In this document: piece after piece, positions 1-64,000 of the stretch
Numbering within the stretch: the stretch's first letter is position 1
How the letters are laid out: the number at the start of each line of letters is the position of its first letter
Source: Actinoplanes octamycinicus
Lineage (GTDB): Bacteria; Actinomycetota; Actinomycetes; Mycobacteriales; Micromonosporaceae
NCBI RefSeq assembly: GCF_014205225.1
Contig: NZ_JACHNB010000001.1
Span: forward strand, 10,087,501-10,151,500
Length of the DNA: 64,000 bases
Direction of reading: 5' to 3'
Translations under genes and position numbers: made by a program
Notes under the pieces: generated by a model
The model's database searches: none
Told to the model about the DNA's origin: nothing
Seen by the model: the letters and a program-made list of their open reading frames with translations, nothing else

Positions 1-2
1 GG

Positions 3-296
3 ACCGAGACCACCCGGGACGGCAGCATCCGGATCACCACGGCCCGGTACGACCTGACCGGGCAGGGCCGGCTGGCCCTGGTCGCCGATCAGGGCACGAT
101 GGCCGGTTCCGCGCACTGCACCAACCGGGTCCGGCCGGCCGCCGGCGCGACCGCCACCGAGCGCCCGAACCTGCTGCTCTGCTGGCGCACCTCGCCCACC
201 CGCAGCGTGGTGACGCTGGCGGTGAACCGGAGCGGCCGCCCGGCGGCGAGCGGAAGTGTCGCGGTGATCGAGCGCGAGTGGGCCGCACTCGACTGA
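3..296 (+). CDS. C-terminal fragment of an uncharacterised secreted/membrane protein (family X, copy 1)
   Basis: The gene is cut by the left window edge; the frame is open from base 3 and ends at a TGA at 294-296. About 97 residues are visible. They match the C-terminal domain of the proteins at 407 and 3327: an ARYDLTGQ motif near the start, a lone Cys (AHCT), then LLCWRTS, SVVTLAVN and a closing VAVIEREW. The conserved Cys pair suggests a disulfide in an exported domain. I do not recognise a named family and infer no function. Two paralogues and a subtilase follow within 4 kb, so the fragment belongs to a local gene family. Confidence 0.75.
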   Translation, partial: TETTRDGSIRITTARYDLTGQGRLALVADQGTMAGSAHCTNRVRPAAGATATERPNLLLCWRTSPTRSVVTLAVNRSGRPAASGSVAVIEREWAALD

Positions 297-406
297 CAAT
301 TGGCTGAATATTGCCCGATCTTGCCCCGATATGAACCTTTCTCCGAAACCATAGGTCCGCGACGACGCAAGGAAGACGCGACGACATGACCCGCGAAGGA
401 AACGAC

Positions 407-1150
407 ATGGCCAACGTTGACGAGAACCAGCCGGCTACGGACGGTCCCCAGCAGCCCCGGCGCCGGCGCGGTCTGATCATCGCCACCGGCGCCGCGGCGC
501 TCGCGGTCGGCGGGCTGGTGGCGCTGCAGATCGCGCCGGACCGGCAGACGGACCTCGCCCAGCCCAACACGCTGAACGGCCTGGTGCCCCCGTCGGTGAG
601 CGCGGCTCCGGCCGAGGCGAGCCCGTCGGCCGGGACCGGCTCGGCGGCACCGGACGCCGGCACCACCGCGCGCGGGAACGCGCTGGGCGTGGAGACCGGG
701 ACCGCCACGCCGAAGGCGACCACGAGCATGAGCGTCCAGGAGGAGATCGAGGCCGCCCGGGACGCCGCGGCCAAGGCCGGCTACCCGCTCAAGCGCCCCC
801 TCCAGCCGAAGCCGAAGACGAACGCGAGCGGCCCGGTCGAGGTCACCAACAAGGGGACGCTCAAGGAGGACGGCGCCACCCTGCGGACGGTCTCCGCCCG
901 GTACGACCTGACCGGTCAGCGCGAGCTGCTCTGGACGGCCGGCGAGTCGAAGAAGGTCGGCAAGGCCGAGTGCACCCAGACGTTCCGGTTCGACAACGAC
1001 AGCAAGCCGAAGGAGCGCTCCACCATGCTGCTCTGCTGGCGCACCTCGGACGCCAAGAGCGTGCTGACCGTGGCGGTCACGATGAAGGGCCGGCCGTCGG
1101 CCAAGAAGACGGTCGCCGCCCTGGAGAAGAAGTGGAAGCAGATGGGCTGA
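407..1150 (+). CDS. uncharacterised membrane-anchored protein (family X, copy 2)
   Basis: About 247 residues. I chose the ATG at 407 because GAAGGA sits 6 nt upstream; an in-frame ATG at 386 is possible. The N-terminus has an Arg-rich stretch and one hydrophobic segment (about residues 22-45, RRRGLIIATG...), so it is a type II single-pass or signal-anchored protein. A low-complexity Ala/Pro/Ser/Thr linker of about 80 residues follows, then a charged stretch. The conserved C-terminal domain has SARYDLTGQ, ECTQTFRF, MLLCWRTS and VAALEKKW. The same domain is seen at 3-296 and 3327-4013. Function unknown. The layout (anchor, flexible linker, small two-Cys domain) suggests a wall-spanning or surface-sensing protein, which is inference. 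Confidence 0.8.
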   Translation: MANVDENQPATDGPQQPRRRRGLIIATGAAALAVGGLVALQIAPDRQTDLAQPNTLNGLVPPSVSAAPAEASPSAGTGSAAPDAGTTARGNALGVETGTATPKATTSMSVQEEIEAARDAAAKAGYPLKRPLQPKPKTNASGPVEVTNKGTLKEDGATLRTVSARYDLTGQRELLWTAGESKKVGKAECTQTFRFDNDSKPKERSTMLLCWRTSDAKSVLTVAVTMKGRPSAKKTVAALEKKWKQMG

Positions 1151-1165
1151 CCGGGGGAAACGACG

Positions 1166-1196
1166 AGGTCCGGGGTGGCGGCGCCACCCCGGACCT
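1166..1196. terminator. bidirectional hairpin terminator
   Basis: A perfect 13-bp stem (AGGTCCGGGGTGG / CCACCCCGGACCT) with a 5-nt loop lies between the stops of the convergent genes ending at 1150 (+) and 1221 (-). It lacks a strong T tract on either side, as is common in high-GC actinobacteria. Confidence 0.75.
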
Positions 1197-1220
1197 GGTC
1201 TGTCGTTCCGGCGGGAGATG

Positions 1221-3125
1221 TCAGGCGGCGACGGCCGCGCTGGTCACCCCGAGGATCCCGGTGCTGTCCGGCACCACGACCCGGTACTTGCGGCCGCTCA
1301 CCGCGCCGCTGACCGTCACCTTCGCGGCGGCCGGGTACGTGATCGCCTGCACCCACTGGTTGTTCACCAGCTGCTCGACCACCACGGTCTGCCCGTTGAC
1401 CCCGCCGAGCTGGACGCTGAGCGTGCCCTTAGCGGTACGGGTGACCGTCGCCGTGGCCCGCACCGTGTAGCTCGACACCGGCGAGACCGCGACCAGGTTG
1501 GTCGCCGAGGCGGCCACCTTGACCTGGACCTGGAAGCCCTTGGTCGCGGACCGGGTGACCGGCACCGTGCCACTGGTCGTGGTCACCACGTCGCCGCACT
1601 TCTCGGTGCCGCCGGTCTCGGTCACGCAGACCGACACCGTCTTGCGCGCCCACGCCTTGCCCGCCGCGGTCACCGTGAACGTGGTGGCGGTCGAGGTGCC
1701 GTACTTGACCTCGCGCGTCGTCACGTTCGACTTGATGGCCAGGGTGGCCGGCGCCGCGGTGGTGCTGGGCGTCGGGGAGGCCGACTTCGACGGAGACGGG
1801 GCGGACGAGGACGGGGCCGGAGCCGGCGACGACGAGGTGGACGACGGGGACGGCGCCACCGACAGCGACGGCGCGGCGGTCGGAGCGGCGGTCGGAGCGG
1901 CGGTGGGCGCCGAGGTCGGGGCGGTCACGGCCGCCAAGGCCGCCACGGCGTTCACCCGGCCGTACCCGAAATCGTTGTCCTTGCCGGCGGTCCCGAGGTC
2001 GACCGCGGACGTCTCCATCGCCTTCTCGATCTGGTCCGGGGTCAGGCCCGGGTTGACCGACTTGAGCAGCGCGGCCAGGCCCGCCACGTGCGGCGACGCC
2101 ATCGAGGTGCCGCTCATCGTGCCGTAGCTGTTGCCCAGCGCCGCCGGGTAGGTGCTCAGGATCGCGCTGCCGGGCGCCGCCACGTCCACGTAGCTGCCGG
2201 CGTTCGAGTAGTAGGCCACCTTGTCCGCGGAGTCGGTCGCGGCGACCGCGATCACCCCGGTGTCCGCGGCCGGGTAGCTGACCGGGCTGCCCTCCTCGCG
2301 CTCGTTGCCGGCCGCCGCGATCACCGTGACGCCCTTGCCGCGGGCGTAGGCGATCGCGTTGCTGACCGCGGTGACCTTGGTGTCCGAGCCGAGCGACATG
2401 TTGATCACCTGGGCGCCGTTGTCGGCGGCCCAGACGATGCCCTCGGCGGCGTCCGACATGTAGCCGGAGCCGTCCTTGCCGAGCACCCGCACCGGAAGGA
2501 TCTTGGCGTCCGGCGCCACCGAGGAGACGCCGACGGTGTTGCCGGTGACCGCGCCGATGGTGCCGGCCACGTGAGTGCCGTGCCCGTTCGGGTCGATGTT
2601 GCCGCCGGCCTTGTCGGTGGTGGCGTCCCAGCCGGTCAGCACCTTGCCGCTGAGGTCGACGTTGGTGGCGTCCACCCCGGTGTCGATCACCGCGACGGTC
2701 ACCCCGGCGCCGGTCGAGGTCTGCCACGCGTCGACCGCGCGCATCGTGCTCAGGTCCCACTGCCGGCTGCGGTAGAGGTCGCTGCCGGTCGGCGCGCCCA
2801 GCGCGACCGCCTTGGCGTCGATCTCCACGCCGACCGCGTTCTCCGCGCGCTGCGCCTGCTCGACGAGCTTCTTGGCGGCGGCCTTGTCGGTGGCCTGCTT
2901 GACCGTGACGACGGGGCGGCCCTCGGAGTCGAGCGTGGTGCTGACCACCCGGGCCGGCTCCGCCTCCGACACCGTCGCCGGCACCAGCTGCTCCGCGCTC
3001 GCGGTCAGGCCGTAGGTCACCGGCTTCCACTCCGTGGTGCCGGTGGGCAGCGCGTACACACCGACGGCGGCCAGGGCGCCCACGGCCACGGCTCCGGCGG
3101 CGTACCGGCGCAGCTGAACCTTCAT
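1221..3125 (-). CDS. secreted subtilisin-like serine protease (S8 family)
   Basis: A 634-residue exported endopeptidase. The ATG at 3125 (MKVQLRRY) has GGAGG 7 nt upstream; an ATG two codons earlier lies too close to that site. A signal peptide (residues 1 to about 28) is followed by a propeptide-like region. The S8 catalytic domain has Asp in AVIDTGVD (about 148), His in GHGTHVAGT (about 182), the oxyanion Asn in AAAGNE (about 274) and Ser in GTSMASPHVAG (about 341). After about residue 420 there is a PTAAPTAAP linker, a Ser/Pro-rich stretch and a C-terminal beta-rich domain of about 170 residues with one Cys pair (VCVTETGG, EKCGD). A close paralogue lies at 17271. It sits between two family X genes, convergent with one and divergent from the other. 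The substrate is unknown. Confidence 0.93.
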   Translation of the reverse strand: MKVQLRRYAAGAVAVGALAAVGVYALPTGTTEWKPVTYGLTASAEQLVPATVSEAEPARVVSTTLDSEGRPVVTVKQATDKAAAKKLVEQAQRAENAVGVEIDAKAVALGAPTGSDLYRSRQWDLSTMRAVDAWQTSTGAGVTVAVIDTGVDATNVDLSGKVLTGWDATTDKAGGNIDPNGHGTHVAGTIGAVTGNTVGVSSVAPDAKILPVRVLGKDGSGYMSDAAEGIVWAADNGAQVINMSLGSDTKVTAVSNAIAYARGKGVTVIAAAGNEREEGSPVSYPAADTGVIAVAATDSADKVAYYSNAGSYVDVAAPGSAILSTYPAALGNSYGTMSGTSMASPHVAGLAALLKSVNPGLTPDQIEKAMETSAVDLGTAGKDNDFGYGRVNAVAALAAVTAPTSAPTAAPTAAPTAAPSLSVAPSPSSTSSSPAPAPSSSAPSPSKSASPTPSTTAAPATLAIKSNVTTREVKYGTSTATTFTVTAAGKAWARKTVSVCVTETGGTEKCGDVVTTTSGTVPVTRSATKGFQVQVKVAASATNLVAVSPVSSYTVRATATVTRTAKGTLSVQLGGVNGQTVVVEQLVNNQWVQAITYPAAAKVTVSGAVSGRKYRVVVPDSTGILGVTSAAVAA

Positions 3126-3326
3126 TGACATTCCTCCCGATCGCTTGCGAAGACCACCTTCGGGCGGCCGGGTTGCCGCGCCGGCGGCACGCCGGTAGCG
3201 AACGGGTTGCCGGTTCGCAGGGGTTCCGGCGAACTGCCCGAACCCCGCGGCCGGCCGGGAGACGATGGGGAATTCCGGGGCGCATCGCAGCAAAGCGCCC
3301 ACACAGACTCGCGAAAGGTTGAGGAC

Positions 3327-4013
3327 ATGCGCAGCACATCGGCTTCCGCACGCCGCACCCGCCGCTCGCAAGCGATCTTCGGCGCCTCCGCCCTGGCCGC
3401 ACTCGCTCTCGGCGGCGCGCTCGTCGCCACCCAGCACTCCGGTGATCAGGAGAGCAAGGCAGAGCCGGGGCGGGCCAGGATGCCGGCGGCCACCGGCCAG
3501 GCCGGCTCGACGAGAGCCGGCGCGGACAAGGCCGCCCCGAAAGAGGCCGAGGCGAAACAGCAGACTCAGGATGGGGCGGTGGCAAAGCAGCCGCGGACCA
3601 AGGAGGAGCGCATCGCCGCGGTACGCGAGGCGGCGGCCAAGCACACCACGAAGATCAACTATCCGCTGCCCCCGCCGCCCAGCGGCCGCATGCTGACCGA
3701 CGCCGAACTCCACGCCAAGGTGACCCGGGACGGTGGCGAGACGCGCCGGCTCTACTCGGCCCGGACCGACCTCACCGGCCAGAAGGAACTGGCCTGGGTC
3801 ACCGAGGACCACCAGACGATCGGCGCGGTGAGCTGCACGGACAAGGTCCGCTTCAGCGCCACCACCCCGGCGAAGGCCCGGCCCACCCTGCTGATCTGCT
3901 GGCGGATCAGCGACGCCCGGAGCGTCTACACGGTCGCCGTCAACCCGGACGGCAAGCCGTCACTGAAGCGCAGCGTCGCCGCGATCGAGAAGGAATGGTC
4001 GCGGATGGCCTGA
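3327..4013 (+). CDS. uncharacterised membrane-anchored protein (family X, copy 3)
   Basis: 228 residues from the ATG at 3327 (AAAGG about 9 nt upstream). One N-terminal hydrophobic segment (about 20-37) follows an Arg-rich start. A charged Ala/Lys/Glu-rich linker leads to the conserved C-terminal domain: SARTDLTGQKEL, a Cys in VSCTDKVRF, LLICWRISDARSV, and VAAIEKEW. It is divergent from the subtilase at 3125 with about 200 bp between the starts, so the two may share a promoter region. Function unknown. It is the third copy of the family in 4 kb, each copy beside or near the protease. Confidence 0.82.
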   Translation: MRSTSASARRTRRSQAIFGASALAALALGGALVATQHSGDQESKAEPGRARMPAATGQAGSTRAGADKAAPKEAEAKQQTQDGAVAKQPRTKEERIAAVREAAAKHTTKINYPLPPPPSGRMLTDAELHAKVTRDGGETRRLYSARTDLTGQKELAWVTEDHQTIGAVSCTDKVRFSATTPAKARPTLLICWRISDARSVYTVAVNPDGKPSLKRSVAAIEKEWSRMA

Positions 4014-4028
4014 CGGCCACCACACGGA

Positions 4029-4063
4029 AAAGCGGCCCGGAGCTTGTGGCTCCGGGCCGCTTT
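4029..4063. terminator. bidirectional hairpin terminator with A/T flanks
   Basis: A perfect 15-bp stem (AAAGCGGCCCGGAGC and its complement) has a 5-nt loop and A/T runs at the base on both sides. It lies between the convergent genes ending at 4013 (+) and 4115 (-) and fits a Rho-independent terminator working in both directions. Confidence 0.88.
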
Positions 4064-4114
4064 CGCTTGCGGTCATTTCATTTCCGGTACGGCGGAAGCA
4101 CCGCCGCGGGCCGG

Positions 4115-5362
4115 TCAGTACGGCGCGACGGTGAACGTCGAACCGCTGCTGATGATCGACGGGTTCGCCGTCGCCACGTCGGCCGCCTGGTCGGAAGCGT
4201 TCTCCACCACGGTCAGGGTGTAAGTGCCCTCAGCGATGTTGTCCGCCGGATCCGCATCCGTGGCACCGTCAGCGCCGTTGAGGTCGAGGCTGCAGATCAG
4301 CTCGGTGTCGTCGATGACGAGGACGCCGGTGCATTCGGCCACCGCCGTGCTGGTCGAACCCACCGCGTAAGGCGCGTCGAGGAGCAGCACCCGGGCCACC
4401 TCGGAGTCGTTGTCAGAGTTGGCGTCCGGAAGAATGAAGTCCTGGAAGCCCACCCCACGGACATCGATGTCGACCGAGGTCGTGTTCGGGGAGGTGTTCG
4501 GCGTGACGGTGACACCGTTGCTGTAGCTGAACGGGATCGGCGCGTCGTTGGTGGCGTTGCTGTTGTCCTGCGGCAGGTTGTTGTTGTCCGGGTCCAGGCT
4601 GCTCACCGTGCCACCGCTGGTGCTGACGATCACCGCAAGAGCGGAGTCCGGTGCGTGCTGAGGCGTGACGGCGGTGAAGCTGGTGCCGGAGCTGTTCATC
4701 TTGATGTTGGTCAGCGCCGCCCCGCCGATGGTGGCGGTCGTCGCACCAGCCGTCGTCGCGAAGCCCTCGCCGTTGATCGTGATGGTCTGACCGCCGAGCG
4801 ACGGGCTGCTGGCCGGAGTGATGCTGGTGATCTTCGGCCGGGCGTTGATGGTGTAGGTGGTGGTGGCCAGCAGCGAGCTGGTGCTGGTGTCGTAGACGCA
4901 GACGTTCCACTTCGACGTTGTCTGGCCACTGACCAGAGACAGCCCGGTCGGCACGGTGAAAGCGATCTTCGTGGTGGACACCCGCTTCACGCCGGTGGCG
5001 TTCTGGACACCCGCGGTCGTGGTGCCGCCGGACGCGGCCACCGACGCGGCCGGCCTCGGGCTGGCGGTCTGGCTGGCCGCGGCGCCGTAGCAGCTCGTGT
5101 TGCTGGTCCCGTAGAACTGGAACTGGACCGCGAGCGTCGACCCGTCCGGGAACGGCGACGGGTTGGCCGTCGTAGGCGTCGCAGTACCGGTCAGCGCGTT
5201 GCCGCCGGCGCTCGGCCCGGTGGTGGAGCTCAGGATGAGCGCTACCGGCGCGGCGTACGCCGGCAGGTCAGCGGTCGCGACGGCGACGCCGGCAGCTGCC
5301 GTCCCCAGGGCAACGGCACCGTAGAGCCACTTCTGCCGGGTGGCCTTCTTGGACTTGTTCAT
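4115..5362 (-). CDS. secreted IPT/TIG-domain protein (short form)
   Basis: 415 residues. The ATG at 5362 (MNKSKKATRQ) has AGGAGG 7 nt upstream. A Lys-rich signal peptide with a hydrophobic core runs to about residue 37. The N-terminal half is Ser/Thr-rich with beta-sandwich character and one Cys pair. A recognisable IPT/TIG domain follows at about residues 205-290 (ITSITPASSPSLGGQTITI, GEGF, TPQHAP). The last about 130 residues form a module shared with the large protein at 5609-8134: VTPNTSPNT, RGVGF, AECTGVLVIDD with a second Cys, GTYTLTVV, GSTFTVAP. It probably acts at the cell surface as an adhesive or structural protein. No catalytic motif is visible. Confidence 0.82.
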   Translation of the reverse strand: MNKSKKATRQKWLYGAVALGTAAAGVAVATADLPAYAAPVALILSSTTGPSAGGNALTGTATPTTANPSPFPDGSTLAVQFQFYGTSNTSCYGAAASQTASPRPAASVAASGGTTTAGVQNATGVKRVSTTKIAFTVPTGLSLVSGQTTSKWNVCVYDTSTSSLLATTTYTINARPKITSITPASSPSLGGQTITINGEGFATTAGATTATIGGAALTNIKMNSSGTSFTAVTPQHAPDSALAVIVSTSGGTVSSLDPDNNNLPQDNSNATNDAPIPFSYSNGVTVTPNTSPNTTSVDIDVRGVGFQDFILPDANSDNDSEVARVLLLDAPYAVGSTSTAVAECTGVLVIDDTELICSLDLNGADGATDADPADNIAEGTYTLTVVENASDQAADVATANPSIISSGSTFTVAPY

Positions 5363-5450
5363 GCAGATCCTCCTACGGCCTTCGGAGACCGCGTCGGTCG
5401 GATTGGGGGGCCCGGAGAGTCGTCGACGGGCCATCTCGCCTCGGAGCGTA
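5363..5450 (-). promoter_or_regulatory. structured 5' leader of the short IPT gene
   Basis: Read on the minus strand, the leader shares three blocks in the same order with the leader of the gene at 8134: GCGAGATGGCCCG, CGACGCGGTC and CCGTAGGAGGA (the ribosome-binding site). A GGCCCG/CGGGCC stem and a weak GGTC/GGCC stem just before the Shine-Dalgarno can be drawn. It matches no riboswitch class I can name. Confidence 0.45.
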
Positions 5451-5549
5451 TCGCCGCAAATGCGCTCAATTCTGGACAGTGACGAAATTGGTGAGATTTA
5501 CTCCTGTGTGCTGGTGAGACCCGGTCGGACGCCCGATGAGCACGCCAAA

Positions 5550-5578
5550 CGGCCCGGAGTCCGAGGGACTCCGGGCCG
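5550..5578 (-). terminator. hairpin terminator of the large IPT gene
   Basis: A perfect 13-bp stem (CGGCCCGGAGTCC / GGACTCCGGGCCG) with a 3-nt loop lies about 30 bp past the stop at 5609. On the minus strand it is followed by TTTGG. It separates the large IPT gene from the short one downstream. Confidence 0.8.
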
Positions 5579-5608
5579 CCGACTTGTCGCAGGAGAACTA
5601 AGCGTCGA

Positions 5609-8134
5609 TCAGGAGTTGGTCACCGTGAAGGTGGCTCCGGGCGTGACGACGCTCTGGCTGTAGGTCGGGTCGCCGGTGTTGGCAGCGGGAGAACCGTTGG
5701 AGACGAAGGTCAGCGTGTACGCACCGGCCGGGACCGGAACGTTGGGAATGACCACCACATCGGCAGTCGACGCGTTCGGGGCAACACCCGACAGCACCGC
5801 CGTGTCAGCGGCCTCGTCGACACTCAGGACCTGTCGCGGAGCCGCGTAGTTGGTTCCGGTGATCCACCGGCCGATATCCGCCTTCGTCAGGATGCCGTCG
5901 GCGAACGAGACGTTCGCGGTACCATTGCCGACCACGGTCAGGGAGCCCCGGGCGTTCGCGGCACCGATGGTCGCCTGCATGGCCACACCAGCGGTCGCCG
6001 CCTTGGAGAGTACCGCGCTGGTGCCGGCAGCCGTGACCTCACGGATGACCGTGCCCGCCGGGATGCCCGCACCGGTGATGACCTTGCCGACGTCACTCTG
6101 CAGGAAGGTGGAGGTCGTGATGGTCACGACCTTGCTGCCGGACACCGGCGTCACCTCGCCGGCCCCGGTCTGCCGGGAAGCAACGTTGGCAGGCGGGATG
6201 TTGAGCCGCTGCGTCAGGTTCAGGATGCAGGCGGCCTCGTTGTCACTGATGACCAGCACGTCGGTGCATTCCGCGATGGCGGGGTTCACCATGATGCCGC
6301 TGGAAGTGGCCACCTCGGTCGGATCGTACTCACCCCGAGCCAGGTAGATGTGCGCCTGGGCCTGCGACCCGTTGAAGGTGGCCGAGGACAGCCCGACACC
6401 CCGGATCGCCAGGTTCACCGCGACCGCGGTGTTCGGGGCGGTGTTCGGCGTCGCCTCGATCGCCGGGACGAAGCTGTACGCCGACGGCAGGCTCACGCTG
6501 CCGTTCGGAGTGTTGACCGTCAGGATGACGTTCGACTCCTTGGCGTGCATCGGCGTCCGGGCGGTGAACGACGTGGAGTTCACCGGCGTGACGTCGAGCA
6601 GCGGAACCCCACCCAGCGTGGCCGTGATCGAGCCCGCGGCGGTCGTCAGGTTGGCGCCCGAGACGGTGATCTCGGTGCCACCCAGCACGGTGCCGGCCGC
6701 CGGCGTGACGCCGGACAGCGTGGGCGCGGTCGCCGAGGTGTAGGAAGCGGCGCTCAGCAGCGTGCTCGAACCGGTGTTACCACCGTAGATGCACATCTGG
6801 TACTCGGTCGCCGCGGCATTCGTCAGCGGCAGCGCCGGCACCGTGACCGCAGCACGGTAGTTCGACAGCTTGCGCGAAGCCACCGTGGTCGCGACGGTCC
6901 CGGTCGTGGTGTAGAAGGCCGGGCACTGGTCCAGCTTGGTGAACACCACGTACGGGGTGGTGACACCACTCAGGAAGGCCGCCGTTGACGTCGCCGTCAC
7001 ACCGTTGCCACCCGCGGCGGTGCCCACCGTGCTGCTGAGCGTGACCGCCGGGACGTTGATGGTGTAGCTGCTCGTGCCGACCAGCGTGTCACCGCTGCTC
7101 GATCCGCCGTAGAAGCAGACGCTGTACGGGGTGGAGACGTTGGTCGCGTTCGCACCCGCCGGCAGCACACCGGTCACGGTCGTGGCCGACACCTTGGTCA
7201 CGCTGGTCACCGCGGCGGTGCCCGGCGTGCCGTAGGTGGCCGGGCATCCCGTCGCCGAGAAGCGGATGCCTGGAGTGGACGCGAACGTCCCGACGTTGGT
7301 CGGCACCGTGAAGGTGATCGTGTTGCCCGCGCCGGGCGCGCCGTTCGTCGGGTTCGCCGTGACACTGGGCGTCTGGGTGAAGGCGAGCGGACCGGCCACT
7401 GCCGCGCCGCTGGCGTTGGTGTTGTTCTTGTAGACACACAGGTTCATCGCCTGCGGAGCGCCACTGGTCAGCGTCACACCGGTGGGGATGTTGAAGGTCG
7501 CGGTGGTGTTGTCGACCTTGTTCGCGCCGGTCGCGGCGTAGGCCACCTTGTCGGTGATCGTGGTGGTGTAGTTCGCCGGACAGGTCGAGTTGTTGGTGTA
7601 GATCGCCGCCGGCGTTCCGGTCGCGAACGCGTCGCTGGCAGCGGCCTTCACCGTCACCGTGGTTCCGGTCGGACCACCCGAGGTCGAGAGCGCCGGCTGC
7701 ACCGTGAAGATGTTGCCGGGGTCGTCGTTGACCAGGGTCGTCGCCGTGGCGCCGTAAACGCACACGCGGTACTGCTTCGCGGCGCCGCCGGCCGGCACGG
7801 CCAGACCGGCCGGCACGGTGAACTGCAACGTGTCGTTCGTACCCGCGAGCTTGGCCACGTTCGTCGCGGCGGTCGCGTTGGGACCCAGCGAGGTGTAGTC
7901 GGCTGGGCAGCTTGCGAGGGACGACGAGAAGGCCGCCGTCGGCGTTCCGGTGGAGAACGCAGTCGTGGTGGCGACGAAGGTGATCTGGGTGCCGGCGGGG
8001 CCGCTGGTCGGGGTGATGCTGGTCGGCGCGACGGCGAGTGCCATCGTCGGCGCGGCTAGTAGGGCGGCCCCCACCACCCCTGTGGACAGCCCGGCGGCGT
8101 ACGCCAGCCGGGTTTTGTTGCGGGACTTACGCAT
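5609..8134 (-). CDS. large secreted IPT/TIG-domain surface protein
   Basis: 841 residues. The ATG at 8134 (MRKSRNKTRL) has AGGAGG 7 nt upstream. A signal peptide runs to about residue 33. The N-terminal two thirds consist of several related beta-sandwich units of about 100-120 residues; several carry a pair of Cys in CPADYTS / CVYGATA-like contexts (CPANYTT, CPATYGT, CPAFYTT). A clear IPT/TIG domain follows (VLGGTEITVSGANL, TPMHAKE). The C-terminal module shared with the gene at 4115 carries AECTDVLVISD, an inserted stretch, and GAYTLTFVSNG. It reads as a repeat-built surface protein with disulfide-stapled units. No enzyme motif is seen. It lies upstream of the short gene on the same strand, with a terminator between. 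Confidence 0.82.
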   Translation of the reverse strand: MRKSRNKTRLAYAAGLSTGVVGAALLAAPTMALAVAPTSITPTSGPAGTQITFVATTTAFSTGTPTAAFSSSLASCPADYTSLGPNATAATNVAKLAGTNDTLQFTVPAGLAVPAGGAAKQYRVCVYGATATTLVNDDPGNIFTVQPALSTSGGPTGTTVTVKAAASDAFATGTPAAIYTNNSTCPANYTTTITDKVAYAATGANKVDNTTATFNIPTGVTLTSGAPQAMNLCVYKNNTNASGAAVAGPLAFTQTPSVTANPTNGAPGAGNTITFTVPTNVGTFASTPGIRFSATGCPATYGTPGTAAVTSVTKVSATTVTGVLPAGANATNVSTPYSVCFYGGSSSGDTLVGTSSYTINVPAVTLSSTVGTAAGGNGVTATSTAAFLSGVTTPYVVFTKLDQCPAFYTTTGTVATTVASRKLSNYRAAVTVPALPLTNAAATEYQMCIYGGNTGSSTLLSAASYTSATAPTLSGVTPAAGTVLGGTEITVSGANLTTAAGSITATLGGVPLLDVTPVNSTSFTARTPMHAKESNVILTVNTPNGSVSLPSAYSFVPAIEATPNTAPNTAVAVNLAIRGVGLSSATFNGSQAQAHIYLARGEYDPTEVATSSGIMVNPAIAECTDVLVISDNEAACILNLTQRLNIPPANVASRQTGAGEVTPVSGSKVVTITTSTFLQSDVGKVITGAGIPAGTVIREVTAAGTSAVLSKAATAGVAMQATIGAANARGSLTVVGNGTANVSFADGILTKADIGRWITGTNYAAPRQVLSVDEAADTAVLSGVAPNASTADVVVIPNVPVPAGAYTLTFVSNGSPAANTGDPTYSQSVVTPGATFTVTNS

Positions 8135-8228
8135 GCGAGGTCCTCCTACGGGTCCTGCGGACCGCGTCGCTGGATTTTTAGGGCCCTGGCGCTCGGTGAA
8201 CCGTCGCGGGCCATCTCGCGGAAGCGTA
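8135..8228 (-). promoter_or_regulatory. structured 5' leader of the large IPT gene
   Basis: This is the second copy of the leader seen at 5363-5450. On the minus strand it reads GCGAGATGGCCCG, then CGACGCGGTC, then CCCGTAGGAGGA. Stems GGCCC/GGGCC and GGTCC/GGACC (loop GCA) fold with base changes relative to the first copy that keep pairing. The function is unproven; the folding next to the Shine-Dalgarno suggests control of translation. Confidence 0.45.
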
Positions 8229-8358
8229 ACTATTGCTGCCGGTTCGTCTGGGTAGAGTCGCAAACATCCTCATATGTCAGACAAACTCCTGGTAGGGTCG
8301 GTGACCCGCACGGCACCTCGACATATGCCGATGTGACGATCATCGACCGAAGAACAAC

Positions 8359-8401
8359 TAAGGGTCGGCTTCCCTAAATGTCTCAAGAAAGGCTGCCCTA
8401 A
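8359..8401. promoter_or_regulatory. two iron-box-like operator sites in tandem
   Basis: Two 19-bp sites at 8359-8377 and 8383-8401 share GGCTnCCCTAA as a direct repeat 24 bp apart. By my count they match the DtxR/IdeR iron box (TTAGGTTAGGCTAACCTAA) at about 14 and 13 of 19 positions. They lie about 105-145 bp before the DUF1540 gene. Binding by an iron regulator is inference. Confidence 0.4.
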
Positions 8402-8505
8402 CCATTCTTCTTTTCTCGGAATGTCATCCGGGGAAACGGTTTTGACCTCGAAGCGAGGGTTACATTCGGGGGCGAGAAAACCGGGGACCAGAGGGAGGAC
8501 GCGCG

Positions 8506-8793
8506 ATGACCCAGATGATGAACATGCCTCGGGTGCAGACCTGCACGGTCACGGACTGTGGCTACAACCACGACGGATGCACCGCGTTCGCGATCACGAT
8601 CGGTGACCTGAACGCGGAGTGTGACACGTTCATCGGCTCCGGCCTCAGTGGCGGGATGGGTGTGGCCACCGCTCAGGTCGGCGCCTGCAAGCGGGCCGAC
8701 TGCAAGTACAACAAGGATCTCGAATGTCAGGCCCCGGCGATTACCGTCGGCGCTTCGGCCGACCGCGCCGACTGTCTGACATACGAAAAGTAA
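8506..8793 (+). CDS. DUF1540 Cys-rich protein (two DUF1540 motifs)
   Basis: 95 residues with GGGAGG 7 nt before the ATG at 8506. Two copies of the short DUF1540 motif are visible: CTVTDCGYNHDGCTAFAITIG with C-DTF after it, and CKRADCKYNKDLECQAPAITVG followed by DCLTY. Each unit offers four Cys and probably binds a metal such as zinc, which is the usual expectation for this family; biochemical function is not established. A terminator follows at 8831. The tandem iron-box-like sites upstream suggest metal-responsive expression. Confidence 0.9.
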   Translation: MTQMMNMPRVQTCTVTDCGYNHDGCTAFAITIGDLNAECDTFIGSGLSGGMGVATAQVGACKRADCKYNKDLECQAPAITVGASADRADCLTYEK

Positions 8794-8830
8794 GACCACT
8801 CCGGCATACGAAAAGTCGGACCACCGCGGA

Positions 8831-8864
8831 GCCCGCCACCTCCACCCGGAGGCGGCGGGCTTTT
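8831..8864 (+). terminator. Rho-independent terminator after the DUF1540 gene
   Basis: A 13-bp stem with one A-C mismatch (GCCCGCCACCTCC / GGAGGCGGCGGGC), loop of 4 nt, followed by TTTT. Confidence 0.88.
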
Positions 8865-8907
8865 CCGTGTCCACCGTTGACATCGGCCGGAGCCGGCGCT
8901 AGGTTCA

Positions 8908-8936
8908 TCTCACATCGAGTAAGACTCATAGTGAGA
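8908..8936. promoter_or_regulatory. nested 29-bp dyad operator in front of the Nudix-HTH operon
   Basis: Two nested inverted repeats share one centre: outer arms TCTCAC (8908-8913) and GTGAGA (8931-8936), inner arms GAGT (8917-8920) and ACTC (8924-8927), with 3-nt spacers throughout. The right outer arm overlaps the GAAGGA ribosome-binding site (8935-8940) of the gene at 8947. Autorepression by the encoded Nudix-HTH protein is the simplest reading (inference). Confidence 0.55.
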
Positions 8937-8946
8937 AGGACACGCG

Positions 8947-9699
8947 ATGACCGACGAGGCGAGCTTCCTGGCCGAGTACGACCCCCGGGACTACCCGGCC
9001 GTCGCCGTGACCGTCGACGTCGTGGCCCTCACCATCCGGGACGGCAAGCTCTGCGTCCTGCTGGTCGAGCGCGGCGAGCAGCCCTTCGCCGGCCACCGCG
9101 CCCTCCCCGGCGGCTTCGTCCGGGACGAGCCGCTCGACGAGGCCGCGCTGCGGGAGCTGGCCGAGGAGACCGGGCTGCACCCCGGCGAGGGCCCCCTGGA
9201 GCGGGTCCACCTGGAGCAGCTCCGGACCTATGGGGATCCCGGCCGCGACCCCCGGATGCGCGTCGTCTCGGTCGCCTACCTGGCCTTCGCGCCGCACCTG
9301 CCGGAGCCGACCGCCGGCAGCGACGCGGCCCGAGCCTTCTGGATCCCGGTCGAGGACGCCAAGGATCTCGCCTTCGACCACGACCAGATTCTCGCCGAGG
9401 GCCTGGACCGGGCCCGGGACAAGCTGGAGTACACCCCGCTCGCGACCGCCTTCGTCGACCGCGAGTTCACCGTCTCCGAGCTGCGCGCCGTCTACACCGC
9501 GGTGTGGGGCGAGGAGCTGCACGCCGGCAATTTCCACCGCAAGGTGCTGTCGGTGCCCGGCTTCGTGGAGAGCACCGGCGAGACGGCGGCCCGCGGCGGC
9601 GAGCGCGGCGGCCCGCGGGCGAAGCTCTACCGGGCCGGCGACGCCACCCTGCTGCACCCCGCCCTGCTGCGGCCGACCCGGGAGGACCGCATCCGATGA
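8947..9699 (+). CDS. Nudix hydrolase with C-terminal winged helix (NrtR-like)
   Basis: 250 residues; GAAGGA lies 6 nt before the ATG. The N-terminal Nudix domain (about 15-150) has a complete Nudix box starting GGFVRDEPLDEAA and continuing REL-EETGL, so hydrolase activity on a nucleoside-diphosphate substrate remains possible. The C-terminal about 80 residues (FTVSELRAVYTAVWG, NFHRKVLSVPGFVE, PRAKLYRAGD) match the winged-helix part of NrtR-type regulators of NAD metabolism. Many NrtR proteins have a degraded Nudix box and bind ADP-ribose or similar effectors; here the box is intact. It heads a short operon with a VWA protein and a PurA-like enzyme, behind a nested dyad operator. The NAD link is family-based inference. 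Confidence 0.88.
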   Translation: MTDEASFLAEYDPRDYPAVAVTVDVVALTIRDGKLCVLLVERGEQPFAGHRALPGGFVRDEPLDEAALRELAEETGLHPGEGPLERVHLEQLRTYGDPGRDPRMRVVSVAYLAFAPHLPEPTAGSDAARAFWIPVEDAKDLAFDHDQILAEGLDRARDKLEYTPLATAFVDREFTVSELRAVYTAVWGEELHAGNFHRKVLSVPGFVESTGETAARGGERGGPRAKLYRAGDATLLHPALLRPTREDRIR

Positions 9700-9755
9700 G
9701 CCCCGGGGCCACCGACCTGATCACCCCCCAGCACCACCGGATCTAGGAGATCACC

Positions 9756-10601
9756 ATGGGAAGCGGACGCTGGTCCACCGACGTCTACGCCGCCGCCGAG
9801 CACTACCGCGCGGCGACCGGCCAGAGCGCCTTCGCCTACAGCGACAGCGGCGCCCGCCGGGTGCACGCCGCCCTCGACCCGCGCGACGTGTTCATGCGGG
9901 AGTGCCGGGACAGCGACGAGCACCCGGCGAGCACCCCGATCGTGGTGATGTTCGACGTCACCGGCTCGATGCGGCACGTGCCGCGGGTGCTGCAGGCCGA
10001 GCTGCCGCAGCTGCTCGGCCGGCTCACCCAGCAGGGGCGGGTCACCGACCCGCAGATCATGTTCGGCGCGATCGGCGACGCCACCTGCGACCGGGTGCCG
10101 CTGCAGGTGGGCCAGTTCGAGTCGGACAACCGGATGGACGAGGACCTGTCCCGGATCGTGCTGGAGGGCGGCGGGGGCGGCGGCAAGCGCGAGTCCTACG
10201 AGCTGGCGATGTACTTCCTGGCCCGGCACGTGGTCACCGACTCGATGGTCCAGCGGCAGAAAAAGGGCTTCCTCTTCCTGATCGGCGACGAGATGCCCTA
10301 TCAGCAGGTCAAGCCGGACGAGGTGGGCGCGGTCATCGGCGACGACCTGCGCCAGCCGATCCCGACGCGAGAGATCCTCGCCGAGTTGCGCCGCAAGTTC
10401 GAGGTGTTCTTCATCCTGCCCACCGCGGCCAGCCACGGCGGCGACCGGCAGGTCCTGCGGACCTGGCGTGACCTGCTCGGGCAGAACGTGCTGGAGCTCG
10501 ACGACCTGGCTGACATCTGCGAGACGATCGCCCGCCAGGTGGCCTCCTCCGACGACGAGCCGCGGCGGCCGCAGCTGTCGCTCACCGCCCGCCGGTGGTG
10601 A
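9756..10601 (+). CDS. VWA-domain (MIDAS) protein
   Basis: 281 residues; AGGAG lies 6 nt before the ATG at 9756. A von Willebrand factor A-like fold is indicated by the MIDAS start MFDVTGSM (about residues 66-73) and by later Asp/Thr positions (GAIGDATCDR, FLIGDEMPY). There is no signal peptide or membrane segment, so it is probably cytoplasmic. A Gly run (GGGGGGKRESYELA) precedes the middle of the domain. Its TGA overlaps the ATG of the next gene by one base, which points to translational coupling with the PurA-like enzyme. Role unknown; VWA proteins usually act as metal-dependent binding platforms, often with AAA ATPases, but none is adjacent here. Confidence 0.85.
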   Translation: MGSGRWSTDVYAAAEHYRAATGQSAFAYSDSGARRVHAALDPRDVFMRECRDSDEHPASTPIVVMFDVTGSMRHVPRVLQAELPQLLGRLTQQGRVTDPQIMFGAIGDATCDRVPLQVGQFESDNRMDEDLSRIVLEGGGGGGKRESYELAMYFLARHVVTDSMVQRQKKGFLFLIGDEMPYQQVKPDEVGAVIGDDLRQPIPTREILAELRRKFEVFFILPTAASHGGDRQVLRTWRDLLGQNVLELDDLADICETIARQVASSDDEPRRPQLSLTARRW

Positions 10602-11824
10602 TGGCGGAGCACGTCGCGGTCGTCGACCTCGGCTACGGGGACGCCGGCAAGGGCACCGTGGTGGACGCGCTCTGCGGGCGCGGTCCGGTGCGCGCGGTGC
10701 TGCGCTTCAACGGGGGAGCGCAGGCCGCGCACAACGTGGTCACCGACGACGGGCGGCACCACACGTTCAGCCAGTTCGGCTCGGGCACGTTCCGCGGCGT
10801 GCCGACCCACCTGACCCGCTTCATGATCGTCGATCCGCTCGCGCTGGCCGCCGAGGCGGCCGCGCTGGGCAACCCGTTCGACCTGCTCACGGTGGACGGG
10901 GACGCCCTGCTCGCCACTCCGTGGCATCGCGCGGCGAACCGGCGCAGGGAGCGCTCGGACCGGCACGGTTCCTGCGGGATGGGGGTGGGCGAGACTGTCG
11001 CGTACGCCCTGAGCAGCACCGAAGCGCCCCGGGTCGCGGACGTGCGCTCCCCCGCACGGCTGCGGCGGCGGCTGGCGATGGTGCGGGACGCCTACGGGTT
11101 CGCCGACCTCCCGCTCGACGACGTGGTGGACGCGTTCACCGCGTTCGGCAAGGCGGTCCGGATCGTCCCGGGCTCCTTCACCGACCGGCTGCTCCGCGAG
11201 GGTCCGTGCGTCTTCGAGGGCGCGCAGGGCGTGCTGCTCGACGAGTGGCGCGGCTGGCACCCGCACACCACCTGGTCCACCACCACGTTCGACAACGTGG
11301 CGGAGCTGTGCCCGTCGTTCCGCCGGCTCGGGGTGGTCCGCACCTTCACCACCCGGCACGGGGCCGGCCCGTTCGTCACCGCCGACCCGGCGCTGGATCT
11401 GCCGGAGGCGCACAACGGTCACGGCGAGTGGCAGGGCGCGTTCCGGGCCGGCCATTTCGACGCGGTCGCCCATCGGTACGCCGTGGAGGTCTGCGGCGGC
11501 GTCGACGAGCTGGCCGTCACCCACCTGGACGCGCCCGGCCGGGCACCGGGCCTGCGGATCTGCACGTCCTATCGGGATACCGACCGGATCGTTCCCGGCC
11601 CGCCGCGCGATCTGGCGTACCAGGCGACCCTGACCGCCGCCCTGACCCGCGCCACCCCCGCTGAGCTGCACCGACCCGACAATTGGGCGGAAGCGATCGG
11701 CGCCCTGCTCAGGGTTCCGGTCACCCTGGAGTCGTACGGCCCGCGCGCCGCCGACAAGCGTTTCGTCCCCGCGGGAGTACACCGTCCGGAGCGGATACCT
11801 CCGGTGGCGTATTGCCCGGTCTGA
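10601..11824 (+). CDS. divergent adenylosuccinate synthetase homologue (PurA-like)
   Basis: 407 residues starting at ATG 10601 within a TGATG overlap. The PurA fold is recognisable in order: the GTP/IMP loop as LGYGDAGKGTVVDAL (usual form GDEGKGK), GGAQAAHNVV (usual GGHNAGHT; the His is kept), HGSCGMGVGE, FEGAQGVLLD, FTTRHGAGPFVT, LDAPGR...ICTSYR and a C-terminal PVTLESYGP. The catalytic Asp of GDxGKG is kept; the neighbouring Glu is Ala and the following Lys is Thr. So it may condense a purine nucleotide with an amino acid, or it may have changed substrate. The housekeeping purA is expected elsewhere. Its context (Nudix regulator, VWA protein) is not purine biosynthesis. Confidence 0.85.
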   Translation: MAEHVAVVDLGYGDAGKGTVVDALCGRGPVRAVLRFNGGAQAAHNVVTDDGRHHTFSQFGSGTFRGVPTHLTRFMIVDPLALAAEAAALGNPFDLLTVDGDALLATPWHRAANRRRERSDRHGSCGMGVGETVAYALSSTEAPRVADVRSPARLRRRLAMVRDAYGFADLPLDDVVDAFTAFGKAVRIVPGSFTDRLLREGPCVFEGAQGVLLDEWRGWHPHTTWSTTTFDNVAELCPSFRRLGVVRTFTTRHGAGPFVTADPALDLPEAHNGHGEWQGAFRAGHFDAVAHRYAVEVCGGVDELAVTHLDAPGRAPGLRICTSYRDTDRIVPGPPRDLAYQATLTAALTRATPAELHRPDNWAEAIGALLRVPVTLESYGPRAADKRFVPAGVHRPERIPPVAYCPV

Positions 11825-11873
11825 CCCCCCGGAGAACGCTGAACGCATCGGTTCTTCAAAGGGGGAAAGCCCG

Positions 11874-12293
11874 ATGCGCTCCGCTTATCGAGCTGTGTCT
11901 GGATTGATTCTGCTGGGCGTCGTCGTCCAGCTGGTGGCGGTCGCCGCCGCGTGGTTCCAGGTGCTCAGCGACGTCGACGACGGCGGCGTCTTCGACAACA
12001 ACACACAGAACTGGGGCCACGCCCTGCACAGCGTGGTCGGCGGCATGGTGATCCCGCTGCTGGCGGTCGTGCTCCTGGTGATCTCCTTCTTCGCCGGCGT
12101 CCCGCACGGCGTGCGGTACGCGCTGTTCGTCTTCGGCGCGGTGGTCCTGCAGGTCGTACTGGCCTTCGCCAGTTACAGCGTCCCCGGGCTGGGCGCGCTG
12201 CACGGGCTGAACGCGCTCGCCGTCGCCGGCCTCGCCGAGAACGCCATGCGCAAGGCCCGCGTCGCCGACCGGGCGCCCGCCGCGGTCGCCTGA
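11874..12293 (+). CDS. small four-helix membrane protein
   Basis: 139 residues; a GGGGGA site precedes the ATG at 11874. Four hydrophobic segments are visible (about 8-28, 50-75, 80-105 and 110-125), with a conserved-looking DNNTQNWGHALHS loop that contains His. It resembles the small actinobacterial DUF6220-type membrane proteins, but I am not certain of the assignment. Its stop overlaps the start of the multicopper oxidase by one base (TGATG), so the two are probably made together, and the membrane protein may serve as anchor or electron partner. Confidence 0.75.
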   Translation: MRSAYRAVSGLILLGVVVQLVAVAAAWFQVLSDVDDGGVFDNNTQNWGHALHSVVGGMVIPLLAVVLLVISFFAGVPHGVRYALFVFGAVVLQVVLAFASYSVPGLGALHGLNALAVAGLAENAMRKARVADRAPAAVA

Positions 12294-13801
12294 TGCGCCG
12301 CTCGACCAGGGCCGTCATCGCCGCGGTGGCGGCCCTCGCCGTGCTCGGACCGATCGGCTGGTTCTGGTACGACAGCCTGGTCCCGGGCACCTACGACATG
12401 ACCGCGATGGGGTACCCGGACAGCGGCGGCGGCCCGGCCGTCGCCCACGACCACGCGGCCGGGATCTCGGTGGCCGACCTCAAGGGCCCGAGCGGGACGC
12501 CGGACGTGGCGGTGACGCTGACCGCCCGCAAGGACGGCGCGCGCTACACGCTGAACGGCTCCTCCCCCGGCCCGGAGATCCGGGCGGTCCAGGGCCAGCT
12601 GATCCAGGTGACGCTGGTCAACGAGTCGGTGCCGGACGGGGTGACCCTGCACTGGCACGGGGTGGACGTGCCGAACGGGGAGGACGGCGTCGCCGGGGTG
12701 ACCCAGGACGCGGTGCCCCGTGGGCAGAGCTTCGTCTACCGGTTCGTGGCGAAGGACGCCGGGACCTACTGGTACCACTCGCATCAGGTCTCCCACGAAC
12801 AGGTGAAGAACGGCCTGTTCGGCCCGCTGGTGATCACCCCGGGCCGGGCCGCGCCGCCGGACCGGGCCGCGCCGCCGGACCAGGTCGCGCCGCCGGACCG
12901 GGCCGCGCCGCCAGACCAGGCCGCGCCGCCAGACCAGGCCGCGCCGCCAGACCAGGCAGCTCCGCCAGACCAGGCCGCGCCGCCGGACCAGGTCGCGATG
13001 GTGCACACCTATCAGGGCAAGCGCACCATCAACGGGGCGCCGGGCGTCTCGGAGCTGCGGTCCCGCTACGTCCGCCTGATCAACACGGACGCCGGGCCGA
13101 TCCGGGTCTGGGTGAGCGGCACGTCGTTCCAGGTCGCGGCGATCGACGGCCACGACGTGCACCGGCCCGGCACGGTGCGGGACCGGGCGGTGCTGGTCAC
13201 CGCCGGCGGCCGGGTCGATCTGCGGCTGACCGGTCCGGGCCGCGTCGACGTCGGCGGCAGCGCGGCGCTCGCGGCCCCCGGCACGGCTGCGGCCGCGCTT
13301 CCGGGCGAGACAGTGGACTTCCTCTCGTACGGAGAACCCGCTCCTCTCGGTTTTGATCCTGGCCGGGCGAACCGCCGTTTCCGGTACGACATCGGCCGGC
13401 GCTTCGGCTTCCTCGACGGCCGGCCGGGCATGTGGTGGACGGTCAACGGCCACCTCTTCCCGGACATCCCGATGTTCATGGTGACCACCGGCGACGTGGT
13501 CCGGATGACCGTGCACAACGGCAGCGGCGAGGTGCACCCGATGCACCTGCACGGCCACCACGTCGTGGTCCTCACCCACAACGGCGTCACCGCCACCGGC
13601 AGCCCGTGGTGGACCGACTCCCTCGACGTGCCGGACGGCGACACTTTCGAGCTGGCCTTCATCGCCGACAACCCGGGCATCTGGGCCGACCACTGCCACA
13701 ACCTGGACCACGTCCCGGAGGGCTTGGTCGCCCACCTCGCCTACGCCGGTGTCCGCACCCCCTTCCAGGTCGGCGGCAAGAACGCCAACACCCCGGAGTG
13801 A
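12293..13801 (+). CDS. multicopper oxidase with an internal hexapeptide repeat
   Basis: 502 residues starting at the ATG overlapping the previous stop. One N-terminal hydrophobic segment (about 8-25) serves as signal anchor. All four copper-binding motifs are present: HWHG (about 120-123), YHSH (about 161-164), HPMHLHGHH (about 415) and HCHNLDH (about 468), so it should oxidise metals or phenolics with reduction of oxygen to water outside the membrane. The position equivalent to the axial ligand appears to be Leu. Between the first and second cupredoxin domains lies an insertion of eight [R/Q][A/V]APPD hexapeptides (residues 185-232), a Pro-rich linker encoded by 18-bp tandem repeats. Confidence 0.92.
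   Translation: MRRSTRAVIAAVAALAVLGPIGWFWYDSLVPGTYDMTAMGYPDSGGGPAVAHDHAAGISVADLKGPSGTPDVAVTLTARKDGARYTLNGSSPGPEIRAVQGQLIQVTLVNESVPDGVTLHWHGVDVPNGEDGVAGVTQDAVPRGQSFVYRFVAKDAGTYWYHSHQVSHEQVKNGLFGPLVITPGRAAPPDRAAPPDQVAPPDRAAPPDQAAPPDQAAPPDQAAPPDQAAPPDQVAMVHTYQGKRTINGAPGVSELRSRYVRLINTDAGPIRVWVSGTSFQVAAIDGHDVHRPGTVRDRAVLVTAGGRVDLRLTGPGRVDVGGSAALAAPGTAAAALPGETVDFLSYGEPAPLGFDPGRANRRFRYDIGRRFGFLDGRPGMWWTVNGHLFPDIPMFMVTTGDVVRMTVHNGSGEVHPMHLHGHHVVVLTHNGVTATGSPWWTDSLDVPDGDTFELAFIADNPGIWADHCHNLDHVPEGLVAHLAYAGVRTPFQVGGKNANTPE
12845..12988 (+). repeat. 18-bp coding tandem repeat, eight units
   Basis: Eight near-identical 18-bp units encode RAAPPD or QAAPPD (one QVAPPD) inside the multicopper oxidase. The near identity at synonymous sites suggests recent slippage or unequal crossing-over. 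Confidence 0.9.
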
Positions 13802-14920
13802 GCCAGCACCGGCAGGCGGAAAGAACGGCGCCGCCCCGGCACTCCGGAAGCACACCGGCGACCAGTCAACTCTGGGCGGACCAGCACCCCCAGCACGCGC
13901 CTCCACCCAGGACAAGAGATCCTGCTCACCAGACCACAGCCCAAAAACAAGCCGCTTCAAAATCGAATATCGCCCGATCTAACCGCACCCACAGCACAGT
14001 GACCCTCACCAACCCGGAGTCGACCAACAACTCCGCCTGTCACCGCTACCATCATCCAACGGCAACCAGAAATAATCATCAAGCTCGCTTCGCGCAACGA
14101 ACCAGAACGAATCCACGGCCGCAATCTTGGAGGTCGATTGCAATTCCGAAAACGGAGGCAAGAACCGGATCCCCCAATGACCGAAAACCGCAAGACCATC
14201 AGACCCGAAGAGGACACCGAAGGAGACACCACGGATGGCCTTCGGGCCGAGGCAGAGGCGACGCCTGGAGCTCCGGTGGCAGGTGGAGCTGGCGGCCGTG
14301 GCGCCGCTGGGCGTTCCCGGGCCGAGATCGCGACGAGGGCTGGAGCTGCGGTAGTCGGCGGAGCAACGGCGGCTGGCACACCTGCGGTAGTCGGCGGAGC
14401 TGCGACTGCTGGTGGAGCTGCCGCCCGTCGAGCTGCGGCGGCGCGTGGAACTGACGCCCCCGAAGGCCTGGAACGCCCCTGAGGAGCGCAGGCTGCTGAC
14501 GGCGCGGATTGCGGCTTGCCTATTCGGCGTAACTTCTCGGCGTGGCGGCGCCTCAAGCCCCAATAACGGCGAACCTCGTGCTCCCGGCGGAATTCTTCAC
14601 CGATCGGCGAATAATTTCGAGCTGCGGTCCGGTCGCGCATCGCAGCAGTCTCCGACCGGCTGAAGAACGACAACTGTCCCATGCACAAATTGTCCCAGCG
14701 CCCGCTTCACCCGTGTAAGCATTCGATCATGCCAAACACCAGCATCCAGGAGTGACCTGAGGCACTCCGAAAAATCCACCGCGCACCAAATCACCCAGAG
14801 ACAAAAATGGTATGCGTTATCACAGCCAGGCCGCCAGCACACTTTCGCAATCGGAGCGCTTCCGCCGTACCGAAAAGATCGGACCGCAGGCCCGAGCGAA
14901 CCAGAACGGCCGGCAGGGAC
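13802..14920. other. 1.1-kb stretch without a convincing gene
   Basis: The stretch after the oxidase is visibly less GC-rich than its surroundings around 13920-14160. It contains open frames on both strands (for example 14138-14482 plus, 13957-14688 minus), but none has a well-placed ribosome-binding site, a known domain or normal third-position bias. From about 14250 to 14440 there are short degenerate repeats of a GGAGCTG(C/G) type, including GCGGTAGTCGGCGGAGC twice. It may be decayed coding sequence or a spacer. Confidence 0.5.
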
Positions 14921-15290
14921 AGTGACCAACGGCCCCCGCGGCATGGCAACCAAGCGCAACACACAACGGACCGCAAGCGCCGGCCGCAACAGCAACCAAC
15001 AGCTCCCGCGGCATGGCAACCAAGCGCAACACACGACGAACCACAAGCGCCGGCCGCAACAGCGACCAACAGCTCCCGCGGCATGGCAACCAAGCGCAAC
15101 ACACGACGAACCACAAGCGCCGACCGCAACAGCAACCAACAGCTCCCGCGGCATGGCAACCAAGCGCAACACACGACGAACCACAAGCGCCGGCCGCAAC
15201 AGCAACCAACAGCTCCCGCGGCATGGCAACCAAGCGCAACACACGACGAACCACAAGCGCCGACCGCGACAGCGACCAACAGTTCCTGTG
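14921..15290. repeat. 70-bp tandem repeat array, five units
   Basis: The word GCATGGCAACCAAGCGCAAC recurs at 14941, 15011, 15081, 15151 and 15221, an exact 70-bp period; units differ at only a few positions. A degenerate sixth unit is traceable to about 15335. Because 70 is not a multiple of 3, frames rotate through the array, and all frames are open on both strands, so it is most likely non-coding. No spacers, hence no CRISPR. Function unknown (minisatellite, protein-binding array or recombination site are all possible). Confidence 0.92.
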
Positions 15291-15347
15291 GCGACCGACC
15301 GGAACGCACGACGAACCGCAACCGATCGGCGCCGCCACCAGGACGAA

Positions 15348-16496
15348 CTAGAGGTACATCCCCGTCGAAGGGATCTGCTTCGGGACGGTGACCGGCTCGG
15401 CCCCCGTCTTCAAGGCATACAGCTCCGCCAGAGTCGCCCCTTCCGGGCTGACCCCCTTCGAGGTCCCCAGCCAGGCGACCGCCTCCGGATAGGGCAACCG
15501 CCCCACCTCGATGCTCGCCAGGCACCGCCCCGGCCGGATCACCGCCGGATGCAGAGCCGACAGGTCCTCATTGGTGGTGATCGCGATCATCGCGTTGCGC
15601 CCCTGCCCGAGCAGGCCGTCCGTCAGGTTCAGCAGGCGGGACAGCGACTGGCCGGCACTCGCCTTGGCATCCCCGCTGATCAGCTCGTCGCAGTCCTCCA
15701 GCATCAGCAGGCGCCATTTCGGCTCGTCCTCGTCGCCGCTGCCCAGCGCCACGCTCATCAGGTAGGCCGGGTCGCCGAACAAGCGCTCCGGGTCGAGCAC
15801 GCAGTCCACCTGGCACCACGAGCGCCACTGCTGGGCGAGCGCCCGCAACGCGGTCGTCTTGCCGGTGCCGGGCTCGCCGTGCAGCAGCAGGAGACGGCCG
15901 GTGACCGACGTGGCGTCGATCGCCATCAGGCGTTCCAGGGTGTCGGCGACCGGACGGGCGTAGTTCGGCCTGATCGTCTCCCACGGGGCGGCGCCGATCT
16001 CCCGCTGGGTGCGGCGCGGGCCGTGCGGGCCGTAGTGCCAGAAGCCGACCGGCACGCTGTCGTCGGCCGGGGCCGGCTCCTCGACCGCGTCGGCGATCAC
16101 CGCGCTGATCACCGTCTCGGCCAGCTCGCTGCTGACCGCGGTGACCGTGACCCGGGCGCGGCGGCTCTGCTTCCACCGCATCACGTGCAGGGTCCAGCCG
16201 TCGCCGGTGCTGAGCCGGCCGTGCCCGTCGTCCTCCACCGCGTCCCGCACCACCTGCGCGTCCGGGACGGTCAGCGGCGCGTCGGCCCGCAGGTTTTCCA
16301 GCCAGGTGGTGCGGCCGAACGGCTCCTTCCCGGTGACGAACGGGTCGAGGGCGATCAGGTCGACCAGGTCCACCAGCCGGTCGCCGTCGTCGATCGAACC
16401 GGCCAGCGGCAGGCTCGGCGACGTCGCCTCCGGGGTGCGGGCGGCCGGGACCGCCGCACCGTTGGCTCGGTCGAGGGGCTGGTGGGGGGTCCGCAT
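15348..16496 (-). CDS. AAA+ ATPase with an N-terminal DUF5925-like region
   Basis: 382 residues from the ATG at 16496. The GGAGG before it is only one base away, so the start is uncertain; the frame stays open upstream through the 45-bp repeats, with a possible TTG at 16695. The N-terminal about 180 residues have no motif I can assign firmly, but resemble the DUF5925 region found before such ATPases. The AAA+ core has Walker A GEPGTGKTT (about 207-215), Walker B LLMLEDCDE (about 264-272), sensor-like ITTNEDLS and an arginine-finger-type RPGRC. It is a cytoplasmic remodelling ATPase; the partner is unknown. It lies downstream of a reductase gene on the same strand. Confidence 0.82.
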   Translation of the reverse strand: MRTPHQPLDRANGAAVPAARTPEATSPSLPLAGSIDDGDRLVDLVDLIALDPFVTGKEPFGRTTWLENLRADAPLTVPDAQVVRDAVEDDGHGRLSTGDGWTLHVMRWKQSRRARVTVTAVSSELAETVISAVIADAVEEPAPADDSVPVGFWHYGPHGPRRTQREIGAAPWETIRPNYARPVADTLERLMAIDATSVTGRLLLLHGEPGTGKTTALRALAQQWRSWCQVDCVLDPERLFGDPAYLMSVALGSGDEDEPKWRLLMLEDCDELISGDAKASAGQSLSRLLNLTDGLLGQGRNAMIAITTNEDLSALHPAVIRPGRCLASIEVGRLPYPEAVAWLGTSKGVSPEGATLAELYALKTGAEPVTVPKQIPSTGMYL

Positions 16497-16556
16497 GCCT
16501 CCATGATCGCGGGCAAGTGACCTGGTGGCATCCTCTTTTTCCGCGCTATTCGCGCC

Positions 16557-16690
16557 CACCGGGCGGGTTGCGGCCGACCGGTCAGCGTCGTCCACGGCCG
16601 CCACCGGGCGAGTCACGGCCGACCGGTCGGCGTCGTCGGCGGCCGCCACCGGGCGGGTTGCGGACGACCGGTCGGGGTCGTCCGCGGCCC
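16557..16690. repeat. 45-bp tandem repeat, three units
   Basis: Three units (GGGCG at 16561, 16606 and 16651) sit between two minus-strand genes. The period is 15 codons, and read in the frame of the downstream ATPase it gives a repeated [S/A]ATRPVAA.DDADRS-like peptide without stops. It may be an unrecognised N-terminal extension or a spacer. Confidence 0.8.
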
Positions 16691-16693
16691 CGG

Positions 16694-17128
16694 TCAACGG
16701 CGCTGCAACAGGAACACCGGGATCAACCGCTCGGTCTTGGTCTGGTAGACCGCGTAGTTCGGAAAAGCCTCGACCGCCCTCGCCCACCAGACCTCCCGCT
16801 CGGCGCCGGACAGCTCCCGCGCGGTGTAGTCGTGCCGCTCCGCGCCGTCCTGCAGCTCGACATGGGGGTTCTTGCGCAGGTTGTAGACCCACACCGGATT
16901 TTTCGGGGCGCCGCCGAGGGAGCCGACCGCCAGATATTCCCCGTCGTGCTCGACCCGCATCAGCGGGGTCTTGCGCAGTTTCCCGGTCTTCGCCCCGACG
17001 GACGTGATCAGGATGATCGGTCTGCCCTGGATCGTGTTGGCGTCCGCCCCGTCGCTGGAGTCGAACTTCTCGGCCTGTTCGCGTGCCCAGTCGAGTGTGC
17101 TGGGCTCGTATTCACCGGTCAGCGGCAT
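16694..17128 (-). CDS. deazaflavin (F420)-dependent nitroreductase family protein
   Basis: 144 residues, matching the length and motifs of the actinobacterial Ddn/FDOR family: [20 protein letters not shown] (about 37-56) and [16 protein letters not shown] (about 81-96), with [16 protein letters not shown] near the end. These proteins bind coenzyme F420 (or heme/FAD in some subgroups) and reduce small organics; the substrate here is unknown. A TAGAAT box 7 nt before the ATG and no Shine-Dalgarno indicate a leaderless transcript. It is divergent from the subtilase at 17271 and runs toward the AAA+ gene. Confidence 0.9.
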
Positions 17129-17135
17129 ACGCCCG

Positions 17136-17141
17136 ATTCTA
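17136..17141 (-). promoter_or_regulatory. -10 box of a leaderless transcript
   Basis: TAGAAT on the minus strand, 7 nt before the ATG at 17128. Confidence 0.5.
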
Positions 17142-17270
17142 GGGCCTGCCCTTCCGGATCACCGCACCTCAATCGCAACCGGCGCCTGACCAGCCCGCAC
17201 TCCAACGGACGGACCTTTTGGTCAGTGGTTGATCACGGATGGTCACCACCGGACGAGGGAGTAAGACGGG

Positions 17271-19079
17271 ATGCGGGTGTCGCTGCGGTACCAGGTGCTG
17301 TCGGGTGTGTTGTCGGTGGCGGCGATCGCCGCGGTGGGCGCGATGACCCTCCCGGCCGGCACGACGGAGTGGCGCCCGGTCTCCCGCCCGGTGGCCGCCC
17401 CGGCCCGCCCGGTGGCCGCCCCGGCCCAGCGACTGGCCGCACCCACGAGGCAGGCCGCCGCGCGGAAACGGCTGCCCGCCGAGATCTCCGCCGCCAAGCC
17501 GGCCCGCCTGGTCACCACCACCCTCGACCACACCGGCCGCCCGATCGTCACGGTCCGCGAGGTGACTGACAAGACCGAGGCGCAGCAGGCCAGCACCGCC
17601 CTCGGCGTCGAGGTCGACGGGATCGTCCGGGCCCTGGAGGCGCCGACCGGCACCGACACCTACCGCAGCAGGCAGTGGGATCTCACCACGATGCGGGTGC
17701 CGGCCGCCTGGGAGCGGTCCACCGGCGCCGGGGTGACCGTCGCGGTGATCGACACCGGGGTCGACGCGAGCCACCCGGACCTGGCCGGCCGGGTCCTGAC
17801 CGGATATGACGCCACCACCGACCAGGTGGGCGGCAGCACCGACCCGCAGGGGCACGGCACCCACGTGGCCGGCACCGTCGCGGCGCTGGCCGGCAACGGG
17901 ATCGGGGTCGCCGGGGTGGCGCCGGACGTCCGGATCCTGCCGGTGCGGGTGCTGGGCGCGAACGGCGAGGGCTACGACTCGGACACCGCGGAGGGCGTCG
18001 TCTGGGCGGCCGACCACGGCGCCGACGTGATCAACATGTCGCTCGGCGGTACGTCGCAGTCGAGTGCGTTGACCAGCGCGGTCGCGTACGCGCGAAGCAA
18101 GGGTGTGGTCGTGGTGGCGGCGGCCGGCAACGAGCGGCAGAAGGGCAGCCCGACCAGTTACCCGGGCGCCGACCCGGGGGTGATCGCGGTGGCCGCCACC
18201 GACTCCGCCGACCGGGTGGCCTCCTACTCGAACGCCGGCGGCTACGTGGACGTGGCCGCTCCCGGCAGCGCGATCCTGAGCACCTACCCGACCGCGCTGG
18301 CGTCGAGCGGGTACGCCTCGATGAGCGGCACCTCGATGGCGTCGCCGCACGTCGCGGCGCTGGCCGCGCTGCTGGTCGCGGCCCGGCCCGGGCTCACCCC
18401 GGACGAGGTGGAGTCGGCCCTGGAGGACTCGGCGGTGGATCTCGGCGCCGCCGGGAAGGACAACGATTTCGGGTACGGCCGGGTGGACGCGGTCGCGGCC
18501 CTGGACAAGGTGGCCCCGGAAGAAAAGCCGACCACGACCCCGACGCCGACGCCGACCATCACCCCGGTGCCCGCCAAGCCCACCGTCACCACCGACGTCA
18601 CCGCCCGGACCGTCACCTATGGCACCCGCACCAGCACCACGTTCAAGGTCACCGCGGGCGGTGAGCCCTGGGCCGCGCAGCCGGTCTCCCTCTGTGTCTC
18701 GGCCGCCGGCGGCGCCTGGTCCTGCACCGCGGGCAAGACGACCAGCACCGGCACCTACACCGTGGCCCGGACCGCGACCGCCTCCTTCCGGGTCCGGCTC
18801 ACCGCGTCCACCGCGAGCTCCACCAGCACCTACACCGTGAAGGCCGGGCTGGCGGTGGCCCGCGGCGCCAAGAAGACCCTGACCGTCAAGGTCACCGGCG
18901 CCGCCGGCCAGAAGCTCACCGTCCAGCGCTACGTCAACAAGCGCTGGTCCACCGTCAAGAGTTACGCCGCCACCAGCACCCGCACGGTCACCGGCCTGGT
19001 CAGCGGCGGCAGCTACCGCGTGGTCCTCTCCTCCACCAGCAAGGTGGCCGGTGTCACCAGCCAGACAGTGAAGGCCTGA
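17271..19079 (+). CDS. secreted subtilisin-like serine protease (S8 family), paralogue
   Basis: 602 residues from the ATG at 17271 (GAGGGAG about 9 nt upstream). It has a signal peptide, then an Ala/Pro repeat (RPVAAPARPVAAPA) in the propeptide region. The triad is complete: Asp in AVIDTGVD (about 161), His in GHGTHVAGT (about 195), oxyanion Asn in AAAGNE (about 287), Ser in GTSMASPHVA (about 355). After a TPTPTPTI linker there is a C-terminal beta-rich domain with a Cys pair. It is a close paralogue of the protease at 1221-3125, with the same order of domains and the same TTEW motif after the signal peptide, but without a family X neighbour. Confidence 0.93.
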   Translation: MRVSLRYQVLSGVLSVAAIAAVGAMTLPAGTTEWRPVSRPVAAPARPVAAPAQRLAAPTRQAAARKRLPAEISAAKPARLVTTTLDHTGRPIVTVREVTDKTEAQQASTALGVEVDGIVRALEAPTGTDTYRSRQWDLTTMRVPAAWERSTGAGVTVAVIDTGVDASHPDLAGRVLTGYDATTDQVGGSTDPQGHGTHVAGTVAALAGNGIGVAGVAPDVRILPVRVLGANGEGYDSDTAEGVVWAADHGADVINMSLGGTSQSSALTSAVAYARSKGVVVVAAAGNERQKGSPTSYPGADPGVIAVAATDSADRVASYSNAGGYVDVAAPGSAILSTYPTALASSGYASMSGTSMASPHVAALAALLVAARPGLTPDEVESALEDSAVDLGAAGKDNDFGYGRVDAVAALDKVAPEEKPTTTPTPTPTITPVPAKPTVTTDVTARTVTYGTRTSTTFKVTAGGEPWAAQPVSLCVSAAGGAWSCTAGKTTSTGTYTVARTATASFRVRLTASTASSTSTYTVKAGLAVARGAKKTLTVKVTGAAGQKLTVQRYVNKRWSTVKSYAATSTRTVTGLVSGGSYRVVLSSTSKVAGVTSQTVKA

Positions 19080-19105
19080 TCGAACATGCGGTTTACTCAT
19101 ATCCC

Positions 19106-19705
19106 ATGGGCATCATCTCCCGGGGCTTCGGCGGGCGGCGGCGTGACTCCGCCCCCGACCTGCCCCCCGGTCAGTACCTGACACACGACTTCCCGGTCCT
19201 CTCGGCCGGCCCGACCCCGCGCGTCCCGCTGGACCGGTGGCGGCTCACCGTCGCCACCGAGTCCGGGCAGAAACACACCTGGGACTGGTCGGAGCTCCTC
19301 GCGCTGCCGTCCGAGGAGATCACCAAGGACATCCACTGCGTCACCAAGTGGTCCAAGCTGGGCACCACCTGGCGCGGCGTCTCGCTGGACACCCTCTTCG
19401 AGGACGTGGAGACCGCCGCCGACTACGTGATGGCGCACAGCTACGGCGGCTACACCACGAACATCCCGTTCGAGGACCTGCTCGACGGCAAGGCGTGGAT
19501 CGCCTACGAGTTCGACGGCGAGCCGCTGCACCCGGAGCACGGCGGCCCGGCCCGGTTGCTGATCCCGCACCTGTACTTCTGGAAGTCGGCCAAGTGGGTC
19601 AACGGCCTGGAGATGATGCTCGAGGACGAGCCCGGCTTCTGGGAGGCCGCCGGCTACCACATGTATGGGGACCCGTGGTCAGAGCAGCGCTACCAGGGCG
19701 ACTGA
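19106..19705 (+). CDS. molybdopterin-dependent oxidoreductase (sulfite oxidase fold)
   Basis: 199 residues with the Moco-binding SUOX core: RWRLTVATESG, the ligand Cys in DIHCVTKWSKLGTTWRGV (about 73), YGGYTTNIP, HGGPARLLIPHLYFWKSAKWV and a final WEAAGYHMYGDPW. It is the small, soluble actinobacterial form without a heme domain; no Tat signal is seen. The start has no Shine-Dalgarno; TACTCA about 7 nt upstream may be the -10 of a leaderless mRNA. It is coupled to a flavin reductase and a DUF6510 gene, which should supply electrons and an accessory function. Confidence 0.9.
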   Translation: MGIISRGFGGRRRDSAPDLPPGQYLTHDFPVLSAGPTPRVPLDRWRLTVATESGQKHTWDWSELLALPSEEITKDIHCVTKWSKLGTTWRGVSLDTLFEDVETAADYVMAHSYGGYTTNIPFEDLLDGKAWIAYEFDGEPLHPEHGGPARLLIPHLYFWKSAKWVNGLEMMLEDEPGFWEAAGYHMYGDPWSEQRYQGD

Positions 19706-20427
19706 GCTGGCGGGCCGGCACGGTCTCCGCGGTCCGCCAGGAGACCCCGTCGGCACGCACGCTCGTCCTGGAGATCCCGGACTGGCCCGGCCACCTGCCC
19801 GGCCAGCACCTCGACCTGCGCCTGACCGCCGAGGACGGCTATTCGGCGCAGCGCAGCTACTCGATCGCGTCCGACTGGTCCGCGGCGAGCGGCCAGGTCG
19901 AGATCACCATCCAGCGGCTGGACGACGGCGAGGTCTCGCCCTATCTCACCGACGTCGTCGAGCCGGGCGACCAGATCGAGCTGCGCGGCCCGATCGGCGG
20001 CTGGTTCGTCTGGCGCGCCACCCAGCCGGCTCCGGTGCTGCTGGTGGCCGGCGGTTCCGGCATCGTCCCGCTGATGGCGATGATCCGCGACCGCGGCCGG
20101 CGCCGGGCCCGGCAGCCGTTCCGGCTGATCTACTCGGTGCGCACCCCGGAGGACGCCTGCTTCGCCGACGAGCTGCGGCGCCGGGTCCGCGACGACCCGG
20201 GGCTGGACGTCCACTTCGTCTACACGCGCAAGACCCCGGACGGCTGGCCCACGCCGCCGAAACGGATCGACGTTGCCACGATCAACTCGCATGGCTGGCC
20301 GCCGGACTTCGCCCCGGACGTCTTCGTCTGCGGTCCGACCTCGTTCGTGGAGACCGCCGCCGACATCCTGGTCGCGCTCGGCCACGACCCGAAAAAGGTC
20401 CGCACCGAGCGCTTCGGGGGCGCGTGA
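19675..20427 (+). CDS. ferredoxin-reductase-type FAD/NAD(P)H oxidoreductase
   Basis: About 250 residues. The frame has no ATG or GTG between the previous stop and the first conserved motif, so I place the start at GTG 19675, inside the end of the upstream gene (31-bp overlap); a CTG at 19702 is the only alternative. FAD-binding motif RSYSIAS (about 60), NAD(P)-binding VAGGSGIVPLMAMI (about 123-136) and the C-terminal VCGPTSFVE are all present. No 2Fe-2S domain is attached. It probably passes electrons between NAD(P)H and the molybdoenzyme or its carrier. Confidence 0.88.
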   Translation: MVRAALPGRLSWRAGTVSAVRQETPSARTLVLEIPDWPGHLPGQHLDLRLTAEDGYSAQRSYSIASDWSAASGQVEITIQRLDDGEVSPYLTDVVEPGDQIELRGPIGGWFVWRATQPAPVLLVAGGSGIVPLMAMIRDRGRRRARQPFRLIYSVRTPEDACFADELRRRVRDDPGLDVHFVYTRKTPDGWPTPPKRIDVATINSHGWPPDFAPDVFVCGPTSFVETAADILVALGHDPKKVRTERFGGA

Positions 20428-20678
20428 TGCCCGAGCTGGACGGCAACGCCCTGGCCGGCGACCTGGCCGAGGTCTTCGCGGTGGAGATGACTGCGGCCCG
20501 CTTCACCTGCGGCGGCTGCCGGCACAGCGGCACCGTGGCGACCCTCCGCGTCTGGACCCCGGCTCCGGGCGTGGTGGGCCGCTGCCCGGGTTGCGGCGAT
20601 GTCCTGCTGCGCCTGGTCCGCACCCCGCGCAGTGTCTTCGTCACGCTCGGGACCACCCGGCTGGAGCTGGACGTCTAG
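20427..20678 (+). CDS. DUF6510-type zinc-ribbon protein
   Basis: 83 residues; the ATG overlaps the previous TGA by one base. Two CxxC pairs (FTCGGCRHSG and GRCPGCGDV) form a likely zinc ribbon, preceded by DGNALAGDLAEVFAVEMTAA. These fit the DUF6510 proteins that accompany such molybdoenzyme/reductase pairs in actinobacteria. The exact role (chaperone or electron-transfer partner) is not known. Its TAG stop lies within the left arm of a long inverted repeat. Confidence 0.85.
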   Translation: MPELDGNALAGDLAEVFAVEMTAARFTCGGCRHSGTVATLRVWTPAPGVVGRCPGCGDVLLRLVRTPRSVFVTLGTTRLELDV

Positions 20679-20843
20679 CGCCTGTTTCGGAGGCCGACCG
20701 GGGCTGCGGCGTGGCCAGGAGCGCGCCTGGCAGCGTCCCCGGATCACCCACATACAACCCCGGTATGCGGGCGATCCGGGGCCGTTGCCAGCCACACTCC
20801 TGACCTCGCCTCGCACTCGGCCGGCCTCCGAAACAGGCGCTAG
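20675..20843. repeat. 169-bp imperfect palindromic element
   Basis: The arms begin with CTAGCGCCTGTTTCGGAGGC on each side in inverted orientation and stay alignable to the centre near 20759, where GGATC(A/G)CCC(A/G)CATAC is mirrored. Most mismatches are A/G, so a minus-strand transcript would pair with G-U wobbles. It fits a MITE- or REP-like element or a very long hairpin. The left end holds the stop codon of the DUF6510 gene and the right end the -10 box of the next gene. Confidence 0.85.
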
Positions 20844-20846
20844 GCT
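20841..20846 (+). promoter_or_regulatory. -10 box of a leaderless transcript
   Basis: TAGGCT lies 6 nt before the GTG at 20853; its first three bases are the end of the palindromic element. Confidence 0.5.
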
Positions 20847-20852
20847 CCGGCT

Positions 20853-21311
20853 GTGCCGACCGTCCTGATCGCCGCGACCGTCCTGACCGGACTCGTCACC
20901 GGCGTCTTCGCGCTGTACTCGCACACGATCATGCCGGCCTTCCGCCGTACCGACGACCGCACGTTCGTGACCGCCTTCCAGGCCATCGACCGCGCGATCA
21001 TCAATCCCTGGTTCATGGTCACGTTCCTCGGCGGACCGCCGGCCATCGCGGCGGCCGGCCTCCTCCGGCCGACCGTGCTCGTCTGGACCGCTTTCGGCCT
21101 CGCGCTGGCCGTCGTCGTGATCACGGTCGCCGTGCACCTGCCGCTCAACGACGCGCTCAAGGCCGCCGGCGACCCCGCCACGATCGACACCGCGCAGGTC
21201 CGGGCCGCTTTCCGGGAGCGCCGCTGGCTGCTCTGGAACCACCTCCGCACGGCCGCTTCCCTCACGGCGTTCCTGCTGCTCACGGTCGCTCTCACCCAGG
21301 CTTCCGACTGA
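20853..21311 (+). CDS. DUF1772 family membrane protein
   Basis: 152 residues from a GTG without Shine-Dalgarno (leaderless). Four hydrophobic segments; the N-terminal GLVTGVFALYSHTIMPAFRR and FQAIDRAIINPWF match the DUF1772 (anthrone-oxygenase-like) family. Substrate unknown; most actinobacterial members are uncharacterised. A stand-alone gene between the palindromic element and the LacI regulator. Confidence 0.8.
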   Translation: MPTVLIAATVLTGLVTGVFALYSHTIMPAFRRTDDRTFVTAFQAIDRAIINPWFMVTFLGGPPAIAAAGLLRPTVLVWTAFGLALAVVVITVAVHLPLNDALKAAGDPATIDTAQVRAAFRERRWLLWNHLRTAASLTAFLLLTVALTQASD

Positions 21312-21381
21312 TTTCGGTACGCCTCGGAGGGTGCTGCTGATCGGCCGCGGGCACTGCGAGCCGCAACGGCGGTTACCGATG

Positions 21382-21395
21382 TGTGAACGTGCACA
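21382..21395. promoter_or_regulatory. candidate LacI-type operator
   Basis: TGTGAACGTGCACA is a near-perfect 14-bp dyad with a central CG, the form favoured by LacI-family regulators, 55 bp before the LacI gene. Two positions break the symmetry. Confidence 0.4.
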
Positions 21396-21438
21396 TACCG
21401 GAACCGGGTTGGCAGCGGGTCACTGGCGTCCGCGGCGC

Positions 21439-21444
21439 TATCGT
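21439..21444 (+). promoter_or_regulatory. -10 box of a leaderless transcript
   Basis: TATCGT lies 6 nt before the ATG at 21451, and no Shine-Dalgarno is present. Confidence 0.5.
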
Positions 21445-21450
21445 GATCGC

Positions 21451-22464
21451 ATGCCCCAGTCCCCGAAACGCGCCACGGTGCACGACATCGCGGCCGCCGC
21501 GGGCGTGTCCCGGGGCACCGTCAGCCGCGTGCTGAACGGTGGATATGTCTCCGCCGAGGCGCGCGCCGCGATCGAGGCCGCCATCCTCGAGGTCGGCTAC
21601 GTGCCGAACACGGCGGCCCGCACCCTCAAGATGCGGCGCTCGCAGGCGGTCGGGTTCGTCGCCCTGGAGCCGCACTCGCTCTTCCTCGACGACCCGAACA
21701 TCGGGGCGATCATGCTGGGCGCCAACGCCGCGCTCTCCCTGGCCGACCACCAGATGGTCAGCCTGGTGGTCGAGTCGGCCCGCGACATGGAGCGGGTCGG
21801 GCGCTACCTGAGCGGCGGTTTCGTCGACGGCGCGATCGTCGTCTCGGCCCGCACCCACGACCCGATCATCCGGGTGATCAGCGACCTGCGGCTGCCCGCC
21901 GCCTTCGTCGGCCATCCCCCCGACCTGGAGCAGGGCATCCCGTTCGTCGGCATCGACAACGCCGGCTCGGCCCGGGAGATCACCACCCGGCTGGCCGCCA
22001 CCGGCCGCCGCCGGATCGGCATGATCGCCGCCGCCCTGGACCGGGACTCCGGCATCGACCGGCTGGCCGGCTTCCGCGAGGCGCTCGGCCCGGCCTTCGA
22101 CCCGGACCTGGTCGCCGAGGTGCCGCACTACGACTACGGCTCCGGTGGCAAAGGCATGCGCCTGCTGCTGGACCGCGACCCGTCGATCGACGGCGTCTTC
22201 GCCGCCTCCGACGCGATCGCCGCCGGCGCGCTGGAAGCCCTGCGCGAGGCCGGCCGCAGCGTCCCCGGCGACGTCGGCCTGGTCGGCTTCGACGACAGCA
22301 CCTGGGCGGTCCGCACCCAGCCGCAACTCTGCACCGTCCGCCAGCCGGCGAAGGAGATCGGAGCGGTCGCCGCCCAGCTGATCCTCCGTCAGTTGCGCGG
22401 TGACCAGCCCGAGCCGACCGGCCAGCTGCTACCCACCCCGATCATCTGGCGCGACTCCGCCTGA
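21451..22464 (+). CDS. LacI family transcriptional regulator
   Basis: 337 residues. The N-terminal LacI helix-turn-helix is clear (ATVHDIAAAAGVSRGTVSRVLN, hinge helix with NTAARTLKMRRS), followed by a periplasmic-binding-like sensor domain with LVGFDDSTWA near the end. The ATG at 21451 fits a leaderless mRNA. No sugar transport or hydrolase operon is adjacent, so the ligand cannot be inferred. A candidate autoregulatory site lies at 21382. It converges on the CslA-like gene with only 8 bp between stops. Confidence 0.93.
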   Translation: MPQSPKRATVHDIAAAAGVSRGTVSRVLNGGYVSAEARAAIEAAILEVGYVPNTAARTLKMRRSQAVGFVALEPHSLFLDDPNIGAIMLGANAALSLADHQMVSLVVESARDMERVGRYLSGGFVDGAIVVSARTHDPIIRVISDLRLPAAFVGHPPDLEQGIPFVGIDNAGSAREITTRLAATGRRRIGMIAAALDRDSGIDRLAGFREALGPAFDPDLVAEVPHYDYGSGGKGMRLLLDRDPSIDGVFAASDAIAAGALEALREAGRSVPGDVGLVGFDDSTWAVRTQPQLCTVRQPAKEIGAVAAQLILRQLRGDQPEPTGQLLPTPIIWRDSA

Positions 22465-22472
22465 CCGCGCGG

Positions 22473-24464
22473 TCACCGCTCGGCGCCCTCTCCGCCGGCC
22501 GGTCTCGCCGCCGCGCGCACCGGGACCTGCGGGCCGGTCTCGCCGGCCTGGCGCGGCCGGGACGGATGCATGCGTTGCTCCGGGACGGCCGGGTGCCGGA
22601 CCGCCGTCACCGGGTGCGGGCGCGGCGCCCCGCCGCTGTCCAGATGCTGCTGCAGGAGAGCCTTCGGGATCTCCCGGGTGATGTCACCCGGATGGCGGGG
22701 CAGCGCCGGGAGACCGGCCGGCACGGGCGCCTCGACGAGTGCGGCGGCCTCGTTGCGGGCGAGCCACGGCGCGGCGTAGCAGAGGGCGATGGGCAGCAGG
22801 CAGACCAGCAGGCTGGTGCACGGCCAGAGCAGCGCAGCGCCGCCGGCGTAGTGCCGGATCACCGAAACGGCGATCGCGGCGACCAGGACGGCGCACCAGC
22901 CCAGGTGGTTGCGGAAGGTACGGAGGCCGTCCCGGCTGCTGCTCTCGCCCTTCGGGGTGACCACGAACTTCGCCGGGCGGCGGGCGATCGTGCTGCACAG
23001 CTGTCCGGCATAGAGCGGCGCCGCGATGATCGACATGAGCATGCCGGTCAGGCCCCACGAGTCCGGCGGTTCGTACGGGCTGACGTTGTAGCGCCGATGG
23101 TGGATGTAGAGCCACAGCGAGAACACCGTGGCGTCGGTGTACAGCGCCAGCCAGGTCTGCGGGGCGATGGTCAGGCCGGTGACGCCCAGGCCCAGGAACA
23201 GGATCGCGTTGACGATGCCCAGCAGCCAGCCGATCGCCATCGACGGGTAGAACGTGGTGATCAGCGTGTAGTGCAGCATCGCGGCCGGGGACAGCTTCGC
23301 GAAGCGCCGCCAGTACGTACCGGAAAGGATTTCGAAGGTCCCGCGCGACCAGCGGCGTTGCTGGCTGAAATAGTCGCTCCAACTGGTCGGGCCCTCACCG
23401 GCGGAGAGCACGTCCGGGGTGTAGACCGACTTCCAGCGGTTCCCGGTCGCCGGGTTGCGGCTGGTGTGCAGGCTCAGGCCGGTGGCCATGTCCTCGGTGA
23501 TCGAGTCGCTGAGGCCACCGATGCTGCGCAGCGCGTCGATCCGGATGGCGTTGTTGGTGCCGACCAGCATCGGGGTGCCGTACAGGTTGGCGGCGCGCTG
23601 GATGACGCTGTGGAACGGGAACTGTTGCGACTCGGCGGCCCGGGTGACGAACTGTTCGCTGTTCTTGTAGCACTGCGGGCCGACGGCGTACGCGACGTCC
23701 GGATCCCGGAAGTAGCCGAGGATCCGTTCCGCGAAGTTGGCCAGCGGCACGTGGTCCGGGTCGACCGAGAGCAGCACGTCGTACCGGGCGCCGTGGGCGT
23801 CGATCCAGGCGTTGTAGTTGCCGTGCTTGGTCTTGGCCCGGAAGGCGCCGGCCTCCTGGTTGTATCGCTCGACGCCGCGCCGGGTGAAGTGCCGGACGCC
23901 GAGCTCGGCGCAGACCGCCTTGACCGCCGGGTCGTCACCCTCGTCGAGCAGCCAGATGTCGAAGACGCCGTCGTGCCGGATCCGGGTGGCCGCCCGCAGC
24001 GTGTCGGCCACCACCGCGATGGGTTCCTTGCTGGGCACGATGGTGGTCAGGAAGGCGACCCGGACGCCCGGATCCGGGACGACCGGGATCGGGTCCCGGG
24101 CGGCGATCGAGGCCAGCGACAGTGAGATCACGTTGACCAGCCGCAGGAGCTCGACCACGGCGATGAAGACGATGACCGCGAGGTTCGCGATCCGGGCCGC
24201 CTCGGCGACCGGTCCGGCGTACGTCGCGCCGATGTGGTCCGGTCGCAGCAGCCAGGCGAAGAAGACGATCTCGAAGCACACGTTGAGCAGCGCGATCAGC
24301 AACGCTTTCGCATGTCGCCATCGGCCGTCGAGCTTGCGCTGATTGCGGAACTGCACACGGTACGGCTGGCCGGCCGGCGGGACGGTCAGCGGACCGGCGA
24401 GCCGGCTGAAGTGCTCCAGCCGTTCCCACGAGCCGTGCGGCGGTGAGGTGGTCGACGACGACAC
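22473..24464 (-). CDS. cslA: cellulose-synthase-like glycosyltransferase (GT2, CslA-like)
   Basis: 663 residues from GTG 24464 (AAAGGA 6 nt upstream). Two N-terminal membrane helices are followed by the GT2 catalytic domain with LLDEGDD, the DPDH metal site, TEDMATG and QQRRWSRG (the QxxRW motif of processive synthases), then four or five C-terminal helices. No PilZ domain is seen. With the GH6 hydrolase and GlxA-like oxidase next to it, this matches the Streptomyces CslA/GlxA/CslZ hyphal-tip glycan set, so a beta-glucan made at growing tips is the likely product (established for Streptomyces, inferred here). Confidence 0.92.
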   Translation of the reverse strand: MSSSTTSPPHGSWERLEHFSRLAGPLTVPPAGQPYRVQFRNQRKLDGRWRHAKALLIALLNVCFEIVFFAWLLRPDHIGATYAGPVAEAARIANLAVIVFIAVVELLRLVNVISLSLASIAARDPIPVVPDPGVRVAFLTTIVPSKEPIAVVADTLRAATRIRHDGVFDIWLLDEGDDPAVKAVCAELGVRHFTRRGVERYNQEAGAFRAKTKHGNYNAWIDAHGARYDVLLSVDPDHVPLANFAERILGYFRDPDVAYAVGPQCYKNSEQFVTRAAESQQFPFHSVIQRAANLYGTPMLVGTNNAIRIDALRSIGGLSDSITEDMATGLSLHTSRNPATGNRWKSVYTPDVLSAGEGPTSWSDYFSQQRRWSRGTFEILSGTYWRRFAKLSPAAMLHYTLITTFYPSMAIGWLLGIVNAILFLGLGVTGLTIAPQTWLALYTDATVFSLWLYIHHRRYNVSPYEPPDSWGLTGMLMSIIAAPLYAGQLCSTIARRPAKFVVTPKGESSSRDGLRTFRNHLGWCAVLVAAIAVSVIRHYAGGAALLWPCTSLLVCLLPIALCYAAPWLARNEAAALVEAPVPAGLPALPRHPGDITREIPKALLQQHLDSGGAPRPHPVTAVRHPAVPEQRMHPSRPRQAGETGPQVPVRAAARPAGGEGAER

Positions 24465-24671
24465 CGGGTTCCTTTCTCAGCACGCGCGCAACCCACTGTC
24501 CGGGGAGCAAGGGAGGGTGCGGGATGTCCGCGGCGCGAGCGTAGGCAGCTCGATCGGATGCCCACATCACCGCCGCGAGGAATTGAAGGCTTATGTCCGC
24601 TATGGATCACCCGGTAGGTGTCTCGGATACGCTGTTTGTTCCTCCTTGTCCGTACCGGAAGGGACGTGGTG

Positions 24672-25739
24672 ATGGCTTCCAGGGGCCGGTGGTGGCGGGC
24701 GTTCGTGGCGAGCACGGCGACCGTCACTCTCGCCGTGGCCGGGTGCGGCCGGGACGACACGACCGGGCCGAGCCCGGAGCCGGTGGCCTCGGCGCCGGTC
24801 GGCGGCACGCCCGCCCGGCCGTCGTCGCCGGACGGCAATCCGCTGGCCGGCCGCGCCCTGTACGTGGACCCGACCGGCGACGCCGCGACCCAGGTCGCGC
24901 AGTGGACCGGGCAGGGGCGTACCGAGGATGCCCGGATCCTGGCCCGGATCGCGGACCGGCCGATCGCGACCTGGGTGACCGGCGGTCCGACCCCGGTGCG
25001 GGACCGGGTCGACGCGGTGGTCGGCCGGGCCGCGGGCGGCGGGCGTCTGCCGGTGCTGGTGGCCTACAACATCCCGCAACGCGACTGCGGCAGCTTCAGC
25101 GCCGGCGGTGCCGCGTCCGCCGCCGAGTACCGGGAGTGGATCCGCGACTTCGCGGCCGGCCTCGCCCACCGGCCGGCGGTGGTGATCGTCGAGCCGGACG
25201 CGGTCGCGCATCTGGTCGACGGCTGCGCGGACGACGCCGAGGAGCGGGCCGCGTTGCTGCGGGACGCGGTAGACGTGCTGAAGGCCACCGGCTCCGCGGT
25301 GGTCTACCTGGACGCCGGCAACCCCGGCTGGATCACCGACACCGACCGGCTGGCCCGGGCACTGCGGCGGGCCGGCATCGCGGGGGCGGACGGCTTCGCG
25401 CTGAACGTGTCCAACTTCGTGTCCACGGCCGACAACGTCGACTTCGGCCGCCGGGTCTCCGACGCGCTCGGCGGTCATCCGCACTTCGTGATCGACACCA
25501 GCCGCAACGGGGCCGGTCCGGTGCCCGGCTCGGAGATCGAGGGTGGCCCGCGCTGGTGCAATCCACCGGGACGGGCGCTCGGACCGGCGCCGACCACGGA
25601 CACCGGGCGGCCCCGGGTGGACGCCTTCCTGTGGATCAAGAATCCGGGCGACTCGGACGGCGCCTGCCGGGCCGGCGAGCCGGCGGCCGGCACCTGGTGG
25701 CCGGCTTACGCGCTGGACCTGGCGAGCCGCTCCGGCTGA
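24672..25739 (+). CDS. cslZ: GH6 endoglucanase-type lipoprotein (CslZ-like)
   Basis: 355 residues from ATG 24672 (AAGGGA 7 nt upstream; upstream GTGs are too close to it). A lipobox VAGC puts the lipidated Cys at about residue 25. The GH6 fold is shown by LAYNIPQRDCG-like sequence (VAYNIPQRDCGSFSAGG), VIVEPDAVAH with the catalytic Asp, YLDAGNPGWI, GFALNVSNF, and FLWIKNPGDSDG. It should cleave beta-1,4-glucan outside the membrane, trimming the polymer made by the divergent CslA-like synthase. Its TGA forms the loop of a terminator. Confidence 0.9.
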   Translation: MASRGRWWRAFVASTATVTLAVAGCGRDDTTGPSPEPVASAPVGGTPARPSSPDGNPLAGRALYVDPTGDAATQVAQWTGQGRTEDARILARIADRPIATWVTGGPTPVRDRVDAVVGRAAGGGRLPVLVAYNIPQRDCGSFSAGGAASAAEYREWIRDFAAGLAHRPAVVIVEPDAVAHLVDGCADDAEERAALLRDAVDVLKATGSAVVYLDAGNPGWITDTDRLARALRRAGIAGADGFALNVSNFVSTADNVDFGRRVSDALGGHPHFVIDTSRNGAGPVPGSEIEGGPRWCNPPGRALGPAPTTDTGRPRVDAFLWIKNPGDSDGACRAGEPAAGTWWPAYALDLASRSG

Positions 25740-25754
25740 GCCGGAGCGGCTCGC
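25722..25754. terminator. bidirectional terminator whose loop is the stop codon
   Basis: A perfect 15-bp stem (GCGAGCCGCTCCGGC / GCCGGAGCGGCTCGC) encloses a 3-nt loop TGA, the stop codon of the GH6 gene. It separates this gene from the convergent GlxA-like gene. Confidence 0.82.
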
Positions 25755-25761
25755 GCGCCGG

Positions 25762-27699
25762 TCAGGACACCATCACCCAGTGCGCGACCGAGGGAACGCC
25801 GGCCCGGTTGACGGCGAACAGCATGTACGGCCCCGGCGGCAGCAGGGTGCGCTGCCCGGGCACCGTGATCGTGATGCCCCGCGCCTGCCTGGTGAAGTCC
25901 ACGGCCACCGAGCGCTGATCGACGTTGAGCATGTGGGTGGCCGCGCTCGGACGGATCAGCCGGACCGCGGCGATGTCGGCCGGCGCCGAGGTGCCGAACG
26001 TGGCCTGGCGGCCGTAGGAGACGGCGGCCGGACCGCTGGTGATGGCCGGCCGGTCGCCGTGGTACAGGTACGGCGGCGTGTACACCTCGAGGCGCTGCTC
26101 GAACGAGCCGCTGATGGTGTTCTTCCTGTCCGCGTACAGCGGATCGGAGCCGGTGGTCAGCACCCGGCCGTCCGGCAGCAGCAGCGCCGAGCTGTGATAG
26201 TTGCGGCCCACCGCCGGGTCGGCGGCCGGGGACAGCGTGTTGCTGTCCGGGTGGTAGACCCGGGCGATGTGGTTGTCGGTGGCGCCGCGGCCCCGGTAAT
26301 CGCGGGCCCCGTTGGTGATCAGCGTGGTGTCGTCCGGCAACGTGACCAGGTTGGGGTATCGCGTGCCCTCCGGCAGGTCCGGGCCGGGCCGGAACCGCGG
26401 CCTGCGGCCGGTCAGGTCGACCAGGTCGATCCGGCGGGTGGACTTGGGTGACTCCCCGACGCCACCGCCGCCGACCACCATCACGGTCTGGTTCTGCACC
26501 GGCCCGGCCCAGGCCGACATGCTGGTCTCCAACTGATCGGCGTCGCGGATGCCGGGCACCGGCCGGAAGCTGTTGTCGGTCAGGTTCCACAACCCCGGTT
26601 CCCGGCCCCGGTCCTCCGGCCCGTAGCCGGAGTTCGAGCCGGTGTAGAACAGCAAGCCCGGCTTGGCGGTCTGCAACAGCGTGGGATAGGTCGGGAAGTA
26701 GCGGTCGAGATCCTTGCGCACCGTCCACTTCCTGGTCGCCGGGTCGAAGATCTCGTTCTGCGAGCCGTCGACGACCTGGCCGCTGCCGTCCAGGCCGGAG
26801 ACCGCGAGGACCGACCCGTCCGGCAGCCCGGTCAGCGTCGGGTACCAGCGCTTCTCGTGCATGTCCGCGACCCGCTGGTACCGCTCGGTGACCGGGTCGA
26901 ACTCGTAGGTCTCCTTGCGGCCCTGGTAGTCCTGCTTGTCCATGGTGATCTTCTCGGACAGGCCGTAGAGGTTGCGGGCGTCCGCGCCGGTCAGGCCCTC
27001 GATCCGGTACTGCCCGCGCACCCCGGTCGCGTACTCCGCCCCGGCCCCCGCGGCGTCGACCCAGACCGTGGTGGCGCTGGCGGTGACGGTCACCTTGCCG
27101 GCCCGGGTCACCTTCTTGGTCGCGGCCGGGACGGTGAACTCGTCGCCGGCGAGGTAGCGCCGGCCGCTGGGCGCCACGAACACGGTGCCCTTCGGGAAGG
27201 TCCGGGGGCGGTCCGGCGACTCGTTCTTGACCGTCATGCTGCCGCCGGCGTGGGTGACATCCGGCTCCAGCACCTCGTAGCGCAGCGTGCCCCCGGCCAC
27301 GAGCAACTTCCCGTCCGGCAGGAACGTGTGCCCGCTGCAGAACAGGTCGGTCGGCGTGGGCACCTCGGTGGCCGAGCCGGTCGCCGGATCGAACACCACG
27401 GTTCGGAAGGTGCCGGCCTTGAACTGGTCGACCTTGTTGCCCGAGCCGGCGATCAGCAGGATCTTGCCGGACGGCAGCAGCGCCGCGTGGATGGCGTTGA
27501 CTCGCATGCTGCCGGGCAGTTCCACGGTCTGCCAGAAGCCGTGGCTCTCCTTGTACGGCAGGCTGTTGACCAACCGGTCGTGCCGCCACCGGCTGACCAC
27601 CGACCAGGCCGGCGGCACGTTGACCGCGGTGACAGCTGTCAGCGCCAGGAACGGCACCAGAGCCTTACGGACGAAACGATTTCCCGCAGCACGCGTCAA
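25762..27699 (-). CDS. glxA: GlxA-like mononuclear radical-copper oxidase
   Basis: 645 residues. The start is a TTG at 27699 with GGAAGG 8 nt upstream. A single N-terminal hydrophobic segment (about 12-33) anchors or exports it. A seven-bladed kelch-type domain carries the galactose-oxidase-type copper site: Cys in DLFCSGHTFLPDG, Tyr in KRWYPTLTGLPDG, Tyr-His in RNYHSSALLLPDG, and a late His in VAHWVMVS. The C-terminal part (PAITSGPAAVSYGRQATFG) is the DUF1929 domain. In Streptomyces, GlxA modifies the CslA glycan during tip growth. Here the gene is on the same strand as CslA but separated from it by the GH6 gene on the other strand. Confidence 0.92.
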   Translation of the reverse strand: MTRAAGNRFVRKALVPFLALTAVTAVNVPPAWSVVSRWRHDRLVNSLPYKESHGFWQTVELPGSMRVNAIHAALLPSGKILLIAGSGNKVDQFKAGTFRTVVFDPATGSATEVPTPTDLFCSGHTFLPDGKLLVAGGTLRYEVLEPDVTHAGGSMTVKNESPDRPRTFPKGTVFVAPSGRRYLAGDEFTVPAATKKVTRAGKVTVTASATTVWVDAAGAGAEYATGVRGQYRIEGLTGADARNLYGLSEKITMDKQDYQGRKETYEFDPVTERYQRVADMHEKRWYPTLTGLPDGSVLAVSGLDGSGQVVDGSQNEIFDPATRKWTVRKDLDRYFPTYPTLLQTAKPGLLFYTGSNSGYGPEDRGREPGLWNLTDNSFRPVPGIRDADQLETSMSAWAGPVQNQTVMVVGGGGVGESPKSTRRIDLVDLTGRRPRFRPGPDLPEGTRYPNLVTLPDDTTLITNGARDYRGRGATDNHIARVYHPDSNTLSPAADPAVGRNYHSSALLLPDGRVLTTGSDPLYADRKNTISGSFEQRLEVYTPPYLYHGDRPAITSGPAAVSYGRQATFGTSAPADIAAVRLIRPSAATHMLNVDQRSVAVDFTRQARGITITVPGQRTLLPPGPYMLFAVNRAGVPSVAHWVMVS

Positions 27700-27786
27700 C
27701 GTGTGAACCTTCCGAATCGACGACCCGTAGGACGCTAGAAGCCCACGTGGCAGGTCATCAATCCCTCGAAGGTGGACGAAATAGAC

Positions 27787-28431
27787 TCAAGCCGCGTTCA
27801 GGTAGGTCAGGACGGCGCGGACCCGGCGGTGGGCGTCCGCCGCCGGTGGCAGGTCGAGCTTGGCGAAGATGTTGGTGATGTGCTTCTCGACGGAGACCGG
27901 GGCCAGCACCAGCGCGTCGCAGATGGCGGAGTTGGACAGTCCCTGGGCCATCAGGCCGAGGACTTCGCGCTCGCGGGCGGTCAGGCCGTCGAGGCCGTGG
28001 TCCCGGCTGCGGGCGAAGAGCTGGCGCACCACCTCCGGATCCATCGCGGTGCCGCCGGCGGCGACCCGGTCGACCGCGTCGAGGAAGTCGTCGAGGGCGG
28101 TCACCCGGTCCTTGAGCAGGTAGCCCACGCCGCCGCGGCCGTCGGCCAGCAGGTCCGCGGCGTAGGCGCGTTCGACGTACTGCGAGACGATCAGCACCTT
28201 CGCGTCCGGGTCGGCGGAGCGGATCCGCAGGGCCGCGCGCAGACCCTCGTCCCGGAAGCCGGGCGGCAGGCGGACGTCGATCACCGACAGGTCCGGGTGG
28301 TGCTCGTCGACGGCGTCCAGCAGCTCGGCCGCGGTCCCGACGGCGGCGACCACGTCGTGACCGGTCTCGGTCAGCAGCCGGACCATGCCCTCGCGCAGCA
28401 ACAGCAGGTCCTCGGCGATCACGATGCGCAC
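27787..28431 (-). CDS. NarL/LuxR-type response regulator
   Basis: 214 residues from GTG 28431 (GGAG 5 nt upstream). A receiver domain with acidic pocket (IAEDLLLLREG) and phospho-acceptor Asp in LSVIDVRLPPG, then a LuxR-type helix-turn-helix (LTAREREVLGLMAQGLSN, VEKHITNIFAKLDL). It follows the histidine kinase by 22 bp and is the last gene of the ABC/two-component operon. It probably binds the 28-bp palindrome at 33029. Confidence 0.94.
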   Translation of the reverse strand: MRIVIAEDLLLLREGMVRLLTETGHDVVAAVGTAAELLDAVDEHHPDLSVIDVRLPPGFRDEGLRAALRIRSADPDAKVLIVSQYVERAYAADLLADGRGGVGYLLKDRVTALDDFLDAVDRVAAGGTAMDPEVVRQLFARSRDHGLDGLTAREREVLGLMAQGLSNSAICDALVLAPVSVEKHITNIFAKLDLPPAADAHRRVRAVLTYLNAA

Positions 28432-28453
28432 GGCAACTCCGCTCCCCGAATGG

Positions 28454-29686
28454 TCAGGTGCATGGCAGCTCCGCGCACAACGTGGTCGGGCCGCCGGGTG
28501 GGCTGGTGACGGTGAGGGTGCCGTCGAGGGCTTCGACGCGGCGGCGGAGGCCGAGCAGGCCGGCGCCGTCCGGGTCGGCGCCGCCGCGGCCGTCGTCGGT
28601 GACGGTGATCCGGACCAGGCCGGCGGCGCGGGAGACGGTGATGGTGCCGGTGGTGGCGGCGGCGTGCTTGGCCGCGTTGGTCAGGCCCTCGGCGACCACG
28701 AAGTAGGCGGCCGACTCGACCGCGGCCGGATAGCGGGCGTCCGGGTCGCCGTGCAGGCTCACCGGGAACGGGCTGTCCCCGGCCAGCGCGGCCAGCGCGG
28801 CGTGCAGCCCACGGTCGGTGAGGATCGGCGGGTGGATGCCGCGCACCAACCGGCGCAACTCGGCGAGCGCGTCGTCGAGCTGCCGCCGCGCCAGCTCCAC
28901 GTCCGGCCGGGCGTCCACGGTGGCGGTGCGCATCTTCCGGGCGGCCAGGGCCAGGGTCATGCCGGCGGCGACGATCCGGGCCTGGGCGCCGTCGTGCAGG
29001 TCACGTTCGATCCGGCGCAGCTCGGCGGCCTGCGCGTCGACCACCCGCCGCCGGGTCTCGGCCAGACGGTCGGCGCGCTCGACCAGGCGGCGGTGTTCGC
29101 CGGGGCCGAGCAAGGCCACGGCCAGCCGGGCCAGGGCGGCGGCGATGCTGCGCACCAGCCAGGCCGCGACCGGCAGCAGGGCCAGCCCGGCCGCGGCCAG
29201 CACGAAGCGACCCGGGACCGTGGTGAGCAGCGGTTTCATCGGGAACGGCGCGTGCGGGTTGGGCACCGCCCAGGACCAGGCCGGCGCGGCGATCGAGGCC
29301 AGGTCGACGACCGCGACGACCAGGCCGGCGACGCCGGTGGCCACCCCGAGCGGCAGCAGGACGATCAGCCAGGCCAGGTCACGCCACGTGGCCGGCTGGC
29401 CGGCGACCGCGCCGACCCGGTCCCGCAGCGAGCCGCCCGCCACTGGCAGGTAGGGGGCGGGGATCGGCGCGCCGAGCACCCACCCGGCCCGCCATCGCTC
29501 GGCCGCCGCGAGGTGCCGGGTGAGCCAGGCCGCGCTGAGGAACGCCGGGCCGCCGAGCTGGGTGACCGCGAGCAGGGTGACCAGGACGCCGGCGACGACG
29601 CTCCACAGGAGACCGGCGATGCCCGCGACCGGCCCGGTCACCAGGTACCCCAGTGCCCGGGCGGTTCGCTTGACCATCGATCGCAT
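28454..29686 (-). CDS. sensor histidine kinase (HisKA_3 type)
   Basis: 410 residues; ATG at 29686 or 29677. Membrane segments occupy about residues 10-45 and 110-190 (four or more helices). The dimerisation helix holds the phospho-acceptor His in RRIERDLHDGAQARI (about 245), and the ATPase domain has VVAEGLTNAAKHA and VTDDGRGGAD followed by GLLGLRRRVEAL. It starts 1 bp after the permease stop, so translation is coupled. Kinases next to FtsX-type ABC exporters often sense antimicrobial or envelope stress; here that is inference. Confidence 0.94.
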   Translation of the reverse strand: MRSMVKRTARALGYLVTGPVAGIAGLLWSVVAGVLVTLLAVTQLGGPAFLSAAWLTRHLAAAERWRAGWVLGAPIPAPYLPVAGGSLRDRVGAVAGQPATWRDLAWLIVLLPLGVATGVAGLVVAVVDLASIAAPAWSWAVPNPHAPFPMKPLLTTVPGRFVLAAAGLALLPVAAWLVRSIAAALARLAVALLGPGEHRRLVERADRLAETRRRVVDAQAAELRRIERDLHDGAQARIVAAGMTLALAARKMRTATVDARPDVELARRQLDDALAELRRLVRGIHPPILTDRGLHAALAALAGDSPFPVSLHGDPDARYPAAVESAAYFVVAEGLTNAAKHAAATTGTITVSRAAGLVRITVTDDGRGGADPDGAGLLGLRRRVEALDGTLTVTSPPGGPTTLCAELPCT

Positions 29687-29687
29687 C

Positions 29688-32225
29688 CTAGATGGCCGGT
29701 GACCGGCGCCGCAGCACCAGACGGGCGGGAAGTGCCCCGGCGAGCAGGCCCAGCGCGGCCACCCCGCCGGCCATCGCCGCGTAGGTTCCCGGGTCGACGA
29801 TCACCCGCGGCACCCCGTCCTGGGCGAGGCTGAACGCGCCCACCACGATCCCGCTGACCGCGGCGCCGAGCAGCAGCCCGACCAGCACGGTGAGCAGCGC
29901 CTCGGCGCCGGCCAGGCGGTGCACCTGCCCGGCGGTGGCGCCGGCCAGCCGCAGGTCGGCGAACTCCCGGCGCCGCCCGGCGGTGGCGATCGCGAACGTG
30001 TTGACCACGGCGATCGCGGTGAAGCCCAGCGAGATCACCACCAGCAGCTCCCAGGCGCCCTGCTGGGTGGCCGCGCCGGAGAGCGTCGCCGGCTGCCCGG
30101 CACCGCCGGCGAGCGGCTCGCCGGAGCGCAGGCTGACCGTGCTGACCAGGCCCTTCGGGTCGTGCGCGGCGACCAGGGCGGCCGGCAGGACCAGGTCGCC
30201 GAACCCGCGGTCCCGGCTGTAGATCATGGTGAGCGGCAGCGTGGTGCGGTGGCCGTCGGCGAGCCAGAGTTCCACCCGGTCGCCGAGCCGCCAGCCGTAC
30301 TGACCGGTCAGGTATTCACTCGCGGACAGCCCGTCGGCCGGCGCGCCCGCCGTGACGCCCAGGTCGAGCGGGGCGTCGGCGCCGGTGGTGAACAGGCCCT
30401 GCGCCGGGTAGTCCTCCGGCTTGCCGCCCTGCGCGACGATCACCCGGGTGGGCAGCAGCGCCGCCGCGCCGGTCACGCCGGGCTGCCCGGCGATCCGCTC
30501 GGCCTCGGCGAGCGGCATCCCGCCCGGGGTGGCCACCCGCGTGGTCGCCGCGGCGAACCGCTCCCGCTGCTGACCGGCCGCGAGTTTCTCCAGCAGGGTG
30601 GCGTTGAGCAGCATGGTCGCGTTCAGCGCGAACATCAGCACGAGCGGGACGGCGACCGCGGCGATCCGCCGGTGCTCGGCCCGGCCGATCCGCCCGGCCA
30701 GCCCGAACGGGCGGCTGACCAGCGCGGTCAGCGGCCGGACCAGGATCGGGCCGAGGGCCGCGACGGCGCAGAGCAGCAGCGCCGACGACACGAAGCTCAT
30801 CCCCATCCCGAGCGGGCCGGCCAGCGGCACGAAGATCAGCAGAGCGGCCGCGCCGGCGGCGGCGAGCAGCGCGACGACGATCCGGACCGTCCGGCCGCCG
30901 GTGGGCGCGGTCGCGGTCTCGGTGAGCGCCTGGGTCGGCGCGATCCGCACGGCACGCCGCCCGGCGAGCCGCGCCGCGAGGTAGGTGACGATCACGCCGG
31001 CGACGATCGCCAGGACCAAGATCACCACATTTCCCCGTACGGCGAACTGCTCCGGAACGGCGCCGAGAGCCTTGAAGCGGGCCGCGACCACGTGGGCGAA
31101 GAGCACGCCGAGCGGCGCGGCGGGCAGCCCCGCGAGCACGGCGAGGGCCACCGCCTCGCGGCCCAGCAGCCGGCGCAGCTGACCGGGAGTCGCCCCGGCG
31201 GTGCGCAGCAGGGCCAGCTCCCGCAGCCGCTGCCGCACGGACAGGGTGACCGTGCCGGTCAGCACGAAGATCGCGGCGAACGCGGTGATCCCGATGACGA
31301 ACCCGAAGATCGAGATCGGCCCGATGTAGTCCGGCAACGCCCCGGGAAGATCCGCCCGGACCCGCTCGTCCCCGCTCAGCACCGCGATGCCGTCGGCGCC
31401 GCCGGTGGTCCCGGCGGCAGCGGTCCCGGCCCGATCGGCGTCGGCGGTCTCGGTGGACTTGGCGGTCCCGGCCTGCCCGGGCGAGCCCACGCCGATCGCC
31501 TCGGTCAGGCGGTCGCGCAGGACGGCCGGCGGCACGCCGGGGGCCGGGCGGACGCCGAGCGCGGCCGGGCCGGACAGGCCGGCGACCGCGGCGACCTCCG
31601 TATCGGCCAGGAAGATGGCGCCCTGGGCGGGCAGCGCGTCCCGGCCGGGCGGGGCGGCGATCCCGCTCACCCGGAGGGTGCGCACCCCGGCCCGGGTGGT
31701 GACCCGCAACTCGTCGCCCGGCCGGACCCCACCGCGGGCCGCCAGGTCGGCGTCGAGCACCAGCTCACCGGCCGCGGGCGCGGCGCCGGACCGCAGCTCG
31801 TAGGGGGTCAGGGCGGCGGACGACCAGCCGTGCCCGATCGGCGCGCCGGGCAGCCGGTCGACCCGGGCCGGGAAGGCGTAGTCGGCGATCACCGCGGCCA
31901 CCCCGGGCACCGCCCGGACCCGCCCGGCCAGGTCGGCGGGCAGCGGCGGCGCGCCGGTCAGGCGTTCGGTCTTCACCTTGCGCTTGACCTTGGCCTTGCC
32001 CTCCTTCTTGGATTTCGTGGTGACCGTCTCCAGGCTGACCTCGCGGGCGCCGGAGACGACCAGCGGGACGGCGGCGAAGCGGTCCGCCGGCGGTTTCGCG
32101 GTCAGCACCGAGAAGAGCAGCAACCCGCCCCCGGCCAGCAGGGCGACGGCGAGCAGCGCGGCGAGGAAGGTGCCCAGGTAGGCGCCGCGGTGCCGGCGCA
32201 GGGACCGCAGAGCGAGCCGGATCAT
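29688..32225 (-). CDS. FtsX-like ABC transporter permease
   Basis: 845 residues; its ATG overlaps the stop of the ATPase gene (ATGA). An N-terminal helix, a large extracellular domain with a Lys-rich loop (TKSKKEGKAKVKRKVK), two FtsX/MacB-type membrane cores in tandem (around 265-420 and 720-845) and a second extracellular domain between. This is the mechanotransmission type of exporter, which moves lipids, peptides or drugs out of the membrane rather than across it. It works with the ATPase at 32222. Confidence 0.92.
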   Translation of the reverse strand: MIRLALRSLRRHRGAYLGTFLAALLAVALLAGGGLLLFSVLTAKPPADRFAAVPLVVSGAREVSLETVTTKSKKEGKAKVKRKVKTERLTGAPPLPADLAGRVRAVPGVAAVIADYAFPARVDRLPGAPIGHGWSSAALTPYELRSGAAPAAGELVLDADLAARGGVRPGDELRVTTRAGVRTLRVSGIAAPPGRDALPAQGAIFLADTEVAAVAGLSGPAALGVRPAPGVPPAVLRDRLTEAIGVGSPGQAGTAKSTETADADRAGTAAAGTTGGADGIAVLSGDERVRADLPGALPDYIGPISIFGFVIGITAFAAIFVLTGTVTLSVRQRLRELALLRTAGATPGQLRRLLGREAVALAVLAGLPAAPLGVLFAHVVAARFKALGAVPEQFAVRGNVVILVLAIVAGVIVTYLAARLAGRRAVRIAPTQALTETATAPTGGRTVRIVVALLAAAGAAALLIFVPLAGPLGMGMSFVSSALLLCAVAALGPILVRPLTALVSRPFGLAGRIGRAEHRRIAAVAVPLVLMFALNATMLLNATLLEKLAAGQQRERFAAATTRVATPGGMPLAEAERIAGQPGVTGAAALLPTRVIVAQGGKPEDYPAQGLFTTGADAPLDLGVTAGAPADGLSASEYLTGQYGWRLGDRVELWLADGHRTTLPLTMIYSRDRGFGDLVLPAALVAAHDPKGLVSTVSLRSGEPLAGGAGQPATLSGAATQQGAWELLVVISLGFTAIAVVNTFAIATAGRRREFADLRLAGATAGQVHRLAGAEALLTVLVGLLLGAAVSGIVVGAFSLAQDGVPRVIVDPGTYAAMAGGVAALGLLAGALPARLVLRRRSPAI

Positions 32226-32977
32226 CGCGCGTCCACCCCCGCGGCGGCCGAGCCGGCGTGGGCGCTGACCGCGGTCATCCGGGCGGCGACCGCCTCGGCG
32301 GCCGGCCGGGTCATCTCGGTGACGATCCGGCCGTCGGCGAGGAAGACCACCCGGTCGGCGTGACCGGCCGCGGCCGGGTCGTGGGTGACCATGACGACGG
32401 TGGCGCCCAGGTCGTCGACCGCCTCCCGGAGGAGGCCGAGCACCTCCCGGCCGGCGGCCAGGTCCAGGGCCCCGGTCGGCTCGTCCGCGAAGATCACCTC
32501 GGGCCGGGCGGCGAGCGCCCGGGCCAGCGCGACCCGCTGCCGCTGCCCGCCGGAGAGCTGGGCCGGGCGGGCGTGCTCCCGGCCGGCCAGGCCGACCCGG
32601 GTCAGCACCTCGCGGGCCCAGGCCCGGTCCGGGCGGACCCCGGCGAGGCGCTGCGGGAGCAGCACGTTGTGCCAGACCGAGAGCGAGTCGAGCAGGTTGT
32701 AGGACTGGAAGACGAAGCCGGCGACCCGGCGGCGGGCCTCGGTGAGCTTGGGCTCGCGCAGGCCGGCGATGTCCCGCCCGGCGAGCAGCACCCGCCCGGT
32801 GTCCGGCCGGTCCAGCCCGGCCGCGCAGTGCAGCAGGGTGGACTTGCCGGAGCCGGAGGGGCCCATCACGGCGGTGAAGGTCCCGGCCGGGAAGACGGCC
32901 GAGACGCCGGCGAGGGCGCGCACGCCCGGGTAGCTCCTGGTGACGTCGATCAGCTCGACGGCTGGGGTGTTCGGCAT
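32222..32977 (-). CDS. ABC transporter ATP-binding protein (MacB/LolD type)
   Basis: 251 residues with Walker [11 protein letters not shown]-loop FVFQSYNLL, signature [15 protein letters not shown], Walker [13 protein letters not shown] and the switch His in VMVTHDP. First gene of the operon ATPase-permease-kinase-regulator. No Shine-Dalgarno; CAGGCT lies 6 nt before the ATG, so the transcript may be leaderless. Confidence 0.95.
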
Positions 32978-33028
32978 GCTTCGAGCCTGGTCGAGGCCCG
33001 GCTCGCGGAGAACACGGTGGACCCTGGA

Positions 33029-33056
33029 CCGGTGGTAGGGCAGGCCCTACCACCGG
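33029..33056. promoter_or_regulatory. perfect 28-bp palindrome upstream of the ABC/two-component operon
   Basis: Arms of 13 bp (CCGGTGGTAGGGC / GCCCTACCACCGG) flank a 2-nt centre AG, about 50-80 bp before the start of the ATPase gene. It is the most symmetrical site in the region and a strong candidate for the response-regulator binding site. Confidence 0.65.
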
Positions 33057-33082
33057 GCTCACCCCGTACCGGAAAAGGGTCT

Positions 33083-33445
33083 TCATCCCTTGAAGAGCCG
33101 CCGGGCGAGCGAAGGGGGCGGCGGGGTCGGGCGGCGGCCCGGGGTCGGCGTGGAGCGGCCGATCGGGCGGTCGTAGTCGGCGGCCGCGATCGCGGTGATG
33201 ATCTCGTCGTCGGTGAAGCGCTCCGAGCCGGGGATCGACGGGACGAAGCCGACCAGGACGCCGTCCCGCATGACCTGGGCCTCCAGGCCGGCGGTGCCGT
33301 CGTTGTCCCAGATCGCCTCGCGGCCGTCGGGGAGCACGACGCGAATGCCATATTGCGTCAGGCCGGCGTGCGGGAGTTTCAGATGGGCGAAGACGTTGCG
33401 CTCGCGGAGTCGCTCGACGACCCGGCGGGCCCGGTTCTCTTCCAT
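33083..33445 (-). CDS. hypothetical protein
   Basis: 120 residues, no signal peptide or membrane segment. It begins MEENRARRVVERLRERNVFAH, with an alpha/beta middle (GIRVVLPDGREAIWDNDG, AQVMRDGVLVGFVPSIPG) and a Pro-rich, basic tail. I recognise no family. TACGGT 7 nt before the ATG indicates a leaderless transcript. It lies just upstream of the palindrome at 33029, on the same strand as the ABC operon. Confidence 0.7.
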   Translation of the reverse strand: MEENRARRVVERLRERNVFAHLKLPHAGLTQYGIRVVLPDGREAIWDNDGTAGLEAQVMRDGVLVGFVPSIPGSERFTDDEIITAIAAADYDRPIGRSTPTPGRRPTPPPPSLARRLFKG

Positions 33446-33452
33446 GACGGCG

Positions 33453-33458
33453 ACCGTA
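33453..33458 (-). promoter_or_regulatory. -10 box of a leaderless transcript
   Basis: TACGGT on the minus strand, 7 nt before the ATG at 33445. Confidence 0.5.
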
Positions 33459-33637
33459 GCCCGGTTTTCTTAAGACACGCTGAAGGGCGGCTCGGCAGCC
33501 GTTGAGCGCCCGTGACGATCTGCTCATGTAACATCACCCGGAGCCATAACTCCAGGTCACATCGATGCATGTTACTACCCTGTAACAGGAAAGTCACTGG
33601 ATTCCATTTCTCACGACCTTGACTTACTGTGCGGTAA

Positions 33638-33651
33638 CCGAAGCGCTTCGG
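33638..33651. promoter_or_regulatory. candidate LacI-type operator before the SGNH esterase
   Basis: CCGAAGCGCTTCGG is a perfect 14-bp palindrome with the central AGCGCT typical of LacI-family sites, 35 bp before the ATG at 33687. Confidence 0.5.
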
Positions 33652-33686
33652 CCCCATCATCCCCTCGTGGATATCGGAGGCCATCG

Positions 33687-34469
33687 ATGAGTAGGGCTAC
33701 CGTCCTCGCCTGTCTCGTCTCCTCGTCCGTCCTCGCGCTCACCGTCGCCATCGCCTCCCCCGCCCAGGCGGCCGGCGTCGACTACGTCGCCCTCGGCGAC
33801 TCCTACTCGTCCGGGGTCGGCGCGCCCGGGCAAAGCGGCAGCTGCCTGCGCAGCAACTACAGCTACGCGGCGCAGTGGGCCGCGCGGAACAGCCCGACCA
33901 GCTTCCAGTTCCTGGCGTGCAGCGGCGCGGTCACCGACGACGTCGTGAGCAAGCAGGTGCCGGCCATGGCCAGCGGGGCCGACCTGATCAGCATCACCAT
34001 CGGCGGCAACGACGCGGGCTTCGCGCCGACCGTGCTGACCTGCCTGACCAGCAGCGACGCCACCTGCATCACGAAGGTGAACGCGGGCAAGAGCTACGTC
34101 GCGAACACGCTGCCGGGCAAGCTCGACGCCGCCTACAACGCGATCCGGGCGAAGGCGCCGGGGGCGAAGGTGGTGGTGCTGTCGTACCCGAACATCTTCG
34201 ACACCGCGTCGGCGTTCTGCGAGATGAGCGCCACCAAGCGGAAGGCGCTGAACAGCGGCGCCCAGGCCCTCGACGACATGATCAAGTCACGCGCGGCGGC
34301 GGCCGGCTTCACCTACGCCGACGTGCGGGACAACTTCGCGGGGCACGGCGTCTGCGCCTCGAGGCCGTACCTGAACGGCTTGACCATCATCCCGCCGCAG
34401 AACTCCTACCACCCGAACAGCAGCGGCTACACGTACGGCTACCTGCCCGCCCTGACCAGCGCCGCCTGA
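33687..34469 (+). CDS. secreted SGNH/GDSL esterase or lipase
   Basis: 260 residues; GGAGG 6 nt before the ATG. A signal peptide ends near ASPAQA (about 28). Family blocks are clear: GDSYSSG with the nucleophile Ser, a Gly in the second block, GGNDAG, and the C-terminal NSYHPNSSGY with the catalytic His. Six Cys suggest three disulfides, as in Streptomyces esterases of this type. It hydrolyses an ester or lipid outside the cell; the substrate is unknown. A LacI-type palindrome upstream suggests carbon-source control. Confidence 0.93.
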   Translation: MSRATVLACLVSSSVLALTVAIASPAQAAGVDYVALGDSYSSGVGAPGQSGSCLRSNYSYAAQWAARNSPTSFQFLACSGAVTDDVVSKQVPAMASGADLISITIGGNDAGFAPTVLTCLTSSDATCITKVNAGKSYVANTLPGKLDAAYNAIRAKAPGAKVVVLSYPNIFDTASAFCEMSATKRKALNSGAQALDDMIKSRAAAAGFTYADVRDNFAGHGVCASRPYLNGLTIIPPQNSYHPNSSGYTYGYLPALTSAA

Positions 34470-34478
34470 CCGGACACG

Positions 34479-34506
34479 CCGCGACGGGCCTGCGGGCTCG
34501 TCGCGG
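34479..34506 (+). terminator. candidate hairpin terminator
   Basis: CCGCGACGGGCC pairs with GGGCTCGTCGCGG with one bulge and one G-T-type mismatch, 10 bp after the esterase stop. No T tract. Confidence 0.5.
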
Positions 34507-34566
34507 CAACGTCCGCGCACCCGGCGGCGACCGGAACCGCAGCCCGCGGTGGGCAGGATCGCTGCC

Positions 34567-34851
34567 ATGGCTCGAGTGAACACGCTGCTCTTCCTGGTCA
34601 CCGTCGCGCTCGTGGTGGTGGCGGCGATCGACTGCCTGGCCACCGAGCCGTCCCGGGTGCGGCACTTCCCGCGCGGCGCCTGGCTGCTGCTGGTGCTCTG
34701 CTGCCCGGTGGCCGGGGCCATCGCCTGGTTCCGGGCCGGCCGGGTGACCAACGCGCCGGTGGCCGCGGTGCCGCTGCGCACCGCGCCGCTCGGGCCGGAG
34801 GACGACCCGGAATTCATCCGGATGCTGGCCGAGGTGCTCCGGAACCGCTGA
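34567..34851 (+). CDS. small PLDc_N-type membrane protein
   Basis: 94 residues, two hydrophobic segments (about 4-24 and 36-55) and a short acidic cytosolic tail. HFPRGAWLLLVLCCPVAGAIAWFRAGR resembles the phospholipase D-nuclease N-terminal (PLDc_N) membrane motif, without any nuclease domain. Start chosen at ATG 34567; CAGGAT 7 nt upstream may be its -10. Function unknown. Confidence 0.7.
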   Translation: MARVNTLLFLVTVALVVVAAIDCLATEPSRVRHFPRGAWLLLVLCCPVAGAIAWFRAGRVTNAPVAAVPLRTAPLGPEDDPEFIRMLAEVLRNR

Positions 34852-34865
34852 CGACCAGCGAGCGG

Positions 34866-35528
34866 TCAGCTGAACAACGGGCGCCACACGTGCCGGCGCC
34901 GCCACCTCTCGTCGCCGTTGAGGAACTCGGTCAGCAACCGCTCCGCCTCGGCCCGGTCCGGTGTCTCGGTGCGGAAGTGGCGCTCCGGGCCGCCCTCCCG
35001 GTACTCCAGGGCGTACTCGCCGGGCGCGGCCCCGGCCGCCGGGCCGTAACCGACCTGGACGAACCAGCCGTCCGCCCGCTCCAGGATGGCGAAGTGGTTG
35101 TCCGGGCCCAGGCCGCCGACCACGCTCCCGATCCGGCCCGGTGACGGGTCCGGGATCTCCGGGCCGGTCGCCGAGGTCAGCGTGAAACCGGCGGCGTGGC
35201 CGGGCGCGTTCGGGTTGAGCAGGTGCGACTGCGGCTCGTAGCAGACCAGGCCGTGCTGCCGGGCCAGCGCGACCACCGCCGCGCCCACCTCACCGGCCCG
35301 GGACCAGTCGACGGTCAGGTGCAGCACCAGGTCGGACGGGGCCGGGGCGGTGCTCCACGCGCCGGAGCCGGCCGGGAAGAGCTCCAGCAGGTCGGCGTGC
35401 ATGGCCAGGACCGCGGGGTGCGGCCGCAGAACCCCGGGTTCCTCCTCGTGCCAGCGCCGCAGCTTGTTCTCCGCGATCGCCGGCGTGATCGACTCCGGCT
35501 CGTGCCAGACGTACAGGTCGAAACTCAT
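34866..35528 (-). CDS. hypothetical protein (MSFDLYVW family)
   Basis: 220 residues, cytoplasmic. The opening MSFDLYVWHEPESITP is a recurrent start among uncharacterised actinobacterial proteins; the rest has no motif I can name. A GGGAGG site precedes the ATG by about 12 nt. It lies between the PLDc_N gene (convergent) and the Ser/Thr kinase (same strand, upstream). Confidence 0.7.
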   Translation of the reverse strand: MSFDLYVWHEPESITPAIAENKLRRWHEEEPGVLRPHPAVLAMHADLLELFPAGSGAWSTAPAPSDLVLHLTVDWSRAGEVGAAVVALARQHGLVCYEPQSHLLNPNAPGHAAGFTLTSATGPEIPDPSPGRIGSVVGGLGPDNHFAILERADGWFVQVGYGPAAGAAPGEYALEYREGGPERHFRTETPDRAEAERLLTEFLNGDERWRRRHVWRPLFS

Positions 35529-35575
35529 GACGGGTAGCCCCCTCCCGTGGTATCGATGGATCTTAGTGGGCTACG

Positions 35576-37207
35576 TCACCAGGTGAAGACACGACCCCGG
35601 GCGGTGTTGCTGGAACTGGTGCCGTCGCGCTCGTAGCGGTAGGCCATCACCACCGTGTAGCTGCGCCCCCGCCGCGGCGCCGCGTCGGCCGGGCCGCACG
35701 CCTTGGTCATCGCGCCCCGGCTGAAGGTGAGGCCGGCACAGGTGGCCGGGCCGGCCACGGTCCGCCCGGTGTCCGCGTCCCGCAGCGTCACCTCGATGTC
35801 GGCCCGCCCGCCGGCCGGCGCGGTCAGCGAGGCCTGGAACCGCACGTCCCGGCCGACCGAGTGGCACGGGCGCGGCACCAGCGGGCTGCGGGTGGACAGG
35901 TCGATGACGAAGCCCTGGGCGCACTGCCACGGCCCGTACGCCTGCCCCTCCGGCTGCGGCGACCGGGTCCGGTGCGGCCGGCCGGTCCGTTTCGCGCGGA
36001 CCGTGGCCGATGGCGACGTGGCCTTCTTCCGGGGCCGCGGTCTGCTGACCGCCGCCGGCCGGGGAGCGCTGGACATCGCCGCGACGTGCGGCTGGAGGCG
36101 CGGCTCGCCGCCGTCCCGGCTCCACAGCGAGGTGGCGATGCCGGTGGCGAGCAGCACCCCGGCCAGCACCGCGACCACCGCGCTGGACCGCAGGAAACGG
36201 TGCACCGGCGCGGCGTTGCGCGGCTTGCGGGCGGACGGCACGGCGTGCCGTCCGGGCCGCGGGAACCGGATCCCGTCACGCAGCTCGGGCGGGTCGACCG
36301 CCATGTCGTCCGGGTCGGCCGGCGGCAGCTGGGGCGGCGGGGGCGGCGGCAGCGCCGGCACACCGTCCAGTTTCCGGGTCAGCAGGCGCAGGTCGCGGAC
36401 CAGCGCCGGGGCGGCCGGCCGCTGCCGGGGCTTGGCGTGCAGGCAGGCGCGGATCAGTTTCCACAGCTCCTCCGGGATGCCCCGGCGGCGGTGCGGGCGG
36501 CCCTCGGCGTGCAGGCGCATCAGCTCCGGCACCGAGTCGCTCAGGTAGGGCGGCTGCCCGGAGACCAGCTCGTAGAGCAGCACGCCGAGGGCGTACACGT
36601 CGGTGGCCGGGCTCGGCGTGACGCCGTGGAAGGCTTCCGGGGCCATGTAGTGCGGGGTGCCGACCACCGCGTTCGGCGTGGTCATGCTCGGCACGTTGAG
36701 GATCCGGGCGATGCCGAAATCGGTCAGCCGGGTCTCCAGCCGGCCGTCCCGCTCCAGCACCAGGATGTTGTCCGGTTTCAGGTCCCGGTGGATGATGCCC
36801 AGCTCGTGCGCCTCGGCGAGGGCGTCGGCGACCTGCGCGGCGAGCCGGGTGGCCTCGGCCGGGGGCAGGGTCCGTTCGCGTTCCAGGTGGTCGCGCAGGC
36901 TGCCGCCGGCCACCAGGTCCATCACCAGGCCGAGCGTCTCGCCAACGCTGAACAGGTCGCGGACCCGGACCACGTTGCGGTGCCGCAGCATCAGCAGGAT
37001 GGTGCGTTCCTGCACGAACCGGGTGACCAGCCGGGGCTGGCGCAGCAGGCTCTCGTGCAGCAGCTTGACCGCGACCGGCTCGTCGGTGGCGCTGTCCACA
37101 CCCTGCCAGACGGTGCCGGTCGCGCCCTGCCCGATCGGTTTCACCAGACGGTACGAATTTCCGACCGAGCGTCCGGCAAGTTCCACGCTGTCCGTGGGAT
37201 CCTGCAT
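35576..37207 (-). CDS. membrane-bound Ser/Thr protein kinase (PknB type)
   Basis: 543 residues from ATG 37207. The kinase domain (about 15-280) is complete: GQGATGTV loop, AVKLL with the Lys, HRDLKPDN catalytic loop, DFGIARI, and YMAPEAF. A Pro-rich juxtamembrane stretch leads to one membrane helix (about 340-360, VVAVLAGVLLATGIATSLW) and a C-terminal extracellular domain of about 150 residues with four Cys. No PASTA repeats, so the signal is not obviously peptidoglycan. The ligand is unknown. Confidence 0.93.
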   Translation of the reverse strand: MQDPTDSVELAGRSVGNSYRLVKPIGQGATGTVWQGVDSATDEPVAVKLLHESLLRQPRLVTRFVQERTILLMLRHRNVVRVRDLFSVGETLGLVMDLVAGGSLRDHLERERTLPPAEATRLAAQVADALAEAHELGIIHRDLKPDNILVLERDGRLETRLTDFGIARILNVPSMTTPNAVVGTPHYMAPEAFHGVTPSPATDVYALGVLLYELVSGQPPYLSDSVPELMRLHAEGRPHRRRGIPEELWKLIRACLHAKPRQRPAAPALVRDLRLLTRKLDGVPALPPPPPPQLPPADPDDMAVDPPELRDGIRFPRPGRHAVPSARKPRNAAPVHRFLRSSAVVAVLAGVLLATGIATSLWSRDGGEPRLQPHVAAMSSAPRPAAVSRPRPRKKATSPSATVRAKRTGRPHRTRSPQPEGQAYGPWQCAQGFVIDLSTRSPLVPRPCHSVGRDVRFQASLTAPAGGRADIEVTLRDADTGRTVAGPATCAGLTFSRGAMTKACGPADAAPRRGRSYTVVMAYRYERDGTSSSNTARGRVFTW

Positions 37208-37532
37208 CAGTCCGGGGTTCCTTCCACCTGACGGCAGTGCCCCGGAATACTGCGTTTTGTCCGGATGGCCTGGCAAGCCCCCCGCCGCAGATTCGCACGG
37301 TCCGGGAGGACTCCCGCACTCCCCGTCACGGAATCCGCCAGCACTCGTTCCCCCGTGCAAGCCGGTCCGCCGCAGCTTCCGGCCCGCTTCAGCTCCCGAC
37401 CGCTACTTCCGGCCACCACTCACGGTCCGCTTCGGCTTCCGACCGTCATTTTCCGGTACGACTCGGCGTCCCGTGGCAGCCGGCCCGCGAGGCCCGGCCC
37501 CGTCCGGACCGCAGCGCGTCTCATGCGGGCCC

Positions 37533-37585
37533 GGCTGGGCCTCAGGGGTGTCTCACGCCCTTCGAGACACCCCTGAGGCCCAGCC
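37533..37585. terminator. 22-bp perfect hairpin (repeat-family stem A)
   Basis: The stem starts GGCTGGGCCTCAGGGGTGTC, loop of 9 nt. It lies downstream of the hybrid kinase gene and may terminate it, but its length and its recurrence elsewhere mark it as a repeat unit. Confidence 0.6.
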
Positions 37586-37640
37586 GAACTGCCGCGAGGC
37601 GCGCTAGCTTGCCCGGACCGAAGCGCGTGTCGCGGTCCCG

Positions 37641-37691
37641 GCTGGGTGTCAGGGGTGTCTCGCGTCCCGCGAGACACCCCTGACACCCAGC
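37641..37691. terminator. 24-bp perfect hairpin (repeat-family stem B)
   Basis: The stem starts GCTGGGTGTCAGGGGTGTCT, loop TCC. Relative to stem A, the changed bases are matched on both arms, so pairing is conserved. Confidence 0.6.
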
Positions 37692-37835
37692 TGAGAGGTG
37701 GGGCGCGGCAGAGGCGGCATCGCGTGGTTTGACCGTGCGGGGCGGCGGGCCCGCATGAGACGCGTCGCGGTCCGGTGGGGGCCGGGCCTTGCGGGCCGGC
37801 CGCCACAGGACCGCGAGTCGTACCGAAAAATGGAT

Positions 37836-39866
37836 CTAATCGTGGGTGGGCTGGGGGCCGCACAGCGAGCGGATCGCGCCCAGCAGCGTGCTCCGGGTGA
37901 AGGGCTTCTCCAGGAGCATGCTGTTCTCGTCGAGGTGCAGCTGCGGGCCGAGCGACGCGGCGGTGTAACCGGACATGTAGAGCACCGGCAGGTCCGGCTG
38001 GTGGGTGCGGAGCGCGCCGGCCAGTTCCGGGCCGGTCATCGTGGGCATCACCACGTCGGTGATCAGCAGGTCCGGGCGGGCGCCGGAGGCCACCTGGGTG
38101 ACCGCCATCAGCGCGTCGGTGGCCACCGCGATCTCGTAGCCGGCCGGCGCGATCAGGCGCTGCACCAGCTGGGCCACGTCCGGCTGGTCCTCGACGATCA
38201 GCACCCGGCCGATCACCGCGTTCTTCTCCTTGCGTTCCCCGGACGGCTGCGGGCGTTCCTCGGCAGCCGGCAGGTAGATGTGCACCGTGGTCCCCAGCCG
38301 GGGCTGCGACTCCAGCTCGATGTGCCCGCCCAGGTTCTGCACGATGCCCGCGGTGGTGGCCAGGCCCAGGCCGGCCGCGGTGGGCCGAGTGGTGAAGAAC
38401 GGCTCCAGGGCCCGCTTGCGGATCTCCTCTTCCATGCCGGTGCCGGTGTCGGTGACCACCAGGTGCACCAGTTTGCCGGTCGGCGCGCCCTCGGCCAGCT
38501 GGCCCGGCTCGACCACCTCGTTGGTGGCGGCGACCCGGACCATGCCGCCGTGCAGCATCGCGTCCCGGGCGTTCGCGGCCAGGTTGACCAGGGCCTGCTC
38601 CAGCGGGCCGCGCTCGGCCTTGACCGGCCAGACGTCCGGCCCGAAGGTCAGGTCCAGGCCGATCCGCTCGCCCAGGGTCCGGCTGAACAGCGACTGCACG
38701 TCGGTGAGCAGGTCCGGGATCGGGATCACCTCGGGCCGGTTGCCCTCGCTGCGGCCGAACGCGAGCAGCTGGTGGGTGAGCGTCCGGCCGGTCGCCACCG
38801 CGTCCAGGATGTCCTTGGCCAGCTGGTGCGTCGACGAATCCTCCTCGGTCTGGGTGAGGATCATGTCGGCCGAGCCGGCCACCACCGTCATCAGGTTGTT
38901 GAAGTCGTGCGACAGGCCGCCGATCAGCTGGCCCAGGCTGTCCAGCCGGCGCAGGTGGTCGAGCTGCCGCTTGAGGCCACGGGCGTCGATGTGGTCGGTG
39001 GTGTCGGTGATCATGCAGAGCACGCCGCCGAACTCGCCGTTGTCGTCGCGGACCGGCATCATGCTGATCCGCACGCTGCGCCGGGAGCCGTCGGCCCGCA
39101 TCAGCCGGGTGGCGCCGACCGTGGAGTGGCCCTTGCGGCACTCGTCGATCCGGCGCTGCAGCTCCTTCTGGCCCACGTTGTCGAGGAAGCCGCGGAGCGA
39201 CACCCCGATCAGCTCGCTGCGCGGCATGCCGAGGACCACGCCGATCGGCTCGTTGGCATAGGTCGCCACGCCGTCCGGGTCGAGCTGCAGCACGCCCTCC
39301 GGGATGGTCTCCAGCACCCGGCGGTAGCGCTCCTCGGAGGCCCGCAGCCGCTCCTGGGCGCGGGCGCCGGCCACCGCCAGGGACAGTTCGCCGGCGATGT
39401 CCCGGGCCAGCTCGACCTCCGGGGTCGAGTAGAACGCGTCCGGGGTGTGCCGGGTCAGGATCAGATAGCCGGCGTACGTGTTGTCCACGATCACCGGGCT
39501 GAGCACCGCGGCCGTGATCTGGTGCTCCGGCGTGGCCAGGGCCGCGGCCGCGTCGCCGGCCAGCACGATCGGGCGGCGGCTGGCGGCCAGCGTGGTCGAG
39601 TACTCGTCGTCCGGGGCCTGGCCGGCTCGGTCCAGCACCCGGGCCAGCGGGCCGGAGCGGTCGTCCTCCAGGTGGTGGTAGGCGATCGACTCGTACTCGC
39701 CGTCGTCGCGCAGCAGTTGCACGCCCGCGCCGTCGCCGATCATGTCGGCGGCGGCACGGGCGGCGGTGGATCGCACTTCCGCCGCATCCGTTGCGGCTCG
39801 GCTGAGCGCGAGGGCAAGGTCGGCGAGCGCGTACCGGAGGGGGTAAGCCATGACACCCATGTGCAC
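37836..39866 (-). CDS. GAF-PAS hybrid histidine kinase with receiver domain
   Basis: About 676 residues; GTG 39866, ATG 39860 and ATG 39851 (MAYPLRYAL) are all possible starts, none with a good Shine-Dalgarno. No membrane segments, so it is cytoplasmic. Domains in order: GAF-like (about 25-170), PAS (about 180-300, LQLDPDGVATYANE), HisKA with the phospho-acceptor in GGLSHDFNNLMTV (about 325), HATPase (about 400-540, TDTGTGMEEE) and a C-terminal receiver with Asp in LLITDVVMPTMTG. The phosphorelay partner is not in the window. Confidence 0.92.
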   Translation of the reverse strand: MHMGVMAYPLRYALADLALALSRAATDAAEVRSTAARAAADMIGDGAGVQLLRDDGEYESIAYHHLEDDRSGPLARVLDRAGQAPDDEYSTTLAASRRPIVLAGDAAAALATPEHQITAAVLSPVIVDNTYAGYLILTRHTPDAFYSTPEVELARDIAGELSLAVAGARAQERLRASEERYRRVLETIPEGVLQLDPDGVATYANEPIGVVLGMPRSELIGVSLRGFLDNVGQKELQRRIDECRKGHSTVGATRLMRADGSRRSVRISMMPVRDDNGEFGGVLCMITDTTDHIDARGLKRQLDHLRRLDSLGQLIGGLSHDFNNLMTVVAGSADMILTQTEEDSSTHQLAKDILDAVATGRTLTHQLLAFGRSEGNRPEVIPIPDLLTDVQSLFSRTLGERIGLDLTFGPDVWPVKAERGPLEQALVNLAANARDAMLHGGMVRVAATNEVVEPGQLAEGAPTGKLVHLVVTDTGTGMEEEIRKRALEPFFTTRPTAAGLGLATTAGIVQNLGGHIELESQPRLGTTVHIYLPAAEERPQPSGERKEKNAVIGRVLIVEDQPDVAQLVQRLIAPAGYEIAVATDALMAVTQVASGARPDLLITDVVMPTMTGPELAGALRTHQPDLPVLYMSGYTAASLGPQLHLDENSMLLEKPFTRSTLLGAIRSLCGPQPTHD

Positions 39867-39909
39867 ATTTTTCGTGTTAAGTGACGGGCGTGCGGGGTGT
39901 TCGGCAAAC

Positions 39910-40848
39910 TTAGTGGAAGAGAGCGCTCACCGACTCACCGTTGTGGATCCGGCGCATCGCCTCGGCCAGCGCCGACGCCACCGAGATCACGGTCAGCTTC
40001 TCGTGCCGCTTGGCGGCCGGGATCGGCACCGTGTTGGTGCAGACGATCTCCTCGATCTCCTTCTCGGCGGCCAGCCGCTGCACCGCCTCGTTGGTGAACA
40101 GGCCGTGCGTGCAGGCCACCCGGACGCTCCGGACGTTCCGCTCGCGCAGCCGGGCGAGCAGCTCGAACACCGTGCTGCCCTTGGCGATCTCGTCGTCCAG
40201 CACGATCACGTCCCGGTCGGCGACCTCGCCGATGATCGAGTTGATCACCACCTTGTCGTCGGCGAACCGCTGCTTGGCGCCGGCCGCGACCTCGATGCCG
40301 AGCAGCCGGGCGAAGGCCGCCGCCTCCTTGGCGTTGCCCAGGTCCGGGGAGACCACCACGGTGTTGCTCAGGTCGTAACCGCGGAAGTGGTGGGCCAGCT
40401 CGCGCAGCGCGTGCAGGTGGTCGACCGGGATGCTGAAGAAGCCGTGCACCTGCGGCGAGTGCAGGGTCATCGCCAGCACCCGGTCGGCGCCGGCGGTGGT
40501 CAGCAGGTCGGCGACCAGGCGGCCGCCGATCGAGATCCGCGGGGCGTCCTTCTTGTCGGACCGGGCGTAGGCGTAGTGCGGCAGGACCACGGTGATCCGG
40601 CCGGCCGACGCGCCGCGGGCGGCGTCGAGCATGAAGAGCAACTCGGCGAGGTGCTCCTGGGTCGGGGGGACGAGCGGCTGGATCAGGAACACGTCCCGCT
40701 CCCGGCAGTTCCCCTGCAGCTGCACCTCGATGCAGTCGTTGGCGAACCGGGAGATCTTGGTGGGCATCAGCGGGACCGCGAGATGCTCGCAGATCTCCGC
40801 GGCGAGTTCGGGATGGGCAGATCCGGTGAAGACGGCGATGTCGCGCAC
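39910..40848 (-). CDS. prs: ribose-phosphate pyrophosphokinase (divergent)
   Basis: 312 residues from GTG 40848 (MRDIAVFTGSAHPELA), which fits the family start and lies 6 nt from a TAGCAT box; a GTG two codons upstream overlaps that box. It makes PRPP from ribose-5-phosphate and ATP. The N-terminal half is typical (LQGNCRERDVFLIQPL, YARSDKKDAPRIS). In the PRPP loop the usual DDMIDTGGT is VLDDEIAKGSTV, and the DLGNAKEAA segment replaces the normal DxGG stretch. Not next to glmU. It may be a second, specialised PRPP synthetase. Confidence 0.85.
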   Translation of the reverse strand: MRDIAVFTGSAHPELAAEICEHLAVPLMPTKISRFANDCIEVQLQGNCRERDVFLIQPLVPPTQEHLAELLFMLDAARGASAGRITVVLPHYAYARSDKKDAPRISIGGRLVADLLTTAGADRVLAMTLHSPQVHGFFSIPVDHLHALRELAHHFRGYDLSNTVVVSPDLGNAKEAAAFARLLGIEVAAGAKQRFADDKVVINSIIGEVADRDVIVLDDEIAKGSTVFELLARLRERNVRSVRVACTHGLFTNEAVQRLAAEKEIEEIVCTNTVPIPAAKRHEKLTVISVASALAEAMRRIHNGESVSALFH

Positions 40849-40854
40849 GGCCAC

Positions 40855-40860
40855 ATGCTA
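40855..40860 (-). promoter_or_regulatory. -10 box of leaderless prs
   Basis: TAGCAT on the minus strand, 6 nt before GTG 40848. Confidence 0.5.
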
Positions 40861-40902
40861 AGCGGCCGGATTACGGGGTCGTCAGGGACGGTTCCACACC
40901 GT

Positions 40903-40908
40903 TAGCGT
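40903..40908 (+). promoter_or_regulatory. -10 box of the leaderless ABC ATPase gene
   Basis: TAGCGT lies 6 nt before the ATG at 40915, with no Shine-Dalgarno. It is divergent from the prs promoter 45 bp away. Confidence 0.5.
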
Positions 40909-40914
40909 GCTCCC

Positions 40915-41757
40915 ATGAACGGACTGGCGGTCGCGTGCCGGCGGGTGGTGCACATCTACCGCGCCGAGGCGGGGGACGTGGTGGCCCTGGCCGGAGTTGA
41001 CCTCTCCATCGCACCCGGCGAGACTCTCGCCCTGGTCGGGCCCTCGGGGTCCGGCAAATCAACCCTGATCGCGCTGCTCGCGGGCCTGATGCGCCCGTCC
41101 GCCGGGCGGATCAACGTGGGCACCTACGACATGGGCAAGCTCTCCGACGCGGAGATCTCCCGGCTGCGGGGCACCGAGATCGGCGTGGTGCTGCAGGGGG
41201 CGGCGCGCAACCTGCTGCCGTACGCCACGCTGCACCGCAACATCTGGCTGGCCCAGCGGCGCGCCGCGCACACGCGGGGCATCAAGCTCGACGACCCCGA
41301 CCGGATCCTGGACCTGGTCGGGCTGCCCGGGCAGGGCCGCCGCAAGCTGGCCGACCTCACCCCGGGCGGCCGGCAGCGCGCCGCCCTGGCGGTCGGCATC
41401 GCCACCGGGCCCGGACTGCTGCTGGTCGATGAGCCGACCAGCCGGCTGGACACGGCCGGCCGGGACGAGGTGCTGGACGCACTCGAAACGGTGAACCAGG
41501 AGCGGGAGACCACGATCGTGGTGGTCACCCACGACAACGAGGTCGGCGCCCGGCTGGGCCGCGCGGTGACCATCCGGGACGGCCGGGTCGGCGCCGAGGG
41601 GCGCGACGGGCAGGACTTCGCGGTGGTCGCCGGGGACGGCACGGTGCAGCTGCCGCCGGAGGTGCTCGGCTCCTATCCGCCCGGCACGCTCTTCACCGTC
41701 CAGCACGTGGACGGCGAGGTCACCCTGGTGCCGGGCGGCTCGGAGACGGCGGCCTAG
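40915..41757 (+). CDS. orphan ABC ATP-binding protein with altered signature
   Basis: 280 residues. Walker [11 protein letters not shown]-loop VVLQGAARNLLP, Walker B LLLVDEPTSRLD and the switch His in VVVTHDNE are normal, but the signature is LTPGGRQRAAL instead of LSGGQ. A C-terminal extension of about 60 residues (VVAGDGTVQLPPEVL) follows. It is of the MacB/LolD type and has no permease on its strand; the FtsX-like permeases on the opposite strand at 42678-48598 have no ATPase of their own and are its best partners (inference). Confidence 0.88.
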   Translation: MNGLAVACRRVVHIYRAEAGDVVALAGVDLSIAPGETLALVGPSGSGKSTLIALLAGLMRPSAGRINVGTYDMGKLSDAEISRLRGTEIGVVLQGAARNLLPYATLHRNIWLAQRRAAHTRGIKLDDPDRILDLVGLPGQGRRKLADLTPGGRQRAALAVGIATGPGLLLVDEPTSRLDTAGRDEVLDALETVNQERETTIVVVTHDNEVGARLGRAVTIRDGRVGAEGRDGQDFAVVAGDGTVQLPPEVLGSYPPGTLFTVQHVDGEVTLVPGGSETAA

Positions 41758-42554
41758 TAATAGCGACGGCGTCGCCGCTGGCCGCCCGGCCACATCTTGC
41801 GGGTGATCAGGACGGCGGCGCCGAAGCTGGCCAGCACGACCACGATGACCACCGGTGAGCTGAGGCCGCCGCTGCTCGGGGCCGGGCTGATCGCCCGGTT
41901 CGTGTCGGCCGCGGCGAGCGCCGGGGCGGCCGCGGCGGTGGTGGCGGCGGCCGGTGGCGGGGCGGTCGGCAGCGCGGCGAAATCGACGATGGTGCTGCTC
42001 TCCAGCAGGGTCATGTGGGTCATCACGAACTGGTTGGCCCGCTGCGCCAGCTTCCGGACGCTGTCGTTGCGGGTGCTGGCCCGGATCGTCGCGATGGCCG
42101 GGAAGATCTTGCCGTGCGCGGCGCGCAGCCGGTCGATGTAGATCTGGTCGAAGTCGGTGCCCTCCGCGCCGCGCATCTCGCCGAGCCAGCCCTGCTGGTC
42201 CGCGTTCGGCACGTTGGGCAGTTTGATGCCGAGCTTCTTCGCGACCGCCCGGTCCATCTTGTCCAGCACCACGTGCTGAGCGGCGATGTCCTTGCCGATC
42301 TGCTGGATCCGCGGGTCCTTGGACTTCTCCTGGGCCATCTGACCGGCCGGGATCTCCCAGAGCCCGGCCAGCCGCACCTTGATCACGAAGTCCTTGTCGG
42401 CGGCCGAGACGGTGCCCTCGCCGGTGTCGGTGATCAGCTGGTTCGGTGGGTCCGGTACGCCCGGCTCACCCGCCAGCGCCGCCTGGGGCGCCAGCAGCAC
42501 CAGCCCCAGAACCGCGAAGACGAGCCCGATCCCTCTCCGTTCGGTGGCGGCCAC
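41754..42554 (-). CDS. DUF4142 secreted/membrane protein
   Basis: 266 residues from GTG 42554 (AAGGAGG 5 nt upstream). Signal peptide (about 1-30), a helical DUF4142 domain (about 50-195; KDFVIKVRLAGLWE, KDIAAQHVVLDKMD) and an Ala/Pro-rich stretch before a C-terminal membrane helix with a basic tail (GGQRRRRRYY). Its stop overlaps the stop of the convergent ABC gene by 3 bp. Function unknown; DUF4142 proteins are ferritin-like helical bundles. Confidence 0.88.
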   Translation of the reverse strand: MAATERRGIGLVFAVLGLVLLAPQAALAGEPGVPDPPNQLITDTGEGTVSAADKDFVIKVRLAGLWEIPAGQMAQEKSKDPRIQQIGKDIAAQHVVLDKMDRAVAKKLGIKLPNVPNADQQGWLGEMRGAEGTDFDQIYIDRLRAAHGKIFPAIATIRASTRNDSVRKLAQRANQFVMTHMTLLESSTIVDFAALPTAPPPAAATTAAAAPALAAADTNRAISPAPSSGGLSSPVVIVVVLASFGAAVLITRKMWPGGQRRRRRYY

Positions 42555-42677
42555 ACGAACCTCCTTCACAGCCCTCGCACAGCGTCTTATGCACGAGAAC
42601 GGATCCGGAGGACCCCTTGGATCAATCGAATCCAGAGTCTTTCGGCCCTGGCGGAAATTTCTCCGGCACGGTAAGCG

Positions 42678-45608
42678 TCAGCCGACCCGCCGCCGGAGGT
42701 CGCGGCCACCGGCGACAGCGGCGAGAAGATAGGGCACCAGGACGGCCACGGTCCACCAGAACAGCACACCCCAGCGCGGCTGGCCAGGCAACGGCAGATC
42801 CGGCGGGTTCACCCCGGCCAGCGGCAGCGCCCACCCGGTGAGCCGCCAGCCGGCCAGCCCGACCAGCATGCCGGTCACGACCGCCGCGGTGACCAGCACC
42901 GGATAGGTCCAGAAGGTGGCCTGCCCGGCCGGCCCCCGGCGCAAACCCTGGATCCGCATCGCCACCAGGTCCTCGGTCCGCCGGCCGCGGTCCACCGCCA
43001 CGGTCAGCACCAGGGCGCCCACCCCGAGCAGCGTGGCCAGCCCGGCGGCCAGCAGATAGAACTCCAGGGACAGGGCCGGGCCCTGCTGCTCCAGCCGCTC
43101 CCGCACCGCCGCCGTCCCGGTGTCGTCGACCACGGTCAGGCCCTGCGCGGTGAGCCGCTCGACCGCGTCCGGCGGGGCGGCCCGGTTCAGCCACACCTGG
43201 GTGGCCTGGGCGCGCTTGGTGCCGGAGGCGAGCAGCCCGACATAGTCCAGGTCCACCAGGTAGGCCTGGCGGCCCAGCTGCGGCACGGCCGGCAGCGCGG
43301 CGACCGGGTCGACCCGCAGATTGTCGTCGGCCAGCCCCTTGATCGCGTCGGGGACCACTCCGGCGTACGCGATGGGCAGTGGGTCCGGCACCCCGGCCGG
43401 CCGCAACCGGGCCACCTCGCCGTAGGAGGGTGAGACCTCCACCTGGAGCGTGATGCCGTCCGGCCCGGTGGCCAGCGCCCCGCCCTTGGCGAGCAGCCAC
43501 CTGTCCCCCAGCGAGTGGATCGCCAGCCGGGCCTTGACCTGGGTCGCGCCGCTGCCGCCGATCTGCAGCCCGTTGATCCGGCAGCCGGTCCGGCAGGCCA
43601 CCGGCCGCAACCGGTACGTCGCCCGGCCGGCCCGCAGCTTGCCGAAGTCGACCACCGACTCGCCGTCCAGCGAGGACACGTTGACGCTGAGCTGGAGACG
43701 GTTGCTGCTGCTGGTGATGTCGAGGGCCAGCTCCGGGCCCTTGATCACGGTCGGCTCCACGGCGACCGGCCGGAGCCGCCCGGCGACCGTGCCGGCCGGC
43801 GGCGCGTCCCGCGGCCAGGTCGCCACCGCGGCCAGCGCCCGGCTGTCCACCGCGAGCCCGGACACCGGATGGTCGGTGCCGCTGGAGAGCTGGGTGACCG
43901 CCATCGCCCAGCGCCCGTCCGGGTCGGTGGCGCGCACCGCGGCGAGCAGCTGCCGCCCGGAGACCGGCTGCACGGTGAGCACCCGTTCGGCGCCCGCGCC
44001 GAGCCGGGCCTGGGTGTCCCGCCCCCGCTCCCCGGTGTCCACCGCGCAGGCCGCGTAGCCGGCCACCGCGGCGGCCGCCACCAGCAACGCGAACAGCCGG
44101 GACGCGCCGGGACGCCGGGTCAGCTGCAGGCCGGCCAGGGCCGGCCCGAGGCGGCCGCGGCGCAGCGCCCCGGCGGCGAACCGGCCGAGCACCGGCAGCA
44201 GCGCCCGGGACAGCAGCAGCGCCAGGGTGAGCAGGAGCAGGGCCGGCGCGAACAGTCCGATGCCGGCCAGCGAGCCGTCCGACAGGACCAGCTGGACGCC
44301 GGCCAGCACGGTCAGGACCAGCAGCACCGCCTCGCCGAACGGGACCCGGCCGGTGCCCGGCCCGGGGATCCGGCGGAGCAGCCCGGCCACCGGGCGGGTG
44401 AGCTGGCGGCGCTGCGCGGCGACCGCGGCGAGCAGCGCGATCAGGGCGGCGATCGGCGCGTAGCGCAGCGAGGACCAGTCGGCGGCCTGGCCCACGCCGG
44501 GGAACCGGACGGCGGTCACCACGTTGATCAGCAGCTGCCCGGCGAGGCACCCCACCAGGGCGCCGGCCAGCACCGCGACCAGGCTCTCCCCGGCGGCCAG
44601 CCACCAGCGCGACCACCACCGGGCGCCGCGCAACGCGACCACGGCCAGCTCGCTCTGCCGGCCGTCGGCGCCGTAGCCGACGGTCAGGTAGATGCTGAAG
44701 CAGGCGAGCAGCACCAGCGGCACGGCGAGCACCGGGACCAGCAGCCGGGACGCGGCCCGGCCCTCGTCGATCCGGTCCAGCAGTTTCGGGATGTCGGTGT
44801 CGATCTGCAGCGTGTCGTCCAGCTCGGCGGCGGACTCGTCGAGGCGCCGCAGCTCGGCGCGCAGCCCGTCGATCCGGTCCACGTCGAGCACACCCGGGGC
44901 GGCGACGCCGTCGATCGCCATCTCGGTGCGCGCCCGGTCGGTGGCGGGCAGGGTCATCGAGGTGGTGAAGACCGGCTCCCCGGAGCCGACATCGGCGCCG
45001 CCGACGAAGTAGCCGTGCCGTCCCCAGTACGTCTCGGCGGGCTGGGTGGGCAGATAGGTCCCGGCGACGACCAGCGCTTTCGGCCGGCCGGCCGCGACGA
45101 ACCGCGGAACACCGGCGGAGCCGTCCGGGACGGCGCCGGCCAGCGTGATGTCGTCGCCCGGGGCCAGGCCGAGCCGCTCCGCGGTGCGCTGGCCGAGCAG
45201 CACGTCGCTCTCGCCGAACAGGCAGCGGCCGGCCACGATGGTGACGTGCGCGCAGACGTCCTGCCGGAAGACCAGCCGGGTCGGGTACCGGTCGGTCTTC
45301 TCCAGGCCGACGGTCGGCGTCTCGGCGGAGTAGAAATACTGGAAGCCGGGCAGCGCGATCAGGGTGCCACCGAGGTCGGCGAAGTCGTTCGACTCGCCGC
45401 CGACCGCCGAGTCCTGCACGCCGCGGACGGTCAGGGTCAGCTCGCCGGTGGCGGCGGTGGCCACCTGCCCGGCCGCCACCGCCCGGTCGGCCGCGATCAG
45501 GTAGGCCGGGGCGGCCACCGCCGAGGCCACCGCCAGCAGCGACAGCAGGGCGAGGGTGATCGACTGGCCACGCCGGTGCCAGACCATCGCCAGGACCAGC
45601 GTCAGCAT
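42678..45608 (-). CDS. FtsX-like ABC permease, second of pair B
   Basis: 976 residues from ATG 45608 (MLTLVLAMVWHRRGQSIT), overlapping the previous gene by 7 bp. An N-terminal helix, a large extracellular domain with Cys residues (VCAHVTIVAGRCLFG), a membrane core with FtsX helices (around 280-420), further helices near 470-500, a second extracellular domain, and C-terminal helices (about 850-970). It is a close paralogue of the permease at 49328-52378. Last gene of the five-gene permease cluster. Confidence 0.9.
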   Translation of the reverse strand: MLTLVLAMVWHRRGQSITLALLSLLAVASAVAAPAYLIAADRAVAAGQVATAATGELTLTVRGVQDSAVGGESNDFADLGGTLIALPGFQYFYSAETPTVGLEKTDRYPTRLVFRQDVCAHVTIVAGRCLFGESDVLLGQRTAERLGLAPGDDITLAGAVPDGSAGVPRFVAAGRPKALVVAGTYLPTQPAETYWGRHGYFVGGADVGSGEPVFTTSMTLPATDRARTEMAIDGVAAPGVLDVDRIDGLRAELRRLDESAAELDDTLQIDTDIPKLLDRIDEGRAASRLLVPVLAVPLVLLACFSIYLTVGYGADGRQSELAVVALRGARWWSRWWLAAGESLVAVLAGALVGCLAGQLLINVVTAVRFPGVGQAADWSSLRYAPIAALIALLAAVAAQRRQLTRPVAGLLRRIPGPGTGRVPFGEAVLLVLTVLAGVQLVLSDGSLAGIGLFAPALLLLTLALLLSRALLPVLGRFAAGALRRGRLGPALAGLQLTRRPGASRLFALLVAAAAVAGYAACAVDTGERGRDTQARLGAGAERVLTVQPVSGRQLLAAVRATDPDGRWAMAVTQLSSGTDHPVSGLAVDSRALAAVATWPRDAPPAGTVAGRLRPVAVEPTVIKGPELALDITSSSNRLQLSVNVSSLDGESVVDFGKLRAGRATYRLRPVACRTGCRINGLQIGGSGATQVKARLAIHSLGDRWLLAKGGALATGPDGITLQVEVSPSYGEVARLRPAGVPDPLPIAYAGVVPDAIKGLADDNLRVDPVAALPAVPQLGRQAYLVDLDYVGLLASGTKRAQATQVWLNRAAPPDAVERLTAQGLTVVDDTGTAAVRERLEQQGPALSLEFYLLAAGLATLLGVGALVLTVAVDRGRRTEDLVAMRIQGLRRGPAGQATFWTYPVLVTAAVVTGMLVGLAGWRLTGWALPLAGVNPPDLPLPGQPRWGVLFWWTVAVLVPYLLAAVAGGRDLRRRVG

Positions 45609-48598
45609 CGGTGCAACCCCCGGATCAGGGGGCGCAGCGCGAGCCAGCCCACCAGGCCGAACAGGATCAGGGCGGCGAGCGCGGCCAGGGCCAGCACGCC
45701 GGGTGTCAGCGGCGACGGCGCGGGCAGCACCCGCCAGCCGTCGGTGAAGTCCGGCACCGGGGTGCCGGTGGACGCCACGCTGAGGATCGCGGCCAGCGCC
45801 CCGGTCAGGACGCCGGCCAGGATCAGCGCGGCCGGCCCGGAATAGCCGGCCCCGACCGCGACCTTGGCGGGCAGGCCCTGCCGGCGCAGCGCGATCAGCT
45901 GGTCGGCGAGCGAGCGGCGCTCGGCGGCGATGCCGACCGCCAGGGTGGCCGCGGCCAGCAGCATCGCCGCCACCCCGGCGAGCAGCGCGAACCGGACCAC
46001 CGCGGCCGGGCCCTGGCCGCGCAGCCGCTCGGCGAGCTGGCCGGCCGTGGTGTCGGTGCCGATCGTCAGGCCGGCCGCGGTGAGTGCCGCGACGACCTCG
46101 GGCCGGGCGTCGGGGGCCAGCCACACCTGGAACTGCCCGCCCGGGTCGGCCGCCGCGGCCAGCCGCCGGGTGGCGTCCAGGTCGACCAGCACCCCGGACC
46201 GCCCGACCACCGGGAGCGCCGGGACGGTCGCGGTCACCTGGACCGGGGCGGGCTCCCCGTACGACTCCAGCAGCGCGTCGGAATACCGCCAGGTCTCCGG
46301 GGTGGGGCCGGCCAGCACCACCGGCACCGGCCCGCGGGTCCCGGCCACCCACAGCTCGGCCCCGACGTGCGTCTGGCCGGCCGAGTTCTCGTCGGTGATC
46401 AGGCGCAGCGCGCCGTCGGCAGCGGCCACGTCGAGCGCCGAACCGACCGTGCCGGGCCGCCAGCGGGCGATGTCGCCGAGCGTCGTCGCGTCCAGCAGCA
46501 CCGGCTCGGCGCTGTCCTGGCGCAGCTCGCGCACCGTCACCGCGGCGCCGGAGGGCGGCGGCCCGGTCCGCCCGGACCGGTCCGGCGCCGAGGTCAGCGA
46601 CCAGTTGACCAGCCGGCAGCCGGGCGCCGCGGCGCACCCGGAGACCGGCGCCCGCACGGTGCGCTCCCCGGCGCCGAGCACCCCGAAGGAGACCGTGACC
46701 GGCGCCCCGGTGCCCTGGTGCTGCAGGCTGAGCGTGAGCGTGACCGGCTGCGGGCCGTCCCGCCGGACCCGCAGGGTGAGCCGGTCGCCGGTGACCGGCG
46801 GCAGCTCGGACTGGGTGGCCGCGACGGTGGCCAGCGGCAGCGTGGTGATCGATCCGTAGTCCGGGCGCCAGGCGGCGACCGCGGCGAGCCGGGTGGTGTC
46901 CACCTCGAGGACCCGCACGCCGTTGTCCCGGCTGAGCACGGCGGCCATCGCCTGCCGGCCACCCGGGTCGGCGCGCCGAACCGCTTCGACGAGCGCGGTG
47001 CGGTTGGTGCCGGGCACCGTGAGGACCCGGGCCGCGCCCAGGTCGGTGGTGCTGCGCTCGGTGCGGGCGGCGCCCTCGGCCCACTGGCTCCCGGCCGCCG
47101 TGAGGAACAGCGCCACCCCGACCACGACCAGGGCGAACAGCCGCTCCGCGCCGGCCGAGCGGGACAGCTGCAGGGCGCTCAGGCCGAGCCGCAGCCGGCC
47201 ACCGCGCAGCGCCACCCGGCCGGTGCGGGCGGCCACCCGGCCCAGCAGGCGGGCCGCGAGCAGCCCGACGGCCAGCGCGACCAGGGCCGGCGCGGCCGCG
47301 TCCACACCCACCGCCGCGCTGCCGGAACCGGCCTGGAAGAGCGCGGCCCCGGCGACCGCGAGCAGCAGTGCGTCGGTCAGCGCCGACCACCACGGGTTGC
47401 CGGCGCCGGTGGCCGGGCGCAGCAGCGCCGCCACCGGCCGGCCCAGCACCGCCGCCTCGATCAGGGCGAGGACGGCCAGCCCGCCGAGGAGCACCGCGCC
47501 CGCCGCGACCGCCGACCAGACGAGCGCGGTCGGCCGGTCGGCCGGCCGCGGGACACCGTCGATCAGGACGCGGGCCAGCAGCAGGCCGATCGGGGCGCCG
47601 AGCAGCACGCCGAAGCCGAGCGGCACCAGGTGCTGGCCCCAGGCCAGCCGGAGCACCCCGAAGCGGCTCACCCCGCGCAGTTTGAGCAGCGCGGCGTCGG
47701 CGCGCCGGGCCCGCGACGTGTACCGCCCGGCCAACCCGATCGCGAACCAGGTCAGCACGATCAGCTGGACGCCGGCGGTGAGCACGCCGCGCAGCACGGT
47801 GGACCGGTCCCGGTCGATGGTGCTGAGCAACCGCCGGGTGTTGCTGCTGAGCTGCACCTCGTCGATGCCGAGCCGGCCGTCGGCGGCGGCCAGCTCGGCG
47901 GCGAGCCGCCGGTCGTCGCGGATCAGGCTGTCCGGCAGCACCACGTCGTAGACCCCGGTCGCGACCCACAGCGTCCGGGCCCGGAACGCGGCGACCGGGA
48001 CGAAGACCGGATCGACGCCGTTGCCGGCCCGGAACGACTCGCTCGCCCAATAGGTCCCGTCCGGGTCCTGCCGGGTGTAGAGCGCCACCACCCGGACCGC
48101 GACCGTGCCGGAGGCCATCGAGGTCTGCACCCGCAGGGTCCCGCCCCGGCCGACCCCGAGCCGGCGCGCCGCCTCCTCGCTGATCGCGGCCTCGCCCGGC
48201 GCCGACGGGCACCGGCCGTCGAGCCGGACCTGGTCGCAGAACCCGTCGCGGAAGGCCAGCCGGATCGGCGTCGTGGACGCGCCCCGCACCAGGTTCACCG
48301 AGGCGGAGAGCCCGGTGACCGGCGCACCGACCGGCAGCCGCAGGCCGTCGGTCACCCGGCCGGCGAACGTCTGCAGCGCGGCGGCCGGCTCGCCTCCGGT
48401 GGCCAGCTTCTGCTGGGCGGTGAGCACCCGCTCGGCGGCACCGGCCGCGGCCAGGTCGGCGGCGGCGGACCGGTCCGCCGACGCGTAGGCGAACCACGGC
48501 CCGGCCACCGCGACGGCGGCCGCGACGGTGGCCAGCACCAGAATCGTCAGCACCTGTGCGGTCCGGGTCCGCACCGCGCCGAGCACGAGCGCGAACAA
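45602..48598 (-). CDS. FtsX-like ABC permease, first of pair B
   Basis: 998 residues. The start is TTG 48598 (MFALVLGAVRTRTAQ) with GGGGAGG 5 nt upstream. Same architecture as its paralogue at 52375-55368: N-terminal helix, extracellular domain with CDQVRLDGRCP, FtsX core, central helices, second extracellular domain with a Cys pair, C-terminal helices. 79 bp separate it from the ATPase gene upstream, and the first 15 bases before the start hold its ribosome-binding site. Confidence 0.9.
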   Translation of the reverse strand: MFALVLGAVRTRTAQVLTILVLATVAAAVAVAGPWFAYASADRSAAADLAAAGAAERVLTAQQKLATGGEPAAALQTFAGRVTDGLRLPVGAPVTGLSASVNLVRGASTTPIRLAFRDGFCDQVRLDGRCPSAPGEAAISEEAARRLGVGRGGTLRVQTSMASGTVAVRVVALYTRQDPDGTYWASESFRAGNGVDPVFVPVAAFRARTLWVATGVYDVVLPDSLIRDDRRLAAELAAADGRLGIDEVQLSSNTRRLLSTIDRDRSTVLRGVLTAGVQLIVLTWFAIGLAGRYTSRARRADAALLKLRGVSRFGVLRLAWGQHLVPLGFGVLLGAPIGLLLARVLIDGVPRPADRPTALVWSAVAAGAVLLGGLAVLALIEAAVLGRPVAALLRPATGAGNPWWSALTDALLLAVAGAALFQAGSGSAAVGVDAAAPALVALAVGLLAARLLGRVAARTGRVALRGGRLRLGLSALQLSRSAGAERLFALVVVGVALFLTAAGSQWAEGAARTERSTTDLGAARVLTVPGTNRTALVEAVRRADPGGRQAMAAVLSRDNGVRVLEVDTTRLAAVAAWRPDYGSITTLPLATVAATQSELPPVTGDRLTLRVRRDGPQPVTLTLSLQHQGTGAPVTVSFGVLGAGERTVRAPVSGCAAAPGCRLVNWSLTSAPDRSGRTGPPPSGAAVTVRELRQDSAEPVLLDATTLGDIARWRPGTVGSALDVAAADGALRLITDENSAGQTHVGAELWVAGTRGPVPVVLAGPTPETWRYSDALLESYGEPAPVQVTATVPALPVVGRSGVLVDLDATRRLAAAADPGGQFQVWLAPDARPEVVAALTAAGLTIGTDTTAGQLAERLRGQGPAAVVRFALLAGVAAMLLAAATLAVGIAAERRSLADQLIALRRQGLPAKVAVGAGYSGPAALILAGVLTGALAAILSVASTGTPVPDFTDGWRVLPAPSPLTPGVLALAALAALILFGLVGWLALRPLIRGLHRC

Positions 48599-48677
48599 TC
48601 GATCCTCCCCGTTTCTCCGGGCAGGTTACGCGCTCAACGCCCGCCGTGGGGACCGTAAGTTCCGGACTGTGGACACG

Positions 48678-49331
48678 TCACTGCCGGGCCCAGGTGGCGG
48701 CGCCGTCGACCAGGTGCAGTTCGCGGTCGCAGAGCGCGGCCGCCTCCGGGTCGTGGGTGGCCAGCACCACCGTCGCGCCCCGGTCCGCCTCGGCGCGGAG
48801 CAGCTCCAGCACCTTCTGCCGGTTGGCCGCGTCGAGTTCGCTGGTCACCTCGTCGGCCAGCACCACCTCGCCGTGCAGGGCCAGACCGCGGGCGATCGCG
48901 GCACGCTGCTGCTGGCCGCCGGAGAGCTCCTCGATCAGCTGATTCGCCTGCCCGGCCAAGCCGACCGCGGCCAGCGCGTCGGCGGTCCGGCGGCGGGCGT
49001 CGGCCGGCGACCCGCCGGTCGCGATCACCGCCACCGAGATGTTCTCGGCCGCGGTCAGGATCGCCGCCAGCCCGTTCTCCTGCGGGATCAGCACCACTCC
49101 GCGGCCGACCGCGGCGTCCCGGTCGCCGAGCGGCTCGCCGGCCACCGTCACCGCCCCGGTGCGGGGCGCCAGCAGCCCGGCCATCGCGCTCAGCAAGGTC
49201 GTCTTCCCGGCTCCGGAAGTTCCGGTGATCGCGAGCACCTCACCGGGGCGGGCGCTGACCGTCACGTCGCGCAGCACCGGCTCCCCCGTCCCGTAGCCCA
49301 GGTCCACCGACGCCAGGTCCACCGAAGTCAT
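48678..49331 (-). CDS. ABC transporter ATP-binding protein of the permease cluster
   Basis: 217 residues from ATG 49331 (GGGAGG 5 nt upstream). Walker A GTSGAGKTT, Q-loop LIPQENGLAAIL, signature LSGGQQQRAAIARGL, Walker B VVLADEVTSELD and switch His ATHDPE. Its start overlaps the stop of the permease at 49328 (ATGA). It is the only ATPase within the cluster and lies between the two permease pairs. Confidence 0.95.
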   Translation of the reverse strand: MTSVDLASVDLGYGTGEPVLRDVTVSARPGEVLAITGTSGAGKTTLLSAMAGLLAPRTGAVTVAGEPLGDRDAAVGRGVVLIPQENGLAAILTAAENISVAVIATGGSPADARRRTADALAAVGLAGQANQLIEELSGGQQQRAAIARGLALHGEVVLADEVTSELDAANRQKVLELLRAEADRGATVVLATHDPEAAALCDRELHLVDGAATWARQ

Positions 49332-52300
49332 CCGTTCCTCCCGTTCACGGTCTTCGATTCGATGCGGTTGCGCAGATCGCGCCCGGTGGCCAGGGCCACC
49401 AGGAAGAGCACCGCGGCCACCGTGCCGCAGGCGGCCAGCACGGCGCCGGGGCGCGGCCAGGCGGGCAGCGGCAGGTCCGGCGGGGTGAGCCCGGCCAGCG
49501 GCAGGGTCCACCCGGTCAGCGCCCAGACGCCGACCGCCACCACCAGGCCGACCACGGTCGCGGCGAAGACCAGGATCGCGTACGTCCAGAGCGTCGCCCG
49601 CCCGGTGGCGCCCCGGCCCAGTCCCTGGACCCGCAGCGCGGTCAGGTCGTCCACCCGCCGCCCCCGGTCCACCGCCGCGGCCAGCACCAGCGCGCCGGCC
49701 CCGAGCAGCACGGCCAGCCCGGCCGCCAGCACGTGGAACCAGAGCGCCAGCGCCGGGCCCTGGGCGGCGAGCCGCAGCCGGGTCAGGCCGGCCCGGTGAT
49801 CACCGGTGACGGTCAGCCCCTGCGCGGACAGCCGGTCCACGATGTCCGGCGGGGCCCGGTCGTTCAGCCACACCTGGGGCAGCTGCGCCAGGGCCGCGTC
49901 CACCGCGACCCGGTCGGCGTACTCCAGGTCGACCAGCGTGCCGTGCCGGCCGAGCAGCGGCACCGCGGGCAGCCCGGCGATCGGCACGGCCGGCAGCGGG
50001 CCGGCGTCCAGGCCGGTCAGCATCGCGCCGGGCGGCAGCGGGCCGGCGTGCGCGACCGGCAGCGGCCACGGCGTGTCGACCGGCTGCACCCAGGCCGCCG
50101 CGGACAGCCCGCCGGCGGCGTCCACGTCGATCCGCAGCCCGGCCGGGTCGGCGGTCAGGCTGCCGTTCGCGGCCATCCGCCACCGGCCCGGGTCGCGCAG
50201 CTGCCCGGCCGGCACCGCGGTGGTCACCGGGTTCACCGTGCCCAGCTCGTGCAGCACCACCCGGCCGGTGATGCCGAGCGCGGTGCCGACCGCGGTCAGC
50301 CCGATTCCGTTGAGCCGGCAGCGGCCCCGGCACACCGGCACCCGCTGCTGGTAGACCCGCCGGCCCGGCTGGAGCAGGCCGAGCTGCACCTCGGTGTCGC
50401 CGCGCCCGTCGAGCGCGGTGAGCGCCACGCTGAGCCGCAGCCGCTTGCCCGCCTCCAGGCCGGTGGTGGTGGCGGTCACGCTGATGTCGGTGCCGTCGAA
50501 GACCGGCGGGTCGGCCGCCGCCGGGCGCAGCCGGTCGGCCACGTCCCGCACGGCGGGCGCACCGGCCGGCCAGTCGGCGACCGCGGCCAGCCGGGGGCTG
50601 TCCACCGCCAGGCCGGACGGCACGGTCGGGCCGCCGCTGGGCAGCCGGCTGACCGCCATCGCGAACTCGCCGTGCTCGTCGACGGCGCGGACCGCGGCGA
50701 GCAGCTGCTGCCGGTAGACCGGGCCGACGTCGAGCACCCGGGCGGCGCCGGTGCCGAGGTCCGCCTCGACGTCCCGGCCGCGGGCCGCGGTGTCCACCCC
50801 GCAGGCCGCGTAACCGGCCACCCCGACGGTGGCCACCAGCAGCGCGAACAGGCGTTCGGCGCCGGCCCGGCGGGACAGCTGGAAGCCGGCCAGGGCGGTG
50901 CCGGGGCGGCCGCGGCGCAGCGCCCGGGCCGCCCAGCGGGTCACCACCGGCACCAGCAGCCGGGCCGCGACCAGCGCGAACGCCAGGATCAGCAGGGCCG
51001 GGGCGAACAGCCCGAGGCCGGTCAACGAGCCGTTCGAGACGGCCAGCTGGATCCCGGCGACCACGGCGAGGACCACCACCACCGCCTCGGTGATCAGCAC
51101 CCGGCGGCCGCGCCGGACCGGGTTGCGGCGCAACAGCGTGCTGACCGGGCTGAGCAGCTGGCGACGCTGGGCGGCGACGGCGGCGGCCAGCGCGGCGACC
51201 GCGGCGAGCGGGGCGTACCGCAGCGAGGACCAGCCGGGGTCGACGCCGACGCCCGGGAACCGATTCGCCGCCACCGCGTTGACCAGCAGCTGGCCGGCCA
51301 GGCAGCCGAGCAGGGCGCCGGTCAGCACGGCGACCAGGCTCTCCCCGGTGGCCAGCCACCACCGGGTCCACCAGCGCGAACCGCGCAGCGCGACCACGGC
51401 CAGCTCGTCCTGCCGGCCCTCGGCGCCGTAGCCGACCGCCAGGAAGATGCTGAAGCAGGCGAGCAGCACCAGCGGCACGGCGAGCACCGGGACCAGCTGG
51501 CGGGCGGCGGCCCGGCCGGCGTCGATCCGGTCCAGCAGGCCGGGCAGGCCGGTGCTGAACTGCACCCCGGAGCCGAGCTTGCCCGCCGTGTCGCCGAGCC
51601 GGTCGATCCCGGCGCGCAGGTCGCCGAGCCGGTCCACGTCGAGCACGTCCGGCCCGGCCATGCCGTCGATCGACACGTCGGTGCCCGGGTGGTCCATCGC
51701 CGCCACGGTCGCCATCAGGGTGAAGACCGGCTCACCCGGCCCGCGCCCGGGCGTCGCGGTGAAGTAGCCGTGCGTGCCCCAGTACGGCTCGCCCGCGTCC
51801 CGGACGGCGTAGGTGCCGACCACGGTCAGCCGTTGCGGGATCGCCGCCGGCACGTACCCCGGGGTCTGCGGGTCGTTGTTGAACCGGGCCCCGGTGAGCG
51901 TCACCGGATCACCCGGCCGCAGGCCGAGCCGGGCCGCGGTGCGCTCGCCGAGCAGCAACTCGCCCTCGCCGGCCGGGCAGCGGCCGGCCCGGACCGTCAG
52001 GTGCTCGCAGACGCCCTGCCGGAAGACCATCCGGGAGGCGAACTCCAGGCTCGGCTCGATGCCGACGGCCGGGTACTCACTGGCGTAGACGTAGTCGAAC
52101 CCGGGCAGGTCGACCAGCGCGGCGGCGACCGCGGTGAAGTCCACCGGCGGCGGGGCGGCCGGGTCGGCGCCGGCCTGCGCGCTCAGCGACGCGGAGATGC
52201 TCAGGCCCAGCTCGCCGGGGGCCGCGGTGGCGATCTGCCCGGCCGCGACCGCCCGGTCCGCGGCGATCAGGTAGGCCGGCGCGGCCACCGCCGAGGCGAC

Positions 52301-52378
52301 CGCCAGCACCGCGAGCAGGGCCAGAGTGACGGCCTGGCCGCGGCGCCGCCAGACCATGGCCAGGACGAGGCCGGTCAC
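49328..52378 (-). CDS. FtsX-like ABC permease, second of pair A
   Basis: 1016 residues from GTG 52378 in a GTGA overlap with the previous gene. N-terminus VTGLVLAMVWRRRGQAVTL is nearly the same as that of the pair B member. Extracellular domain with VCEHLTVRAGRCPAG, FtsX core, middle helices, a second extracellular domain with VPVCRGRCRLNG, and C-terminal helices. Coupled to the ATPase at 49331. Confidence 0.9.
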   Translation of the reverse strand: MTGLVLAMVWRRRGQAVTLALLAVLAVASAVAAPAYLIAADRAVAAGQIATAAPGELGLSISASLSAQAGADPAAPPPVDFTAVAAALVDLPGFDYVYASEYPAVGIEPSLEFASRMVFRQGVCEHLTVRAGRCPAGEGELLLGERTAARLGLRPGDPVTLTGARFNNDPQTPGYVPAAIPQRLTVVGTYAVRDAGEPYWGTHGYFTATPGRGPGEPVFTLMATVAAMDHPGTDVSIDGMAGPDVLDVDRLGDLRAGIDRLGDTAGKLGSGVQFSTGLPGLLDRIDAGRAAARQLVPVLAVPLVLLACFSIFLAVGYGAEGRQDELAVVALRGSRWWTRWWLATGESLVAVLTGALLGCLAGQLLVNAVAANRFPGVGVDPGWSSLRYAPLAAVAALAAAVAAQRRQLLSPVSTLLRRNPVRRGRRVLITEAVVVVLAVVAGIQLAVSNGSLTGLGLFAPALLILAFALVAARLLVPVVTRWAARALRRGRPGTALAGFQLSRRAGAERLFALLVATVGVAGYAACGVDTAARGRDVEADLGTGAARVLDVGPVYRQQLLAAVRAVDEHGEFAMAVSRLPSGGPTVPSGLAVDSPRLAAVADWPAGAPAVRDVADRLRPAAADPPVFDGTDISVTATTTGLEAGKRLRLSVALTALDGRGDTEVQLGLLQPGRRVYQQRVPVCRGRCRLNGIGLTAVGTALGITGRVVLHELGTVNPVTTAVPAGQLRDPGRWRMAANGSLTADPAGLRIDVDAAGGLSAAAWVQPVDTPWPLPVAHAGPLPPGAMLTGLDAGPLPAVPIAGLPAVPLLGRHGTLVDLEYADRVAVDAALAQLPQVWLNDRAPPDIVDRLSAQGLTVTGDHRAGLTRLRLAAQGPALALWFHVLAAGLAVLLGAGALVLAAAVDRGRRVDDLTALRVQGLGRGATGRATLWTYAILVFAATVVGLVVAVGVWALTGWTLPLAGLTPPDLPLPAWPRPGAVLAACGTVAAVLFLVALATGRDLRNRIESKTVNGRNG

Positions 52379-55368
52379 AGCCCGGCCCGCAGTCGCCGGA
52401 CGAGCGGCTGGACGGCCAGCCAGCCGGTCAGGCCGAGGAGGGCGGAAGCGGTCACCAGGCCGAGGCCCAGGGCCGCGCCGCCGAGCACCGGGGGCAGCGG
52501 CAGCACGTCCCAGCCGTCGGTGAACGCGGGCACCCGGGTGCCGGTCAGCGGCCCGGTGAGCAGCGCGGCGACGGTGCCGCCGAGGAGCCCGGCGAGGATC
52601 GGGGCGGCGGTTCCGGCGTAGCCGACGGTGACCGCGACCCGGGTGGCCAGACCCTGCACCCGGAGGGCACGCAGCTGGTCCCCGGCGCTCCGCCGGTCCA
52701 CCGCGGCGGCCACCGCGCAGGTCGCGGCCGCCAGCAGCAGCGCGGCCCCGCCGGCGAGCAGCCCGAACCGGGTCACCGCGGCCGGTCCCTGCTGCCCCAG
52801 CCGGGCGAACCGGCCGGCCCGGGTGCTGTCCCCGGTGACCTGCAGCCCGGCCGTGGTGAGCGCGGTGACCAGGCGGTCCGGCGCGCCCGCGGCCAGCCAG
52901 ACCTGGTAGTCGCCGGGCGGCTCGGCGTCGCCGGTCAGCCGCCGCAGCGCGTCGAGATCGGTGAGCACGCCGGACCGGCCGAGCACCGGCAGCGCCGGCA
53001 GCCGGTCCCGGACGCTGATCGGAATCGGACCGTTGCCGAGTTGGAGGACCGGGTCGTCGAGCTGCCAGCCGGTCGGTCCCGGCCCGGCCAGCAGCACCGG
53101 CAGCGGCAGCGTGACGTCCGCCGCCCAGGCCTCCGCGCCGGCCACCGGCAGCCGCATCGCGTTCCGGTCCGGGGCCAGCCGCAACGCACCGTCCGCGGTG
53201 GAGACGTCCAGCGCGGCGCCGGCCGTGCCGGCCCGCCACCGCAGCACATCACCGAGTTCGGCCGGGCCGAGCAGGTTCGCCGCCGGGTTCGCCTGGGACA
53301 TGTCGCGGACGACCACCGCGCTCCCGTCCGGCGCCGCCCCGGCCTCCTCGCCCGACGCGCCGGCCCCGGTCACCGTCCAGCGGACGATCCGGCAGCCGGG
53401 CGCCGTGGCGCAGCCCTTCACCGGCGCGCTGACCTGCTGCTCCCCCGCCCGCAGCACGCCGAACGGCACCGGCACCGGCACCCCGTTCCGGTCCTGCCGG
53501 AGGGTGAGCGTGAGCCGCACCGGAGCCGGGCCGTCCCGCCGCACCCGCACGGTCAGCCGGTCCCCGGTCACCAGCGGCAGCCCCGGGCCGGCGTCCCCGG
53601 TTCCGGGCGGCGTCACGTCCAGCGGACCGTGGTCGGCCACCGCGGCGAACCGCGCGCTGTCCACCGACAGCACCCGCGGCTCACTGGTGGTGTCGACCAC
53701 CACGGCCATCGCGGTGGTGCCACCCGGGTCGGCCGCGCGCACCGCGGTGAGCAGCGCGGTCCGGTTCGCCGCCTGCACCCGCAGCACCCGCGGCGCGCCC
53801 TGCTCGGCGACGCTGCGGTCGTCCCGGGCGGCCCGCTCGCCGGCCCACGCGCCGGCCGCCGAGAGGAACACCGCGACCGCCACCACCAGCAGCGCGACCA
53901 CCCGGTCGGTGCCCGGCTGCCGGGACACCCGCAGCGCGGTGAGCCCGGCCGCCAGCCGGCCGCCGCGCACCCAGGCGGCGCCGCCCCGGTCCGCGGCCCG
54001 GGTGAGCAGCCGGGCCAGCAGCAGTGCCACGGCCAGCGCGAGCAGGGCCGGGGCGGCCCGGGCCAGGCCGGCCTCGGCGCCACCGGCCCGGGACTGGTAG
54101 ACGGCCGCCGCGGCGACCGCCACCAGCAGCAGGTCGACCAGGCCGGAGCGCCAGCCGGAGGTGGCCGCGGCGCCGGCTCCGCGCAGCAGGTCGGGCACCG
54201 GCCGGCGGAGCACCAGCGCCTCCAGGACGGCGAGCACCAGCAGGCCGCCGAGCAGCACGGCGGCCACCGCGACGGCGGACAGCAGCAGCGCGGTCCGCTG
54301 GTCGTCGGGGCTGGTCACCGGACCGGCCAGGGTCCGGGCCAGCAGGTATCCGGCGGGCGCGCCGAGCAGCGCGCCGGCCAGCAGCGGCACCAGGTGCTGG
54401 CCCCAGACCAGGCGCAGCGTGCCGAGCCGGGTGGAGCCGCGCAGTTTCAGCAGGGCGGCGTCGGCGCGCCGGTCCCGGCCGGTGTAGCGGCCGGCCAGCC
54501 CGATCGCGAACCAGGTGAGGATCAGCGTCTGCACGGCGGCGGTGGCCACCCCGTCGCGGATCGTCTGCCGGTCCCGGTGCAGGGTGACGAGCAGGCCGGC
54601 GCTGGTGGTGACCAGGCGGACCTTGGCGGCAGCCAGCCGGGCGTCGGCCTGCCGCAGCTCGGCGGCCAGGTCGAAGCCGCCGGCGCCGCGGAAGAGCCGG
54701 TCCGGGATCTGGCCGTCGAGGGTGAGCGTGGGCGCCTGGAGCACCTCGGCGGCGAACGTCGACAGTGGCGTGAAGGCCGGATCGAGGCCCTGGTCCTTGC
54801 GGTAGAGCGAGTCGCTCCAGTAGGGACCGTCCGGCTCGACCGTCGTGTACCGGGCCACCACGGTCAGCACGAGCGGGTCCTGCCCCGGGTTGTTGACCAG
54901 GGCCAGCCGGTCGCCGAGGCCGAGTCCGAGGCGTTGCGCGGCGTCCCGGCTGATCGCCGCCTCGCCCGGCCGGCGCGGGCACGGCCCGTCCAGGGTGGCC
55001 CGGTCGCAGAACTGCTCGCGGTAGGCGGCGGCGAGCACCGGCGAGGCCGGGGCGCTCCCCACGTTCAGCGGCTTGACCAGGCCGAAGACCGGCTCCTCCA
55101 GGGCGAACGGGAGCTTCGGGCGTACCGAGGCCTGGAAGTCCTCCAGGGCCCCGGCGGCGTCGCCATCGGTGATCGCGCCCTGCCGGAGGGACAGCATCCG
55201 CTGCGCCGCGGGCGCGGCGGCCAGATCCGCCTCGGCGGCGCGGGCGGTGGCGGCCGCCGCATACCAGGGGCCGGCCGCGGCGACCGCGGTGGCCACGACG
55301 GTCAGCGCCAGAATGGTGAGCACCTGCGCGGTCCGGGTCCGCACGGCACCGAGAACGAGCGCAAGCAT
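52375..55368 (-). CDS. FtsX-like ABC permease, first of pair A
   Basis: 997 residues from ATG 55368 (MLALVLGAVRTRTAQ) with a G-rich ribosome-binding site about 6 nt upstream. Same layout as the gene at 45602, including CDRATLDGPCPRRPGE in the first extracellular domain and a later Cys pair. First gene of the cluster; it starts 28 bp after the CorA-like gene on the same strand, so the channel gene may be co-transcribed. Confidence 0.9.
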   Translation of the reverse strand: MLALVLGAVRTRTAQVLTILALTVVATAVAAAGPWYAAAATARAAEADLAAAPAAQRMLSLRQGAITDGDAAGALEDFQASVRPKLPFALEEPVFGLVKPLNVGSAPASPVLAAAYREQFCDRATLDGPCPRRPGEAAISRDAAQRLGLGLGDRLALVNNPGQDPLVLTVVARYTTVEPDGPYWSDSLYRKDQGLDPAFTPLSTFAAEVLQAPTLTLDGQIPDRLFRGAGGFDLAAELRQADARLAAAKVRLVTTSAGLLVTLHRDRQTIRDGVATAAVQTLILTWFAIGLAGRYTGRDRRADAALLKLRGSTRLGTLRLVWGQHLVPLLAGALLGAPAGYLLARTLAGPVTSPDDQRTALLLSAVAVAAVLLGGLLVLAVLEALVLRRPVPDLLRGAGAAATSGWRSGLVDLLLVAVAAAAVYQSRAGGAEAGLARAAPALLALAVALLLARLLTRAADRGGAAWVRGGRLAAGLTALRVSRQPGTDRVVALLVVAVAVFLSAAGAWAGERAARDDRSVAEQGAPRVLRVQAANRTALLTAVRAADPGGTTAMAVVVDTTSEPRVLSVDSARFAAVADHGPLDVTPPGTGDAGPGLPLVTGDRLTVRVRRDGPAPVRLTLTLRQDRNGVPVPVPFGVLRAGEQQVSAPVKGCATAPGCRIVRWTVTGAGASGEEAGAAPDGSAVVVRDMSQANPAANLLGPAELGDVLRWRAGTAGAALDVSTADGALRLAPDRNAMRLPVAGAEAWAADVTLPLPVLLAGPGPTGWQLDDPVLQLGNGPIPISVRDRLPALPVLGRSGVLTDLDALRRLTGDAEPPGDYQVWLAAGAPDRLVTALTTAGLQVTGDSTRAGRFARLGQQGPAAVTRFGLLAGGAALLLAAATCAVAAAVDRRSAGDQLRALRVQGLATRVAVTVGYAGTAAPILAGLLGGTVAALLTGPLTGTRVPAFTDGWDVLPLPPVLGGAALGLGLVTASALLGLTGWLAVQPLVRRLRAGL

Positions 55369-55396
55369 CCATCACCCCCGATTCACCGGGACGGTA

Positions 55397-56398
55397 CTAC
55401 AACCAGCCTCGTTTCTTCAGGTAGAAGTAGAGCGCGCCGGCCGAGACGACGATCAGCGTCAGGCTCTGCACGAATCCCCAGAACTTCCCGAAACCGGGGT
55501 AGGGCAGGTTCTGTCCGAAATAGCCGGTGAGCGCGGTCGGCACCGCGATGATCGCGGCCCAGGCGGCCAGCTTGCGGGTGACGTCGTTGAGCACGTTGCT
55601 CTGCTCGGCGAGGTCGGCGTCGAGCAGCTCGTTGATCCGGGTGAGCGAGTGCTCGATCGACTCGACGGTCCGCTTGGCGTGGTCCTCGACGTCCCGGTAA
55701 TACGGCTTCAGATGGTCGTTGACCAGCTCGATCTCGGCCTTGTTCACCTCGTTGACCACGTCCGGCATGGGCGCCACCGCCCGGCGCAGCGCGGCCAGCG
55801 CGCGGCGTTGCGCGAAACCCCGCCGGCGCACCGGCCGGGGCGCGCCACCCTCGCCGAGCATCACGTCCTCGACCGCGTCCATCGCCTCGTCGATCTGCCG
55901 GGCCGCCGCGTACTGCCCGTCGACGACCAGGTCGAGCAGGCCGTAGACCAGGTAGTTGACGCCACCCTGGACGGCCAGGTCCGGTTCGCTGTCCCAGCGC
56001 TCGACCAGCCGCCGCACGTCGGAGGGGGCCTTGCGGACCGTGATCAGCACGCGCCGGGTGACGAACGCGCTGATCTCGGCCTTGTGCGCCTGCGGCCCGG
56101 CGTCGGCGGGCCGGTACTCGACCGCGTAGACGTTGACGAACAGGTGACCGGGATAGTGGTCCAGCTTGGGCCGTTCGTGCTCGCCGAGCGCGTCCTCGAC
56201 GGCGAGCGGGTGCAGCTGGAACTCGGCGGCGACGGCCGCCAGATCGGCTTCCTGCGGCTGGTAGAGATCGACCCAGGCGAACGACTCGGGATGCTCGCGC
56301 AGGTGGCCGGCGAGCGCGTCGAACGGGAAATCCTGCTCGATCACCCGGCCCCGTTCGTAGAGCCGGGTCTGCACCGGACAGGAGATCACTGTGGTCAC
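55397..56398 (-). CDS. corA: CorA-like divalent cation transporter
   Basis: 333 residues when started at GTG 56398; an ATG at 56434 lies only 5 bp from the divergent pnuC start and is less likely. A long N-terminal cytosolic alpha/beta domain, a stalk helix (about 245-290) and two C-terminal membrane helices. The selectivity motif before the loop reads YFGQNLPYPG, i.e. GQN rather than GMN, which is common among actinobacterial CorA-like proteins. Likely Mg2+ or other divalent metal channel; the ion is not certain. Confidence 0.88.
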   Translation of the reverse strand: MTTVISCPVQTRLYERGRVIEQDFPFDALAGHLREHPESFAWVDLYQPQEADLAAVAAEFQLHPLAVEDALGEHERPKLDHYPGHLFVNVYAVEYRPADAGPQAHKAEISAFVTRRVLITVRKAPSDVRRLVERWDSEPDLAVQGGVNYLVYGLLDLVVDGQYAAARQIDEAMDAVEDVMLGEGGAPRPVRRRGFAQRRALAALRRAVAPMPDVVNEVNKAEIELVNDHLKPYYRDVEDHAKRTVESIEHSLTRINELLDADLAEQSNVLNDVTRKLAAWAAIIAVPTALTGYFGQNLPYPGFGKFWGFVQSLTLIVVSAGALYFYLKKRGWL

Positions 56399-56428
56399 CG
56401 TCCCACTATGCCCGTAGGGAAACCGGCA

Positions 56429-56434
56429 TACCAT
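56429..56434 (+). promoter_or_regulatory. -10 box of leaderless pnuC
   Basis: TACCAT lies 5 nt before GTG 56440; no Shine-Dalgarno is present. Confidence 0.5.
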
Positions 56435-56439
56435 GAGCC

Positions 56440-57153
56440 GTGACTTGGCTCGATCAACTGCTGACCTCGTTCTACACCGCCAAGTGGCAGGTGACCCCGG
56501 ACCAGGCGATCTACTGGCGGGAGATCGTCGGGAACGCCTTCGGGCTCGGGTCGGCGCTGTTCGGCCTGCGCCGCAACGCGTGGGCCTGGCCGGTCGGGAT
56601 CGTCGGCAACGTGCTGCTGTTCACCGTCTTCCTCGGCCAGGCGCTCGGCAACGACCAGGGCACCCCGCTCTACGGTCAGGCGGCCCGCCAGGTGTTCTTC
56701 CTGATCACCAGCGTCTACGGCTGGTGGCGCTGGCAGCGCAACCGGCGGATCGACCACGGCACCGCGGTGGTCCCGCACTGGGCCGGCCACCGGCAACGCC
56801 TGATCTTCATCCCGGCGGCGCTGGCCGCGGTGGTCGGCTGCTTCTTCGTCTTCCGCGCGATCGGCGCCGGTTTCCCGGTCCCGTGGTGGTACTACCTGGC
56901 CGACTCGTGGATCTTCGTGGGCTCGATGCTGGCGACCTTCGCGATGGCCCGTGGCTGGGTGGAGTTCTGGCTCTGCTGGATCGCCGTCGACCTGGTCGGC
57001 GTCCCCGAGCTGCTGCACTTCGGCTACTACCCGTCAGCGGTGCTCTACGCGGTCTACGCGGGCTTCGTCATCTGGGGTTTCGTCGTCTGGCTGCGGATCT
57101 CCCGCCGCTTCGAAGCGGGTCAGGACCAGGTGTACGCCCACGCCGGCGGCTAG
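56440..57153 (+). CDS. pnuC: PnuC-type nicotinamide riboside/mononucleotide transporter
   Basis: 237 residues, seven hydrophobic segments. PnuC hallmarks: GLGSALFGLRRNAWAWPVGIVGN near residue 35 (read as two blocks) and SVYGWWRW in the middle (about 92-99), with WVEFWLCWIAVDL near the end. It brings an NAD precursor into the cell without energy input, trapped by phosphorylation. The last 120 bp overlap the end of the convergent benE gene. Confidence 0.9.
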   Translation: MTWLDQLLTSFYTAKWQVTPDQAIYWREIVGNAFGLGSALFGLRRNAWAWPVGIVGNVLLFTVFLGQALGNDQGTPLYGQAARQVFFLITSVYGWWRWQRNRRIDHGTAVVPHWAGHRQRLIFIPAALAAVVGCFFVFRAIGAGFPVPWWYYLADSWIFVGSMLATFAMARGWVEFWLCWIAVDLVGVPELLHFGYYPSAVLYAVYAGFVIWGFVVWLRISRRFEAGQDQVYAHAGG

Positions 57154-58251
57154 CCCCCAGAACGCCGAGCCGACGTGCGCCACGGTCATCCCGGACGCGG
57201 TCGCGGCCAGCGTGACCAGCGCGCCCTCCCGGGCCGGTTTGTCCTCCAGCGCGCCGGCCAGGCTGCCCAGCAGCGCGCCCAGCAGGGCCACCCCGCAGAC
57301 CGCGGCGACCAGCGGTTTCGGCAGCGCGGTGAAGAAGCCGACCAGGCCGGTGCCGAGGAACCCGCAGACCAGGTAGAAGGCGCCGCAGGCCACCCCGGCC
57401 CAGTAGCGCTGCCGCGGGTTCGGGTGGGCCTGCTCGCTGGTGCAGATCGCCGCGGTGATCGCGGCCAGGTTGATCCCGTGGCTGCCGAACGGCGCGAACA
57501 GCACCGAGGTGAGCCCGGTGCCGGTGAGCAGCAGCCGGTCATCCGGCTGATAACCACTGCTTTTCAGTACGGCCAGACCGGGCGCGTTCTGCGAGGCCAT
57601 CGTCACGATCAGCAGCGGCAGACCGATGCTGACCAGCGCCGACCAGTTGAGGGTCGGCACGGTCAGGTGCGGCAGGGTGAGGCTCGGACGGATCCCGCCG
57701 AGGTGCAGGTCGTGCCCGACGGCGGCGGCCGCGGTGCCGGCCACCAGGGCGAGCAGCACCGCGTAGGTGGGCAGCAGACGCCGGCCCAGGAAGTACCCGG
57801 CGAGCACCGCGAGCACGATCGCCGGCGCGCCGGGGAGCTGGCGGAACGCGTCCAGGGCGAACGGCAGCAGGATGCCGGCCAGCATCGCCGAGATGATCCC
57901 GGACGGGACCTTGGCGAGGATCCGGCCGAACAGGCCGGAGAAGCCGAGAATCGTCATCCCGATCGCGGCGAACAGGAACGCGCCGACCGCGTCCGAGTAC
58001 TTGTACGCGCTCAGCGAGCCGACCAGCAGGGCGGCGCCCGGCGTGGACCAGGCGGTGATCACCGGCTGCCGGGCGAGCAGGCTCAGCACCAGGCCGGACA
58101 GGCCGCTGCCGATGGCGATCGCCCAGACCCACGAGGTGGTCTGGGCGGTGGTCAGATGCGCGGCCGAGGCGGCGGTGAGCACCACCGCGAACGGGCCGGA
58201 GAACGAGACCAGGACCGCGATCAGTCCGGCCACCAGGGCGCTTACCTTCAC
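57034..58251 (-). CDS. benE: BenE-type benzoate/proton symporter
   Basis: 405 residues from GTG 58251, about 11-12 membrane segments. BenE features: FSGPFAVVLTAASAAHL at the start, WSTPGAALL, the VTMASQNAPGLAVLKSSGY block (about 217-235) and APFGSHGINLAAITAAIC (about 254-271). It takes up benzoate or a related aromatic acid; no degradation genes are in view. An acidic C-terminal tail overlaps pnuC on the other strand. Confidence 0.9.
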   Translation of the reverse strand: MKVSALVAGLIAVLVSFSGPFAVVLTAASAAHLTTAQTTSWVWAIAIGSGLSGLVLSLLARQPVITAWSTPGAALLVGSLSAYKYSDAVGAFLFAAIGMTILGFSGLFGRILAKVPSGIISAMLAGILLPFALDAFRQLPGAPAIVLAVLAGYFLGRRLLPTYAVLLALVAGTAAAAVGHDLHLGGIRPSLTLPHLTVPTLNWSALVSIGLPLLIVTMASQNAPGLAVLKSSGYQPDDRLLLTGTGLTSVLFAPFGSHGINLAAITAAICTSEQAHPNPRQRYWAGVACGAFYLVCGFLGTGLVGFFTALPKPLVAAVCGVALLGALLGSLAGALEDKPAREGALVTLAATASGMTVAHVGSAFWGLAAGVGVHLVLTRFEAAGDPQPDDETPDDEARVDRVEHR

Positions 58252-58287
58252 CGCAGGAGTCGAACACGTCCGGTCCGACTCCTGCGG
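58251..58287 (-). terminator. 12-bp hairpin between the MFS gene and benE
   Basis: CCGCAGGAGTCG and its perfect complement, with a 13-nt loop, lie just past the MFS stop (58296) and end at the benE start codon. It can act as terminator or attenuator between the two genes. Confidence 0.6.
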
Positions 58288-58295
58288 TCCGGGTC

Positions 58296-59723
58296 TCAGA
58301 CCGTCTCAAGCACAGGGACCACCAGGGGCTCCGGGGCGGGCCGGGCCTTGCGCAGCATCCACAGGCTGACCGGGACCCCGACCAGCACCAGCCCCGCGGC
58401 GACGACCAGGGAGAACTGGTAGCCGACCAGGTAGCGGTGCAGCTCGGTGCCGGTCGCGGCGCCGGCCCGGTTGCTCAGGATGGCACCGAGCACGGTCACC
58501 CCGAGCAGGCCGAACACCTCGCGGGAGACGTTGAGCATGCCGGAGGCGACACCGGCCCGCTCGGCCGGCAGGGCGCCGACCACCACCTGGCTGAGCGGGA
58601 TGAGCAGGCCGCCGCCGACGCCGTAGAGGGCGAACCAGGGCAGCAGGTCGAGATAGGCGGTGCCCTCGCCGTACTGGGCGATGCCGGCGATCGCGGCGCC
58701 CATCACCAGCAGACCGAAAGCGGTCACCCGAGCGACGCCGAAACGGGCCTCGAACCGCGGCGCCAGGATCGCGCCGACCGCGGTGATCAGGGCCAGCGGG
58801 ACGAAGCCGGCGCCCGCCTCGGTGGGCGAGAATCCGAGCACGTTCTGCAGGTAGATGGCCATGTAGAAGTAGATGCCGAAGACGCCGAAGGCCCACAGCC
58901 CCATGGCCAGCAGGCCACCGGTGAACATCCGCAGCCGGAAGAAGGCCAGGTTCACCATCGAGTCGGCGGTGCGGGCCTGCTGCACGACGAACGCGGCGGC
59001 GGCCACGGCGGCGACCGCGAACGACCCGAGGATCAGGGTGGAGGTCCAGCCCTCGCTGTCCCCCTCGATCAGGGCGTAGGTCAGGGCGAAGAGCGCGAGC
59101 GAGGACGTGGCCAGGCCGATCGGGTCCATCCGCCGCACCAGGTTGGTCCGCTCGGCGGGCCGGCCGGCCGGCATGGTGGCCAGCGAGAGCGCCAGGGTGG
59201 CCACGCCGATCGGCAGGTTGATCAGGAAGATCCAGCCCCAGGAGACGTGCTCGGCGAGCACGCCGCCGGTGAGCGGGCCGATGGCCAGGGCGAGCGCGCC
59301 GACCGCACCCCAGATGCCGATCGCGGTACTGCGCTCCTTCGGGTCCGGGAACAGCTCCTGAAGCAGCGCGAGGGCGGCCGGCGAGAGCAGCGCGGCGCCG
59401 ATGCCCTGCGCGGCCCGGGCGCCGATCAGCAGCTCCTGGGTGCCGGCCAGACCGGCGGCGACCGACGCCACGGTGAAGATCCCGAGGCCGGCGAGGAACA
59501 CCACGCGGTGGCCCAGGACGTCGCCGATCCGGCCGCCGGCCAGCAGCAGGCCGGCGAAGACCAGGATGTACGCGCTGGTGATCCATTCCAGGCCGGAGAT
59601 GCTCAGGTCGAGCTCCCGCTGGATGCTCGGCAACGCGACGTTGACCACGTTGTTGTCGAGGTAGGTCATGAAGGTGCCGAGCGCGACCGCGACCAGCGCC
59701 CACCACCGACGGTTCTTCTCCAT
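58296..59723 (-). CDS. MFS drug transporter (DHA2, 14-helix type)
   Basis: 475 residues from ATG 59723 (GGAG 8 nt upstream). Fourteen hydrophobic segments; motifs TYLDNNVVNVALPSI, the D1-type LAGGRIGDVLGHR loop and GPLTGGVLAE (antiporter motif C). A proton-driven exporter of drugs or metabolites. Divergent from a TetR gene across an operator array, so its expression is probably induced by the exported compound. Confidence 0.94.
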   Translation of the reverse strand: MEKNRRWWALVAVALGTFMTYLDNNVVNVALPSIQRELDLSISGLEWITSAYILVFAGLLLAGGRIGDVLGHRVVFLAGLGIFTVASVAAGLAGTQELLIGARAAQGIGAALLSPAALALLQELFPDPKERSTAIGIWGAVGALALAIGPLTGGVLAEHVSWGWIFLINLPIGVATLALSLATMPAGRPAERTNLVRRMDPIGLATSSLALFALTYALIEGDSEGWTSTLILGSFAVAAVAAAAFVVQQARTADSMVNLAFFRLRMFTGGLLAMGLWAFGVFGIYFYMAIYLQNVLGFSPTEAGAGFVPLALITAVGAILAPRFEARFGVARVTAFGLLVMGAAIAGIAQYGEGTAYLDLLPWFALYGVGGGLLIPLSQVVVGALPAERAGVASGMLNVSREVFGLLGVTVLGAILSNRAGAATGTELHRYLVGYQFSLVVAAGLVLVGVPVSLWMLRKARPAPEPLVVPVLETV

Positions 59724-59738
59724 CAGTCCATCTCCCCT

Positions 59739-59808
59739 GTACGTCGTACCTGTACGGCGTCCTTGTACGTTGTACATGTACCTCGTACATGAGACCTGTA
59801 CGTTGTAT
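59739..59808. promoter_or_regulatory. phased operator array of the TetR/MFS pair
   Basis: The word GTACnnnGTAC (or one close variant) occurs at 59739, 59752, 59765, 59778 and 59798. The first four have an exact 13-bp period, the last is 20 bp further on and overlaps the TetR -10 box. The array fills the space between the divergent genes. Confidence 0.75.
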
Positions 59809-59811
59809 GGT
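59806..59811 (+). promoter_or_regulatory. -10 box of the leaderless TetR gene
   Basis: TATGGT lies 6 nt before GTG 59818 and overlaps the last operator unit, which suggests autorepression. Confidence 0.5.
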
Positions 59812-59817
59812 TGTCAA

Positions 59818-60483
59818 GTGACTCCGGCAGAACGACTCAGCAAGGCGGCCGTGGCCGAGCGCGCGCTGCGCCTCGGTGACGAGGAGGGCCTGGACGCCAT
59901 CACCATCCGCCGCCTGGCCAAAGAGCTGGGCGTGACACCGATGGCGCTGTACTGGCACTTCAAGAACAAGGACGAGTTGCTGCTGGGCGTGGTCGACCAC
60001 GTGCTCAGCGGGGTCCGGGCGGACCGCAGCGCCGGCGATCCGTGGCAGAAACAGCTGCGCGCGATCGTCGAGACGGTGGTCGACGTGATGCGCGCCCACC
60101 CGTGCCTGCCGGACCTGCTGCACGCGGCGGACAAGACCCAGGCGGACAGCTTCACCCGGGCCACCAACGACACGCTGGCGCTGCTGGCCGACGCGGGCTT
60201 CGCCGTCGAGGAGTCCTACTGGATCGCGATGTACCTGCTGAACGGGGCGATGGGCCTGGTCGCCGGCCAGCCCGACTGCCCGGCCAGCGTCCCGCCGGAG
60301 CAGGCCGAGGAGTGGCGCCGCCAGAAACGCGTCACCCTGGAGTGCCTCCCGGCCGACAAGTTCCCCATGATGATCGAGTTCGCGAAGACCTACCAGCGCC
60401 CGCCGGACGTCGAGCGCTACTACACCTTCGGCCTCGACCTGCTGATGTCCGCCGTGGAGTCGATGGCCACCGGGACTCGCTGA
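59818..60483 (+). CDS. TetR family transcriptional repressor
   Basis: 221 residues from GTG 59818; upstream in-frame sequence is part of the operator region. The helix-turn-helix (ITIRRLAKELGVTPMALYWHFKNK, given here in parts: ITIRRLAKELGV and TPMALYWHFKNK) is typical, followed by the helical ligand domain with a TetR_C-like end (YYTFGLDLLMSAVES). It most likely represses itself and the divergent MFS gene. Confidence 0.92.
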   Translation: MTPAERLSKAAVAERALRLGDEEGLDAITIRRLAKELGVTPMALYWHFKNKDELLLGVVDHVLSGVRADRSAGDPWQKQLRAIVETVVDVMRAHPCLPDLLHAADKTQADSFTRATNDTLALLADAGFAVEESYWIAMYLLNGAMGLVAGQPDCPASVPPEQAEEWRRQKRVTLECLPADKFPMMIEFAKTYQRPPDVERYYTFGLDLLMSAVESMATGTR

Positions 60484-60550
60484 CATCTCCGGCTTGCGGC
60501 CGCCAGAACCATCCCCGCTGCCGCGAGGCCGCCTGCCCGCTTCCGGATCC

Positions 60551-60743
60551 TTTCCGGGTACGACTCGTAGCCCGGTGTCCGTCGGCGCGCGAGACCGCGG
60601 CCCACTCCGGACCGCGGCGCGTGTCGTGCGGGTCCGCTCGGCGCACGCGACGCCGCGGCCCACTCACGGCCGGGACGCGCCCCAGGAGCCGGCTGGGCCT
60701 GACGGGTGTCTCCGGGCGCGCGAGACACCCCTCAGGCCCAGCC
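60551..60743. repeat. third copy of the dispersed hairpin repeat
   Basis: TTTCCGGGTACGACTCG at 60551 matches the flank at 37450. GGACCGCGGCGCGTGTCGTG follows, and a 22-bp hairpin at 60691-60743 (GGCTGGGCCTGACGGGTGTC with one mismatch) ends the unit. It lies just after the aminotransferase gene and may also terminate it. The rest of 60484-60764 holds no gene. Confidence 0.8.
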
Positions 60744-60764
60744 GCGGAGCGGGAGCGGCGGGGA

Positions 60765-61970
60765 CTACTGCGCGTAGGTGGAGAGGAACGTGCGGATGCG
60801 GCCGACGGCGTCGTCCAGGACCTCGGTGGGGGCCAGGAAGACCAGGCGGAAGTGGTCCGGGGTGTCGATGTTGAAGCCGGTGCCGTGGGAGATCAGGAGG
60901 TGCTGCTGTTCGAGGAGGTCGATGACCATCCGCTCGTCGTCGTGGATCTTGTGCACCTCGGGGTCGAGGCGGGCGAAGAGGTAGAGGGCGCCGGACGGCT
61001 TGACGCAGTCGACGCCCGGGATCGAGACGAGTTCGCGCCAGGCGTGGTCGCGCTGTTCGAGGATGCGGCCGCCGGGGCGGATCAGCTCCTCGATGCTCTG
61101 GTAGCCGCCGAGCGCGGTCTGGATGGCGTGCTGGGCCGGCACGTTCGGGCAGAGGCGCATGTTGGCGAGCATCTGCAGGCCGTCCAGATAGTCCGCGTCA
61201 CCGCCGGGGAAACCGCTGGTGGCGAGCCAGCCGGAGCGGAAGCCGGCGGCGCGGTAGGTTTTCGACAGGCCGCCCATGCTGACCACCGGCACGTCCGGGG
61301 CGAGCGCCGCGAGGGTGTGGTGCCGCGCTCCGCCGAACAGGATCTTGTCGTAGATCTCGTCCGCGAAGATCATCAGGTGGTGCCTGCGGGCCAGCTCGAT
61401 CATGCCGAGCAGGGTCTCCTCGGAGTAGACCGCGCCGGTCGGATTGTTCGGGTTGATCACCACCAGGGCCCGGGTGCGCTCGGTGATCCGGGACGCCAGG
61501 TGCTCCAGGTCGGGCTGCCAGCCGGTGCTCTCGTCGCAGCGGTAGTGCACCGCCCGGCCGCTGCACAGGTTCACCGCGCCGGTCCACAGCGGATAGTCCG
61601 GGCTCGGCACCAGCACCTCGTCGCCGGTGTCCAGCAGCGCCTGCAAGGACATCACGATCAGCTCGGAGACGCCGTTGCCGAGCATCACGTCGTCCGGCTG
61701 CACGCTGGTCACGCCCTGGTTCTGGTAGTACTGCGCGACCGCGACCCGGGCCGAGTAGATGCCCCGCGCGTCGCTGTACCCCTGCGCGTCCACCAGGTTG
61801 TGGATCACGTCCGCCATGATCGGCTCGGGGGTGGCCAGGCCCCACGGGGCCGGGTTGCCCAGGTTGAGCTTGAGGATCCGGTGCCCGGCGGCTTCCAGCT
61901 CCTGTGCCCGGCGCAGCACCGGGCCCCGGATGTCGTACCGGACACTCTTCAGCCGCTGCGCCTGACGCAT
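60765..61970 (-). CDS. PLP-dependent aminotransferase (class I, AlaA-like)
   Basis: 401 residues from ATG 61970 (GGAGGAG 5 nt upstream). Fold-type I motifs: NLGNPAPWG near the start, YSDARGIYSARVAVAQYY, NPNNPTGAVYS with the pyridine-ring Asn, DEIYDKILF, the Schiff-base Lys in MGGLSKTYRAAGFRSGW and FRLVFLAP with the substrate Arg. Closest in form to the AlaA alanine/glutamate-pyruvate aminotransferases. A housekeeping role is likely. Confidence 0.93.
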   Translation of the reverse strand: MRQAQRLKSVRYDIRGPVLRRAQELEAAGHRILKLNLGNPAPWGLATPEPIMADVIHNLVDAQGYSDARGIYSARVAVAQYYQNQGVTSVQPDDVMLGNGVSELIVMSLQALLDTGDEVLVPSPDYPLWTGAVNLCSGRAVHYRCDESTGWQPDLEHLASRITERTRALVVINPNNPTGAVYSEETLLGMIELARRHHLMIFADEIYDKILFGGARHHTLAALAPDVPVVSMGGLSKTYRAAGFRSGWLATSGFPGGDADYLDGLQMLANMRLCPNVPAQHAIQTALGGYQSIEELIRPGGRILEQRDHAWRELVSIPGVDCVKPSGALYLFARLDPEVHKIHDDERMVIDLLEQQHLLISHGTGFNIDTPDHFRLVFLAPTEVLDDAVGRIRTFLSTYAQ

Positions 61971-62341
61971 CGAAACTCCTCCACCTCGGCATACCCGGAA
62001 CCACTCGGCATACCCCGGGAACGATGCCAGCCCGAGTCGACTTCCTCCAGCGAACCACCCGACAAAAAGCCGCTGGCCTGGCATTGGACCCGACCCGGAC
62101 GTCCCGGATGGTGAGCGCGGCGGCCGGCTCCGTCGAGGACGGGGGGGCGAGCGGGCCAGATTCGTACGCCAATCCTGTCTCGATCCGCACCCGCAGCGGG
62201 TCTTGATCGGAGGGACCCACCCAGGCCTGGGGTTTTAGGGGTTATTTGGCTTTCTCGCGGCGCGTTAGCGTGCGTCAGGCCCGCACCCGCAGGGGTGGTC
62301 CTTGGGCGCATCCAGGCGTGCGGAAGTGGGGAGGCTCAACG
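61971..62341. other. 371-bp intergenic region between divergent genes
   Basis: No gene is seen. On the minus strand, GGGTATGCCGAG occurs twice, 19 bp apart, at about 61985 and 62004, just before the aminotransferase. Toward the other end, TAGCGT near 62265 may be a -10 for the carboxylase gene. Confidence 0.4.

Positions 62342-64000
<1,659 letters not shown>

What the first reader, a model, noticed from the sequence alone, without database searches (positions are those of the whole stretch)
8908..11824. Nudix-HTH / VWA / PurA-like operon as a possible uncharacterised nucleotide system
Three genes in tight order encode a Nudix protein with intact Nudix box and NrtR-like winged helix, a cytoplasmic MIDAS protein, and a PurA homologue with altered GDxGKG and NAGHT loops, coupled by a 1-bp overlap. 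A nucleotide sensor or hydrolase, a scaffold and a nucleotide-ligating enzyme would fit a dedicated pathway (NAD-linked, modified-nucleotide or stress/defence). The loop changes argue against a plain housekeeping PurA.
Basis: partly seen in the sequence, partly recalled or inferred. Interest (0 to 1): 0.72.

Follow-up and report, generated by a model that had tools for sequence, protein, structure and literature searches.

The report
Unnamed PurA-like operon shared with phages
A small bacterial operon with its own regulator, also carried by many large phages, pairs a scaffold-like protein with a relative of the adenine-making enzyme PurA whose catalytic residues are intact but whose aspartate-binding loop has been rebuilt, so it probably makes something other than the usual adenine precursor.

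Summary
Window 8947-11824 encodes an NrtR-type Nudix/winged-helix protein, a VWA (MIDAS) protein and a PurA paralogue; the genome has a normal PurA elsewhere. The cassette is widespread: 70 of 80 best bacterial loci show Nudix, J-domain pseudokinase (JK), VWA, PurA-like in that order; 77 of 80 viral loci have VWA and PurA-like, 53 of 80 JK. In 200 genomes of the family, 108 have VWA and PurA-like, 1 VWA only, 0 PurA-like only. The window copy has lost JK, leaving a 16-codon scar. A tandem operator CTC-N5-GAG-N5-CTC-N5-GAG precedes the Nudix gene in 68 of 76 bacterial loci and is unique in this genome at up to 1 mismatch. The PurA-like enzymes keep the catalytic residues (148 of 148 rows) but the aspartate loop TTGRxRR is one residue shorter and reads (W/F/Y)QG-x-(F/L)-R in nearly all. 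Best reading: an autorepressed, accessory GTP-dependent purine ligase with a changed second substrate, assisted by chaperone-like partners. The product is unknown. My searches listed no paper on the cassette.

The parts
8877..8905 (+). likely promoter: TTGACA (8877-8882), 17 nt, TAGGTT (8900-8905)
   Evidence: read from the sequence; a TTGACA-like box and a CTAGGTT/CTAAGTT box before the operator recur by eye in Actinoplanes and Micromonospora upstream regions (40 of 76 printed). The consensus scan found 0 promoters here; the second hexamer is off consensus
8909..8935 (+). operator: two tandem palindromes CTC-N5-GAG, 16 bp apart, over the expected transcription start
   Evidence: exact tandem in 68 of 76 bacterial regions upstream of the Nudix gene, 73 of 76 within 1 mismatch, 0 of 231 upstream of JK, VWA or PurA-like; only site in the 10.28-Mb genome at up to 1 mismatch
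8947..9699 (+). NrtR-type regulator: Nudix domain with intact Nudix box plus winged helix
   Evidence: Pfam NUDIX 5.5e-19, NrtR_WHD 2.9e-11; PDB AraR 6.2e-28 and 3gz5 1.1e-27; dN 0.065, dS 0.358 against the L018 orthologue
9696..9746 (+). scar of the deleted J-domain pseudokinase gene (16 codons and stop)
   Evidence: lies where that gene lies in sister loci; its end matches the 3' end of the gene in L018, L019 and L212 by eye
9756..10601 (+). VWA/MIDAS protein, 281 aa
   Evidence: AlphaFold2 mean pLDDT 92.5, pTM 0.90; integrin I-domain fold; PHROG_2971 2.4e-68; MIDAS residues kept in 168-169 of 169 rows
10601..11824 (+). PurA-like ligase, 407 aa, with rebuilt aspartate loop

Best explanation
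An accessory, autorepressed operon. The Nudix/winged-helix protein binds the tandem operator over its own promoter and shuts the operon off until a small ligand (by family precedent an ADP-ribose- or nucleotide-like compound) binds its Nudix domain. The PurA-like enzyme uses GTP to phosphorylate O6 of a hypoxanthine-type (or guanine-type) purine, as PurA does, and then lets a nucleophile other than free L-aspartate displace the phosphate, giving an N6-substituted purine. The VWA protein, and in most bacterial relatives a J-domain pseudokinase that could call in Hsp70, hold, assemble or feed the enzyme. In this strain the pseudokinase has been deleted and the other three genes look still selected. 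Shown: gene set, order, co-occurrence, operator, kept and replaced residues, scar. Inferred: repression, the reaction, the scaffold role.
For: Separate canonical PurA in the genome. Of 200 genomes, 108 have VWA and PurA-like, 1 VWA only, 0 PurA-like only. Fixed order in 70 of 80 bacterial loci. Distance-matrix correlations among VWA, PurA-like and JK 0.94-0.96 over 127 loci, 0.78-0.90 over 47 viral ones. D13, K16, H41, Q224, D333 kept in 148 of 148 scored rows; loop one residue shorter in 148 of 148; T301 to Q in 147, T300 to W/F/Y in 144, R305 to F or L in 134, V273 to H in 148. In PurA, R303 of this loop contacts aspartate and lies near ribose O2' (PMC8342488, passages); the window has Ala there. 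Operator confined to this operon. J-domain HPD in 117 of 132 and kinase catalytic Asp missing in 131 of 132 JK proteins. dN/dS 0.15-0.53 for the three window genes against six Actinoplanes-group loci.
Against: No product, ligand or binding was measured. R303 cannot be called lost everywhere: the gap position is arbitrary, and an Arg directly follows the QG in 27 of 148 rows and a Lys in 14, so these may keep an R303 equivalent; R306 is kept in 146 of 148. The region of R143 aligns poorly. A partner protein might supply aspartate contacts. JK is missing here, so this copy may be decaying; VWA dN/dS (0.38-0.53) is the highest of the three. Six of 36 same-genus genomes have no VWA match, so the cassette is dispensable.
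Confidence: 0.42

Rival explanations
1. A stress or backup isozyme of PurA that still makes adenylosuccinate, with aspartate held in another way.
Against: Loop shortened in 148 of 148, T300, T301 and R305 replaced in nearly all, also T129, R131, V273 and N38; strict partnership with VWA, which canonical PurA does not need.
Confidence: 0.23
2. A conflict module: the cassette makes, alters or removes a nucleotide signal in phage-host conflict (defence in bacteria, counter-defence in phages), perhaps tied to NAD/ADP-ribose.
For: VWA in 208 of 50,697 phage records and 319 viral stretches; ADP-ribose-type regulator; NAMPT beside it in 7 of 80 viral loci; published NAD-ADPr host systems combine Nudix-HTH factors and vWA chaperones (PMC9503650 section 3.8 read); the JK of phage LRRHood matches kinase-bearing PADLOC models (MkoA 6e-16, PD-T4-6 5e-12) and that of L018 MkoA 1.3e-6, over part of the models only.
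Against: No PADLOC hit for the three window proteins or for VWA and PurA-like of LRRHood; the JK matches are over the kinase domain and may only reflect that fold; Micromonospora loci share chromosomal neighbours; Nudix in only 6 of 80 viral loci within the held flanks; no ARG, Macro or NADAR among the 25 of 73 families listed for 142 viral neighbours.
Confidence: 0.25
3. A PurZ-like enzyme making modified DNA nucleotides (2-aminoadenine type).
For: PHROG_1211 is labelled 2-aminooxy adenylosuccinate synthetase and phage genomes carry it.
Against: NCBIfam PurZ model 19.1 bits against a cut-off of 300; the two PurZ described keep their aspartate-loop tip and bind the phosphate by an arginine of the other subunit (PMC8342488), not conserved here; no datZ or mazZ among the listed neighbour families (25 of 73 and 25 of 144 shown); chromosomal in many bacteria.
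Confidence: 0.06
4. Part of a nucleoside natural-product pathway, as the second Pur set in formycin A biosynthesis.
For: Precedent in actinobacteria (PMC8724604, one passage seen).
Against: No biosynthetic neighbour conserved beyond genus-level synteny in the 80 bacterial loci; present in phages.
Confidence: 0.04

Closest known systems
Adenylosuccinate synthetase PurA
   Same: fold, size, GDxGKG-type loop, catalytic D13/K16/H41/Q224, GTP-base residue D333
   Different: loop TTGRxRR one residue shorter and read (W/F/Y)QG-x-(F/L)-R; R305, T129, R131, V273, N38 replaced, R303 and R143 not conserved; 121.7 bits against an equivalog cut-off of 402
PurZ / PurZ0 (2-aminoadenine pathway of phages)
   Different: PurZ keeps its aspartate-loop tip and a phosphate-binding arginine; other partners; far below the PurZ model cut-off
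NrtR / AraR Nudix regulators
   Same: Nudix plus winged helix, operator at its own promoter
   Different: one target operon at up to 1 mismatch, tandem CTC-N5-GAG operator, intact Nudix box; 122.2 bits against the NtrR equivalog cut-off of 400
ARG-centred anti-ADP-ribosylation systems (PMC9503650 section 3.8)
   Same: Nudix-HTH regulator together with a vWA protein
   Different: no ADP-ribosylglycohydrolase in this cassette; its core is a PurA-like ligase; the paper has no occurrence of adenylosuccin- or DnaJ
TerY-P type kinase/phosphatase/vWA triads (recalled)
   Same: kinase-fold protein beside a vWA protein
   Different: here the kinase is a J-domain pseudokinase; comparison from memory, not tested

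Membership tests
PurA (adenylosuccinate synthetase) | PurA fold | tested here: met
PurA (adenylosuccinate synthetase) | catalytic Asp13, Lys16, His41 | tested here: met
   148 of 148 scored rows each
PurA (adenylosuccinate synthetase) | aspartate loop with Thr300-Thr301, Arg303 and Arg305 at its usual length | tested here: not met
   one residue shorter in 148 of 148; T301 to Q in 147; R305 in none; Arg after QG in 27 of 148, Ala in the window
PurA (adenylosuccinate synthetase) | score above curated equivalog cut-off | tested here: not met
   121.7 against 402 and 96.3 against 395.55 bits
PurA (adenylosuccinate synthetase) | makes adenylosuccinate from IMP and L-Asp | not testable with these tools
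   needs an assay
PurZ | score above the PurZ model cut-off | tested here: not met
   19.1 against 300 bits
NrtR-type regulator | Nudix plus NrtR winged helix | tested here: met
   both over Pfam cut-off
NrtR-type regulator | conserved operator at its own promoter | tested here: met
   68 of 76 exact; binding not tested
NrtR-type regulator | controls NAD genes in response to ADP-ribose | tested here: inconclusive
   operator unique to this operon at up to 1 mismatch; ligand not testable
VWA domain with MIDAS | DxSxS-type motif plus further Asp, Rossmann-like fold | tested here: met
ARG-centred anti-ADP-ribosylation system | ADP-ribosylglycohydrolase gene | tested here: not met
   none of the window's three proteins, nor the ten relatives and neighbours scanned, matches one
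known anti-phage system (PADLOC) | match to a PADLOC model | tested here: inconclusive
   0 for the three window proteins and for LRRHood VWA and PurA-like; JK of LRRHood and L018 match kinase-bearing models partly

The most novel reading that the evidence does not exclude
The PurA-like enzyme founds a new ligase class that uses GTP to join a purine to a nucleophile other than free aspartate, possibly an amine on a peptide or protein presented by the VWA and J-domain partners, giving an N6-linked purine conjugate used as a signal or tag by both bacteria and their phages.
Probability: 0.2. Interest if true: 0.88.

Novelty: new variant of a known kind. Interest (0 to 1): 0.65.

Why it matters
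The VWA family is large (7,212 matches among 8,000 scored candidates) and, where the 120 listed members bear a name, it is hypothetical, uncharacterised or VWA domain-containing protein. Its PurA-like partners are called adenylosuccinate synthetase in the phage and plasmid records that I opened, a name that the rebuilt aspartate loop makes doubtful. A module shared by soil actinobacteria and large phages, with its own regulator and operator, offers a directly testable route to a new purine derivative and perhaps to a new signal in phage-host biology. In 108 of 200 genomes of this family a plain count of purA-like genes would include it.

Tried and rejected
Single housekeeping PurA: rejected, the genome has a second PF00709 gene at C1:1898170-1899420 with 596 bits. 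J-pseudokinase moved elsewhere in the genome: only weak matches, E 6.7e-4 or worse, to frames of 359-1157 aa. Other conserved neighbours: in the bacterial loci the recurrent neighbours come from Micromonospora synteny, apart from one common SDR-type family (25 loci); in viral loci only NAMPT stood out (7 of 80; 4 of 142 neighbour ORFs by Pfam); the neighbour ORFs were picked by a greedy longest-ORF rule, so some are not genes. A regulon for the operator: four further distinct sites, each with 2 mismatches, against 2 for the control pattern; not distinguishable from chance. Phylum-wide prevalence (2 of 396) was set aside because only 5 candidates per genome were scored; it speaks against a broad spread, whereas one search found many genera. 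VWA shortening in the window (281 aa, median 319) as a companion of the JK loss: rejected, L211 (284 aa) and L212 (280 aa) are short too and keep JK. VIA-align was run for the PurA-like model only. Literature: searches listed no paper on the cassette, judged from titles and abstract beginnings; subscription journals are mostly missing there. Seen inside papers: passages of PMC7824862, PMC9503650, PMC7159879, PMC8342488, PMC8724604, PMC9476963, PMC11468179, and section 3.8 of PMC9503650 in full. PMC9476963 lists, among genes shared by C1 mycobacteriophages, a serine/threonine kinase (240), an HNH endonuclease (241) and a PurA-like adenylosuccinate synthetase (243), without joining them into a system.
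Full report

2. It is a conserved cassette. With home-made profiles and E below 1e-10, the 80 bacterial loci gave 70 Nudix-JK-VWA-PurA-like, 4 JK-VWA-PurA-like, 4 Nudix-VWA-PurA-like, 1 Nudix-VWA, 1 VWA-PurA-like; the 80 viral loci gave 45 JK-VWA-PurA-like, 25 VWA-PurA-like, 4 Nudix-VWA-PurA-like-JK, 2 JK-VWA and 1 each of four other sets. Some loci are cut by contig ends, and at least one viral pair is identical (L117 and L154). JK is a J-domain plus kinase-fold protein. Named phages: VWA in 208 of 50,697 records (189 Mycobacterium, 10 Rhizobium, 6 Vibrio, 3 others); in phage LRRHood the order is JK gp253, VWA gp254, an 88-residue protein, PurA-like gp256. Plasmids: VWA in 21 of 72,556 records; the four opened (Tsukamurella, Rhodococcus, Acetobacter, Agrobacterium) carry JK, VWA and PurA-like in that order.

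3. Strict partnership. The same 200 genomes of the family were searched with VWA and PurA-like profiles. PurA-like matches (E 7e-133 or better) stand clear of canonical PurA (about 1e-52 to 1e-67). Both in 108, VWA alone in 1 (G158), PurA-like alone in 0, neither in 91. In the window's genus 30 of 36 genomes have VWA (counted). Distances among VWA, PurA-like and JK correlate at 0.94-0.96 over 127 loci and 0.78-0.90 over 47 viral ones; 0 of 200 permutations reach the full-set values. The VWA tree of 169 tips (one a second copy of the window) needs 5 changes between bacterial and viral, shuffled labels at least 48, so exchange between the two looks infrequent.

4. The window has lost JK. Between Nudix and VWA lies a 16-codon frame, 9696-9746, that starts where JK starts in relatives and ends like JK of L018, L019 and L212. 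L020/L213 (A. siamensis) shows another partial deletion of JK and has no PurA-like match. Against six Actinoplanes-group loci dN/dS (NG86) is 0.15-0.29 for Nudix, 0.38-0.53 for VWA and 0.29-0.41 for PurA-like, so the three remaining genes look selected, VWA least so.

5. Regulation. The tandem CTC-N5-GAG operator lies upstream of Nudix in 68 of 76 bacterial loci (73 within 1 mismatch; the other 3 have 3 or 5) and in 0 of 231 regions upstream of the other three genes; 59 of 6,365 background segments of 150 nt from the same loci hold it, most of which I take to be the operators themselves. In the own genome it is unique at up to 1 mismatch; four other sites have 2, the control pattern 2 hits. 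It was not found before the Nudix genes of seven phage or plasmid loci (3 to 7 mismatches; L170 has only 38 nt upstream). The RE..EE core is kept in 72 of 76 bacterial Nudix copies; the strict Nudix box in 42 of 87 copies of all kinds (one a fragment of the window), many having insertions. Autorepression is inferred.

6. The enzyme. Of 158 PurA-like proteins aligned with E. coli and own PurA, 148 were tallied (78 bacterial with the window, 70 viral; 10 others aligned only). Kept in 148: D13, K16, G17, H41, Q224, D333. Replaced: T301 to Q 147; T300 to W 116, F or Y 28; R305 in none (F 113, L 21); V273 to H 148; N38 to Q 146; T129 to C 131, V 15; R131 hydrophobic in 140; K331 to H 119, C 25. The loop is one residue shorter in 148 of 148. 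The aligner puts the gap at R303, but that place is arbitrary: the residue after QG is Ala in the window and in 37 of 78 bacterial rows (the window among them), Arg in 23 bacterial and 4 viral rows, Lys in 14 viral rows, so R303 is not conserved rather than gone from every member. The R143 region aligns poorly; no Arg is common there. In one paper R303 of PurA touches aspartate and lies near ribose O2', and in PurZ an arginine of the other subunit binds the phosphate (PMC8342488, passages); PDB titles show E. coli mutants at K16, R143 and R303. GTP chemistry on O6 is therefore likely kept, the second substrate probably changed, and the nucleotide possibly changed.

7. The partners. JK has HPD in 117 of 132, but the catalytic-loop Asp is A, G, S or N in 131 of 132, while the ATP-site Lys and Glu are kept in 113 each: a pseudokinase that may recruit Hsp70. 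Two JK proteins match kinase-bearing PADLOC models over part of their length. VWA keeps its MIDAS in all rows but one at two positions. A scaffold or assembly role is inferred from these folds.

8. Context and literature. In viral loci NAMPT recurs beside the cassette, in 7 of 80 (6 distinct; named by Pfam in 4 of 142 neighbour ORFs); none of the bacterial loci showed it as a recurrent neighbour. Published host systems join Nudix-HTH regulators and vWA chaperones around an ADP-ribosylglycohydrolase (PMC9503650, section 3.8 read), not a PurA-like ligase; PMC7824862 on jumbo phages has no occurrence of adenylosuccin-. A genome note lists the kinase and PurA-like genes of C1 mycobacteriophages separately (PMC9476963, passage). 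Searches listed no description of the cassette.

9. Verdict. A real, widespread and, as far as these searches go, undescribed operon; its enzyme is a PurA-family ligase that should not be called adenylosuccinate synthetase until assayed. Whether it serves defence, NAD-linked signalling or another end is open.

Noticed in passing
window 8506-8793 (+): DUF1540 Cys-rich small protein just upstream, found in 15 of 85 bacterial loci, all of the Actinoplanes group among the 14 printed; a GC-rich hairpin before a T run at about 8836-8867 (by eye) suggests a separate transcript.
   Followed up: partly
window 5609-8263 (-): Large protein of repeated IPT/TIG-like segments (named by eye), with relatives in 13 of 85 loci near the same cassette.
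   Followed up: partly
window 11874-13801 (+): Downstream membrane protein (weak DUF6220, below cut-off; 5 of 85 loci) and a multicopper-oxidase-like frame with APPDQ/APPDR repeats (by eye). My tblastn query for the latter was in the wrong frame, so its count there is not used.
   Followed up: partly
L117, L123, L128, L132, L145, L154, L170: Viral loci with a nicotinamide phosphoribosyltransferase gene beside the cassette, some with Nudix near it; L117 and L154 are identical.
   Followed up: partly
L020 / L213: A. siamensis locus with a partly deleted pseudokinase and no PurA-like match but an open VWA frame.
   Followed up: partly
L003 2693-3265 and 1590-2444: Rhizobium phage with an annotated NMN adenylyltransferase/Nudix gene and a phosphoribosyltransferase-like gene a few kb before its VWA and PurA-like genes.
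   Followed up: no
phage records; PHROG_1211: Labels 2-aminooxy or PurA-like adenylosuccinate synthetase are used for these proteins, a function that the residue table does not support.
   Followed up: no
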